40,089 nucleotides of DNA from contig WFRY01000158.1 in the NCBI GenBank assembly GCA_015486315.1, positions 1 through 40,089 on the forward strand. Direction: 5' to 3'. The position numbers were made by a program, and so were the translations under genes. Shown piece by piece: positions 1-40,089 of this stretch (positions within the stretch are counted from its first letter, which is position 1; each line of letters opens with the position of its first letter). The notes under the pieces are model-generated. The model ran no database searches. It had not been told where the DNA came from and worked only from the letters and a program-made list of their open reading frames with translations. This stretch comes from Desulfobulbaceae bacterium. Lineage in GTDB: Bacteria; Desulfobacterota; Desulfobulbia; Desulfobulbales; Desulfobulbaceae.

Positions 1-2586
1 CTGAAAGGGGCCGAGTATGAGGCAAGGGACATGCCGATATTTCAGGAGAAATACCTGACCGGTCCTACCTACAACGATTACCGTCACTTTCTCCTGGCCT
101 TTGAGCTGGAGCGACGTTTTTTCACCCGGAACGACCAGGGCAACATCCAGAAAATCCGCAACCTGGCCATTACTCTACAACAGCATGACCACAACTTCAA
201 ACCGCTGCGTGACGCTGTCCACGGTCGGATTGCGGCCTCCCTGATCCCGCTGCTGGCCCATTACCGTGACAAATTGCCGTCAGCAAAGAAAGAAGAAAAA
301 AAACAAATCTCCGAGTTGATGGCGGACATCGAACAACTCACCTCACTGGACGAGTCCATCATCGGACCGCAGATCAACGAACTCTCAGATCCAGGTATCA
401 GGGGACTGCTTAAAAACCTGATCAACCACAAGGATACCGATCCGGTCAAAAAGATCACCAGCCTGGCCGAACTCATGGTTCTATCCCGACATGAGGTGGC
501 GGGTAAAGATGCCTCTGCCTCGGACCGGCGTAAGCTGGTGGGGATCAACGTCACCGCAGCAGCAGTAATCCAGTCCATAGGCAGTAAGTACATGGATGAG
601 GGAGGCCCCAAAACAGTAAAGGAATCCCTGCAGCTGCTGCGAGCCCTGGCCAACGCCACCTACGGTACCGGTCTGATCTCCGAGCGCGAGCGCAAGGCCA
701 TTTCCGAAGACTTTGATGAAATCCTGGCCAGAAACAGCTGGAAGCGAGCTGATCTCACGGCCGCACTCCACCAGGTGCAGGGAGCCATTGAGTGGTCCCA
801 TGCCGGAGCGGCGTTTGCCTTTGGCGAAGTCTGGCCCGCATGGAGCTACCTGATTCCGGATATTAAAAAAATCACCGACGACATCGTGCGCAGCTCCCCC
901 ATGCTGCTCTACGGCATGGCCCTGACCAGACTCGAAGACTCGGTCTCGGGCCGGGAAGACATCAGCCATGTCATCTTTGACAAGGAATTCACCAAGGGGG
1001 TACGGGCGCTGAACTCGGGTCTTGCCTTTGGCGACCTTGCCGTGGTCAAGATCGGTCAACAGTATGATCGCGACAAAATAATAGCCCTGCCCGATACCCC
1101 GGCCGACCTCGAACCTGCCGCCGGTATCATCACCCGCGGTGAGGGTAACGTGGTATCCCATGTGCAGCTGCTTGCCCGCGCCCTCGGCATTCCCAACGTG
1201 GTGGTTTCCAGCGCACCTTACGACGCCCTGAAAAACCATAACAACGACAAGGTGCTGTTCATTGTTACCCCGGGCGGACGGGTATACCTCAAGAGGGCAG
1301 CCGACATGACCGCTGAAGACAAGGCCATGTACAAAGAGTACACCCGCAGTCAGAAACGCACCGGCGACGGCAAAGTCTCAGGCAGCAAAAAACGACTCCA
1401 TATTGACCCCGACCAGCTGGACATCACCAACTGGCAACCCATTCCGCTGCAGGACCTGCGCCGCTCCGACTCCGGCCATAAGACCGGTCCCAAGGCAGCC
1501 TACCTGGGCGAACTCAAGCACCTGTTTCCCGATCATGTAGCCCGTGGTGTTGCCGTACCCTTTGCAGCCTATTACAAGTTTTACAAGAGTGCAAAACTCA
1601 TAGTACCCGGGAAGCTCAAGGGTAAGCATATTGCTAAAGAGGGACAGCCTCTCGACGAATTTGCCAAGGAAACCTATGCAGAATTTTTCGGCAAAATGAT
1701 CCCGGCAGGAACCAGCGATGCCAAACTTGCCGCCTGGATTAAGCCGCGCCTGGAGGTAATCCGCTACACCATTGAAAACAATAAACTCTCTCCCGAACTG
1801 AAGGCGGCTATCCATGATAAGCTGCAAGAAGAAGGCCTGCTGAAAAAGGATGATCCCAACCAGACCGTGGGGCTGTTTGTCCGCAGTGATACCAACGTGG
1901 AAGACCAGCCCAACTTCAACGGTGCCGGCCTCAACCTGACCATCTTCAACCTGGGTTCGCTGGATGCTATTTACCAGGGACTGAAAAAGGTATGGGCCTC
2001 GCCCTTTACCTACCGTTCCTTTTCCTGGCGCCAGACCCTGATCGACGAACCGCTCTGGGTGCTGCCCTCGGTGGTCCTGCTGGAGACCATTCCCAGTGAG
2101 GCATCAGGCGTGCTCATCACCGCAGACATCAACACCGGCGATCAGTCCAAAATGCTGCTCGGCACCTCGGAAGGTGTCGGCGGTGCAGTGGACGGGACCC
2201 CAACCGAGACCCTGCTCTGGTCACCCGATGGTATCAAACTGGTCACAACCTTCAAGTCGCCCTGGCGCCGGTTGATTATCCCGGGCAGTGGTACTAAAAT
2301 CGTACCATCCACCGGTCGGGAATATGTCCTGAGCCCGGAAGAGGTCAAGGCGATTACCGAAGCCGGTCTGAAGATCCGGAAAAACTTCAAGCCCGCCCTG
2401 GATAAAAACGGTAAACCCAAGGCCTGGGATATTGAGTACGGGTTCTCCAACGGCAAGTTATGGCTCTTCCAGTGCCGTCCATTTATCGGCAATGAAGACT
2501 TCAGCAATATCCCGGCCCTGGCCGGTCTTGACAAAGAGATCAAGAAACATACCGGAACCATTACCCTTGAGGATTCCATCCGATGA
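1..2586 (+). CDS. PEP-utilising / water-dikinase-like protein, 5' end outside the window
   Basis: The reading frame is open from base 1, so the ATG at 31 is probably internal and the true N-terminus lies upstream. Residues are counted from base 31. A phosphohistidine swivelling domain lies near 355-410, with the G-x-x-x-S-H-V-x-x-x-A-R pattern and catalytic His377. It is followed at about 480-830 by a PPDK-type ATP-grasp domain (R618, E624-D625, and a C-terminal Q-C-R-P around 814-817). PEP synthase and PPDK have the ATP-grasp domain first; His domain before ATP-grasp is the order in glucan/phosphoglucan water dikinases. No C-terminal PEP-binding barrel is present. Inferred role: transfer of the ATP beta-phosphate to an unknown acceptor, possibly a glycan. 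The stop overlaps the next start by 4 bp (ATGA), so the two are translationally coupled. Family assignment is firm; substrate is unknown. Confidence 0.8.
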   Translation: MKGAEYEARDMPIFQEKYLTGPTYNDYRHFLLAFELERRFFTRNDQGNIQKIRNLAITLQQHDHNFKPLRDAVHGRIAASLIPLLAHYRDKLPSAKKEEKKQISELMADIEQLTSLDESIIGPQINELSDPGIRGLLKNLINHKDTDPVKKITSLAELMVLSRHEVAGKDASASDRRKLVGINVTAAAVIQSIGSKYMDEGGPKTVKESLQLLRALANATYGTGLISERERKAISEDFDEILARNSWKRADLTAALHQVQGAIEWSHAGAAFAFGEVWPAWSYLIPDIKKITDDIVRSSPMLLYGMALTRLEDSVSGREDISHVIFDKEFTKGVRALNSGLAFGDLAVVKIGQQYDRDKIIALPDTPADLEPAAGIITRGEGNVVSHVQLLARALGIPNVVVSSAPYDALKNHNNDKVLFIVTPGGRVYLKRAADMTAEDKAMYKEYTRSQKRTGDGKVSGSKKRLHIDPDQLDITNWQPIPLQDLRRSDSGHKTGPKAAYLGELKHLFPDHVARGVAVPFAAYYKFYKSAKLIVPGKLKGKHIAKEGQPLDEFAKETYAEFFGKMIPAGTSDAKLAAWIKPRLEVIRYTIENNKLSPELKAAIHDKLQEEGLLKKDDPNQTVGLFVRSDTNVEDQPNFNGAGLNLTIFNLGSLDAIYQGLKKVWASPFTYRSFSWRQTLIDEPLWVLPSVVLLETIPSEASGVLITADINTGDQSKMLLGTSEGVGGAVDGTPTETLLWSPDGIKLVTTFKSPWRRLIIPGSGTKIVPSTGREYVLSPEEVKAITEAGLKIRKNFKPALDKNGKPKAWDIEYGFSNGKLWLFQCRPFIGNEDFSNIPALAGLDKEIKKHTGTITLEDSIR

Positions 2587-4247
2587 TCGGCAAACAACTG
2601 TACATACTTGCCCTGCCGCTGCTTCTCCTGCTGGCCGGGACTGCATTTTCCCCGCCCGCCGTGCAGGCAGGCGGCGATCCATCCATAGTCTGGGACGGCA
2701 CCGAGATGCCGCAAGGCGTTTTATTTTACTGGTACGAGCCGTCTTTTTACACCGGCTTTGCCCCCCGGACTCAGGATCCAAGCCGGGCTCACATCCAGCT
2801 CTCACGCGGTAACCAGCTGCGGGTTACCCTGGTGCTTGGCCCAGACGAACTGGACAACTATGCCGATGACCTGGTGCTGCGTGCTGATACCTATCAGCAG
2901 CTCCTTGACAACAAAATTATTTCCCTGACCGTCAACAAGGAATACGAGCGCTTTACCTCCTCCATCGAGCAGAGCGGTACCAGGAAACTGGCTGCTTCCC
3001 GCAACTCCCTTGCTCCGGAGATCTATCGTGCAAAATCAACAGAACTGATCGCAACACTTAATCCGGGCCGGGTCTTTGTCATCCAAATGCCGCTTTCCCG
3101 GGTTCTGGAATCCTGGCAGCAGCACCTTGCCGCAATCACAGAGCAGGACCTGACCAATAAGGTTGTCCAGCTCGATGCAGCCAATGCCCTGCTGCCGGGC
3201 AGAATCAACCTGTATGCCCTGACGCCGGAACAACTCGAACTGCTGCAGGCCGCAGCCTCCATTGTCCGGCAGGGTGCAGGGACGGATAATCCCGCCTTTG
3301 CCGCCAAGGCAACCGAATTTCTCCAGGCGGCCACCGGGGGACATTACCCGGTCAAGGACGGTAACATCGAGGCAGTGGAGTTCACCCGCATCTACCCGGT
3401 AGGTACCCTGCAGGCCATGATCAAATACAAACAGTGGCGGCTGTCCTCCTTTGGAGTCACCGGCATCTGGCATCTTATCCCCCGCAAGATAGGCCGGGGC
3501 CAGTTAGGCATGGTGGATTATCTATCGCCCAATCCAGGATATGGTTTTATTCCACTGCTGCAATACCAGCATGCCACCGGCAAATTTTACAATGCCTTTC
3601 ACAATGCCGGAGTACGTACCCAGCTCAATGCGGCCCGCTTTGTTCCTAAAGAGTGGAAACATATTCCCGGCGAACGGAACCCCAAAAAGGCATACCAGAA
3701 TCTGTGGATTGCCAGCCGCGGGCCTGCATCACATGGCTGCACGCGACTGCCTTCCGGTGGTATGACCGAACTGCGTCACATGCTGCCCTCGGCAAGCGAC
3801 CTGCTGGAAAAAATAGCCACCTATCGAAACCTGCCCCAGTGCTATGAGCTGTTTGATATTGACGGTAACGGTACACCCGAGGTCATGGGTATCAAATATT
3901 ATCTTGCCTTTGCCGGCAAGGGTCACACCCCGACCAATGCCTATGCCCAAAACAACCGTAAGGATTTTTATGCCTGGCTGTATGGGGACAATGTCAGCTA
4001 CAACCCTGATGACAGTGCAGTAATCAAGGATACCCAGACCTGTCGCTTTGTCGGCAGAAAGGCCAAAGAGGCGCGCTCCTTTGCCAACCAGCCACTGTAC
4101 GAGGCCGAGTATTATCCAGATCAGATCCAGTTTTACAAGCTGCATCCAACCTCTTTCCAGACGCCGAAGGGATTTACCTTCAACCGTGAGCTGCGCCGGA
4201 TCGGGATCGGATACGATGCGGATATGAATAAGCTGTATCTCAAGTAA
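2583..4247 (+). CDS. Exported L,D-transpeptidase (YkuD)-like protein 1
   Basis: 554 residues with a Sec signal peptide (about 1-29: basic start, leucine-rich core, A-x-A-type site near VQAGG). The C-terminal half carries a YkuD-like signature: a His in A-F-H-N-A-G and, about 45 residues later, S-H-G-C-T-R with candidate nucleophile Cys386 (S383, H384, R388). YkuD enzymes cross-link peptidoglycan or attach proteins to it through an acyl-Cys intermediate. About 340 residues precede the motif, far longer than minimal YkuD proteins, and no LysM or PG_binding_1 domain is recognisable. Shortly after the Cys a D-I-D-G-N-G-x-x-E loop resembles a calcium-binding loop. The gene is coupled to the dikinase upstream and is paralogous along its length to the next gene. 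Transpeptidase activity is inferred from the motif only; a hydrolase or carboxypeptidase role is possible. Confidence 0.72.
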   Translation: MIGKQLYILALPLLLLLAGTAFSPPAVQAGGDPSIVWDGTEMPQGVLFYWYEPSFYTGFAPRTQDPSRAHIQLSRGNQLRVTLVLGPDELDNYADDLVLRADTYQQLLDNKIISLTVNKEYERFTSSIEQSGTRKLAASRNSLAPEIYRAKSTELIATLNPGRVFVIQMPLSRVLESWQQHLAAITEQDLTNKVVQLDAANALLPGRINLYALTPEQLELLQAAASIVRQGAGTDNPAFAAKATEFLQAATGGHYPVKDGNIEAVEFTRIYPVGTLQAMIKYKQWRLSSFGVTGIWHLIPRKIGRGQLGMVDYLSPNPGYGFIPLLQYQHATGKFYNAFHNAGVRTQLNAARFVPKEWKHIPGERNPKKAYQNLWIASRGPASHGCTRLPSGGMTELRHMLPSASDLLEKIATYRNLPQCYELFDIDGNGTPEVMGIKYYLAFAGKGHTPTNAYAQNNRKDFYAWLYGDNVSYNPDDSAVIKDTQTCRFVGRKAKEARSFANQPLYEAEYYPDQIQFYKLHPTSFQTPKGFTFNRELRRIGIGYDADMNKLYLK

Positions 4248-4363
4248 CCAGCATGGCTGGACCAAAATTCCGGACACAGCCACAATGAACGATGAAAGAA
4301 GCCACAAACATCATAGCCAGAGAAGGCACTTTCATATAAACAAAAACTGCAGTTATTAGACCC

Positions 4364-4403
4364 GGCCCGGTAGAGACAGCTCCAATGCTGATCCTGCCGG
4401 GCC
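4364..4403 (+). terminator. GC-rich hairpin ahead of the second L,D-transpeptidase gene
   Basis: Arms 4364-4373 and 4394-4403 pair over 10 bp with one G-U pair, around a 20-nt loop, and are followed by TTTCCCGTTT. The hairpin lies between the two paralogues and ends 23 bases before the chosen start. It could be a weak terminator or an attenuator within the operon. The T-run is short, so it is not a strong intrinsic terminator. Confidence 0.4.
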
Positions 4404-4426
4404 TTTCCCGTTTCACGGAGAACCAG

Positions 4427-6106
4427 ATGTCTTGTCTACATTACCGGGTAACCGGCCGAATCCTTCTGCTGCTTGTGTGCTGCATGGGTACAGGTATCCC
4501 TGTCGCAGCGCAGGAACCTGATATCCTCAAAATGACACCACCTGTCAATGAGGATACCTTTGACCGCCCTCTGGACCTGATAACCAGGAATACGCAAGAT
4601 CCGGACAGCCCCCCGGACCTGCGGGCCTGCTCCATCTTTTACCAGAAATACGAACCCGCCTTTTATACCGGATTTGCTCCCCGCAGCCGGGACCCGAAAC
4701 GACTGCACCTCCATGTAGGCCGGGGCAACCAGTTGCGGGCGACCCTGGTCCTGTCGGATGAGGTTCTGGAGGCATATCTGCGTGATCTGCGGGCCCGCTA
4801 CACGACCTATCGGACCATGATCGACAGGGGAAAACTGAAACTCACCCAGAATTCCGCCTTTGAAGCATTTGAGCAGCAGGTTAATAAATTTGCCGAAGCA
4901 GAAACAGCAGAGCCCAGAATGGCCCGGGAAGATATCATCAGGCGTAATCTTCTTATTATGACCCATCTCAATCCAGACCGTATTTTTCATATCAACACTC
5001 CTGTGGATATGGTTATCCAGCACTGGCTCGATTTTTTAACACCCGCCGACCTTGAAAAAACAGACCGTAACCGCAAACTGGCCATTATCAACGAGATGCT
5101 GCCCACCCGCCTCTGGTTGACCACCCTGGACAAAAAAACTGCCACTGATCTCAACGCCCTTATCCAGCTGGCCGCAGACAGGAAGATCAGCAATGAACTT
5201 GCAGGCAGCTATCTGTCCCTGCTGGACGAGATAACAGGTGGTATGTACCCAAGGAAAAACAACAAATTCAACTTTGTAGAGTTTACGGCAATCTATCCCA
5301 TCGGTACCTTTAACGGCTACACAACCTGCACGGGCGGGCAAAAGACCCCCCTGTATCCAACCCCCGGAAAATGGACCTTAACCACCCACCAGCGGAGCAA
5401 AACCGTGGATCACATTCCGGAGATATCCATCTACTCATGGTTTCCCTGGATTCCCTACATGCATGTGGGCAAAAAACTGCATAACTCCTTCCACACCCTG
5501 TGGTGGCGAATGGAGCATGCAAAGACGGACTTTCTCCCGGAAGAGTTAAGAAAACCGGCAGTCAAAAGCCGAGAGGGTAAGGACTATCGGTATGTATGGC
5601 TGCTGTCCCGTGGACCAATGTCCCATGGATGCACGCATGTCAACGGCGGTCATATTCTGGAACTGCGCCAACTGCTCCCCTCAAGTGAAAAGAAAATCTA
5701 TGATGTTGCCTTCTTTCTTAATAAGTCCTGCCTGTTTGACGTCTTTGACATAGACGGTGACCTCAAACCGGAGGTCATGGGCGTGCGGTATTATGTCGCC
5801 TACACATTGAAAGATAAAAAACCGGGAAAACTGCGGGCCCCCATGGAGCGACGCCCTTATTATAAATGGCTGTACGGCGGTGCCCTGAAATATAATCCGG
5901 ACGGTCAGGGATATTTCAACACTCTCCGGGACGGCCATTTTATCGGCAAACTTGCCGTGGCAGGGCAGGAGTATGACAATATCCCTCTGTATGAAGCTGA
6001 AATGGAACCATTCAGGCTCCAGTTTTTTGCAATGAAGAGTATAAAAGAAATTCCAAAGATCAGAAAACTCCGCCAGGCTGGAGAGGATTATTCCGAAAAA
6101 AAATAA
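4427..6106 (+). CDS. Exported L,D-transpeptidase (YkuD)-like protein 2
   Basis: 559 residues from the ATG at 4427, chosen because GGAG at 4417-4420 sits 6 bases upstream and a signal peptide follows at once (basic start, LLLLV core, A-A-Q cleavage region). An in-frame ATG at 4385 would put a polar stretch before the signal and lies inside a hairpin. It is paralogous to the preceding protein: the shared N-terminal block has a Y-E-P-A-F-Y-T-G-F-A-P-R motif, and the C-terminal catalytic block has S-F-H followed by S-H-G-C-T-H with Cys402. The residue after C-T is His rather than the usual Arg, so this copy may have altered activity. A D-I-D-G loop follows the catalytic region, as in paralogue 1. 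The pair most likely arose by tandem duplication. The substrate cannot be told from sequence. Confidence 0.7.
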   Translation: MSCLHYRVTGRILLLLVCCMGTGIPVAAQEPDILKMTPPVNEDTFDRPLDLITRNTQDPDSPPDLRACSIFYQKYEPAFYTGFAPRSRDPKRLHLHVGRGNQLRATLVLSDEVLEAYLRDLRARYTTYRTMIDRGKLKLTQNSAFEAFEQQVNKFAEAETAEPRMAREDIIRRNLLIMTHLNPDRIFHINTPVDMVIQHWLDFLTPADLEKTDRNRKLAIINEMLPTRLWLTTLDKKTATDLNALIQLAADRKISNELAGSYLSLLDEITGGMYPRKNNKFNFVEFTAIYPIGTFNGYTTCTGGQKTPLYPTPGKWTLTTHQRSKTVDHIPEISIYSWFPWIPYMHVGKKLHNSFHTLWWRMEHAKTDFLPEELRKPAVKSREGKDYRYVWLLSRGPMSHGCTHVNGGHILELRQLLPSSEKKIYDVAFFLNKSCLFDVFDIDGDLKPEVMGVRYYVAYTLKDKKPGKLRAPMERRPYYKWLYGGALKYNPDGQGYFNTLRDGHFIGKLAVAGQEYDNIPLYEAEMEPFRLQFFAMKSIKEIPKIRKLRQAGEDYSEKK

Positions 6107-6152
6107 CGGATTGAATTAATAGCTTCCGCAAACCCGTCAACTCCCAATTATT

Positions 6153-7148
6153 ATGAAATACGCAACAACATTTACGTTTTTATCCCTCCTCTGCCTGCTG
6201 CTTCCCTTTTCCGCTCACGGAGCTAATGACGCGACCATGAGTGATGAGCAGTTTTTCACCCTCCATAGCGGCACCAACCTGCGCTCATTTGGTGGTCCGG
6301 AAGTCAGGAAGCTGCTCTTTCGAAAACGAGGAGGCGGTGCCGCCTTCGGGGTAAAACAACAACGGCTTTACTGTAAGCTTAAAAAAAACAAACAGATACA
6401 GTGGACACTGAGTGATCTGGAGAGCGGAAAAATTATTTCCAGAAGTGATAATGCGACTGATGTCTTTTTCGGCGCCTCGACATCTAAAATATTTGTGGCT
6501 GCAGCCCTGCTTGACAAACAGGATGGTGAACTCAGCAAAAAACAACTGATACTGATGACCAATATGATTGTCCGGTCCAGTAATCCCGCCTGGAAAGAAC
6601 TTCAGCGTCAGGCCGGTACAAACGGCACCGATGACTCCGGCCGACAGGCAGTCCATGCCTTTATAAAAAAGATGGGTTATGAAAACCTGCGTGCATTTCA
6701 AGGATGGATGATCCGTCAGGACGGTACTCGCCTGCACGGCAATGAACTCAACTCCCTTGCTGTGGCACAGTTCCTCTTTGACACTTACCACAACCGCTAT
6801 CCGGGAGCCGAAATCCTCTGGAAGATCATGCACGCCACCCGCACAGGCAGGAAAAAAATCAACAAGTATACGCCCAAAAATATCTACATTGCAGGGAAGA
6901 CAGGAACCTATCACGGCCCCAACGAGAGCAAATCAACCATCAGATATAATGCAATCAAGGCCAGGAACCATGCCACGGTCTTCAATATCAACGGGAAATA
7001 CTATAGCCTTACGATCCTCAGCAATACAGGACGGGATGAGGATGTTGCCGTGCTGGGCGGCGGCCTGATGCGAGAATTCCTGGGTGTAGACCGCCCTGTG
7101 AAATGCCGGGCAGGAGATAAACAGGATGTCGTGGGTACAAAAAATTAA
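6153..7148 (+). CDS. Class A beta-lactamase-like exported serine hydrolase
   Basis: 331 residues with a Sec signal peptide (about 1-23, ending A-H-G-A). All three penicillin-interacting motifs are present: S-T-S-K (Ser109, Lys112), S-S-N (142-144) and K-T-G (249-251). Spacing and length fit the beta-lactamase2/class A-like serine hydrolase family, which includes beta-lactamases and D-Ala-D-Ala peptidase relatives. The class A E-x-x-L-N motif is not clear; the nearest candidate, around H-G-N-E-L-N-S-L, should be checked. It follows two L,D-transpeptidase-like genes on the same strand after a 46-base gap. The context suggests peptidoglycan tailoring or protection rather than drug resistance, but that is inference. 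Confidence 0.75.
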   Translation: MKYATTFTFLSLLCLLLPFSAHGANDATMSDEQFFTLHSGTNLRSFGGPEVRKLLFRKRGGGAAFGVKQQRLYCKLKKNKQIQWTLSDLESGKIISRSDNATDVFFGASTSKIFVAAALLDKQDGELSKKQLILMTNMIVRSSNPAWKELQRQAGTNGTDDSGRQAVHAFIKKMGYENLRAFQGWMIRQDGTRLHGNELNSLAVAQFLFDTYHNRYPGAEILWKIMHATRTGRKKINKYTPKNIYIAGKTGTYHGPNESKSTIRYNAIKARNHATVFNINGKYYSLTILSNTGRDEDVAVLGGGLMREFLGVDRPVKCRAGDKQDVVGTKN

Positions 7149-7207
7149 ACTTTTTTCTTTTTTCACTTGCATTCAGCAAGAAAGAGTACTATTGTACCCT
7201 TAACTAC

Positions 7208-7237
7208 TTGATATGAATTTTATTAAAGAAATACAAT
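7208..7237 (+). promoter_or_regulatory. Sigma70-type promoter for the beta-barrel gene
   Basis: TTGATA at 7208-7213 and TACAAT at 7232-7237 are separated by 18 bases in an AT-rich 224-base spacer. Transcription from here would give a leader of about 130 bases before the start at 7373. Judged by eye. Confidence 0.5.
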
Positions 7238-7372
7238 TTTTTAATCGATAATACAATTTAATCAAACACTTAAACAGTATAAAGAGAGCGCTGTGAGTAA
7301 ACAGTGCTCATAATGCAAAATAAAATTGAACCTGCAGCGGTTCAACAAACAAACACAGATGAGGAAAAGATC

Positions 7373-8146
7373 ATGAAAAAGACATTAAGTGCAGCAGCAG
7401 TACTGGCATTTGTTTTCACAGCAGGTTCCAGCTTTGCAGGCAGCAGCCCTGCCATGCAGGCACCGGGATGCCCCGACGATTGCCAGCGGGAAATCGACAC
7501 CCTTCAGTCCAGCCAGGCCCGTCAGGATGAGCAGATCAAGGCCCAGGAAGCAGAAATTGCCCGCCTTGCCTCCATAAAGCAGGTCCAGGAGGTCAACCCC
7601 TGGTACGTTAAAGGTGTTGCCAAAATGACGTTCTTCAGCAACCTTGGTACAGACCCGATCGATAGATCATATTCACTCGGCTTTGATACCGCCGACACTG
7701 GATACGGCTGGGGCTTTGCCCTGGGACGGCAGTTCGGTCAGTTCCGGGTTGAAGGTCAGTTTGACAGCAACAAAACCGATCTTGACGACGTCAGAGTCAG
7801 TGGACCTGGTATCGGCACCAATGTAGGCGTTGCGTCCGGCGACATTCGGGTGGACACTGCGATGATCAACGGCTTTTATGATTTTCCTGTTGCAGAAGGA
7901 TTCTCTGTTTATCTTATGGCCGGTATGGGTTACGGCAATGTTGAGTTGAGTCTTTATAATGCCGATGACAACGAAACAACCTTTGCATACAAGGCCGGTG
8001 CAGGCGTTACCTATTCATTTGCCAGTAACCAGGCAGTTGACCTTGGCTGGGAATATATGGGAACAGGAGACGTCGTAATTGGAGGTCTTGACGTCAATGA
8101 TATTGAGGCCAACAATATTGTTCTTGGATACAGGTTCAGTTTCTAA
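7373..8146 (+). CDS. Outer-membrane beta-barrel protein (OmpA-barrel/porin-like)
   Basis: 257 residues from the ATG at 7373, chosen because GAGGA at 7361-7365 precedes it and a classic signal peptide follows (M-K-K-T-L start, ending S-F-A-G). The upstream in-frame ATG at 7304 would hide the signal. After the signal a short helical segment (about residues 37-66, Gln/Glu/Ala-rich) may form a coiled coil. It is followed by about 190 residues of alternating polar/aromatic strands and glycine turns. The protein ends G-Y-R-F-S-F, with the terminal Phe recognised by the BAM machinery. It probably makes an 8-stranded barrel. The strong upstream promoter and downstream hairpin suggest a monocistronic, well-expressed gene. 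No specific function is assigned. Confidence 0.75.
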   Translation: MKKTLSAAAVLAFVFTAGSSFAGSSPAMQAPGCPDDCQREIDTLQSSQARQDEQIKAQEAEIARLASIKQVQEVNPWYVKGVAKMTFFSNLGTDPIDRSYSLGFDTADTGYGWGFALGRQFGQFRVEGQFDSNKTDLDDVRVSGPGIGTNVGVASGDIRVDTAMINGFYDFPVAEGFSVYLMAGMGYGNVELSLYNADDNETTFAYKAGAGVTYSFASNQAVDLGWEYMGTGDVVIGGLDVNDIEANNIVLGYRFSF

Positions 8147-8160
8147 GACACGTATTTGAC

Positions 8161-8203
8161 ACCACTCAGGTTTCCGGACATAACAACCGGAGACCTGAGT
8201 GGT
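8161..8203 (+). terminator. Long hairpin after the beta-barrel gene
   Basis: Arms 8161-8177 and 8187-8203 pair over 17 bp with one G-U pair and a 9-base loop, 14 bases after the TAA. There is no T-run after the stem, so it may act as a 3' stabiliser or a Rho-assisted end rather than a standard intrinsic terminator. Confidence 0.6.
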
Positions 8204-8506
8204 TCTGACAGCACGACAACAGCCAGACGACATCTTCCTTTCCACTGCTCGTCTTTACCGCTCTTTTAAATACTCTCCAAAGAGCAACCCCCTACACAAA
8301 TCGAAATTCCCTGCCCCATACCAACCCTCCAGGCATCTCCCTGCCTTTCCGTTGCCACTTGTACTGTAATTTCAAATAATACTACCGCACAATACAGATT
8401 CTCTCGAAAACACAAAAAAATATATTGAAGTCCGACACCGTCTCTGATAATAATACTTAAAATCTGCATAATCAGTAACGGATATTAACCAATATTTACG
8501 GATTTC
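8204..8506. other. Non-coding spacer, pyrimidine-rich
   Basis: About 300 bases without a convincing gene. The + strand is C/T-rich from about 8210 to 8350 and AT-rich nearer 8400. A weak sigma70-like pair, TTGAAG at 8425-8430 and TAATAA at 8448-8453 with 17-base spacing, could drive the following gene. Nothing else is recognised. Confidence 0.35.
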
Positions 8507-9253
8507 ATGATGAAAAACTTCTTCTTTCGTTCCTGCTGTACTGTTGTGGCTGGCTTTACCGGTTTGTCCATGATTACAGCCCCACAGGCACTGGCCAATC
8601 AACATCATATCACCTGTGGCAGCCTGAATTATGGCTATAATTATTGTCGTGTCTACACCGGAGGACGTGTTCGTCTTGCACATCAGATCTCCCATAAATC
8701 ATGTACCGAGGGGGAGAGCTGGGGATATGACAGCCAGGGCGTCTGGGTCGACAGGGGATGCCGTGCCGACTTTATTGTTGATGAAGCATATGGCTCTGGC
8801 CGGAATGATTATTATAATGGAGGATATAATTCGCACCAAAATTATAACTCCTCCTCCAACCATAAAGAAAGTGACGATAATATAGGTGCTGCATTAGGCG
8901 TAGCTGCCGGAGTTGCAATACTTGGTGCCATTATCGGAGGTGCAAGCAGCAGTAACAATGATTCCAACTATAATTCACATTATAATCAACGTCATGACTC
9001 CAGTATTCCCAGCTGGGCAATAGGTACCTTTCAGGGGCATAATCCTCTCTATAACAGTGACGTTGAACTGACGATTACTCCCTCCGGACAGGTGTACTCC
9101 GTATTGAACGGCCGCAGACTTAACGGCTCTTTTGACGGCAGGATACTTAATCTCCAGGGAACCAGATTCGAGGTAGAACGAAGCAATAATGGACTGACGA
9201 CTATCCAGGAAGGAGATTATCACAACCAGGTTCACTACTATCGTTATCGCTGA
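8507..9253 (+). CDS. Exported DUF3011-family protein with glycine-zipper segment
   Basis: 248 residues (ATG 8507; the adjacent ATG at 8510 has better spacing from ACGGA at 8498-8502). A signal peptide runs to about residue 30 (A-L-A-N). Residues about 35-90 match DUF3011: I-T-C-x-S start, paired cysteines, and W-G-x-D...G-V-W-V-D-x-G-C-R-A-x-F. An Asn/Tyr/Ser-rich linker follows, then a glycine-zipper-like hydrophobic segment around 125-148 with repeated G-A-A/G-G-A steps. The C-terminal domain of about 75 residues starts with W-A-I-G-T-F and is not recognised. DUF3011 proteins are exported with no settled function; proximity to a lysozyme inhibitor gene suggests an envelope role. Domain call fairly firm, role unknown. 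Confidence 0.68.
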   Translation: MMKNFFFRSCCTVVAGFTGLSMITAPQALANQHHITCGSLNYGYNYCRVYTGGRVRLAHQISHKSCTEGESWGYDSQGVWVDRGCRADFIVDEAYGSGRNDYYNGGYNSHQNYNSSSNHKESDDNIGAALGVAAGVAILGAIIGGASSSNNDSNYNSHYNQRHDSSIPSWAIGTFQGHNPLYNSDVELTITPSGQVYSVLNGRRLNGSFDGRILNLQGTRFEVERSNNGLTTIQEGDYHNQVHYYRYR

Positions 9254-9303
9254 ACAGGGAAACGTTAAGCCATTCACTTGTCCAACCAGGAGAAATTCCA
9301 GCT

Positions 9304-10173
9304 ATGAAAAATTGCTTTTTAACTATAAACTGCCTGATCATTCTTTTGTTGTTTCCCATACTCTCTGCCGTTGCCGCCCAGACAGAGCCGCCCCCCCCTG
9401 ATGCAGAGGTAAACGCTGAAGCTCCGAAAGAACTTATTTTTTCCAGTGCCGACCAGCTGCAGACTATTCGCAGCCGTGGAACCCTGCGGGTAGGTGTTTC
9501 CATTTTTGTCCCCTGGGTTATGCACAGCAACAGGGGTGAGTTGATCGGCTATGAAACCGATGTTGCCCGACAGCTCGCAGAAGACATGGGCGTTGAGGTA
9601 GAATTTGTTCAAACCTCCTGGCCATCCATTATCACCGACCTGCTTGCCGATGAATATGACATTATTATCTCCGGCCTGTCCCTGACGCCCCAGCGTGCCC
9701 TGTTGATTAATTTTTCAGAACCGTACAGTCACAGCTCAAGCGTGCTTATTGCCGGCAGAAAACTTGCCGGAGCATTTACCAAAAGAGAACAATACAATAG
9801 CAGTCAGGTCACCATTGGTGTCGTCAAAGGATCCATAGGGGAAAAACTGCTGACCCGGGAATTTTCCCAAGCAACCCTGCAACGCTTTGATTCGGAATCC
9901 CAGGCCATAGCAGCCCTGCTCAACAATAAAATTTATGCAATGATATCTTCAACACCCAAAACCGGGTATCTGTTAAATCGACACGGTAAAGAAGTCTTTC
10001 AACCCTTCAGCACACCGTTCTCTATCCATGCCGAAGGGTTTGGCATACGTAAGGGAGATGCGGATTTCCTGAACTACCTGAATACCTGGATAGTATACAA
10101 TACCCAGAATAACTGGTTGCCCCAGCGCCATCACTACTGGTTTGATACCATTGGCTGGGCGGACCAGTTATAG
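9304..10173 (+). CDS. Periplasmic substrate-binding protein (SBP_bac_3, amino-acid type)
   Basis: 289 residues, with AGGAG at 9288-9292 and a Sec signal ending near V-A-A-Q. The mature region has the family-3 solute-binding pattern: L-R-V-G-V-S start, then G-Y-E-T-D-V-A-R, then D-I-I-I-S-G-L-S-x-T-x-x-R, then F-S-E-P-Y, and a second lobe with G-V-V-K-G-S. Such proteins bind amino acids or similar small ligands for ABC importers, or act as sensor domains or stand-alone binders. No ABC permease or ATPase gene is adjacent, so the ligand and transporter are unknown. A miniature transposon lies directly after the stop codon, and its target duplication includes the TAG. Confidence 0.8.
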   Translation: MKNCFLTINCLIILLLFPILSAVAAQTEPPPPDAEVNAEAPKELIFSSADQLQTIRSRGTLRVGVSIFVPWVMHSNRGELIGYETDVARQLAEDMGVEVEFVQTSWPSIITDLLADEYDIIISGLSLTPQRALLINFSEPYSHSSSVLIAGRKLAGAFTKREQYNSSQVTIGVVKGSIGEKLLTREFSQATLQRFDSESQAIAALLNNKIYAMISSTPKTGYLLNRHGKEVFQPFSTPFSIHAEGFGIRKGDADFLNYLNTWIVYNTQNNWLPQRHHYWFDTIGWADQL

Positions 10174-10238
10174 GTAAGCGAGCTCGCGAGACTCCAAAAA
10201 TCCATTTATGGACAGGCATTAATTAATGAAGTGCTTAC
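10174..10238. mobile_element. MITE A1, 65 bp, IS66-type ends, TSD agttatag
   Basis: Both ends read GTAAGC inward. The 8-base direct repeat agttatag flanks it perfectly at 10166-10173 and 10239-10246. The left copy contains the TAG stop of the solute-binding gene. The element shares a 17-base block (tgcctgtccataaatgg on its - strand) with MITE B. No coding capacity. Confidence 0.85.
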
Positions 10239-10267
10239 AGTTATAGTACCTTCATAACTCTGCAAAG

Positions 10268-10326
10268 GTAAGCGCTTCATTAACTACACTCTTGACATGA
10301 TAACACCTCGGAATGTAAACGTTTAC
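10268..10326. mobile_element. MITE A2, 59 bp, IS66-type ends, TSD ctgcaaag
   Basis: The left end is GTAAGCGCTT and the right end, read inward, GTAAACGTTT. A perfect 8-base direct repeat ctgcaaag lies at 10260-10267 and 10327-10334. Its core (about 10287-10316, including tgataacacctcggaa) recurs in MITEs B and F. It sits 17 bases upstream of the next gene's ATG, so it can affect expression of the downstream genes. Confidence 0.87.
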
Positions 10327-10343
10327 CTGCAAAGATCGTGATT

Positions 10344-10646
10344 ATGCATATAGACAACAACAGAGGGAAGATATCTAAAGCAGCCGTGATTATCAGCTCT
10401 TTATACCTGCTGGCGGTTGTTGCCTCATTTGTTATCATGCTTATGACAGCTGATGATACGCCAATGTCCGGCATCTTCCTGGTCCTGGTTACCATGCCCT
10501 GGTCACCTCTGTTGTCCTGGACACAGAATTCTTTTCAGCTTGACAGCGTGGCCTTTAATTCATTATTTCTGCTGGCAGGTGGAACAGTGAATAGCTTTAT
10601 ACTCTACAAACTGATCGCATTTAGCGCAGGAAAATTGAAACGGTAA
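10344..10646 (+). CDS. Small membrane protein, unknown
   Basis: 100 residues from ATG 10344 (an in-frame GTG at 10338 would add two). Hydrophobic segments lie at about 13-36, 44-62 and 74-95, with a basic end (K-L-K-R), predicting two to three transmembrane helices. The middle has an M-P-W-S-P-L-L motif. No ribosome-binding site is obvious, and the target duplication of MITE A2 ends 9 bases before the start. Not recognised; probably co-expressed with the following small membrane protein. Confidence 0.55.
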   Translation: MHIDNNRGKISKAAVIISSLYLLAVVASFVIMLMTADDTPMSGIFLVLVTMPWSPLLSWTQNSFQLDSVAFNSLFLLAGGTVNSFILYKLIAFSAGKLKR

Positions 10647-10690
10647 CCAACGCCTGCGTAACACGCGACGACTGCTTACAGGAACCGATC

Positions 10691-11071
10691 ATGACCCAGG
10701 ATATGGAAAAACACATACGGATTATCAGCAAGACACTGATAGTGCTCGGCTACTTTTACCTGGCACTTCTTGTTTTTTTTGGATTAATAGCTCTCTGGGC
10801 CACGAAAAACTATGTGCAGGCCGGCACTGAGGAGGTTGCCCTGCTGCCTACACTTACGGCCGGAATAATTATTTCGCTTCCCCTGGCCCTGTTCGCAATT
10901 ATGCATATCCTGACCGGACGGGCCTTTCAACGCGGCGCGAATTGGGCCAGAATCTCCCTCTGGATCCTGGCCATCCTCAACCTTGGCAATGTCCCCCTGG
11001 GAACGGCATTTGGCGCCTATGCCATATATGTATTAGTCAATACGCGTGAAGAAGTGAAAATAATAGGTTAA
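10691..11071 (+). CDS. Small integral membrane protein, unknown
   Basis: 126 residues, AGGAAC 6 bases before the ATG. About four hydrophobic helices are visible, at roughly 12-36, 49-74, 84-98 and 100-117. The third carries R-I-S-L-W-I-L-A-I-L-N-L-G-N-V-P-L-G-T, a pattern seen in uncharacterised small bacterial membrane proteins. It follows another small membrane protein by 44 bases on the same strand. No function assigned. Confidence 0.6.
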   Translation: MTQDMEKHIRIISKTLIVLGYFYLALLVFFGLIALWATKNYVQAGTEEVALLPTLTAGIIISLPLALFAIMHILTGRAFQRGANWARISLWILAILNLGNVPLGTAFGAYAIYVLVNTREEVKIIG

Positions 11072-11153
11072 TAATTGTGTCGTACCATAAATGCGTAACC
11101 AGCATACAGGCTGACGCGTGAAACTCAGATTAAACTCTTACGAGGATGTAAAA

Positions 11154-11420
11154 ATGATTAAAAAAGTACTTGTTGTTGTCGTTGGATTGATGCTTGCAGG
11201 AATGATCGGCTGCAGTAAAGATGAACCGAAAACCTCTGCCGACAAGGCCAAAGACTCCATAAATAAAGCCGTCGAGGCAACAAAAGAAGCAGCCCATGAC
11301 ATGACTGCAGCTGCTGAAGATGCAGGCCATAAGGCCATGGAGGAAACAAAGGAAATGGCCCATGAAGCAGCTCAGGCAACTGAACATGCTGCAGCTGATG
11401 CCAAGAAGAAAGTGGAATAG
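11154..11420 (+). CDS. Ala/Lys-rich small lipoprotein
   Basis: 88 residues from ATG 11154, with GAGGA at 11141-11145; the upstream in-frame GTG at 11118 would hide the lipoprotein signal. The signal ends M-I-G-C, a plausible lipobox with acylated Cys20. The mature part is an amphipathic helix of about 65 residues built from repeats of A-x-E-A-x-K/H-x-A, reminiscent of LEA-like or YtjA/Lpp-like helical proteins. It probably lies in the periplasm anchored by lipid. It sits 22 bases upstream of the lysozyme-inhibitor gene and is likely co-transcribed with it. Specific function unknown. Confidence 0.68.
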   Translation: MIKKVLVVVVGLMLAGMIGCSKDEPKTSADKAKDSINKAVEATKEAAHDMTAAAEDAGHKAMEETKEMAHEAAQATEHAAADAKKKVE

Positions 11421-11442
11421 CAATCAAGGGGAGAATGAGATA

Positions 11443-12069
11443 ATGCAGGCAAAACATTTAATTCTCCTCTTTCTTTTCATGCTGTTGTATCTTTCCGGCG
11501 GCTCTGCGGCATGGTCGGCGAAGCGTTGTGCCGTAGAGCCGTCCTTTGACTGCTCAAAAATTGACAATGGCGTTGAAAAGGTAGTCTGTACGGACAATGA
11601 ACTTGCCGAACTTGACAATCAGCTTGCCGGCGTCTACCAGACCGCACTCAATAATTTCCCGCCTGATGAACGTGAGACGTTAAAATCAAAACAGCGAAGC
11701 TGGGTAACAACTCGCAATGCCTGTCAAACAGGTAACGATCTGCACAGCTGCGTCCGTTTTGCCTACGAATCCAGGATTACTGAACTGCAGATCCAGGGTG
11801 GCATGCTGAGCGTGCCTGAGCCGGTTACATATAAATGTGACAGCGGTAAATACGATTATCTGCAGGTAGTTTTCTATACACAAACAGTTCTTCCTGCTGT
11901 TGTCCTCACCGGAAATACCGATCGTGACAACTGGCAGGAAACAGCCTTTTCCGTACCATCCGGCAGTGGGGCAAAGTATCAGGGGGCCGGTATCCTTTTC
12001 TGGAGCAAGGGAAAAGAGGCTTTGCTTGAACGGCAAAACAGGACAATTACATGCGTTGAAATGAAATGA
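11443..12069 (+). CDS. Fused LprI-MliC type lysozyme inhibitor
   Basis: 208 residues from ATG 11443, with GGGGAG at 11429-11434; the longer frame beginning at 11320 overlaps the upstream gene and is rejected. A signal peptide (about 1-26) precedes two domains. Residues about 28-117 match LprI/DUF1311: paired Cys, N-x-V-E-K-V-V-C, L-A-E-L-D-x-Q-L, and W-x-x-x-R-N-A-C. Residues about 127-206 match MliC/PliC: T-Y-K-C start, S-G-S-G-A-K-Y-Q, F-W-S-K-G-K-E-A-L-L, and a final Cys. Both families block lysozyme in other bacteria, so this is probably a periplasmic or outer-membrane-exposed inhibitor of host or competitor muramidases. No lipobox is evident. Confidence 0.8.
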   Translation: MQAKHLILLFLFMLLYLSGGSAAWSAKRCAVEPSFDCSKIDNGVEKVVCTDNELAELDNQLAGVYQTALNNFPPDERETLKSKQRSWVTTRNACQTGNDLHSCVRFAYESRITELQIQGGMLSVPEPVTYKCDSGKYDYLQVVFYTQTVLPAVVLTGNTDRDNWQETAFSVPSGSGAKYQGAGILFWSKGKEALLERQNRTITCVEMK

Positions 12070-12091
12070 TCCATTCCAGGAGAACTCTACA

Positions 12092-12991
12092 ATGTTAAGG
12101 TGGTATCAGCCCCAATCAATACTTTTCCCCCAGGCCATGGCCATGCTGTTTTTTGGTAGCCTCGCAGCTTGCGCACAGGGAACACCGCAATCGTACCGCA
12201 ATATTCACTTTGATTACAATACCCAGCGTTCCGGGGGTGATTATACACATTTCCAAACGAACAATTTTGAGAGTTGCGCAGAGGCATGTTTCAACGATTC
12301 CCGCTGCCGGGCCATGGATTTCAACATCACCAACAACTCATGCCGGCTCAAAGACAGAGTGCCGTCTCCAAGACCAAGCCGGATCATTGCCTCAGGTGTG
12401 AAACAAGGTGACTACAACTCCGGTGGCGATGACCCGTACCCCCCAGGTGGTTACTACCCCAATCCGCCAAATCGACCTGATGACGTCGGCGGGATGGAGA
12501 TTACCAGAAACATGAAACGAAATGGCGGCGACTATACAAACTTTACTGTCGGCAGTATGAAAGAATGCGCCAGGGCCTGTGGCAGAGACAATAACTGTCA
12601 GTCATTTAATTATGGGAAACAGCGCAAAGACTGCTGGCTGAAAAATACCATACCTGCCGGCGTTCGCAACAACACCGTTATCTCCGGCATCAAGCGAGGG
12701 GAGAATAATGACGGTTACTTCCCCAATCCACCTGGTGGTTACTATCCCGACCGACCAAATCGACCCGATAACGTTGACGGAATGAAAATCACCAGAAACA
12801 TCAAACGCAACGGTGGTGACTATACAAATTTTACTGTTCGTAATATGAAAGAATGTGCCAGAGCCTGTAGTAGAGACAATAACTGCAGGTCCTTTAATTA
12901 CGGCAAACAGAAAAGAGACTGCTGGCTCAAGAACAATATCCCCTCGGGTGTACCAAATAACACTGTTATTTCCGGCATCAAGAGATGGTAG
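12092..12991 (+). CDS. Lipoprotein with three PAN/Apple domains
   Basis: 299 residues, with AGGAG about 9 bases before the ATG. The signal ends L-A-A-C, a perfect lipobox near residue 27. Three PAN_4-like modules follow: about 34-104, 135-203 and 231-299. Each has the same Cys order and G-G-D-Y-T-x-F, E-C-A-x-A-C, D-x-x-C-R/Q and S-G-I/V-K signatures. Modules 2 and 3 are nearly identical and repeat with a 96-residue (288-bp) period, pointing to recent duplication. Pro/Gly/Tyr/Asn-rich linkers separate them. PAN domains bind proteins or carbohydrates, so a surface adhesin-like or matrix-binding role is plausible. It is the last gene of the + strand run. Confidence 0.78.
   Translation: MLRWYQPQSILFPQAMAMLFFGSLAACAQGTPQSYRNIHFDYNTQRSGGDYTHFQTNNFESCAEACFNDSRCRAMDFNITNNSCRLKDRVPSPRPSRIIASGVKQGDYNSGGDDPYPPGGYYPNPPNRPDDVGGMEITRNMKRNGGDYTNFTVGSMKECARACGRDNNCQSFNYGKQRKDCWLKNTIPAGVRNNTVISGIKRGENNDGYFPNPPGGYYPDRPNRPDNVDGMKITRNIKRNGGDYTNFTVRNMKECARACSRDNNCRSFNYGKQKRDCWLKNNIPSGVPNNTVISGIKRW
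12494..12991 (+). repeat. Tandem near-identical PAN module repeat, 288-bp period
   Basis: The DNA from 12494 and from 12782 encodes nearly identical modules, including the Pro/Gly-rich linker. Conservation at nucleotide level suggests recent unequal crossover or gene conversion. Confidence 0.75.
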
Positions 12992-13012
12992 CCCATTTTT
13001 GTCTGTTTGAGG

Positions 13013-13193
13013 AGCATGTGATGGACTCGTAAAAATCCATCACATGCTACAGATGGGCAAAAGCATAAAAGTTCGATATACAGGCAAGGCAACGCCTGAA
13101 GCGTAGTGGCGTTTGCCAAGCGGAGCGCACCTACACGTCGAGCATTGGCAACCCGGTACAACGCAGTAGATCGCACGTTTTGCGACGCCGTCA
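13013..13193. repeat. Palindromic intergenic repeat-like element between convergent genes
   Basis: A 13-bp perfect stem (13013-13025 with 13036-13048, loop 10 bases) opens the element. Its start at 13019 (TGATGGACTCGTAAAA) matches the inverted far end at 13193 (TGACGGCGTCGCAAAA) in 12 of 16 bases. The interior, about 13075-13160, is rich in short inverted motifs. No target duplication is visible. The - strand reading frame through it resembles spurious hypothetical ORFs that dispersed repeats create. It may also terminate both converging transcripts. Confidence 0.5.
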
Positions 13194-13227
13194 GGTTTAA
13201 ACAAAACATGCAGGATGCGAGGTACGG

Positions 13228-14688
13228 CTACCTCTCGATGCCTCCCAGGCAGAGATATTTCATCTCCAGGTATTCATCAATTCCATACTTTGAACCTTCC
13301 CTGCCGATACCTGATTCCTTAATACCGCCAAAGGGTGCTGATTCAGTGGACATTATTCCGGTATTCATACCCACCATGCCATATTCCAGGGCCTCGGCCA
13401 CCCGCCAGACCCGGCCGACATCGCGACTGTAAAAATATGAGGCCAGGCCGTAGGGGGAATCATTTGCCATGGCAATGGCCTCTTCTTCATCTTTAAAGGA
13501 AAACAGCGGCGCCACCGGGCCAAAGGTCTCCTCGTAAGCGATCAGCATGTCTGTATTCACGTCGAGCAGAATGGTAGGTTCAAAAAAGAAACCACCCTGC
13601 CCTGACCGCTTGCCGCCGCAGCCCAGTCTGGCACCCTTGTCCAGGGCATCCTTGATCTGCTGCTCCACCTTGATCACTGCATTCAGATCAATCAGCGGGC
13701 CCTGGTTAACGTCTGCATCCAGACCGTTGCCCACCTTGAGCTGCTCGGTAACAGCCTGAATCAACCTGTCTGCAAAGGCCTCATAAATGCCTTCCTGGAC
13801 AATAAATCGATTGGCACAGACACAGGTCTGTCCGGAGTTACGGTACTTGGAGGCAATGGCCCCCTCCACAGCTTCGTCCAGATCTGCATCATCAAAAACA
13901 ATAAAGGGGGCATGGCCGCCAAGTTCCAGAGAAATTTTCTTGACCGTATCCGCACATTGACGCATCAGCATCTTGCCGACAGCAGTGGAGCCGGTAAAAC
14001 TGAGTTTACGAACAATGGGATTTTCGGTCAGCTCGGTACCAATTTCACTTGCCGGACCGGTCACCACATTGAAAACACCGGCCGGTACCCCTGCCTGTCG
14101 GGCAAGCTCTGCAAGGGCCAGGGCTGAAAACGGCGTCTGGGCAGCTGGTTTAATCACCACCGGACAGCCGACTGCCAGGGCCGGCGCCGCCTTGCGGGTA
14201 ATCATGGCGGACGGAAAATTCCAGGGCGTGATAGCGGCACATACACCTACCGGCTGTTTGATAACAATAATGCGCTTGCCGGGCTGCCCCATGGGTACCG
14301 TATCGCCGTACACCCGCTTGGCCTCTTCGGCAAACCACTCCACAAAACCGGCACCATAGAGAACTTCCCCTCTGGACTCGGCCAGCGGTTTCCCCTGCTC
14401 CATAGTCATGATCATAGCCAGATCATCCTGGTGCTTGACAATGAGGTCGTACCAGTTCCGGATTATCCGCGATCGCTCATGGGCAGTCATTGCCCGCCAT
14501 CCGGGCCAGGCGGCATCTGCTGCCGCAATTGCCCGGTTGGTTTCTTCCCGGCCGAGAGCGGGGACAGTGCCTATCTGTTCACCGGTTGCCGGGTTGTGGA
14601 CATCAATGGTCTTGTTGTCGGCACTGTCTACCCATTGACCGGCAATAAAACAGCGACTCTGGAATAAATTCTGATTCTTTAATTGCAT
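13228..14688 (-). CDS. gabD: NAD(P)+-dependent succinate-semialdehyde dehydrogenase
   Basis: 486 residues from ATG 14688, supported by CAGGTG 6-7 bases upstream; the longer frame to 14748 adds an unlikely hydrophobic leader. It is a full-length aldehyde dehydrogenase with T-P-W-N-F-P, G-G-H-A-P-F after the catalytic Glu in L-E-L-G-G, and catalytic Cys289 in S-G-Q-T-C-V-C. Length and motifs match GabD, which oxidises succinate semialdehyde to succinate in GABA or 4-hydroxybutyrate breakdown. No GABA aminotransferase gene is nearby, so related aldehydes could be the substrate. Cytoplasmic. It appears monocistronic, converging on the PAN lipoprotein gene across a palindromic repeat. Confidence 0.88.
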   Translation of the reverse strand: MQLKNQNLFQSRCFIAGQWVDSADNKTIDVHNPATGEQIGTVPALGREETNRAIAAADAAWPGWRAMTAHERSRIIRNWYDLIVKHQDDLAMIMTMEQGKPLAESRGEVLYGAGFVEWFAEEAKRVYGDTVPMGQPGKRIIVIKQPVGVCAAITPWNFPSAMITRKAAPALAVGCPVVIKPAAQTPFSALALAELARQAGVPAGVFNVVTGPASEIGTELTENPIVRKLSFTGSTAVGKMLMRQCADTVKKISLELGGHAPFIVFDDADLDEAVEGAIASKYRNSGQTCVCANRFIVQEGIYEAFADRLIQAVTEQLKVGNGLDADVNQGPLIDLNAVIKVEQQIKDALDKGARLGCGGKRSGQGGFFFEPTILLDVNTDMLIAYEETFGPVAPLFSFKDEEEAIAMANDSPYGLASYFYSRDVGRVWRVAEALEYGMVGMNTGIMSTESAPFGGIKESGIGREGSKYGIDEYLEMKYLCLGGIER

Positions 14689-14949
14689 TATATACACCTG
14701 GGGGAACAGATACATCACAAGGGGCGGGCAATGAAAATTTGCCGGCAAGTCATGCGTCCCTGATTTTTTTATTTATTTATGAAAAACACAATGTATGATA
14801 AATTAAATATAAAAGGAACTCACATCATATTTCTTTATCAGGTTATCAGTTGAATCCACAGAAAATATTGTTACTCTACCAGCTCATACATCCTTTTCAA
14901 GTGTCTCCTGAAAAAGAATGTCGGATACTGAACATCCGGACCGGTTGTC

Positions 14950-15417
14950 ATGATATCTGAATTACGCATAGCAAAACGGCTTGTTGACTATCTCCCCATC
15001 AGACTGACCGCCCAACACGGCGTCAGCGGGGAAACCATAGCCGGACCATTTTCAAGCCGGATAATAGACATCTCTACGACCGGGGCCTGCCTGCTCGTGA
15101 CCCAGGTCATGATCGGCAGCTATCATGTCTTTCACTCAACCCGGGAAGATGATTCTCTCTTCCTGCAACTGACCTTCAATCTGCCGCCGGACATCATGGG
15201 GTTTAACCTTGCAGCACGACCGGTATGGATGGATGTTTTCCGGCAGGACGAAATCCGTGCCTTTAAGATGGGGGTTGAATTCATGACCAATCCTGACGGA
15301 CAGCAGATGAAACAGTTGATGTCCGCCCTCTCCCGTCAACAAAAAAAACGGGCTGCCTGGTGGTCATCAAACACGCACCGCATGGCAAAGGCTGTCAGCG
15401 TTTCCCAGATCTTGTAA
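14950..15417 (+). CDS. PilZ-domain (c-di-GMP-binding) protein
   Basis: 155 residues. It carries both PilZ signatures: R-x-x-x-R at residues 6-10 and D-I-S-T-T-G at 40-45. A beta-rich stretch follows, ending in F-K-M-G-V-E-F, typical of the domain. PilZ proteins bind cyclic di-GMP and change partner activity in motility, polysaccharide export or biofilm. It is a single-domain protein with a basic C-terminal tail. A weak ribosome-binding site precedes the ATG. Its last 23 bases overlap the 3' end of the convergent cyclase gene. No partner is indicated by context, though a polysaccharide cluster lies 8 kb away. Confidence 0.78.
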   Translation: MISELRIAKRLVDYLPIRLTAQHGVSGETIAGPFSSRIIDISTTGACLLVTQVMIGSYHVFHSTREDDSLFLQLTFNLPPDIMGFNLAARPVWMDVFRQDEIRAFKMGVEFMTNPDGQQMKQLMSALSRQQKKRAAWWSSNTHRMAKAVSVSQIL

Positions 15418-16948
15418 TCGTAAACGACCGGACGGACTGGAGCACACCGCGCAGGTCCATCTCGCCCATGTCCGTTATAACGAATTGACTTTCTTCCAGA
15501 TCACGCCTTACAGCATCGGTCATATATATCGTGCAGGCCGATGATTTTGCCGCCAGCCGCTGGGCGATATTGACCTCGGTGCCGAGAACCGTATAATCCA
15601 GCCTCCTCGCGGAACCGACATTGCCCAGAAAAATTTCACCGCAGCTCAAGCCTATTCCCAGATCAATAGTGGCAAAAAAGGAATCCTGCCTGCGCCATCG
15701 GTTTTTAAGCTCTGCAAAACGGTCACAGATGTCAAGCGCTGTTTCAACAGCCGCAAGATTCGCATTATCAAGTTCAACAGGTGCACCAAAAATTGACAGC
15801 ACTGCATCGCCCATAAACTTGTCCACCATTCCGTGATACAGGAAAATAGTCTCCGTAAGAACCTGAAAAAATTCATTAAGAAAATTACGCAGCACCTCAA
15901 GGGAGAGTTGCTGAACCATACCGGTAAAGTTACGGATATCTGCAAATAAAACAGTCACCTGTTTAATTTCGCCAAAGCCTGTAGCCAGATCGGCATCTCC
16001 TGCGAGCATCAGCTCTGCAACTTCAGGGGCAACGTACTGTTCAAGCAGAGTCTGCAGCCTGGTTTTTTCCTCCATGGAGGCAATGGAACGAACATTCTCC
16101 AGGGCCAGTGATGCCTGGGTACAGAGGATGCCGAGCATTTCAATACTGGAGTCTGCAAATCGCACTTCACCATCGGAATGACTGACATTGAGAACCCCTA
16201 AGACACGTTCCCGGACAATCATGGGAAAAGAGACCGCTGATACAATCTCCGGTCGTTTGAGCAGATCGGCAAAGGGGGAATCCTGCTGCGTTTCCTGGTT
16301 GAGTATTACCGGCTTTTTTTCTGCAAAGACCCACCCCGCGATTTTGTCACCCGGCCGGATTCTGATTTTCCGGACCAGTTCATCGGGTATTCCCCGCGAG
16401 GCGGCAATACGAAGACATCCCTCCTGCTCATCAAAGAGCATGACCGACATGCTGTCGGCAGCAGTCTGCACGGCAACGACATCGAGCAGGTAATCAAGCA
16501 CCTGCTGTTCCCTGGTTGAAGAAAGAAACTTTTCACCCAGTCCATACAGCGGCAACAGGGCACTCAAGCGGGCGTTTTCTGCACGCAGGGCTGTAGCTTC
16601 CATGGCACTCTTGACCAGGGCCTGCAACCGATCCGCAGCCGGAGGATGGCTGAGTAAACCGGAAAAACCGCTCTCCATAGCCGCAAGGCAGGGCATGGCG
16701 GAATTATTTTCAGCAGCAATCAATAAACCGGCCAGTTCAGGATTTTCCGCCCGCAAGCTGTCAAAAAGGGCAATACCACTTATCCCGGTCAATTCTTCCG
16801 CCACCAGGGCGACCCTGACCGATTGCTCGCGACAAACCTCGGCAGCCTCCGAGGATGTACAGCACAGCACCGGATACTGTTGTATAATCTCTGTTATCTG
16901 TTGGCCGAGTTCCGGATTATCCGCAATCAGCAGGACAGGTGATGCCAT
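15395..16948 (-). CDS. REC-like/GAF/class III adenylate cyclase
   Basis: 517 residues. Residues about 1-120 look like a receiver fold, but the phospho-acceptor region reads V-A-L-V-A-E-E-L and lacks the usual Asp, so it is probably degenerate. A GAF domain spans about 150-290 and a class III nucleotide cyclase about 325-510. Catalytic features are present: metal Asp337 (F-A-D-I-R), Asp381 (M-G-D-A), and the V-N-x-A-x-R-L motif. Lys377 and Asp451 are in the purine-specifying positions and favour ATP, hence cAMP. Cytoplasmic, probably responding to a GAF ligand. Its 3' end overlaps the PilZ gene in the opposite orientation, so cAMP and c-di-GMP genes are physically interlocked. Confidence 0.85.
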   Translation of the reverse strand: MASPVLLIADNPELGQQITEIIQQYPVLCCTSSEAAEVCREQSVRVALVAEELTGISGIALFDSLRAENPELAGLLIAAENNSAMPCLAAMESGFSGLLSHPPAADRLQALVKSAMEATALRAENARLSALLPLYGLGEKFLSSTREQQVLDYLLDVVAVQTAADSMSVMLFDEQEGCLRIAASRGIPDELVRKIRIRPGDKIAGWVFAEKKPVILNQETQQDSPFADLLKRPEIVSAVSFPMIVRERVLGVLNVSHSDGEVRFADSSIEMLGILCTQASLALENVRSIASMEEKTRLQTLLEQYVAPEVAELMLAGDADLATGFGEIKQVTVLFADIRNFTGMVQQLSLEVLRNFLNEFFQVLTETIFLYHGMVDKFMGDAVLSIFGAPVELDNANLAAVETALDICDRFAELKNRWRRQDSFFATIDLGIGLSCGEIFLGNVGSARRLDYTVLGTEVNIAQRLAAKSSACTIYMTDAVRRDLEESQFVITDMGEMDLRGVLQSVRSFTITRSGKR

Positions 16949-17183
16949 TTATGATCTCTTAAATACTTGTACAACAAATATATCTTGCCGGTTCCTCGTC
17001 ATTTATGCATCATTGTCCCCGGAAATGACGAGACATTACACGTCCTGCTCATTATTTTCATGTTCACTCGTATATAATGGCACCAACGACCTGTTATGAA
17101 ACCATCAAATAAAGCTGTCTGCATAATACCACCCTGTTTCCGACAAGGCAAGACAGAGGATACGCACTTATGATTCTAACTCC

Positions 17184-17212
17184 TTGACTCAAAACCGGTT
17201 CATGTTCATAAT
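17184..17212 (+). promoter_or_regulatory. Sigma70 promoter for rarA, positioned for a leaderless mRNA
   Basis: TTGACT at 17184-17189, a 17-base spacer, and CATAAT at 17207-17212. The expected start of transcription, about 7 bases further on, falls on the A of the rarA ATG at 17219. The purine run AGGGGG directly abuts the ATG and has no usable spacing as a Shine-Dalgarno site. Confidence 0.6.
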
Positions 17213-17218
17213 AGGGGG

Positions 17219-18571
17219 ATGAACAACCGGACCCACACCTCTGTTCCTCTTGCCGAGCGGATGCGCCCCACTACCCTGGCCGACTTTATCGGCCAGGAAC
17301 ACCTGATCGGCAGGGGAAGACTCCTCAGCGAGCTTATCGACCAGGGTAAAATTCCGTCACTTCTGCTCTGGGGGCCGCCCGGTTCCGGTAAAACCACCAT
17401 GGCCACAATACTGGCCCACTCTATCCAGGCAGATTTCATCTTTTTTTCCGCCGTCCTATCCGGCGTAAAGGAGATCAGGAAAATTGTTCAGAAGGCAGAG
17501 GATAAACAGGCAACAACAGATAGCCCAACCCTGCTCTTTGTCGACGAAATACACCGGTTTAATAAAAGCCAGCAGGATGCCTTTCTGCCGCATGTGGAGA
17601 GCGGTCTCCTCACGCTGATCGGGGCAACCACGGAAAACCCCTCCTTTCAGGTCATCGCTCCCCTGCTCTCACGCTGCCAGGTCCTGCTCCTGAAGCCCCT
17701 GGACCCGGAAGACATAAAGATACTTCTCCTGCGGGCGCTTGCAGACGATAACCAGGGCCTGGGCGGCCAGGGACTTGAGGTCGACGAGCAGGCTCTAACC
17801 ATGCTGGCAGGCGGGGTGGATGGGGATTGCAGAAGGGCATTGAACTGTCTGGAGACCTCGGCAATGCTGGCTCTGCAAGGCAGTGATCAGCAATCATGCA
17901 CCATCACTGCACAGCTGGTCCGCGAGGCCATGCAGGAACGAACCCTGCAATATGATCAGGCAGGAGAAGAGCATTACAACCTGATTTCCGCCCTGCACAA
18001 GAGCCTGCGCGACAGCGATCCGGACGGTGCCTGCTACTGGCTGGGACGAATGCTTGCCGGTGGCGAAGACCCCCTCTATATTGCCCGTCGCCTGATCCGT
18101 TTTGCCTCTGAAGATATCGGCATTGCCGATCCCCGGGCACTTGAGGTGGCAATCAGCTGCCGACAGGCATACCATATGTTAGGCTCACCGGAAGGTGAAC
18201 TTGCCCTGCATCAGGCTGCAGCCTACCTTGCCACTGCCCCCAAGAGCAATGCCCTGTACATGATGGAAAAAACCATCAAAAAAGAGATCAAACGATCCGG
18301 AACCCTGCCGGTCCCCTTGCATCTGCGCAATGCACCGACTAAGCTCATGAAAAATATCGGCTATGGAAAAAACTACCGGTATGCCCACGACAGCCGTGAC
18401 GGACTGGTGGCCCAGGAACACCTACCGGAAAAGCTGTCAGGTAAAATTTTTTACCGGCCGACCGACCGTGGCTACGAGGCGGTTATTCTGGATCGATTAA
18501 CCAAATGGCGTAAAATCCTTAAACAAAGGGCACAGGAACAAAAAAATGCTGAACAAAAAAATACTGCCTGA
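17219..18571 (+). CDS. rarA: Replication-associated recombination protein A (AAA+ ATPase)
   Basis: 450 residues, the usual RarA/MgsA/WRNIP1 length. The N-terminus has the conserved P-L-A-E-R-M-R-P and G-Q-E-H-L. Walker A is G-P-P-G-S-G-K-T-T at 52-60, and Walker B is L-L-F-V-D-E-I-H at 105-112, followed by R-F-N-K-S-Q-Q-D. The helical and tetramerisation C-terminal region is complete. RarA acts at stalled forks in the cytoplasm with SSB and RecA. No earlier in-frame start exists after the stop at 17177, so 17219 is the first candidate. The last 26 bases overlap the next gene, implying co-transcription. Confidence 0.92.
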
Positions 18572-20117
18572 TTTGCTGTCTGCAGCCCTGCTGCTGTTAC
18601 TGATCACACCTCATCCACTGAAGGCTGCTGAATTTCTGCTCTTTTACTCAAATGACGTCCATGGCGAGACAGAGCCCTGCGGCTGAAAATCAAATCAGCT
18701 GGGCGGTCTGTCCAGAAAAGGATTTCAGATAAAAAACATTGCAGCCGCTGAAAAACTTCCCTACCTGTTTGTGGACAGCGGTGCGTTGCTCTTCAAGCAG
18801 AGTAGCATTCGGCCGGGACAACAGAAGCAGGAAACCCTCACTGCCCGCGGAATTGCCCAAGCCATGCAGGCCATGAACTGCCGAGCAGTCGGCATAGCGC
18901 CCCGGGACCTGGCAGGCGGGATTGACCTGCTCAAAGAAATTCAGGACAAGCAGAACCTGAACTGGCTCTCCATGAATCTGGTTGACCCGAAAACACAACA
19001 ACCAATCTTCATCCCCTCCATGCATGTTGTGGTTGATGGTACAGGTATTACCATCCTTGGTCTGACTGATAACCAGGCTGACAGGGGAAAAGACGCAAAC
19101 TACTCTATCCTGCCGTGGCAGGAAGTATTGCCGGAGGCTATTGCCCGCACTGCCGGCAGCACGGATATGGTCATCCTGCTCTCTAACTACCCGGAAAAGA
19201 TCAATAATGAAATTGCAGGCACAATTGATGGCATTGACCTGATCCTGCAATCCGGCCACAGTACCTCTAATAAGCCGCCAAACAAGATAAAAAACACCTT
19301 ACTGGCCCAGACTGGGGCCCGGGGAAAATATCTGGGCCTGATGCATGTAAACTGGACAGAGAACGGCCAGTGGGGAGAAAATATTTCCGACCGGATACGG
19401 GCAGAACAAAACCGGCTTGACCGAATCAACTGGCAGATCGGCCGGATGGAAAAGAGAAGCCGAGATAAAAACCTGGAGAATGATAAACGTTACAAACAAT
19501 TAACCATGGAAAAAGACCTGGCCAATAAAAAAATTGCTGCTTTACAAAAGGCAAAAGAACAGGCCACCGGTGAACCATGCAGTTTTACGAACCAATTTAT
19601 AGGCCTGAAATCTTCCATGCCGGAAGACCGGGAAATTCAGGCCATCATCGACCAGACCACCCTGGAAGTCAACAGGCTCAACCGTAAACGGGTCCATACT
19701 TCAGCCAGGCAGCAAAACTCCGTACTTTCCACTCTGGCCGGCTGGCAGCAATGCCGACAATGTCATCCAAAACAAGTTAGCTTCTGGCAGACAACAGACC
19801 ATGCAGGGGCCTGGCAGACTCTGAAACAGGATAATCAGCAGTTTAATGAAGACTGCCTGCTCTGCCATGTTACCCTGCCATACTATGACGCCGACAGGGT
19901 CAGAGCTGAAAACCTGCTCCTCCAGCTTCCGGCATCACTGAACACCGTAGGATGTGAAGCCTGCCATGGTCCGGCAGCCGCCCACAGCAAAGACCCGGAG
20001 GTCGCTCAAACAATCCTGCCTAACGAAAAAACCTGCCTGCAATGCCATACTCCGGACCATGACGACAACTTTGTCTTTTCGGACAAATTGGGAAAAATAC
20101 GCTGCCCCAGAGGATAG
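18546..20117 (+). CDS. Selenocysteine-containing metallophosphatase-cytochrome c fusion
   Basis: 523 residues if the in-frame TGA at 18684-18686 is decoded as Sec47. ATG 18546 has AGGA 8 bases upstream and starts a signal peptide (about 1-28). The frame then runs N-D-V-H-G-E-T-E-P-C-G-[TGA]-K-S-N-Q-L-G-G-L without interruption. 5'-nucleotidase/UshA-like relatives usually have Cys at the Sec position (E-P-C-G-C). A hairpin 18699-18715 (5-bp stem, 7-base loop with G at its second position, 17 bases after the UGA) fits a bacterial SECIS. Downstream are a metallophosphatase-like region, a coiled coil (about 285-345) and a cytochrome c554-like domain with four C-x-x-C-H motifs (403, 437, 470, 497). 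It is periplasmic and probably redox-active. If the UGA were a stop, the 5' fragment would be only 46 residues. Confidence 0.8.
18687..18715 (+). promoter_or_regulatory. Candidate bacterial SECIS element
   Basis: Stem 18699-18703 with 18711-18715 (last pair G-U), loop 18704-18710 starting C-G-G. The loop begins 17 bases after the UGA, inside the accepted bacterial range. It lies in the coding region, as expected for SelB-dependent insertion. Confidence 0.6.
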
Positions 20118-20139
20118 ACAGGGCAGGACGTTAAAGAGA

Positions 20140-20183
20140 AGCGGGAATCCTATCGCCTTTACAACGAGTTACAGATTCCCGCT
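20140..20183. repeat. Inverted repeat downstream of the selenoprotein gene
   Basis: Arms 20140-20149 and 20174-20183 are perfectly complementary over 10 bp with a 24-base loop, 22 bases after the stop. No T-run follows. It may help end transcription between two convergent genes. Confidence 0.45.
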
Positions 20184-20269
20184 GAGCGGAGATGACGAAC
20201 TGAATAACTTTTTACAAACGTCCGTTAAAAGCCGGGAAGAGCCACTGACGACCGCTCTTTCCGATGTTA

Positions 20270-20986
20270 TCAGTCCCGACTGCCACCGAAAAAGCGGAGT
20301 AACATCAGAAAAAGGTTGATAAAATCAAGATACAGGGCAAGGGCACCGATGATTGATCCCTTCCGGATAGCTACTTCTCCCTGCTCCATGATTCCCTGCT
20401 CGCCCATGGTCTTAATCTTCTGCACGTCATAGGCGGTAAGGCCGACAAATACCAGCACGCCGATACCGGAGATGGCCCAGTACAGGCCGGAACTCTTCAG
20501 GAAGATATTAACAATGGAGGCAATAATAATACCGATCAACCCCATGAACATAAACGATCCCATACCGGATAGATCACGTTTGGTCACCATGCCATAGACG
20601 GCCATGGCCCCGAACATACCGGCGGTTATCACAAAGGTACCGCCGATGGATGCACCGGTATAGGCTAAAAAAACCGTTGACAGCGTCAAGCCGTTCAGCA
20701 CGGCATAACCTAAAAACAGGCCGGTTGCCGTACCGGGCTGAATCTTGTCGATGCGGGCGGAGAGGTAAAATACCATGCCCAGCTCGGCAAAGATCAGGAT
20801 CATGAACATGGGGCTGCCCACAATGGACATGGCCAGGCCGGAACTTGCCGTCAGCCAGGCAATAATACCGGTTAAGCCCAAGCCCATGGCCATCCAGTTA
20901 AACACCTTGGCCAGGAAGATTGTTGAAGCCTCCTTCCGGGCCGCCTCGGTCACGCTCAGGGTAGTACTCGCATACTCTGTCTGCAT
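20270..20986 (-). CDS. BAX inhibitor-1 family membrane protein (YccA/YbhL-like)
   Basis: 238 residues with an A/G-G-A-G Shine-Dalgarno site upstream of the ATG. About seven transmembrane helices begin after a short polar N-terminus. Family marks include Y-L-S-A-R near helix 2, the G-x-x-x-x-T-V-F-L-A-Y-T region and the C-terminal L-Y-L-D-F-I-N-L-F-L-M-L-L-R. These inner-membrane proteins form pH-sensitive calcium leak channels or modulate membrane proteases such as FtsH. The gene is divergent from the CooC-like gene and converges on the selenoprotein gene. Specific role here unknown. Confidence 0.88.
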   Translation of the reverse strand: MQTEYASTTLSVTEAARKEASTIFLAKVFNWMAMGLGLTGIIAWLTASSGLAMSIVGSPMFMILIFAELGMVFYLSARIDKIQPGTATGLFLGYAVLNGLTLSTVFLAYTGASIGGTFVITAGMFGAMAVYGMVTKRDLSGMGSFMFMGLIGIIIASIVNIFLKSSGLYWAISGIGVLVFVGLTAYDVQKIKTMGEQGIMEQGEVAIRKGSIIGALALYLDFINLFLMLLRFFGGSRD

Positions 20987-21092
20987 ATTGTATATTCTCC
21001 TATCAAATAGTTTATTGGAAGTGATGGGTTGACCATCTTTTTCGTATTTTAATCACTTTGCCGGGGAAGGCAACATATTCAGGTTGAAAACC

Positions 21093-21854
21093 ATGAAAAT
21101 AGCTATCAGTGGTAAAGGCGGCGTGGGCAAGACAACAATTATGGCCCTGTTAGCCGGTGAACTGAGAAAACAGGGCCGAGAGGTACTGGTCATTGATGCC
21201 GATCCCAGTCCGCATATGGCCGAAACGCTCGGCATCAGAAATGCAGATCAGGCAAAACCAATTGCCGAGATGACGAAACTGCTGGCCGAGCGGGCCGGGA
21301 AAACCGCGGGTTCGCCCTTTTACAACCTTAATCCCGACGTCAACGACCTGCTGCATGATTTTATGATTGAGCAGGACGGTATCAAGTTGATGATCCTTGG
21401 AGCGGTACAGACGGCCGAAGGCGGCTGTGCCTGCCCGGAAAACCATGTCCTGCGCAAAATGCTCAAGAAAATGCTCCTCACGGCCAACGAGGTGGTACTG
21501 CTGGACATGGAGGCCGGGGTAGAACATTTAGGCCGCGGGACCGTTGCAGGTGTTGACCAGTTATTGATAGTGGTCATTCCCTCCAGATCAAGTATCCGCA
21601 CAGCCCTGAAGATCAAACAGATGGCCGATGATGTCCGGATTCCCCATGTTGATTTTGTAGGAAACCTGGTGCAGGATGAAGAGGATCGGCAGTTTCTGCT
21701 CCGGGAACTGAGCCGGGAACCGGTGGCCTTTTTCCCGGACTCTACAGTTATCCGCAGGGCGGAACGAACAGAGATGCCCATTATGGACATCAACGACCCC
21801 CTGCAGGATGCGCCGCAACAACTGCTGCAGGCAATTTTAAGAAATGAGCCCTGA
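21093..21854 (+). CDS. cooC: CooC-like nickel-insertion ATPase (MinD/Mrp superfamily)
   Basis: 253 residues from ATG 21093, preceded by AGG at 21081-21083; an in-frame TTG at 21084 would add three residues. The deviant Walker A is K-G-G-V-G-K-T-T near the N-terminus. V-I-D-A-D-P follows, and V-L-L-D-M-E-A-G-V-E-H-L-G-R-G matches CooC proteins. Cys112 and Cys114 form the C-x-C metal motif at the same numbers as in CooC1. CooC matures carbon monoxide dehydrogenase by ATP-driven nickel loading. No CODH, acetyl-CoA synthase, CooJ or CooT gene lies in the window, so the client is elsewhere or different. Symbol given by family, not by proven function. Confidence 0.8.
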   Translation: MKIAISGKGGVGKTTIMALLAGELRKQGREVLVIDADPSPHMAETLGIRNADQAKPIAEMTKLLAERAGKTAGSPFYNLNPDVNDLLHDFMIEQDGIKLMILGAVQTAEGGCACPENHVLRKMLKKMLLTANEVVLLDMEAGVEHLGRGTVAGVDQLLIVVIPSRSSIRTALKIKQMADDVRIPHVDFVGNLVQDEEDRQFLLRELSREPVAFFPDSTVIRRAERTEMPIMDINDPLQDAPQQLLQAILRNEP

Positions 21855-21930
21855 ATAACTGTCAGCAGACAAAAGATGCCTGAACGGCGGAGAAGGCGAC
21901 ACATAACCAACCACTGCCGATTTTTATGCA

Positions 21931-23841
21931 ATGAAAAAAGCAACAAACCATCGTCAGTTCGGAAGGATTCCCTTTATGGCCATCTACATGGTCGGCTTAT
22001 CCCTTCTCTTTCTGGCAGGCTTTACCCATGAGTTTACATTTACCGACCAGGATTATTCGCTTTTTTCAGCCCTGACCGGATTACTGTTTTTTGACCGGTT
22101 CATTGCCGAATATGCCTTCATATCAGCGGTTATCCTGCTGCTGATCAACGGAAAAATTTTCAGTCGCCTGATCGCATATGTTCTCCTTGCCCTGTTTTTA
22201 TTGATAAACGCCGTCCAACTGATATCAATTACCCAGGGCGGCGAGTTTCTCTCCAAACTGGCAATTGATAATATCAACCATATCAGTATACTGTTACATG
22301 CTCAAAGTCTCATTATCCCGGCGGCTGCTTTAACGGCACTCCTTCTGCCTGAAGCTGTCATCCATTTTGCCGGACTTGGCCCCGCCTCCGGAAAATCATT
22401 GTTGCGTGCCGTTATACCGCTGATCCTGACAGCTCTTTTCTTTTCACAGAGTCACTTGTGGATACCTGAGGCCATGGATGAAGCGCGGCAAAACACTTTT
22501 ATTGCAAACAACATCAGGCATACCTCACCAACTCTTGCCCTGTACAAAACACTGTTGCCTGATAATCCGGAATTTTTTTCAGAAAAACTCAGCCGCCGGG
22601 AGCTGGACCGTCTCAAGCAATTCGGCTTCATTCTTGATGCCGAAAAACCATATCCCCTGATAAAATACGGTATCTATCAGGGTGAGATCCCTTTCGAACA
22701 GAAAAGCAGTACGTTGACGACCCCAAATATCATTGTATTTTTCAGTGAAGGGATCTCGGCAAGGAGCTTAAGCGTATATGGTTCAAAGTATCAGGGTATT
22801 ACCCCCAACCTGAAGGATTTTGCCGCTCACTCCATGGTGGTCGATAACTATTTCAACCACACCGCAGCCACGTACCGTGGACTCCATGGTCAACTCTGTT
22901 CACTCTACCCCATGTTCGGCGGCAACGGAGGCTGGTATCCAAATTATAAGACACTGAACACAATACACTATCTCAGCCTGCCAAAGATTTTGAACCAGGA
23001 AGGATACCAGACGATCTTTCTTGACTCTCATCGCAAGGATGCGGCCTATGTCGATGACATGATGCGAAAATTTGACTTTGAAAAAGTACTGACCGCTGAA
23101 GAGTTAAGTAAGGACTTCCTTGCAGGCGCAGAGCCGGGCCAGGGAGATGCTCTTAGCGATACGCAACTCTATCAAAGCTTAATAGGATTACTGAAGGCTG
23201 AACCGACAGGCAAAGGAGGCCGGAAACCTTTTTTTATAGGACTTTACAACTATGGGACCCATTCATGGGTTAATTCTACTGATGATGAAGCACATTTTGC
23301 TGACGGCTGGAATCCTTCATTAAACACCATCCATAATCTTGATGCGGCTTTCGGCATGTTCTGGTCTTATTTCCAAAATTCACCCTACGCGGAAAATACC
23401 ATTATTATTTTCACCACGGACCACTGCCATTATCCGACCCAACCGTTTGTTGCCCAAATTGATGACCCGAATTACCAGAGAATTTTCGTGGATAGAATTC
23501 CTTTTATTCTTCACGACCCGCAAAGAGAACTGCCTGCACATTTTGATGCCGAAAACAGCACATCACTTGATTTCACGCCCACCCTGCTGCATTATCTGGG
23601 CGTGAAAAACCAGCCCAATCCATTTCTCGGCCACTCAATTTTTTCTCAGAATAAACGATCCGCCCACCTTGGAGTCACAGTCATTGAACCGGATATCTTC
23701 ATCATTGACGGGAAAAAAATTCATAATGAAAAAAATTCAAAACAGTACCGTCAGGATCTGCAACTCCTGAAAAAATTTATCAAGATCAGTCATGCCCTGG
23801 AACTGTCGGATACATTATGGCAGGATCAATCAGGCAGCTGA
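21931..23841 (+). CDS. LTA-synthase-like membrane sulfatase / phosphoglycerol transferase family
   Basis: 636 residues. The first 180 hold about five membrane helices. A large extracytoplasmic alkaline-phosphatase-superfamily (sulfatase) domain follows from about 265. Its expected active-site features are visible: F-F-S-E-G (Glu273), candidate nucleophile Thr314 in T-A-A-T-Y-R-G, and metal ligands Asp497-His498 in T-T-D-H. The family includes LtaS, OpgB and phosphoethanolamine transferases; T-A-A-T-Y-R is LtaS-like. It probably modifies a glycan or lipid at the outer face of the inner membrane. The start is uncertain: Met16 (base 21976) has GGAAGG upstream, while 21931 has no clear ribosome-binding site. 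It converges on the polysaccharide cluster with a 36-base gap. Confidence 0.78.
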   Translation: MKKATNHRQFGRIPFMAIYMVGLSLLFLAGFTHEFTFTDQDYSLFSALTGLLFFDRFIAEYAFISAVILLLINGKIFSRLIAYVLLALFLLINAVQLISITQGGEFLSKLAIDNINHISILLHAQSLIIPAAALTALLLPEAVIHFAGLGPASGKSLLRAVIPLILTALFFSQSHLWIPEAMDEARQNTFIANNIRHTSPTLALYKTLLPDNPEFFSEKLSRRELDRLKQFGFILDAEKPYPLIKYGIYQGEIPFEQKSSTLTTPNIIVFFSEGISARSLSVYGSKYQGITPNLKDFAAHSMVVDNYFNHTAATYRGLHGQLCSLYPMFGGNGGWYPNYKTLNTIHYLSLPKILNQEGYQTIFLDSHRKDAAYVDDMMRKFDFEKVLTAEELSKDFLAGAEPGQGDALSDTQLYQSLIGLLKAEPTGKGGRKPFFIGLYNYGTHSWVNSTDDEAHFADGWNPSLNTIHNLDAAFGMFWSYFQNSPYAENTIIIFTTDHCHYPTQPFVAQIDDPNYQRIFVDRIPFILHDPQRELPAHFDAENSTSLDFTPTLLHYLGVKNQPNPFLGHSIFSQNKRSAHLGVTVIEPDIFIIDGKKIHNEKNSKQYRQDLQLLKKFIKISHALELSDTLWQDQSGS

Positions 23842-23877
23842 TACCTTCGAACGGTCACCGCTGAATCAATGAGCTCA

Positions 23878-25308
23878 TCAATACGCGCCCTTACCTGAAA
23901 ACATACAGCGGATGGTTTTGAAAATAACTGTAATATCATACCATAGTGAGTAGTTGAGTACATACCAGTCATCAAGCTCCACTCGTTCGCGGTAATCATC
24001 AATGTCGTTTCGCCTGGTTACCTGCCATGGACCGGTGATACCGGGTTTCATGGAAACATAACGGCCTGCACTCTGCTCGCCGTTTCCCTTGTAATATTCC
24101 GCCAGTTCCCTGCCGACTATGGGCCGTGCTCCGACCACACTCATCTCTCCCTTTAATACGTTGTAAAACTGAGGAAACTCGTCAAGGCTGGTGCGCCTGA
24201 GGAAACGGCCCACCCGGGTGATACGTGGATCTTTTTTCAACTTGAAATTTTTCTTCCACTCCTCGGCAAGCTCCTGATCAGCTTCCAGTATTTCTGCAAG
24301 CTGCTGATCCGCATCAACTGCCATGGTCCTGAATTTCAGACACTCAAATTCCCTGCCGGTGGCCATGATCCGCCTATGCTTATAAAATACCGGTCCCCGG
24401 CTGTCCAGTTTAATGGCCACCATAATGAGCAGCATAAGCGGTGCCGTCAACACAAGAACAATGCTTGAAAAAATAACATCAAAGGTCCGTTTCCAACCGG
24501 AATCCGGATTAAAATTCAAGACCAGCATGTCTCCAAGAGATTGAATTTCAGCATGATGGAGGCCAAAAATATACAGGTCGGGAACCAGGTATATCTGGGC
24601 GCCAAGATCCCGGCATTCCTCTAAAATTCGAAAAATTTTCCGTTCCGCACGCATGGGCAGGGCAATATAGGCATAGTCAATATCATTGACCTTCAGATAA
24701 TCCCGAACTTCATTGATCCTGCCGAGCATCGGCTTATCAATTTCAGCAAGATCTTCCCTGGATTTAAGCTTGTCATCAAAAAAACCGACCACTTCAATAC
24801 CGGCCCAGGGGATCTCTTCCATCTGCCGGGCCATTCTGATACCAAGATCGCCGGCACCTACAATAACGGCATGCCGGATATTTTTACCCTGGGATCGATA
24901 ATAACGCAGCAGCTTACGAACAATGAGATGGGAACAGAAAATGACAACAGGAGTCGCCAGTGACCAGAGAATAAAAACAGCCCTGGAGTAGCCCTCTGAA
25001 ATTTTAAAAATAAAAAAGTAAAAGAGAAGAAAACCGACCACTGTTCCCCAGGCCTGCACAATGACAATAAATTCTCGATAAAATTTCCATCCTCTCCAGG
25101 AACGGTAGAGTTGGAAGTATTGAAAACTTATGAATGCAACAACAAAGACTACAACCTCAAGCCAGGTATAATACCGACTCCATGGTACCTCGTACCAGTA
25201 GACGAGAATCCAGAGAAAAGCACAGACCAGGGAACAGTCCAGAATATGGAGAAGCCTGTAGATGACGGAACTGCGCTCACGCAGATTCCAGGATAACACG
25301 GGAGACAT
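23878..25308 (-). CDS. wbaP: Undecaprenyl-phosphate sugar phosphotransferase (WbaP-type)
   Basis: 476 residues, the same length as enterobacterial WbaP/RfbP. The N-terminal half has four to five membrane helices and a CoA-binding-like domain (V-I-V-G-A-G-D-L-G near 150). The C-terminal catalytic bacterial sugar transferase domain, from about 280, has K-F-R-T-M, D-P-R-I-T-R-V-G-R-F-L-R-x-T-S-L-D-E-F-P-Q and G-E-M-S-V-V-G-A-R-P. It transfers sugar-1-phosphate, typically galactose or glucose, to undecaprenyl phosphate and so starts O-antigen or exopolysaccharide repeat-unit synthesis at the inner membrane. Its ATG shares a base with the preceding stop (TAATG), so translation is coupled. The exact sugar cannot be read from sequence. 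Confidence 0.82.
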   Translation of the reverse strand: MSPVLSWNLRERSSVIYRLLHILDCSLVCAFLWILVYWYEVPWSRYYTWLEVVVFVVAFISFQYFQLYRSWRGWKFYREFIVIVQAWGTVVGFLLFYFFIFKISEGYSRAVFILWSLATPVVIFCSHLIVRKLLRYYRSQGKNIRHAVIVGAGDLGIRMARQMEEIPWAGIEVVGFFDDKLKSREDLAEIDKPMLGRINEVRDYLKVNDIDYAYIALPMRAERKIFRILEECRDLGAQIYLVPDLYIFGLHHAEIQSLGDMLVLNFNPDSGWKRTFDVIFSSIVLVLTAPLMLLIMVAIKLDSRGPVFYKHRRIMATGREFECLKFRTMAVDADQQLAEILEADQELAEEWKKNFKLKKDPRITRVGRFLRRTSLDEFPQFYNVLKGEMSVVGARPIVGRELAEYYKGNGEQSAGRYVSMKPGITGPWQVTRRNDIDDYRERVELDDWYVLNYSLWYDITVIFKTIRCMFSGKGAY

Positions 25309-26258
25309 TATTTATCTGGTTGTGAAGACCACCAGTTGCGGTTCATACTCAAACGCTCTGCCCAGCAACGGGGGATTTTTGTATAGTGTTTACCGAGAGT
25401 ATAGGCAATGAATTTACAGCCGTTGCGCAGTACACTCTCCGGCAGTAATAGATATTTCTTCTCCGCAGCCAGCATGGAGAGTTCGGAACAGACATATTTC
25501 CTGCCTGCCCCACCCGGCCCACCGAATTTTTCCAACTGTACCGCCTGGTGGCTATGAAAAGCCCCCACGTCGAAATATCGTTTAAAATCCTGCCATATCG
25601 AATAGTTATGCGAATGATACACACAGGCCTTACTTACGTAAGCTACACAATAGCCATTTTCCAGCAACTTTGCCACTGTCAAGGTATCTTCACCAAAAAG
25701 GAGTTTTCCGGCAAAATAACCATGGGCTGCAAGGAGGTCCCGTCGATATGCGGCAAATGAATTGGAAATAAAAATAGTCTTAAAACCAAAGACCGCACGA
25801 TCAGCCCAGCAGCGGACCTCCGGGGCTTCCGGATAATTAAACAGCCGTAAATGCTTACTGAACAAGGTTGCATCACTGTTGGCAAGCTGTCTGCCATAGG
25901 TTGCTGCAATGTGTTCGTTCTGCGAAAACGGTTCAATAAGAAGTTCAAGAGCATCCCTGGAAGCCGGAACAGCATCCTGGGTCATATAGATCAGAATTTC
26001 TCCAACAGCAAGCCTTGCCGCCATGGTACGGGTGCCGCCATGATCAAAATCCTGCTGTGCTATTGTTACCAGCCGGACATTATGGTGACGGGCAATGGCA
26101 CAGGTTGCATCACTGGAACCGGAATCAACGACCAGAATTTCAAGGGGAACAATGGTTTGCCGCTCCAGCATGGCAAGCAGTTGCTCAAGCCATTGTTCCC
26201 CGTTCCAGGTCGGGATAATGACGGAAACAGCCGCTTGATTATTCATGGTACTACTCAT
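25308..26258 (-). CDS. GT2 glycosyltransferase, rhamnosyltransferase-like
   Basis: 316 residues from ATG 26258, which overlaps the upstream stop as ATGA; a longer frame to 26444 lies inside the upstream gene and is rejected. It has a GT-A fold with V-S-V-I-I-P-T-W-N-G, D-S-G-S-S-D-x-T, and the F-D-H-G-G-T-R motif often seen in dTDP-rhamnosyltransferases. The DXD equivalent is near M-T-Q-D-A. No membrane helix is strong, so it is probably a peripheral inner-membrane enzyme. It adds a sugar to the lipid-linked repeat unit begun by the adjacent WbaP-like enzyme. Rhamnose specificity is inferred from one motif. Confidence 0.8.
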   Translation of the reverse strand: MSSTMNNQAAVSVIIPTWNGEQWLEQLLAMLERQTIVPLEILVVDSGSSDATCAIARHHNVRLVTIAQQDFDHGGTRTMAARLAVGEILIYMTQDAVPASRDALELLIEPFSQNEHIAATYGRQLANSDATLFSKHLRLFNYPEAPEVRCWADRAVFGFKTIFISNSFAAYRRDLLAAHGYFAGKLLFGEDTLTVAKLLENGYCVAYVSKACVYHSHNYSIWQDFKRYFDVGAFHSHQAVQLEKFGGPGGAGRKYVCSELSMLAAEKKYLLLPESVLRNGCKFIAYTLGKHYTKIPRCWAERLSMNRNWWSSQPDK

Positions 26259-27085
26259 AGCCGCAACCAGCGCACCAGCCCATACTTGGCCAGAGCCCAC
26301 ACCATGTATATCGAGGGATGTTTCCGGTACAGCAGCAGCTCGCTCCCGGCGGCAACCAGGCGTTGCTGATAGGGAATCCGGCGACGATTGCCCCAGCCGC
26401 GGCAGTGGTAGACATGCACATCCGGCAGATAGACTATTCTCCACTTACATTGTCGTATCCGCAGGCAGAGTTCTATGTCTTCCTTGTACAGAAAAAAATC
26501 AGGGTCAAACACAACGCCCGCAGCCGCGCCGACCTGATCAAGCATCGTTTTCCTGCACGCCAGAAAGGCCCCGCACACCGCTGGAACATCTTCCGGACGA
26601 TTATACCGGCTATCATCGGGTTTTCCCTGGCCCCTGTCGTACCAGCAGCCATACCACTTCCTGAATACCCCTGTGGAATCAAGCAGACCCGTCGGCTGCT
26701 GCCTGATCTGATCAAATCCTCGCAGCCTGCCGCCAACACAGCCGACATCATCATGTACAAGCAGATAATCGATTGCCCGTTCAATACTTTCAGGCTCAGG
26801 AAAGGCATCAGGATTGAGAAAGAGAACAAAATCAACAGACGATTGCAGGGATGCATAGCCACAGTTATTCGCCCGGCTGAAACCTATATTTTCCTCAAAC
26901 AGCACATGGATTGGCCCCTGCTCACCATATGACTCTAAATAATCGGTGTTATCTGAACCGGAATCAACAAGCACAACAGATGCAGGCTGGAGCGTCTGGG
27001 CCCTGAGCGATGCAAGACAATGCGGCAACACGGATTCTGCATTGTGGGTGACAATAATGACGGCAACATTTCTTGTTAATTCCAC
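26255..27085 (-). CDS. GT2 family glycosyltransferase
   Basis: 276 residues from GTG 27085, with AAGG about 6 bases upstream. It has GT-A motifs V-A-V-I-I-V-T-H-N, V-D-S-G-S-D-N-T, N-x-G-F-S-R-A-N-N-x-G and L-N-P-D-A (donor/metal site), and a later Y-K-E-D-I-E-L-C-x-R acceptor-side motif. This is the RfbF/WbbL-like subset of GT2 enzymes in O-antigen loci. It overlaps the next gene by 4 bp and follows another GT2 gene after 8 bases, so it is part of one operon. Cytoplasmic face of the inner membrane; donor sugar unknown. Confidence 0.82.
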   Translation of the reverse strand: MELTRNVAVIIVTHNAESVLPHCLASLRAQTLQPASVVLVDSGSDNTDYLESYGEQGPIHVLFEENIGFSRANNCGYASLQSSVDFVLFLNPDAFPEPESIERAIDYLLVHDDVGCVGGRLRGFDQIRQQPTGLLDSTGVFRKWYGCWYDRGQGKPDDSRYNRPEDVPAVCGAFLACRKTMLDQVGAAAGVVFDPDFFLYKEDIELCLRIRQCKWRIVYLPDVHVYHCRGWGNRRRIPYQQRLVAAGSELLLYRKHPSIYMVWALAKYGLVRWLRL

Positions 27086-27093
27086 AACGTGCC

Positions 27094-28140
27094 TTAAAGA
27101 AAAAGCATACCATAGAGACGCAGCAGCCGGCTCCCCCTGCCCTGTTCACTGCGCCTATGGATAATTGATGCCAGCACATCCCGTTCCGCCTCTTTCAGAC
27201 AACCGGCAAATGCAGCAGTAGAGAGCTGATCAATCCCCTGCTGCCTGTAATATTTGCGCCGCATGGAGCGAAATTGGCTCAACATCTCTCCTACCCCTTT
27301 GCAATAGGGGAAAAACTGACCTTTTTTGACTGCAAACACCAGCCAGCAGCACTGGTAGATACAGATAACGGGGAAAAAACGGATAAACAGCGACCAGTGA
27401 TAGTTTTTCAAGAGGACCCAGAAAGAGTTTCTGGTGGAAAGCCTGACCGTAAAGGCATTAATTTTCGAGCCGGTGGTGGCGCTGCCGATGTGATATACAA
27501 CGGATGCCGGTACATAGTACCCGCGCAGACCGGCCCGGCTCATCCGCAGGTTCAGGTCAACATCTTCAAGATAGGCAAAAAAATCTTCATCAAAAAGGCC
27601 GACCCGGTCAAAGACGTCTCTTCGGTACAGTACCGCTCCTGCACAGGCACCAAATACAGGTCTTGGACGATTATAGAGTGCGCTGTCCCTTTCCATGGTT
27701 CCAAGCCGGTAGCCTGCACCGCCACGCAGATAACCGTCTCCGGCACCATCCAGGACACTACGATCAGCAAAACCGACCATTTTAGGGGCAAAAAAATCAA
27801 ACTCCTGCTGTTTATCGGCTGCCTGCACCAACTGATCCAGACAATCCGGAGGGAGTTCGGTATCATTATTGAGCAGAAAGACGTATGGTGCTGATCCCGC
27901 AAGAATGCCGGCATTAACAGCCGCACTGAATCCCCTGTTTTCAGCCAGGGAGAGACAGCGAACTCCCGGATGAGTTGCCTGAAGATACTCAAGAGAGCCG
28001 TCGCTGGAGCCATTGTCGACAACTGTCACTGCAAAAGAGGAGCAGCTCTGCTCCGCAAGTGATGCCAGACAGGCGGCAAGAAATCGTTTCCCGTTATAAT
28101 TTGGGATAACGACATGAACTGTTGCGTGCTGGTCGACCAT
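27094..28140 (-). CDS. GT2 family glycosyltransferase (WbbL-like)
   Basis: 348 residues. N-terminal GT-A domain with H-V-V-I-P-N-Y-N-G, V-V-D-N-G-S-S-D-G-S, N-R-G-F-S-A-A-V-N-x-G and the metal motif L-N-N-D-T-E. It then has A-x-L-E-D-V-D-L-N-x-R-x-x-x-x-G, typical of rhamnosyl- or similar transferases. A hydrophobic segment near 265-285 may anchor it to the membrane. The ATG overlaps the upstream TGA by one base. It acts in the same polysaccharide pathway; the sugar cannot be assigned. Confidence 0.83.
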   Translation of the reverse strand: MVDQHATVHVVIPNYNGKRFLAACLASLAEQSCSSFAVTVVDNGSSDGSLEYLQATHPGVRCLSLAENRGFSAAVNAGILAGSAPYVFLLNNDTELPPDCLDQLVQAADKQQEFDFFAPKMVGFADRSVLDGAGDGYLRGGAGYRLGTMERDSALYNRPRPVFGACAGAVLYRRDVFDRVGLFDEDFFAYLEDVDLNLRMSRAGLRGYYVPASVVYHIGSATTGSKINAFTVRLSTRNSFWVLLKNYHWSLFIRFFPVICIYQCCWLVFAVKKGQFFPYCKGVGEMLSQFRSMRRKYYRQQGIDQLSTAAFAGCLKEAERDVLASIIHRRSEQGRGSRLLRLYGMLFL

Positions 28141-29111
28141 CAGCTTGGGCTGTCTTTCTCCTCATCCTCGCCGGACTTCAAGACCTTGCGCACCACATAA
28201 ATCGGCTTTTCCTGGGATTCATGATACGTTCTTGCCTGCAGTTCACCCAGCAGGCCCATGGATATAAACTGCATCCCCATAAAGATCAGCAGGACCGCCA
28301 GCAGGAGCAGGGGCCGGTTTGCCAGCGGCATACCGAAGAACTGCCGTTCAATGGTCAAAACCAGGGCAATGGAAAAACCGATCCCGCCGCTGATAACCCC
28401 AAGCAGACCAAAGACCTGAATAGGCCTTGTGGCATAGCTGAGCATAAACTTTACGGTCATCAGGTCCAGGACCACTCGAATGGTTCGCGAAATACCATAT
28501 TTTGAGGTACCAAATCGTCGCGGGCGATGGTTGACCTTGACCTCGGCAATCTCTCCGCCGACTCCGCTGGCAATGGCAGGTATAAAGCGGTGCATTTCGC
28601 CGTACAGGTGAATACCCTCGGTGATTTCCTTTCTAAATGTTTTGAGCGTGCAGCCATAATCATGGAGATGCACCCCGGTAACAACTGAGATGATCTTATT
28701 GGCTATCATGGATGGCAGACGACGGTTGAGAAAAGGATCCTGACGCTTGAAACGCCAGCCGCTGACCAGGTCATACCCTTCATCCATCTTGGCCAGAAAC
28801 TTGGGAATATCATGGGGATCATTCTGCATATCCCCGTCCATGGTGACGATCACATCACCGGTTGCATAGTCAAAACCGGCCGACATGGCCGCAGTCTGGC
28901 CGAAATTTCGCCGAAAAGAGACCACAACGACGCTACTGTCCTGCAGCTGGATTTTTGTCAGCAACTCAAGACTGTTGTCTTTGGAGCCGTCATCAATGAA
29001 GATAATTTCATACTCATGCTCAAGGGTCTCAAGCACCTCTTTCAACTCTTCATAGAGCAGATTAATGTTTTCCTCTTCATTATAGATAGGAATAACGACC
29101 GATAATTTCAC
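28140..29111 (-). CDS. GtrB/DPM1-type polyprenyl-phosphate glycosyltransferase
   Basis: 323 residues from GTG 29111, chosen because GGGAG at 29118-29122 is 6 bases away; the TTG at 29117 abuts that site. It has a GT2 domain with S-V-V-I-P-I-Y-N-E-E-E-N-I, D-D-G-S-x-D, G-Q-T-A-A-M-S-A-G and the D-G-D-M-Q-N-D-P site. R-R-F-G-x-S-K-Y and two C-terminal membrane helices (about 235-258 and 270-295) follow. The family moves glucose, mannose or aminoarabinose precursors to polyprenyl phosphate for flipping and later transfer outside the cytoplasm. The GT39-like gene in this cluster could use such a lipid donor. First gene of the coupled - strand operon; two MITEs lie just upstream. Confidence 0.85.
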   Translation of the reverse strand: MKLSVVIPIYNEEENINLLYEELKEVLETLEHEYEIIFIDDGSKDNSLELLTKIQLQDSSVVVVSFRRNFGQTAAMSAGFDYATGDVIVTMDGDMQNDPHDIPKFLAKMDEGYDLVSGWRFKRQDPFLNRRLPSMIANKIISVVTGVHLHDYGCTLKTFRKEITEGIHLYGEMHRFIPAIASGVGGEIAEVKVNHRPRRFGTSKYGISRTIRVVLDLMTVKFMLSYATRPIQVFGLLGVISGGIGFSIALVLTIERQFFGMPLANRPLLLLAVLLIFMGMQFISMGLLGELQARTYHESQEKPIYVVRKVLKSGEDEEKDSPS

Positions 29112-29143
29112 ATTCAACTCCCTGAATTAAAACTCTCAACTGT

Positions 29144-29387
29144 GTAAGCGCTTTGTTAACTACTGCCTGTCCATAAATGGCCTTTCGGGATATCGTGAGC
29201 TCGCTCACCCTGCCCGATTTCTGCGTTGCTGTGAAAAAATTAAAATGCTCACATATACCTGATATGATGCGCTTTTTACCTTTCCGTGCTCTTTGAACTC
29301 GAACAAAAATTCTCATTTACAGACAGACACAAACTCCACTCTTGATCTGATAACACCTCGGAAGATAAGCGTTCCTGAAACGCTTCC
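29144..29387. mobile_element. MITE B, 244 bp, IS66-type ends, TSD tcaactgt
   Basis: The left end is GTAAGCGCTT and the right end, read inward, GGAAGCGTTT. A perfect 8-base direct repeat tcaactgt lies at 29136-29143 and 29388-29395. The left part shares a block with MITE A1 and the right part shares its core with A2 and F, so B looks like a fuller relative of both. It lies in the putative promoter region of the GtrB-like gene. Confidence 0.87.
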
Positions 29388-29410
29388 TCAACTGTTGTAC
29401 TCGACAAAAC

Positions 29411-29584
29411 GTAAGTGATCATGGGCACCGCATCTTCGCACGGTCGTGACTGGCCGCATAGAGGGTGACACCGCTTCGCTGTTATAGCGGCCAGTCACGC
29501 CTGCACGAATCTACGGCCCCCCTGATCACTTACAGGTTTTACGGTAGATGAAAACAAATAGTTACAAATCCTGTGACCAGTTAC
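29411..29584. mobile_element. MITE G, 174 bp with internal long palindrome, TSD gacaaaac
   Basis: The ends read GTAAGTGATCA and, inward from the right, GTAACTGGTCA. A perfect 8-base repeat gacaaaac lies at 29403-29410 and 29585-29592. Inside, 29411-29421 pairs with 29523-29533 (11 bp) and 29445-29457 with 29487-29499 (13 bp), giving a 123-bp imperfect palindrome able to fold into a cruciform or long RNA hairpin. No gene. Confidence 0.83.
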
Positions 29585-29609
29585 GACAAAACCATTGTAT
29601 GCCGGCCGG

Positions 29610-31670
29610 TCAATATAGATAGATATCCGGCCAGTTATCATTACCGGTATGAAAACTCAGCCGGGCCGTGTTCTCCATTGGCGTACCTACCGGCCAGAGA
29701 AAAATCTCGTAATCGGCCTGGTCATGTTCATGACCGCCACTGCTTGCCCCGAAGACCAGTACCTTTCCGGTATTCGCCAGCTTGGGAAAGTATTCATGAC
29801 TGTACTCGCCGGGGGCATCATACCAGAGCTGCCGTGACAGATCCTCCGGGTTTACCTGGTAAAAGGCATTCTCTCCCCGGCCGCCATGATCTACATAGTA
29901 GAGAAAAGAACCGTCCGGAGACCAGTTCAACTCACAACCGTCCCCAACCGGCCGGACAGCGCCGGCATCAATTACAGCGGTTCCACGCCTGCCCCCCCGC
30001 AGTGTTACCGCAAGTGCCTGCCGGTCTTCGTTCCAGGCCGGTGTTTCAAGCAGAACAGAGGCAGCAAGGGGCAGATTTTTTCCTGTTTCAAAAAGCACCC
30101 TCTCCTTGCCGTCGGCAAGGGTATGGGCAATAAACTGATTCCCCCGGCGCTGAAAATATACTGTTTTTCCATCCCTGGACCAGGTGGGAACATTACCGTT
30201 TTCAGCCAGCAGCTTGATCTCGCCGGTGGGCAGATCAAGCAGGTACACATCCCAGGCAAAATAATTTCTCTGCGAGACCCAGGGTTCCCGGGAACGACAA
30301 AATACCACCTTGCTGCCGTCCGGAGAGATCCTTGGAAAATACTCGGTATGGGGATCAGTTGTCAACCGGCTCAACTGCTGATCCGGCAGCGTCAGCATCA
30401 CCAGGTCATGGTTACCAAACCGATTGCTGCTCCAGATGACAAAGCCGTTAAGTCCGGCAAGAAGGGGATCAGGCGGTCGCTGCATGCCTGCAGCAAGAAC
30501 AGGCTGCCCCGGTTTCGGAGGTTTGAATGATCCCATCTTCTTTACACTGCGCAGCTCAAAGGCAAAAAAGACCAGTCCTGCACAGAGCAGTAACGCGGCA
30601 ACAAGAAACCAGAGTTTACCCCGGCCGGAGGTCTTCCCGGTGGAGGCATCCGATCTGCGGGAAACAATGAAGATAAAAAAGATTGTCGCGCCTATGCCAA
30701 GCCCGTAATCGATAATCTGACTCCAGATATGGAGGGCCAGCATCACAATAACGGAGATGGCTTTACCGGCTCCCAGGGCAATAAGGGCAAAGGCCCCGCC
30801 GGCCTCATAGGTGCCGAAGCTCATAAAGGATGGAACCGGCATGCCGGCGCTCGCCTCTGCACTGACCAGGGCGATGAGTACGGATGACAGCTCCCTTTCA
30901 ATATCAGGAAAAGACGGCAGGACTACACCGAGAAAAATAAGGTACAGGCCCAGGTATTTAAAAATTCTCACCCCGATGGACAGGGCAAGGACCTTACCGA
31001 CAATCTTACCCTGCCTGGCCTGCTGCAGGGAATCTACCGTACTTTCAAGTAATCTCATAAGCTTTCCCATCAATCCCTTATGACTGATCTGCAACGCTGC
31101 AAGCCGTGTCGTCAACCACTGCAGAAAGGGGTAGAGAAACACCAGCATACCGGCACTGAGCACCATGACCATCACAAAGGTGCCGATAATCCATGGTTGC
31201 AGATCCGCAAACAGCACCTGGTAGCCGATGAGCACGAGGATGAGCAGGGCCAGGGCGATGAGATCAAAGACAAAGGAAATCACAAGTGAGGACAGACAGG
31301 CATCGGCACCGACCTTAAAGCCGCGATTAAGCATACCGATATAGCTGAGTTCCCCCAATCTGGCCGGAAGCATATCAACAAACATATTGCGACTCATGGC
31401 AATGAGGAACAGGTGAAACTTTCCGGGAACAGACTCACCTGAAGTGTTCAGGATAACGCCGTAACGCAGGGCTCGAAAAAAAGTCTGGATAAAGCTTGTC
31501 ACCACATACAGCCCGATAAACCCCAGAGAAGTTTGGGTCAATATGGACAACAGCTTGGGCCTGAGCGCAGCATCTGTTGAACCGTTCACCCCGCTGATCA
31601 GCAGCCCCAGCAGGAGCAGAGAGATGCCGATGGAGACAATAATATTAATGAAGTACCTGCGATTTATCAT
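29610..31670 (-). CDS. Flippase-like membrane domain fused to TolB-type beta-propeller
   Basis: 686 residues, AGGA 6 bases before the ATG. Residues about 1-330 form the LPG_synthase_TM/AglD-like (UPF0104) domain with about eight membrane helices and the E-x-G-G/S-F-G-T-Y-E-A-G-G-type motif near 290. A further membrane helix lies near 350-370. From about 395 a WD40-like/PD40 propeller follows, with repeated F-P-R-I-S-P-D-G-S, P-T-W-S-R-D-G-K and N-W-S-P-D-G-S blades. The propeller would sit in the periplasm. The membrane domain is seen in lipid or glycolipid transport and synthesis; the fusion with a propeller is unusual. Next to a second AglD-like gene in the polysaccharide operon. Confidence 0.78.
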   Translation of the reverse strand: MINRRYFINIIVSIGISLLLLGLLISGVNGSTDAALRPKLLSILTQTSLGFIGLYVVTSFIQTFFRALRYGVILNTSGESVPGKFHLFLIAMSRNMFVDMLPARLGELSYIGMLNRGFKVGADACLSSLVISFVFDLIALALLILVLIGYQVLFADLQPWIIGTFVMVMVLSAGMLVFLYPFLQWLTTRLAALQISHKGLMGKLMRLLESTVDSLQQARQGKIVGKVLALSIGVRIFKYLGLYLIFLGVVLPSFPDIERELSSVLIALVSAEASAGMPVPSFMSFGTYEAGGAFALIALGAGKAISVIVMLALHIWSQIIDYGLGIGATIFFIFIVSRRSDASTGKTSGRGKLWFLVAALLLCAGLVFFAFELRSVKKMGSFKPPKPGQPVLAAGMQRPPDPLLAGLNGFVIWSSNRFGNHDLVMLTLPDQQLSRLTTDPHTEYFPRISPDGSKVVFCRSREPWVSQRNYFAWDVYLLDLPTGEIKLLAENGNVPTWSRDGKTVYFQRRGNQFIAHTLADGKERVLFETGKNLPLAASVLLETPAWNEDRQALAVTLRGGRRGTAVIDAGAVRPVGDGCELNWSPDGSFLYYVDHGGRGENAFYQVNPEDLSRQLWYDAPGEYSHEYFPKLANTGKVLVFGASSGGHEHDQADYEIFLWPVGTPMENTARLSFHTGNDNWPDIYLY

Positions 31671-31688
31671 AAAAGTCCTACTTTGCTC

Positions 31689-32669
31689 TCAGGGGGATTC
31701 AGCTTTTTCGGGATGAATCGGATCCGCTGAAAAAATTCGGAAAAGATAGACAATGCCGCCCACCAGGGAATAACCGACGGTCACGCCTAAAAAGAGCAGG
31801 GCCAGCGACCTGGTCTCCAGATTGGTCATACCGGCCCAGCCGAAGAAAAACACATAACCGACATCGCGCAGGCCAAGACCGTAAATAGAGATGGGCAAAG
31901 CCTCAAGAAGCGTGATAAGCGGAACAAAGGCACTGAAATAGAAAAAAGAGACCGAGGCGTGCAGGGCCAGGGACAACAGGTAGACAATACAGATTACCGA
32001 CAACTGGAAGGCAAAGGAAATGACCATCACCTGGCGCAGCAATCTCCGGTCTGCACCGTAACACTGAAAGGAAAGAAAAAACTTCTCCACCAGACGGGTA
32101 ACTACCTGAAATCTGTCGAGCCGGGTAACGGCCAGAAAATAACGAATGGGTTTCTGTTTGACCAGGGCTGTCAATACGGCCAGCAGTACCAACAAAATCA
32201 GCAGCGGCCCGACAAAAAACATTAGATTCCTGAACTCAAGAGCGACAAGAATCGATGAAACAAGACTCAGGATAACCAGGGCGAGAAACCCGGAAAATCG
32301 ATCGGCAAACACCGAAGCTGCGGCCCGGACACCATCACTGCTCTTTTTGGCTATATCAAAAATCCGATATGAATCACCACCGATGCTTGAGGGCAGAAAC
32401 AGATTGTAAAAGCTGCCGATCAGGTAGGTAACCGTCAAGGTGGGCAATGGGATATCCACACCATCAGCAAGGAGAAGGAGCCGCCATTTCCAGGCGCTGA
32501 GAACCGTGTTGAAAAACAACAGCCCTCCGATGGGCACGAGATAGCGGTAATCAACTGAGCCCAGCAATTCCTGCAGATCATGGAGCGGTATCTTTCTGTA
32601 CAGTAAAAACAGCAGACCACCGCTGACAAGCAGTTTGGCTGCAATCAGCAGCATCTTTTTCAGGTTCAT
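31689..32669 (-). CDS. LPG_synthase_TM/AglD-like (UPF0104) membrane protein
   Basis: 326 residues with about eight membrane helices and the family motif around L-P-S-S-I-G-G-D-S-Y-R near 95. There is no catalytic soluble domain. Such proteins occur in glycolipid, hopanoid and surface-polysaccharide loci and are often called flippase-like. The start overlaps the upstream acyltransferase stop as ATGA, and the stop lies 18 bases before the propeller-fusion gene. No Wzx is evident in the window, so one of these two proteins might serve in moving the lipid-linked glycan; that is inference. Confidence 0.8.
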   Translation of the reverse strand: MNLKKMLLIAAKLLVSGGLLFLLYRKIPLHDLQELLGSVDYRYLVPIGGLLFFNTVLSAWKWRLLLLADGVDIPLPTLTVTYLIGSFYNLFLPSSIGGDSYRIFDIAKKSSDGVRAAASVFADRFSGFLALVILSLVSSILVALEFRNLMFFVGPLLILLVLLAVLTALVKQKPIRYFLAVTRLDRFQVVTRLVEKFFLSFQCYGADRRLLRQVMVISFAFQLSVICIVYLLSLALHASVSFFYFSAFVPLITLLEALPISIYGLGLRDVGYVFFFGWAGMTNLETRSLALLFLGVTVGYSLVGGIVYLFRIFSADPIHPEKAESP

Positions 32670-33400
32670 GCCTTCCTTGTCCGGACTACTGCAGCAGGAA
32701 CTCCCAGGGAAACCGTATACTCGGCAACCGGTCTTGTCAGTACGGCTCCTGCTCCGGCGACGCTGCCGCGGCCCATTCGCACACCGCCGAGAACGCTGAC
32801 ATTGCCGCCAAGCCAGACATCTTCCTCAAGATGTACGCCACCATCGGCCCGAATACCCTGCTTACGAATCGGGATGTCTCTGCGCTCAAGATGATAACTG
32901 CCCCCACCGATAATAAAGCAGCGCTGGCCGATAACACAGTCATTACCGATCTGCACGGGGCAGTCATTGGTGGACTGGACAATGGTCTGGGCATTTAAGC
33001 CGACATTATCACCGATTTGAATGGTACCGTTTTTACAGGATAACATCACATTATTGGAGAGGATAACATTATCGCCCAGTGAAATACTGGTGCCTGCCGT
33101 ACCATGTCGTCCATCGAGCACACACCCCTCGCTGATAATCACTGATTTTCCCAGGCGAATCCTTGCCGGCTGACGCAGCACAACCCCGGATGCGAACATA
33201 CAGCCCTTGCCGCAGCTTCCAAACAGGCCTGGCCAGAAAATTTTTCTGAGCATCATGCCCATGGCACCGGGAAACGGCCCAAGCAGTTGACACCACTCAA
33301 AATACAAAAAAGAAAGCAGGGAACGGTTGCCTAACATGACATCCTGATACCTGGCAAGAGGTGATCCCCTGCCTGTTACTGCCTGATGTGTTTTTTCCAT
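32666..33400 (-). CDS. Hexapeptide-repeat (LbetaH) acyltransferase
   Basis: 244 residues. Residues about 75-235 show repeated hexapeptides of [LIV]-G-x-x-x-x type, with I-R-L-G-K-S-V, I-S-L-G-D-N-V, I-Q-I-G-D-N-V and V-W-L-G-G-N-V, and end with A-G-A-V-L-T-R-P-V and G-V-P-A. These are hallmarks of WbbJ/CysE-type acetyltransferases. The family transfers acetyl or other acyl groups from acyl-CoA to sugar hydroxyl or amino groups and trimerises through the beta-helix. Start overlaps within a tightly packed operon. It probably O-acetylates the repeat unit. Confidence 0.83.
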   Translation of the reverse strand: MEKTHQAVTGRGSPLARYQDVMLGNRSLLSFLYFEWCQLLGPFPGAMGMMLRKIFWPGLFGSCGKGCMFASGVVLRQPARIRLGKSVIISEGCVLDGRHGTAGTSISLGDNVILSNNVMLSCKNGTIQIGDNVGLNAQTIVQSTNDCPVQIGNDCVIGQRCFIIGGGSYHLERRDIPIRKQGIRADGGVHLEEDVWLGGNVSVLGGVRMGRGSVAGAGAVLTRPVAEYTVSLGVPAAVVRTRKA

Positions 33401-33433
33401 ATCTGTTTCTGAAAACCTCTGCAGCCGAACCGG

Positions 33434-35302
33434 TTATTGAAAAAAACGATTATGCCAGATGGCAATATTGATCAAAGCCCAGAGGACATGATTATGGTTA
33501 TGCTTCATGGCGCAATGCTCTTCAATGAGACGGTTGATGTAGGCTGAATCCATATTTTCACGAATCAACCGGGAATCGTTGAGCAATTCGACCATGTACG
33601 ATTTCAGATCACCACGAAGCAGCTGCTTGACCGGCAGGCTGTACCCCTGCTTGCCTCGATGAACGATTGTATCGGGCAGCAACCCTTCCAGGGCGGCCCG
33701 GAAAATATATTTCGTGGTCATTCCCTTGAGCTTCCAGTCACCGGGCAGGGAGGCCATGAACTCGACCAGTACATGATCAAGCAGGGGAACACGAATCTCA
33801 AGGGAACTGGCCATGGACATACGATCAACCTTCATCAGGACGGAATCCGTCATCATAAAACGCATATCGAGATAAATCTCCCGGTTGACCCGGTCACCAC
33901 CTGCGTCACAGCGCTCACTGTATTCCCGTACCCGGCGAAAAGGATCCATATTGAGCTGACTGCGAAATGAACTGTTGAGCAGATTTTCCTCCAAAACTGA
34001 ATTGAGAAAATACTGCCAGCGCAGATGCTGTCCCGCCGGATCCAGATTTGCTCCTTCGACAAATCGCTTAAGCATATTAACCGCCCCTTTTTTCTGGGGC
34101 TGATCCGGCAGCAAATCCATAAAACGACCGACCACCTGCCTGCGCAGAGGACCGGGCATCAGGTTAAACCAGGTCGCCAGACGACTGGCCTTGAAACGAT
34201 CATAGCCGGCAAAACTCTCATCCGCCCCTTCTCCCGACAGGCAGACCGTGACATGCTCCCTGGCCTGCTTACAGAGCAGGTACAGGGGGACCGTTGACAG
34301 ATCCGTCATCGGTTCATCAAGATGCCAGAGCGTTTTTTCCACATACTCGGGTTTGAGGGTGTCAAGCATCAGTACCTGATGGTCGGTTTCGCAATAATCC
34401 GCCACTATCTGCGCATAATCAAGTTCACTGAACGATTTATCCTCATAGCCGATGGTAAAGGTCTTAAACGATCCGGTGAGGTGTTTGCGCATCAATGCGA
34501 CTATACAGCTTGAATCAAGGCCACCCGAGAGAAAGACACCCAGCGGGACATCACTTACCAGATGACTCTGAACCGCAATATCAAGATGCTCCCGCATCTT
34601 TTCAACAGCCTCATTAAAGGTAAGTTTATTTTCTCCGGGATGAAATTTCAGGTCCCAGTACTGTTCCTGATGGATCTCCTGATTTTCAAAGAGGAGATAA
34701 TGACCGGCCGGGATCTTGTAAATATCGGCAAACATGGTCTCAGGCGCAGGCACGAATTCAAAACCTAAGTAATCGTACATTGCCTGAAAGTTCACCCGAC
34801 GTTCCACCTGCGGGTCTTCAAGAATGGCCTTGATTTCGGAGGCAAAGAGCAGTCGACCGTTTTTATAGGTGTAATACAGGGGTTTGATACCGATCCGATC
34901 CCGGACCAGGAGCAGTCTTTTCCGGTTCAGATCATACAGACCATAGGCAAACATACCCCGCAAACGATTGATGGAGTCTATCCCCCACTCTTCATAGGCG
35001 TGAATAATAACTTCGGAATCCGCCCTGCTCCTGAAAACATGCCCCTTGCCCTCAAGCTCTTCCCGTAGTTGCTGAAAGTTATATATCTCGCCGTTAAAGA
35101 CCAGACAAACCGTTTTGTCTTCGTTAAACATCGGCTGCCGGCCGTTCTCCGACAAGTCAATAATAGACAGCCGGCGAAAACCAAGAGACATCTCATCGCA
35201 ACAAAAACTGCCCTTCTGATCCGGCCCTCTATGCCTTATTGAGTCGGCCATGGATCGAATCAACGACTGGTCGTTCCAGTTAAAACCGCATATACCGCAC
35301 AT
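33434..35302 (-). CDS. asnB: Asparagine synthetase-type glutamine amidotransferase
   Basis: 622 residues. The start is set by the class II amidotransferase rule: Met followed by catalytic Cys2 (M-C-G-I-C-G-F) at ATG 35302; the longer frame to 35368 would bury the nucleophile. The N-terminal Ntn glutaminase (about 2-190) has R-H-R-G-P-D and N-G-E-I-Y-N. The C-terminal synthetase domain has the ATP pyrophosphatase loop S-G-G-L-D-S-S at 259-265. AsnB makes asparagine, but AsnB homologues inside polysaccharide clusters often amidate sugar acids. The neighbourhood favours that second role. A hairpin 35330-35352 separates it from the GT39-like gene upstream. Confidence 0.87.
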   Translation of the reverse strand: MCGICGFNWNDQSLIRSMADSIRHRGPDQKGSFCCDEMSLGFRRLSIIDLSENGRQPMFNEDKTVCLVFNGEIYNFQQLREELEGKGHVFRSRADSEVIIHAYEEWGIDSINRLRGMFAYGLYDLNRKRLLLVRDRIGIKPLYYTYKNGRLLFASEIKAILEDPQVERRVNFQAMYDYLGFEFVPAPETMFADIYKIPAGHYLLFENQEIHQEQYWDLKFHPGENKLTFNEAVEKMREHLDIAVQSHLVSDVPLGVFLSGGLDSSCIVALMRKHLTGSFKTFTIGYEDKSFSELDYAQIVADYCETDHQVLMLDTLKPEYVEKTLWHLDEPMTDLSTVPLYLLCKQAREHVTVCLSGEGADESFAGYDRFKASRLATWFNLMPGPLRRQVVGRFMDLLPDQPQKKGAVNMLKRFVEGANLDPAGQHLRWQYFLNSVLEENLLNSSFRSQLNMDPFRRVREYSERCDAGGDRVNREIYLDMRFMMTDSVLMKVDRMSMASSLEIRVPLLDHVLVEFMASLPGDWKLKGMTTKYIFRAALEGLLPDTIVHRGKQGYSLPVKQLLRGDLKSYMVELLNDSRLIRENMDSAYINRLIEEHCAMKHNHNHVLWALINIAIWHNRFFQ

Positions 35303-35329
35303 AATTACCCGTTTTATCGATAAAAGAAA

Positions 35330-35352
35330 AACCGATCTCGAAGAGACCGGTT
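35330..35352 (-). terminator. Intrinsic terminator between GT39-like gene and asnB
   Basis: Read on the - strand: a 10-bp stem with one G-U pair (35352-35343 with 35339-35330) and a 3-base loop, then TTTC TTTT. It would end transcripts from 35475-37331 before asnB, so asnB needs its own promoter or readthrough. Confidence 0.7.
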
Positions 35353-35474
35353 TACTGCCCATGTACACCTGACCATCTTCCGACAGAGTTTATATCGGAA
35401 AAACATTCACATCGCCAATATATACTTAACTTCTGCCGGAAAACAAACAACAAACAGCTGCCCGGAAAAACATA

Positions 35475-37331
35475 TCACTTCGACATTTCACTGATCTCTA
35501 TATCACCAAAAGAAATGTCCCCCTCACCTCCATAATAAATACGCAGCTCAATATTCTCTATATTTTTGACCGCAAACTCTGCGGTATAGGGCAGAAAATC
35601 ACCTTGTTCAGCAAAGGTTGCTCTGAAAATAATGACGGAATCATCGCCTGCGAGAATCTCTAAAACAGCCGGATTACGGTCTGTATTTTTACTCACCCTC
35701 ACATCCATAGTCAGCCGGTATCTTCCCGGCACCACCAACCGTTTATCACCCAGGACAAGCCACCCCGGCTTATCACTCCCCTCATGTGCGGCACGGATAT
35801 CCGTACCATCGGATTTTTTTTCATTTGTTCCAGTAGTTGCTCCTGTTCCAATGATGGTAAATTTCTGAACTATCGGGTCGGTATTGGTATAAGGATCCAG
35901 AATCAGCTTATCTCCTTTACGATACAAATGATAGGCATGCCGATCAGGAAAAAGATCCAGGATAACGCGAGGCTGCTGCTTTCCGGCGGCAACCATCAGG
36001 GGATTACCGGTCAATCCTTCGGGATTATACGAGGTGCCTTTGTAAACGGAATTCATTCCCGAAAATCCATCAACCAGGATAAGGCTGTTCTCCGGTGGAG
36101 TAGAAACCACAGCTTGAAACTGACCAATAATGGCCTGAAACGTTCGCAGGTGAAGACCTTGCCGCCACATGAAACTAAGACTCAGAAAGGCTGCGACAAG
36201 CATACCGGCAACAGTGACAACCTTTCTGGACGGAGAAAGCGAAGAAAAAAGTGTCAGTACTTTCTCCACCCCGAAGCCGGCGGCAAGAAGAATAAACGGC
36301 AGGAGTTCAAAATAGTACACCGGTCCTACATGGGGTATCCCCTTGAACCAGAAAAAAATATATCCGGTCATTACGGAAAATACCGTTAACAGACAGAGCA
36401 GACTCCAGCGCCTATGCCACCCCCAGAGCGCAAACACCACCGCCAGCAGCAGAGAACCGCGAAATCCAAACAGCCACCTGTCGAGCAGGGCGATGTTTTC
36501 CTGCAGATATGTAATTCCCAGCGAAAACGTATGGACAAAAAGATGAAGATGCCTGGGCCCGAAACCAAGATTATCCGATGGTTCATAGTAAAGGTACGGG
36601 GGCAGGAGGGGGTCGCCGACTGCAAGATTATTATACATCAGATAGGCAAGAACCCCGACCGAGGAGGAAGCAGCAAACAGGCAGGTTGCCCACAGAACAC
36701 GACCGTTCCGATTTCTGAACAGATCCCATACAGCATCCAGGGCAAAGGGAATGGCAATGAGCAGGCCGGTAAAGGTCCTGTTGATAAACAGGGCAGACCA
36801 GGCAAGACCGGCGACCAGGGCAAACAGGGGTTTATCTTTCTCCTTCCAGTAAATATAGGCAAACAGCAGCAAAGCGACAGCAGGCAACCCGGAGGTATGA
36901 CTGAGCAGGGTTCCGTTCATAAAAACAAAAAATGGTGACAGCAACAGCAGCAGGGGAAGCAGAGCGGGGGACAACTGAAGAAGAAAACCAATATTGCCGA
37001 AAATAAATACCGACAGAGCTGCGGCGACGGACACCATGATTCGCGGCTGCCCCAGCAGTACACCGGGGATCAACCAGATGGCATGCCCTGGCGGATACCT
37101 TGAAAGCCAGCCGACATCCCGGTCCATTATCATCATTTCATGGATGAAAAACTCGGACGCAGGCGGCAGAGGACGGGATATTCTACCTTCACTGAATGTA
37201 TATGCCTGCATGACATAGGCATGTTCGTCCGTGGTAACAGCGGCATTGCGAAAAACAATCTGACTGACACTAAAGGTGAACAGACCGGTAAAAACAGCAA
37301 GCAGAATTAACAGGCATTGGCGTTTAAACAA
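35475..37331 (-). CDS. GT39/ArnT-like membrane glycosyltransferase with C-terminal beta domain
   Basis: 618 residues from TTG 37331 (AGGGAAG just upstream; no in-frame ATG or GTG fits better). About ten to twelve membrane helices occupy residues 5-410. The first periplasmic loop has T-T-D-E-H-A-Y (Asp35-Glu36), the acidic catalytic position of GT-C enzymes such as PMT and ArnT. The last 200 residues are soluble and beta-rich, ending in a module that resembles carbohydrate-binding folds. GT-C enzymes use polyprenyl-phosphate sugars on the outer face of the inner membrane, and the GtrB-like enzyme in this cluster could supply the donor. Acceptor unknown. Three MITEs are lodged in its upstream region. 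Confidence 0.75.
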   Translation of the reverse strand: MFKRQCLLILLAVFTGLFTFSVSQIVFRNAAVTTDEHAYVMQAYTFSEGRISRPLPPASEFFIHEMMIMDRDVGWLSRYPPGHAIWLIPGVLLGQPRIMVSVAAALSVFIFGNIGFLLQLSPALLPLLLLLSPFFVFMNGTLLSHTSGLPAVALLLFAYIYWKEKDKPLFALVAGLAWSALFINRTFTGLLIAIPFALDAVWDLFRNRNGRVLWATCLFAASSSVGVLAYLMYNNLAVGDPLLPPYLYYEPSDNLGFGPRHLHLFVHTFSLGITYLQENIALLDRWLFGFRGSLLLAVVFALWGWHRRWSLLCLLTVFSVMTGYIFFWFKGIPHVGPVYYFELLPFILLAAGFGVEKVLTLFSSLSPSRKVVTVAGMLVAAFLSLSFMWRQGLHLRTFQAIIGQFQAVVSTPPENSLILVDGFSGMNSVYKGTSYNPEGLTGNPLMVAAGKQQPRVILDLFPDRHAYHLYRKGDKLILDPYTNTDPIVQKFTIIGTGATTGTNEKKSDGTDIRAAHEGSDKPGWLVLGDKRLVVPGRYRLTMDVRVSKNTDRNPAVLEILAGDDSVIIFRATFAEQGDFLPYTAEFAVKNIENIELRIYYGGEGDISFGDIEISEMSK

Positions 37332-37385
37332 AACTTCCCTTTGTATCCGGTTGTAAGACGATGGAAGGCAGACTGTTCAGTAGAC

Positions 37386-37445
37386 GTAACTGCTCACAGG
37401 GTACGTGATAAGGCTCTGCAACCCATCGTAATTGTAAGTAGTTAC
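37386..37445. mobile_element. MITE D, 60 bp, IS66-type ends, near-perfect TSD
   Basis: Ends GTAACTGCTCACA and, inward from the right, GTAACTACTTACA (11/13 identical). Flanking 8-mers cagtagac (37378-37385) and cagcagac (37446-37453) match 7 of 8, suggesting an older insertion than its neighbours. Confidence 0.72.
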
Positions 37446-37453
37446 CAGCAGAC

Positions 37454-37480
37454 AAAAAAACCGGCCATATTCAGCCGGTT
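37454..37480 (-). terminator. Intrinsic terminator, - strand
   Basis: The - strand has a perfect 8-bp stem (AAACCGGC / GCCGGTTT), an 8-base loop and a run of seven T. It lies downstream of the GDSL-CFI gene. Removing the two MITEs (E, F) and one copy of each duplication brings it to about 40 bases from that gene's stop, so it is probably its original terminator. Confidence 0.75.
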
Positions 37481-37493
37481 TGTTCCATACATA

Positions 37494-37646
37494 GTAACTA
37501 TTCAGGAGCACCTTATCTTCGCCCATTTAAGCCTGCTTGAGTAGCACAAGTACGCTTCACAGTCTTAAATGAACCAATCTAAGGCCCTCCTGAACAGTTA
37601 CAGGACGGTGGTTTTGCAAGTTTTCTGCACCCACCTGAATAGTTAC
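37494..37646. mobile_element. MITE E, 153 bp, perfect 13-bp inverted ends, TSD catacata
   Basis: GTAACTATTCAGG at 37494-37506 is perfectly inverted at 37634-37646. Direct repeat catacata at 37486-37493 and 37647-37654. A third, 12/13 copy of the end (cctgaacagttac) lies internally near 37589-37601, so the element may be composite. No coding capacity. Confidence 0.9.
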
Positions 37647-37658
37647 CATACATAAACC

Positions 37659-37741
37659 GTAAGCGCTCCATGAACCCCCTGCCGAAATGCTTACATTTCG
37701 AGGTGTTATCAAGTCAAAAGTGGAGTTAATGAAGCGCTTAC
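37659..37741. mobile_element. MITE F, 83 bp, 17-bp inverted ends, TSD cataaacc
   Basis: GTAAGCGCTCCATGAAC and, inward from the right, GTAAGCGCTTCATTAAC (15/17). Perfect direct repeat cataaacc at 37651-37658 and 37742-37749. Its left duplication shares four bases with the right duplication of MITE E, so the two insertions hit adjacent sites. Core shared with A2 and B. Confidence 0.9.
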
Positions 37742-37745
37742 CATA

Positions 37746-37763
37746 AACCTGACAAATCAGGTT
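37746..37763 (-). terminator. Small hairpin overlapping the stop codon of the GDSL-CFI gene
   Basis: A 7-bp perfect stem with a 4-base loop that includes two bases of the TAA stop. On the - strand it runs into TTT and is then interrupted by MITE F. Confidence 0.4.
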
Positions 37764-38757
37764 AAAATGTTATCCGTCTGCTCCTGAAATAAGAGAGAGA
37801 AATACATAACAGAATAAAGAGTACAGCCGCCGGCAGCATAATGACAAACCAGCTGCCGGTGAGGCAGAGATATGACAGGCCAATCAACGGGTAGAGCGCT
37901 CCCCTGACAAGAGCTCGCAGAACAGCATGCTCTGCAATAAAATCTGCCATGGGCGGGGAATAGCGGTAGTAGAGTTGCACGAAAATCCGTCCGGGAAGAT
38001 TTGTCAGAAGAAAACTGTCACGAAACTGCTGCAGAAGGATTACATGGGGTTCCAGCAGGGAACCAAAGGCGGCTGTTGCTATAAAACAGCCACCTCCTCC
38101 ACCGCCACCTCCGCCGCCGGCAGCTGCGCCACCACCGCCATAGGGAAGAGCAGCAAAAAATGTCTGGGCAAGTACTCCTGCTCCATCATTATTGGGATGA
38201 AGACCATCATAACTGAGCCCTGACCAGTCCGGATAAACAGCTGCATAGCAATCAACCTGGGCGGTGCCGCTCGCTGCAATCTTGCTGACGATTTCGGGAT
38301 TGTATCGATCCGGTATCTGGGGATGATCGCCTCCCTTGGTATTCGGGGTGATGGTGGAGGTTACCGGAACGACCCCGGCTCCAACGGCCTTATTAATCAT
38401 AGCACCGATATTCCAGGCCGTTGTATCCGATGAGATACCATCTATAACATCGTTTGCCCCTTCCATAATCAGAATAAAGCGGGGAGCAGTATCACGTATA
38501 ACTCCTCCTATTCTGGCCAGCCCCTCAACAGTATCCTCCCCATCCTTGCCGTAATTCAGAACGCTTACGACTACTCCTCCTCCGGCGCCGTCTATCAACC
38601 CCTGTAAATGTTCTGCATAGGGAACGGACCCAAACCCATGGGTTATTGAATCGCCAAAGGTAACGACGTTTTCCACCGCCCAGGCAGAAGAAAAATTACA
38701 GCAGAATAAACAGATAACTCCTGTGACAAGAGCAAACAGCTTCCGTAGGCAAACCAT
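37762..38757 (-). CDS. SGNH/GDSL hydrolase with CFI-box C-terminal domain
   Basis: 331 residues, with AGGAAG 7 bases before the ATG. A signal peptide (about 1-27) leads into an SGNH esterase/lipase domain: G-D-S block with Ser37, G-A-N-D block (Asn), and D-G-L-H-P-N (Asp/His). After about residue 205 comes a Gly/Ala-only linker, then [10 protein letters not shown], the CFI-box-CTERM domain. This includes F-R-D, G-R[14 protein letters not shown] and two hydrophobic helices, ending in a basic tail. The C-terminal domain is a recurrent module on otherwise unrelated exported proteins and is suspected of anchoring or sorting; the processing enzyme is not known to me. Likely role: deacylation of a lipid or of the acetylated polysaccharide at the envelope. 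Confidence 0.83.
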
Positions 38758-38817
38758 ACCGATCTTCCTGTTCTGAATAAGTTAATAATGCATAGCACGT
38801 TATGATGATCTGCAACC

Positions 38818-39579
38818 TTAATACATTCTCACAAATGCCCTGTCATCATCCTTGATGAAACCGGGCAGGACTATTTCATTTTCGTTCTGCAATACTTCCT
38901 GATCAGCCATGTCCTCCCCCTCAACTATGCCGGGAGCACTCCATTTTTTTCCATCCCAGGTACTCTGAATATCCTGATACCTGCCATCAATATATTTTTT
39001 CCATATGACATGGATTGTTCCATTTTCGGACAGAGAGATTTCAGGCAGAATATCGGGTACCTCATCTTTTTTATTCAAGGTCCGGGCTTTGCTCCATTTT
39101 CCCTTCTGCAAAGTAGTCCAGTAAATATCATCCACACCTCCGGTGTTTCCGGCCCACACAAGCCAGAGCACACCCTTCCGATCAACAACAATAGATGGGG
39201 CAATACTCGAATTCAACTCCACCGGGACATCCTGTATATCAGACCATTCTGAATCGCTCAACGTTGCATAATGAAGTGATAATCTGCCATCATCTGAAGC
39301 CGTCCAGAACAGCCATCGTTTTCCCTGTTTATCACGATCGATAACAGGGTGAAGATTATCAAAAGAGTCATCCGTCACCTGATACGGCGATGACCATTTC
39401 CCATCCTGCAGAGTAGAGAAAAAAACCTCATGCCTGATACCGTCGGACTCTATCCAGACTACATCGGCATCCCTTCCTGATGAAGGCGGCACAGTACTGC
39501 TTTCGGCCATTGAACCACTGCTGATGACCACACTTAAAAAAAGAAAAAGAAAAAAGAATTTTCCCGCCATCCATTTCAT
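38818..39579 (-). CDS. Exported beta-propeller (sialidase-fold-like) protein
   Basis: 253 residues from ATG 39579, chosen for the GAGGTG site 6 bases upstream and the immediate signal peptide (M-K-W-M-A-G-K-F-F-F..., ending S-M-A-E); the longer frame to 39612 lacks both. The mature part has about four repeats of a blade with the pattern V-D-x-x-G-x-x-W-L-x-W followed by Y-x-x-x-x-D-G-K-W-S-x, as in sialidase or Asp-box-like propellers. No catalytic set is clear, so it is more likely a binding protein. It lies between the GDSL-CFI gene and an acyltransferase, at the end of the polysaccharide cluster. Confidence 0.68.
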   Translation of the reverse strand: MKWMAGKFFFLFLFLSVVISSGSMAESSTVPPSSGRDADVVWIESDGIRHEVFFSTLQDGKWSSPYQVTDDSFDNLHPVIDRDKQGKRWLFWTASDDGRLSLHYATLSDSEWSDIQDVPVELNSSIAPSIVVDRKGVLWLVWAGNTGGVDDIYWTTLQKGKWSKARTLNKKDEVPDILPEISLSENGTIHVIWKKYIDGRYQDIQSTWDGKKWSAPGIVEGEDMADQEVLQNENEIVLPGFIKDDDRAFVRMY

Positions 39580-39749
39580 CACGTTCACCTCATGCACAAC
39601 ATCAACAACCATGTTGGAATATTGAAAATCAAATATATAACCTTACCAGTTCGTTACCATTAATCAACGGGAATGTTAATCATATTTTTGAAACAAAACA
39701 AAATATTTTTTGCCGCCCTCCGCTGTTTAATCAACCACATACATACCGC

Positions 39750-40089
39750 TCAATTATTTCCTTCAGGCCTGAATCTCGAAATCCACACAGATGCTCCAAC
39801 ATTCTTAACCTTGACATAGAGATAGGAGACAGTAAGTGAGAGCAGAATGTTAAAACCGAGTATAAGGACATACAGGATTGCCGGGTGGAAAAAAGGCACC
39901 AGATATTTAACAAAGAAAAAGGCAAGAGAGCAGACAGCACCCTGAAATAAATAAACATAATATATATTAATGCCGCACCAGCGAAGCAGTCGAGAGCATC
40001 TTCCGGCAAAGGAGAAGGAACCATGACTGCATTTTTTCTTCAACAGAGCAAAAATATGGACAAGGGGCAGACTGTAAATGAGATACTGA
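39750..40089 (-). CDS. Acyltransferase family 3 (OafA-like), C-terminal fragment
   Basis: The - strand frame is open to the right edge of the window, so only about the last 113 codons are seen; the apparent TTG at 40043 is internal. The fragment has about three hydrophobic helices with an R-W-C-G-I-N-I-Y-Y-V-Y-L-F-Q-G step, as in the last helices of acyltransferase-3 membrane proteins. These O-acylate sugars using cytoplasmic acyl-CoA, which fits the polysaccharide context. A second frame (39731-40024) through the same bases is a shadow. Confidence 0.6.
   Translation of the reverse strand, partial: QYLIYSLPLVHIFALLKKKCSHGSFSFAGRCSRLLRWCGINIYYVYLFQGAVCSLAFFFVKYLVPFFHPAILYVLILGFNILLSLTVSYLYVKVKNVGASVWISRFRPEGNN

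Follow-up and report, generated by a model that had tools for sequence, protein, structure and literature searches.

Does the in-frame UGA at 18684 in this contig of a Desulfobulbaceae bacterium, of sulfate-reducer type, encode selenocysteine (Sec), and if so, what kind of protein carries it? The window, i.e. the whole stretch of DNA analysed here (40,089 nucleotides, contig WFRY01000158.1 of assembly GCA_015486315.1), comes from a fragmented metagenome bin of 485 contigs, 89% complete and with 6% contamination. A sequence-only reading of the window had proposed a Sec residue in a metallophosphatase-cytochrome fusion. Standard ORF finding puts the start of the same gene at an internal GTG (18771). 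We examined the frame, its RNA signal, the decoding machinery of the host genome, the relatives of the gene and the predicted fold of its product.

A frame crossed by a single UGA

In the read-through translation, the TGA at 18684-18686 is the sole interruption of a frame running from ATG 18546 to the stop codon at 20115-20117 (Table 1). The product has 523 residues, with U47 in the motif E-P-C-G-U (PCGU at residues 44-47). The sequence-only reading had followed this frame through the TGA and described it as conserved on both sides, a claim confirmed by two comparisons: identity to 25 relatives is 33-67% over the whole length, and the protein scores 618.2 bits against the curated NCBIfam model NF041198, "UshA-like (seleno)protein" (cut-off 275), with residues 21-512 aligned to positions 15-519 of a 519-position profile. 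All 26 relatives in A1 match the same profile. The expected layout, a signal peptide before the UGA and four heme motifs after it, also fits: the hydrophobic N-terminus resembles a signal peptide by eye, and CXXCH motifs begin at residues 403, 437, 470 and 497.

Table 1. Features of the selenoprotein gene and its surroundings (positions in the window)
Feature	Position	Strand	Details and basis
RarA/MgsA-type AAA+ ATPase gene	17219..18571	+	PF12002, 215 bits; 3' end overlaps selenoprotein gene start by 26 bases
UshA-like PCGU selenoprotein gene	18546..20117	+	523 aa, Sec at 47; stop codon 20115-20117
N-terminal hydrophobic segment, likely signal peptide (~residues 1-28)	18546..18629	+	by eye; model helix 6-18; variable in relatives
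N-terminal domain, 5'-nucleotidase/SoxB (calcineurin-like) fold, metal site lost	18624..19380 (approximate)	+	VIA-align; ligand counts
Remnant phosphatase metal motif I, D-V-H (D37, H39)	18654..18662	+	alignment to 3ivd; not conserved in family
Cys45-Gly46-Sec47 motif	18678..18686	+	Sec codon TGA 18684-18686; CG(C/U) in 60/60 homologues (partly built in by collection patterns)
bSECIS hairpin	18699..18715	+	6-bp stem, 5-nt loop GGUCU; fold, covariation, conservation
Heme c motif 1, CRQCH (C403-H407)	19752..19766	+	invariant in relatives; PF13435
Heme c motif 2, CLLCH (C437-H441)	19854..19868	+	invariant in relatives
Heme c motif 3, CEACH (C470-H474)	19953..19967	+	invariant in relatives
Heme c motif 4, CLQCH (C497-H501)	20034..20048	+	invariant in relatives

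The gene neighbourhood was compared across 25 loci. A RarA/MgsA family member lies near the selenoprotein gene in 19 of them, and this recurrent proximity, together with the overlap of the two genes in the window, suggests that they are co-transcribed here. Upstream the conserved neighbour is RarA/MgsA and downstream it is a DHH/DHHA2 phosphoesterase, while MazG and HAD proteins join them in part of the order; the neighbourhood offered no hint of function. A quick scan of the other window frames holding a single TGA found no C-G-type context. Elsewhere in the window, two long ORFs (554 and 573 aa, within 2583-6106) have no Pfam match at 1e-5.

A bSECIS hairpin conserved with the UGA

Downstream of the UGA, CUGGGC (18699-18704) pairs with GUCCAG (18710-18715) around the loop GGUCU (18705-18709), with a minimum free energy of -8.6 kcal/mol for 40 nt. 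The sequence-only reading had placed a hairpin with a G-containing loop 17 bases downstream of the UGA: the hairpin and its loop are there, but the distance needs correcting, as the stem starts 12 nt past the UGA (15 nt from its U) and the apical loop 18 nt past it. Published limits for bacterial SECIS (bSECIS) elements are a stem of 4-16 bp, a loop of 3-9 nt with G in the first two loop positions, a loop 16-37 nt after the UGA and an MFE at or below -7.5 (PMC13188914). The present hairpin lies within all of them, with 6 bp, 5 nt (GGUCU), 18 nt and -8.6 kcal/mol. An Rfam search of 18500-18900 returned chance matches only and no SECIS family. By folding energy the hairpin does not stand out (z -1.31; 25 of 200 shuffles were as good). 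Its support comes from comparison across relatives.

This comparison draws on structure, covariation and codon use. Of 42 distinct Sec sequences, 41 form a stem of 5 bp or more capped by a GG loop, and the exception (L076) keeps five of the six pairs with an A-C mismatch. Across 38 Sec sequences, the outer pair is either C-G or U-A and its neighbour either U-A or G-C; 96.9% of cells are paired, a level reached by none of 500 shuffles. In the codon alignment, where all 23 Sec relatives carry TGA at the Sec codon, the hairpin codons are frozen: Gly53 is GGC in 23/23, Leu55 is CTG in 23/23 and Ser56 is TCC in 21/21, while other conserved codons of the same genes have a mean entropy of 1.57 bits for Gly and 1.90 bits for Leu. 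Two distant Sec copies, L067 (1475-3019) and L092 (7995-9593), have Ala for Ser in the hairpin codons, and their stem is re-formed with at least 6 pairs and a shifted loop (GCUUGGC-GGUCUG-GCCAAGC and a close variant). All five inner stem pairs occur together in none of the 47 Cys homologues of the genome-contig set, and each of four close Cys copies has at least one of the six stem pairs broken. Conservation, covariation and agreement with the published limits thus uphold the identification of this hairpin as a bacterial SECIS element.

Selenocysteine machinery in the genome

A profile search of the bin itself identified selA (622 bits), selB (375 bits) and selD (350 bits), all over cut-off. 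The selD gene (G000:C204:2230-3174, L018) contains an in-frame TGA and is probably a selenoprotein gene itself. With the Rfam tRNA-Sec model, only ordinary tRNAs were found in this genome. A DNA search with selC of the same genus, however, recovered the first 60 bases of selC, TCA anticodon included, where contig C364 ends (3363-3422 of 3422); over 55 bases the fragment shares 87% identity with the same-genus gene, and it was missed by Rfam because it is cut by the contig end. The four genes by which Sec insertion was to be checked, selA, selB, selC and selD, are therefore all present, selC as a truncated 60-base start. The selC gene is present in the same-genus genomes G001, G002 and G004, and in 49 of the 57 genomes searched.

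Sec and Cys forms among relatives

The NF041198 family was found over cut-off in 46 of these 57 genomes, nearly all copies having one TGA. In the Desulfobulbales the TGA sits at the same codon wherever inspected, and it occupies this codon in 42 distinct sequences of relatives whose frames are mostly otherwise open. Records of the family extend over Desulfobacterota, Myxococcota, Planctomycetota, Armatimonadota, Verrucomicrobiota, Nitrospirota and Bdellovibrionota. TGC or TGT stands at position 47 in homologues from Myxococcota, Planctomycetota and others, and in the genus g10. The alignment at this position therefore displays the Cys/Sec exchange that had been anticipated for the residue following C-G, the relatives examined having either TGA or TGC/TGT there. 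A miscalled TGC or TGT at 18684, the other outcome that would have spoken against Sec, does not fit a TGA common to dozens of independent assemblies.

Four Cys copies were examined, three from genus g10 (G013, G023 and G031) and one from G053, a genome that also holds another copy over cut-off with one TGA. The three g10 genomes (92-95% completeness) gave no match to selA, selB or selC, and the Cys protein of G023 is the same as that of Candidatus Electronema aureum. These observations suggest that Sec use has been lost by these cable bacteria (genus Candidatus Electronema; L022, L038, L046, L052). A quick tree of 67 rows requires four Sec/Cys changes, with the g10 and G053 Cys copies nested among Sec proteins, which fits Sec loss in these lines. 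G045 and G054 have the UGA form, selA and selC; at the stringent threshold applied, selB was not matched in them, probably owing to incomplete assembly. G011 has the Sec machinery and a below-cut-off family match without TGA.

Some records stand apart. Shorter relatives at G005:C2:307667-308734 and G025:C20:129006-130130 contain two in-frame TGAs, and may encode two Sec residues or be damaged genes. The protein of L074 (BNCN01000001.1), titled Comamonas sp. KCTC 72670, nests within Myxococcus sequences; this record is possibly mislabelled or contaminated.

A phosphatase fold that has lost its metal site, joined to four heme motifs

Pfam detects no phosphatase domain in the N-terminal part of the protein. 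An AlphaFold2 model built from 60 homologues (mean pLDDT 92.6) and compared from about residue 25 with VIA-align matches Escherichia coli UshA (1ush) at Z 32.7 over 277 residues and 2.1 A, CD73 at Z about 31 and SoxB (2wdc) at Z 31.1. The positions of the two-metal ligand set (D-x-H, G-D, G-N-H, H and G-H-x-(H/Q)) were placed by HMMER alignment to 3ivd. Of the eight ligand positions, the window protein retains only two, D37 and H39, which occur in 35 and 8 of the 60 homologues, respectively. It has Ala for the GD aspartate. None of the 60 homologues has the bridging Asn of GNH(E/D), and in most sequences 0 to 3 of the eight positions are left. The label "metallophosphatase" given by the sequence-only reading is accordingly right for the fold (UshA match, Z about 32) and wrong for the metal-binding residues, which are mostly gone. 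Cys45, Gly46, Cys/Sec47, Gly53 and Gly54 are invariant in the 60 homologues, many of whose Cys members were collected via patterns, one including PCGC, so that the invariance of CG(C/U) is partly built in and the loss of ligands is not.

The C-terminal part matches Cytochrome_C554 (PF13435, 46.3 bits over a cut-off of 20.8) and Cytochrome_C7 (PF14522). Its heme-motif arrangement is shared with Nitrosomonas cytochrome c554 (PF13435; match to 1bvb, E 8e-15), which unlike the window protein stands alone, without a UshA-like domain. Compared with the 5'-nucleotidases UshA and CD73, whose N-terminal fold it shares (Z about 31-33), the window protein lacks the metal ligands and has a tetraheme domain in place of their C-terminal domain. 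SoxB thiosulfohydrolase (TIGR04486) has the same fold and a weak sequence match (37.5 bits, far under the cut-off of 550), but its metal site is lost in the window protein. SoxB is not known to carry hemes.

Alternative explanations

Two alternatives deny Sec insertion altogether. If the TGA had arisen through faulty sequencing or assembly, or if a nonsense mutation had struck a Cys codon in a pseudogene, the fragmented state of the bin (485 contigs, 89% complete) would make such an error easier to accept; yet an accident of this kind is barely credible when the same TGA recurs at the same codon in 42 distinct relatives with mostly open frames, and when wobble positions downstream of it are frozen. 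Decoding of the UGA as some other amino acid (e.g. Trp, through an altered code or near-cognate read-through), or a true stop releasing a short regulatory peptide, found no support in this analysis. Translated with table 11, many of the window's long frames are unremarkable, it is Cys that replaces UGA in the homologues examined, the SECIS is specific to UGA copies, and the UGA form occurs in genomes with Sec machinery, all of which makes these readings very improbable. Sec insertion at UGA 18684 and membership in NF041198, on the strength of the sequence comparisons, are by contrast close to certain.

The remaining alternatives concern what the Sec residue does. An active metallophosphatase or nucleotidase, with Sec and hemes as accessories, would account for the fold match to UshA, CD73 and SoxB (Z about 30-33) and for the retained D37 and H39, but with only two of eight ligand positions left, Ala for the GD aspartate and no bridging Asn in any of the 60 homologues, it is improbable. 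A role of Sec47/Cys45 as a metal or cofactor ligand, or as a binding site for selenium or a heavy metal, deserves more weight, since soft metals could be held by a C-x-U pair placed in a fold whose metal site has degenerated. We still consider it unlikely: there are no extra conserved ligands near Cys45/Sec47 except Gly53-Gly54, and a CxU motif in one chain with a tetraheme domain would fit redox chemistry better. A redox role for Cys45-Sec47 is the probable one, and for Sec insertion, family membership and redox role taken together we put the probability at about 0.85.

Comparative evidence thus shows UGA 18684 to be a Sec codon, served by SelA, SelB, SelC and SelD and directed by the bSECIS 12 to 29 nt downstream, in the gene for a probably secreted protein with a 5'-nucleotidase-type fold that has lost its two-metal site, followed by a tetraheme c554-like domain. 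On the preferred reading, Cys45 and Sec47 would form a reversible selenenylsulfide/thiol-selenolate pair near the former phosphatase site. Electrons would then pass between this pair and the four hemes (the AlphaFold2 model having been built without hemes), an exchange that would make the protein a periplasmic oxidoreductase and not a hydrolase. As a guess, its substrate might be a sulfur compound, by analogy only with the SoxB-like fold and with sulfur-metabolising hosts.

Family context and implications

The family itself is known. It was reported in the 2008 Global Ocean Sampling survey as "COG0737, UshA-like", with the motif CxU, 76 selenoproteins and 92 Cys homologues (PMC2398784), listed again in a 2022 review (PMC9312934), and entered as NF041198, CxU, in a 2026 review (PMC13188914). 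By its score, its P-C-G-(U/C) motif and its C-terminal c-type heme domain, the window protein is an ordinary member of NF041198 (UshA_like_PCGU), with the same PCGU motif, the same tetraheme C-terminus and nothing of note to set it apart. NF049981, UshA-like (seleno)protein family 2, has a related N-terminal domain that the window protein matches at 34.9 bits, below the cut-off of 140, and its listed motif is CxxU, not CxU (PMC13188914). The window protein is therefore a clear addition to a known selenoprotein family and not a discovery. The literature we found assigns no function to NF041198, which it lists without further comment. The apparent replacement of the metal site by a Cys-Gly-Sec/Cys centre may be unreported: it is absent from the same literature, which is no proof of novelty.

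The selenoprotein call matters chiefly for annotation, as a gene begun at GTG 18771 is left without its signal peptide and its Cys-Gly-Sec motif. By switching from Sec to Cys, the cable-bacterium genus allows the two forms to be compared as they occur in nature. More tentatively, and at somewhat less than even odds, the whole CG(C/U) family may represent an undescribed type of periplasmic oxidoreductase, in which a phosphatase fold has exchanged its two-metal site for a Cys-Gly-Cys/Sec centre wired to a tetraheme cytochrome. The redox reading, if true, would provide a function class for an orphan family of wide distribution whose name is still that of a phosphatase.
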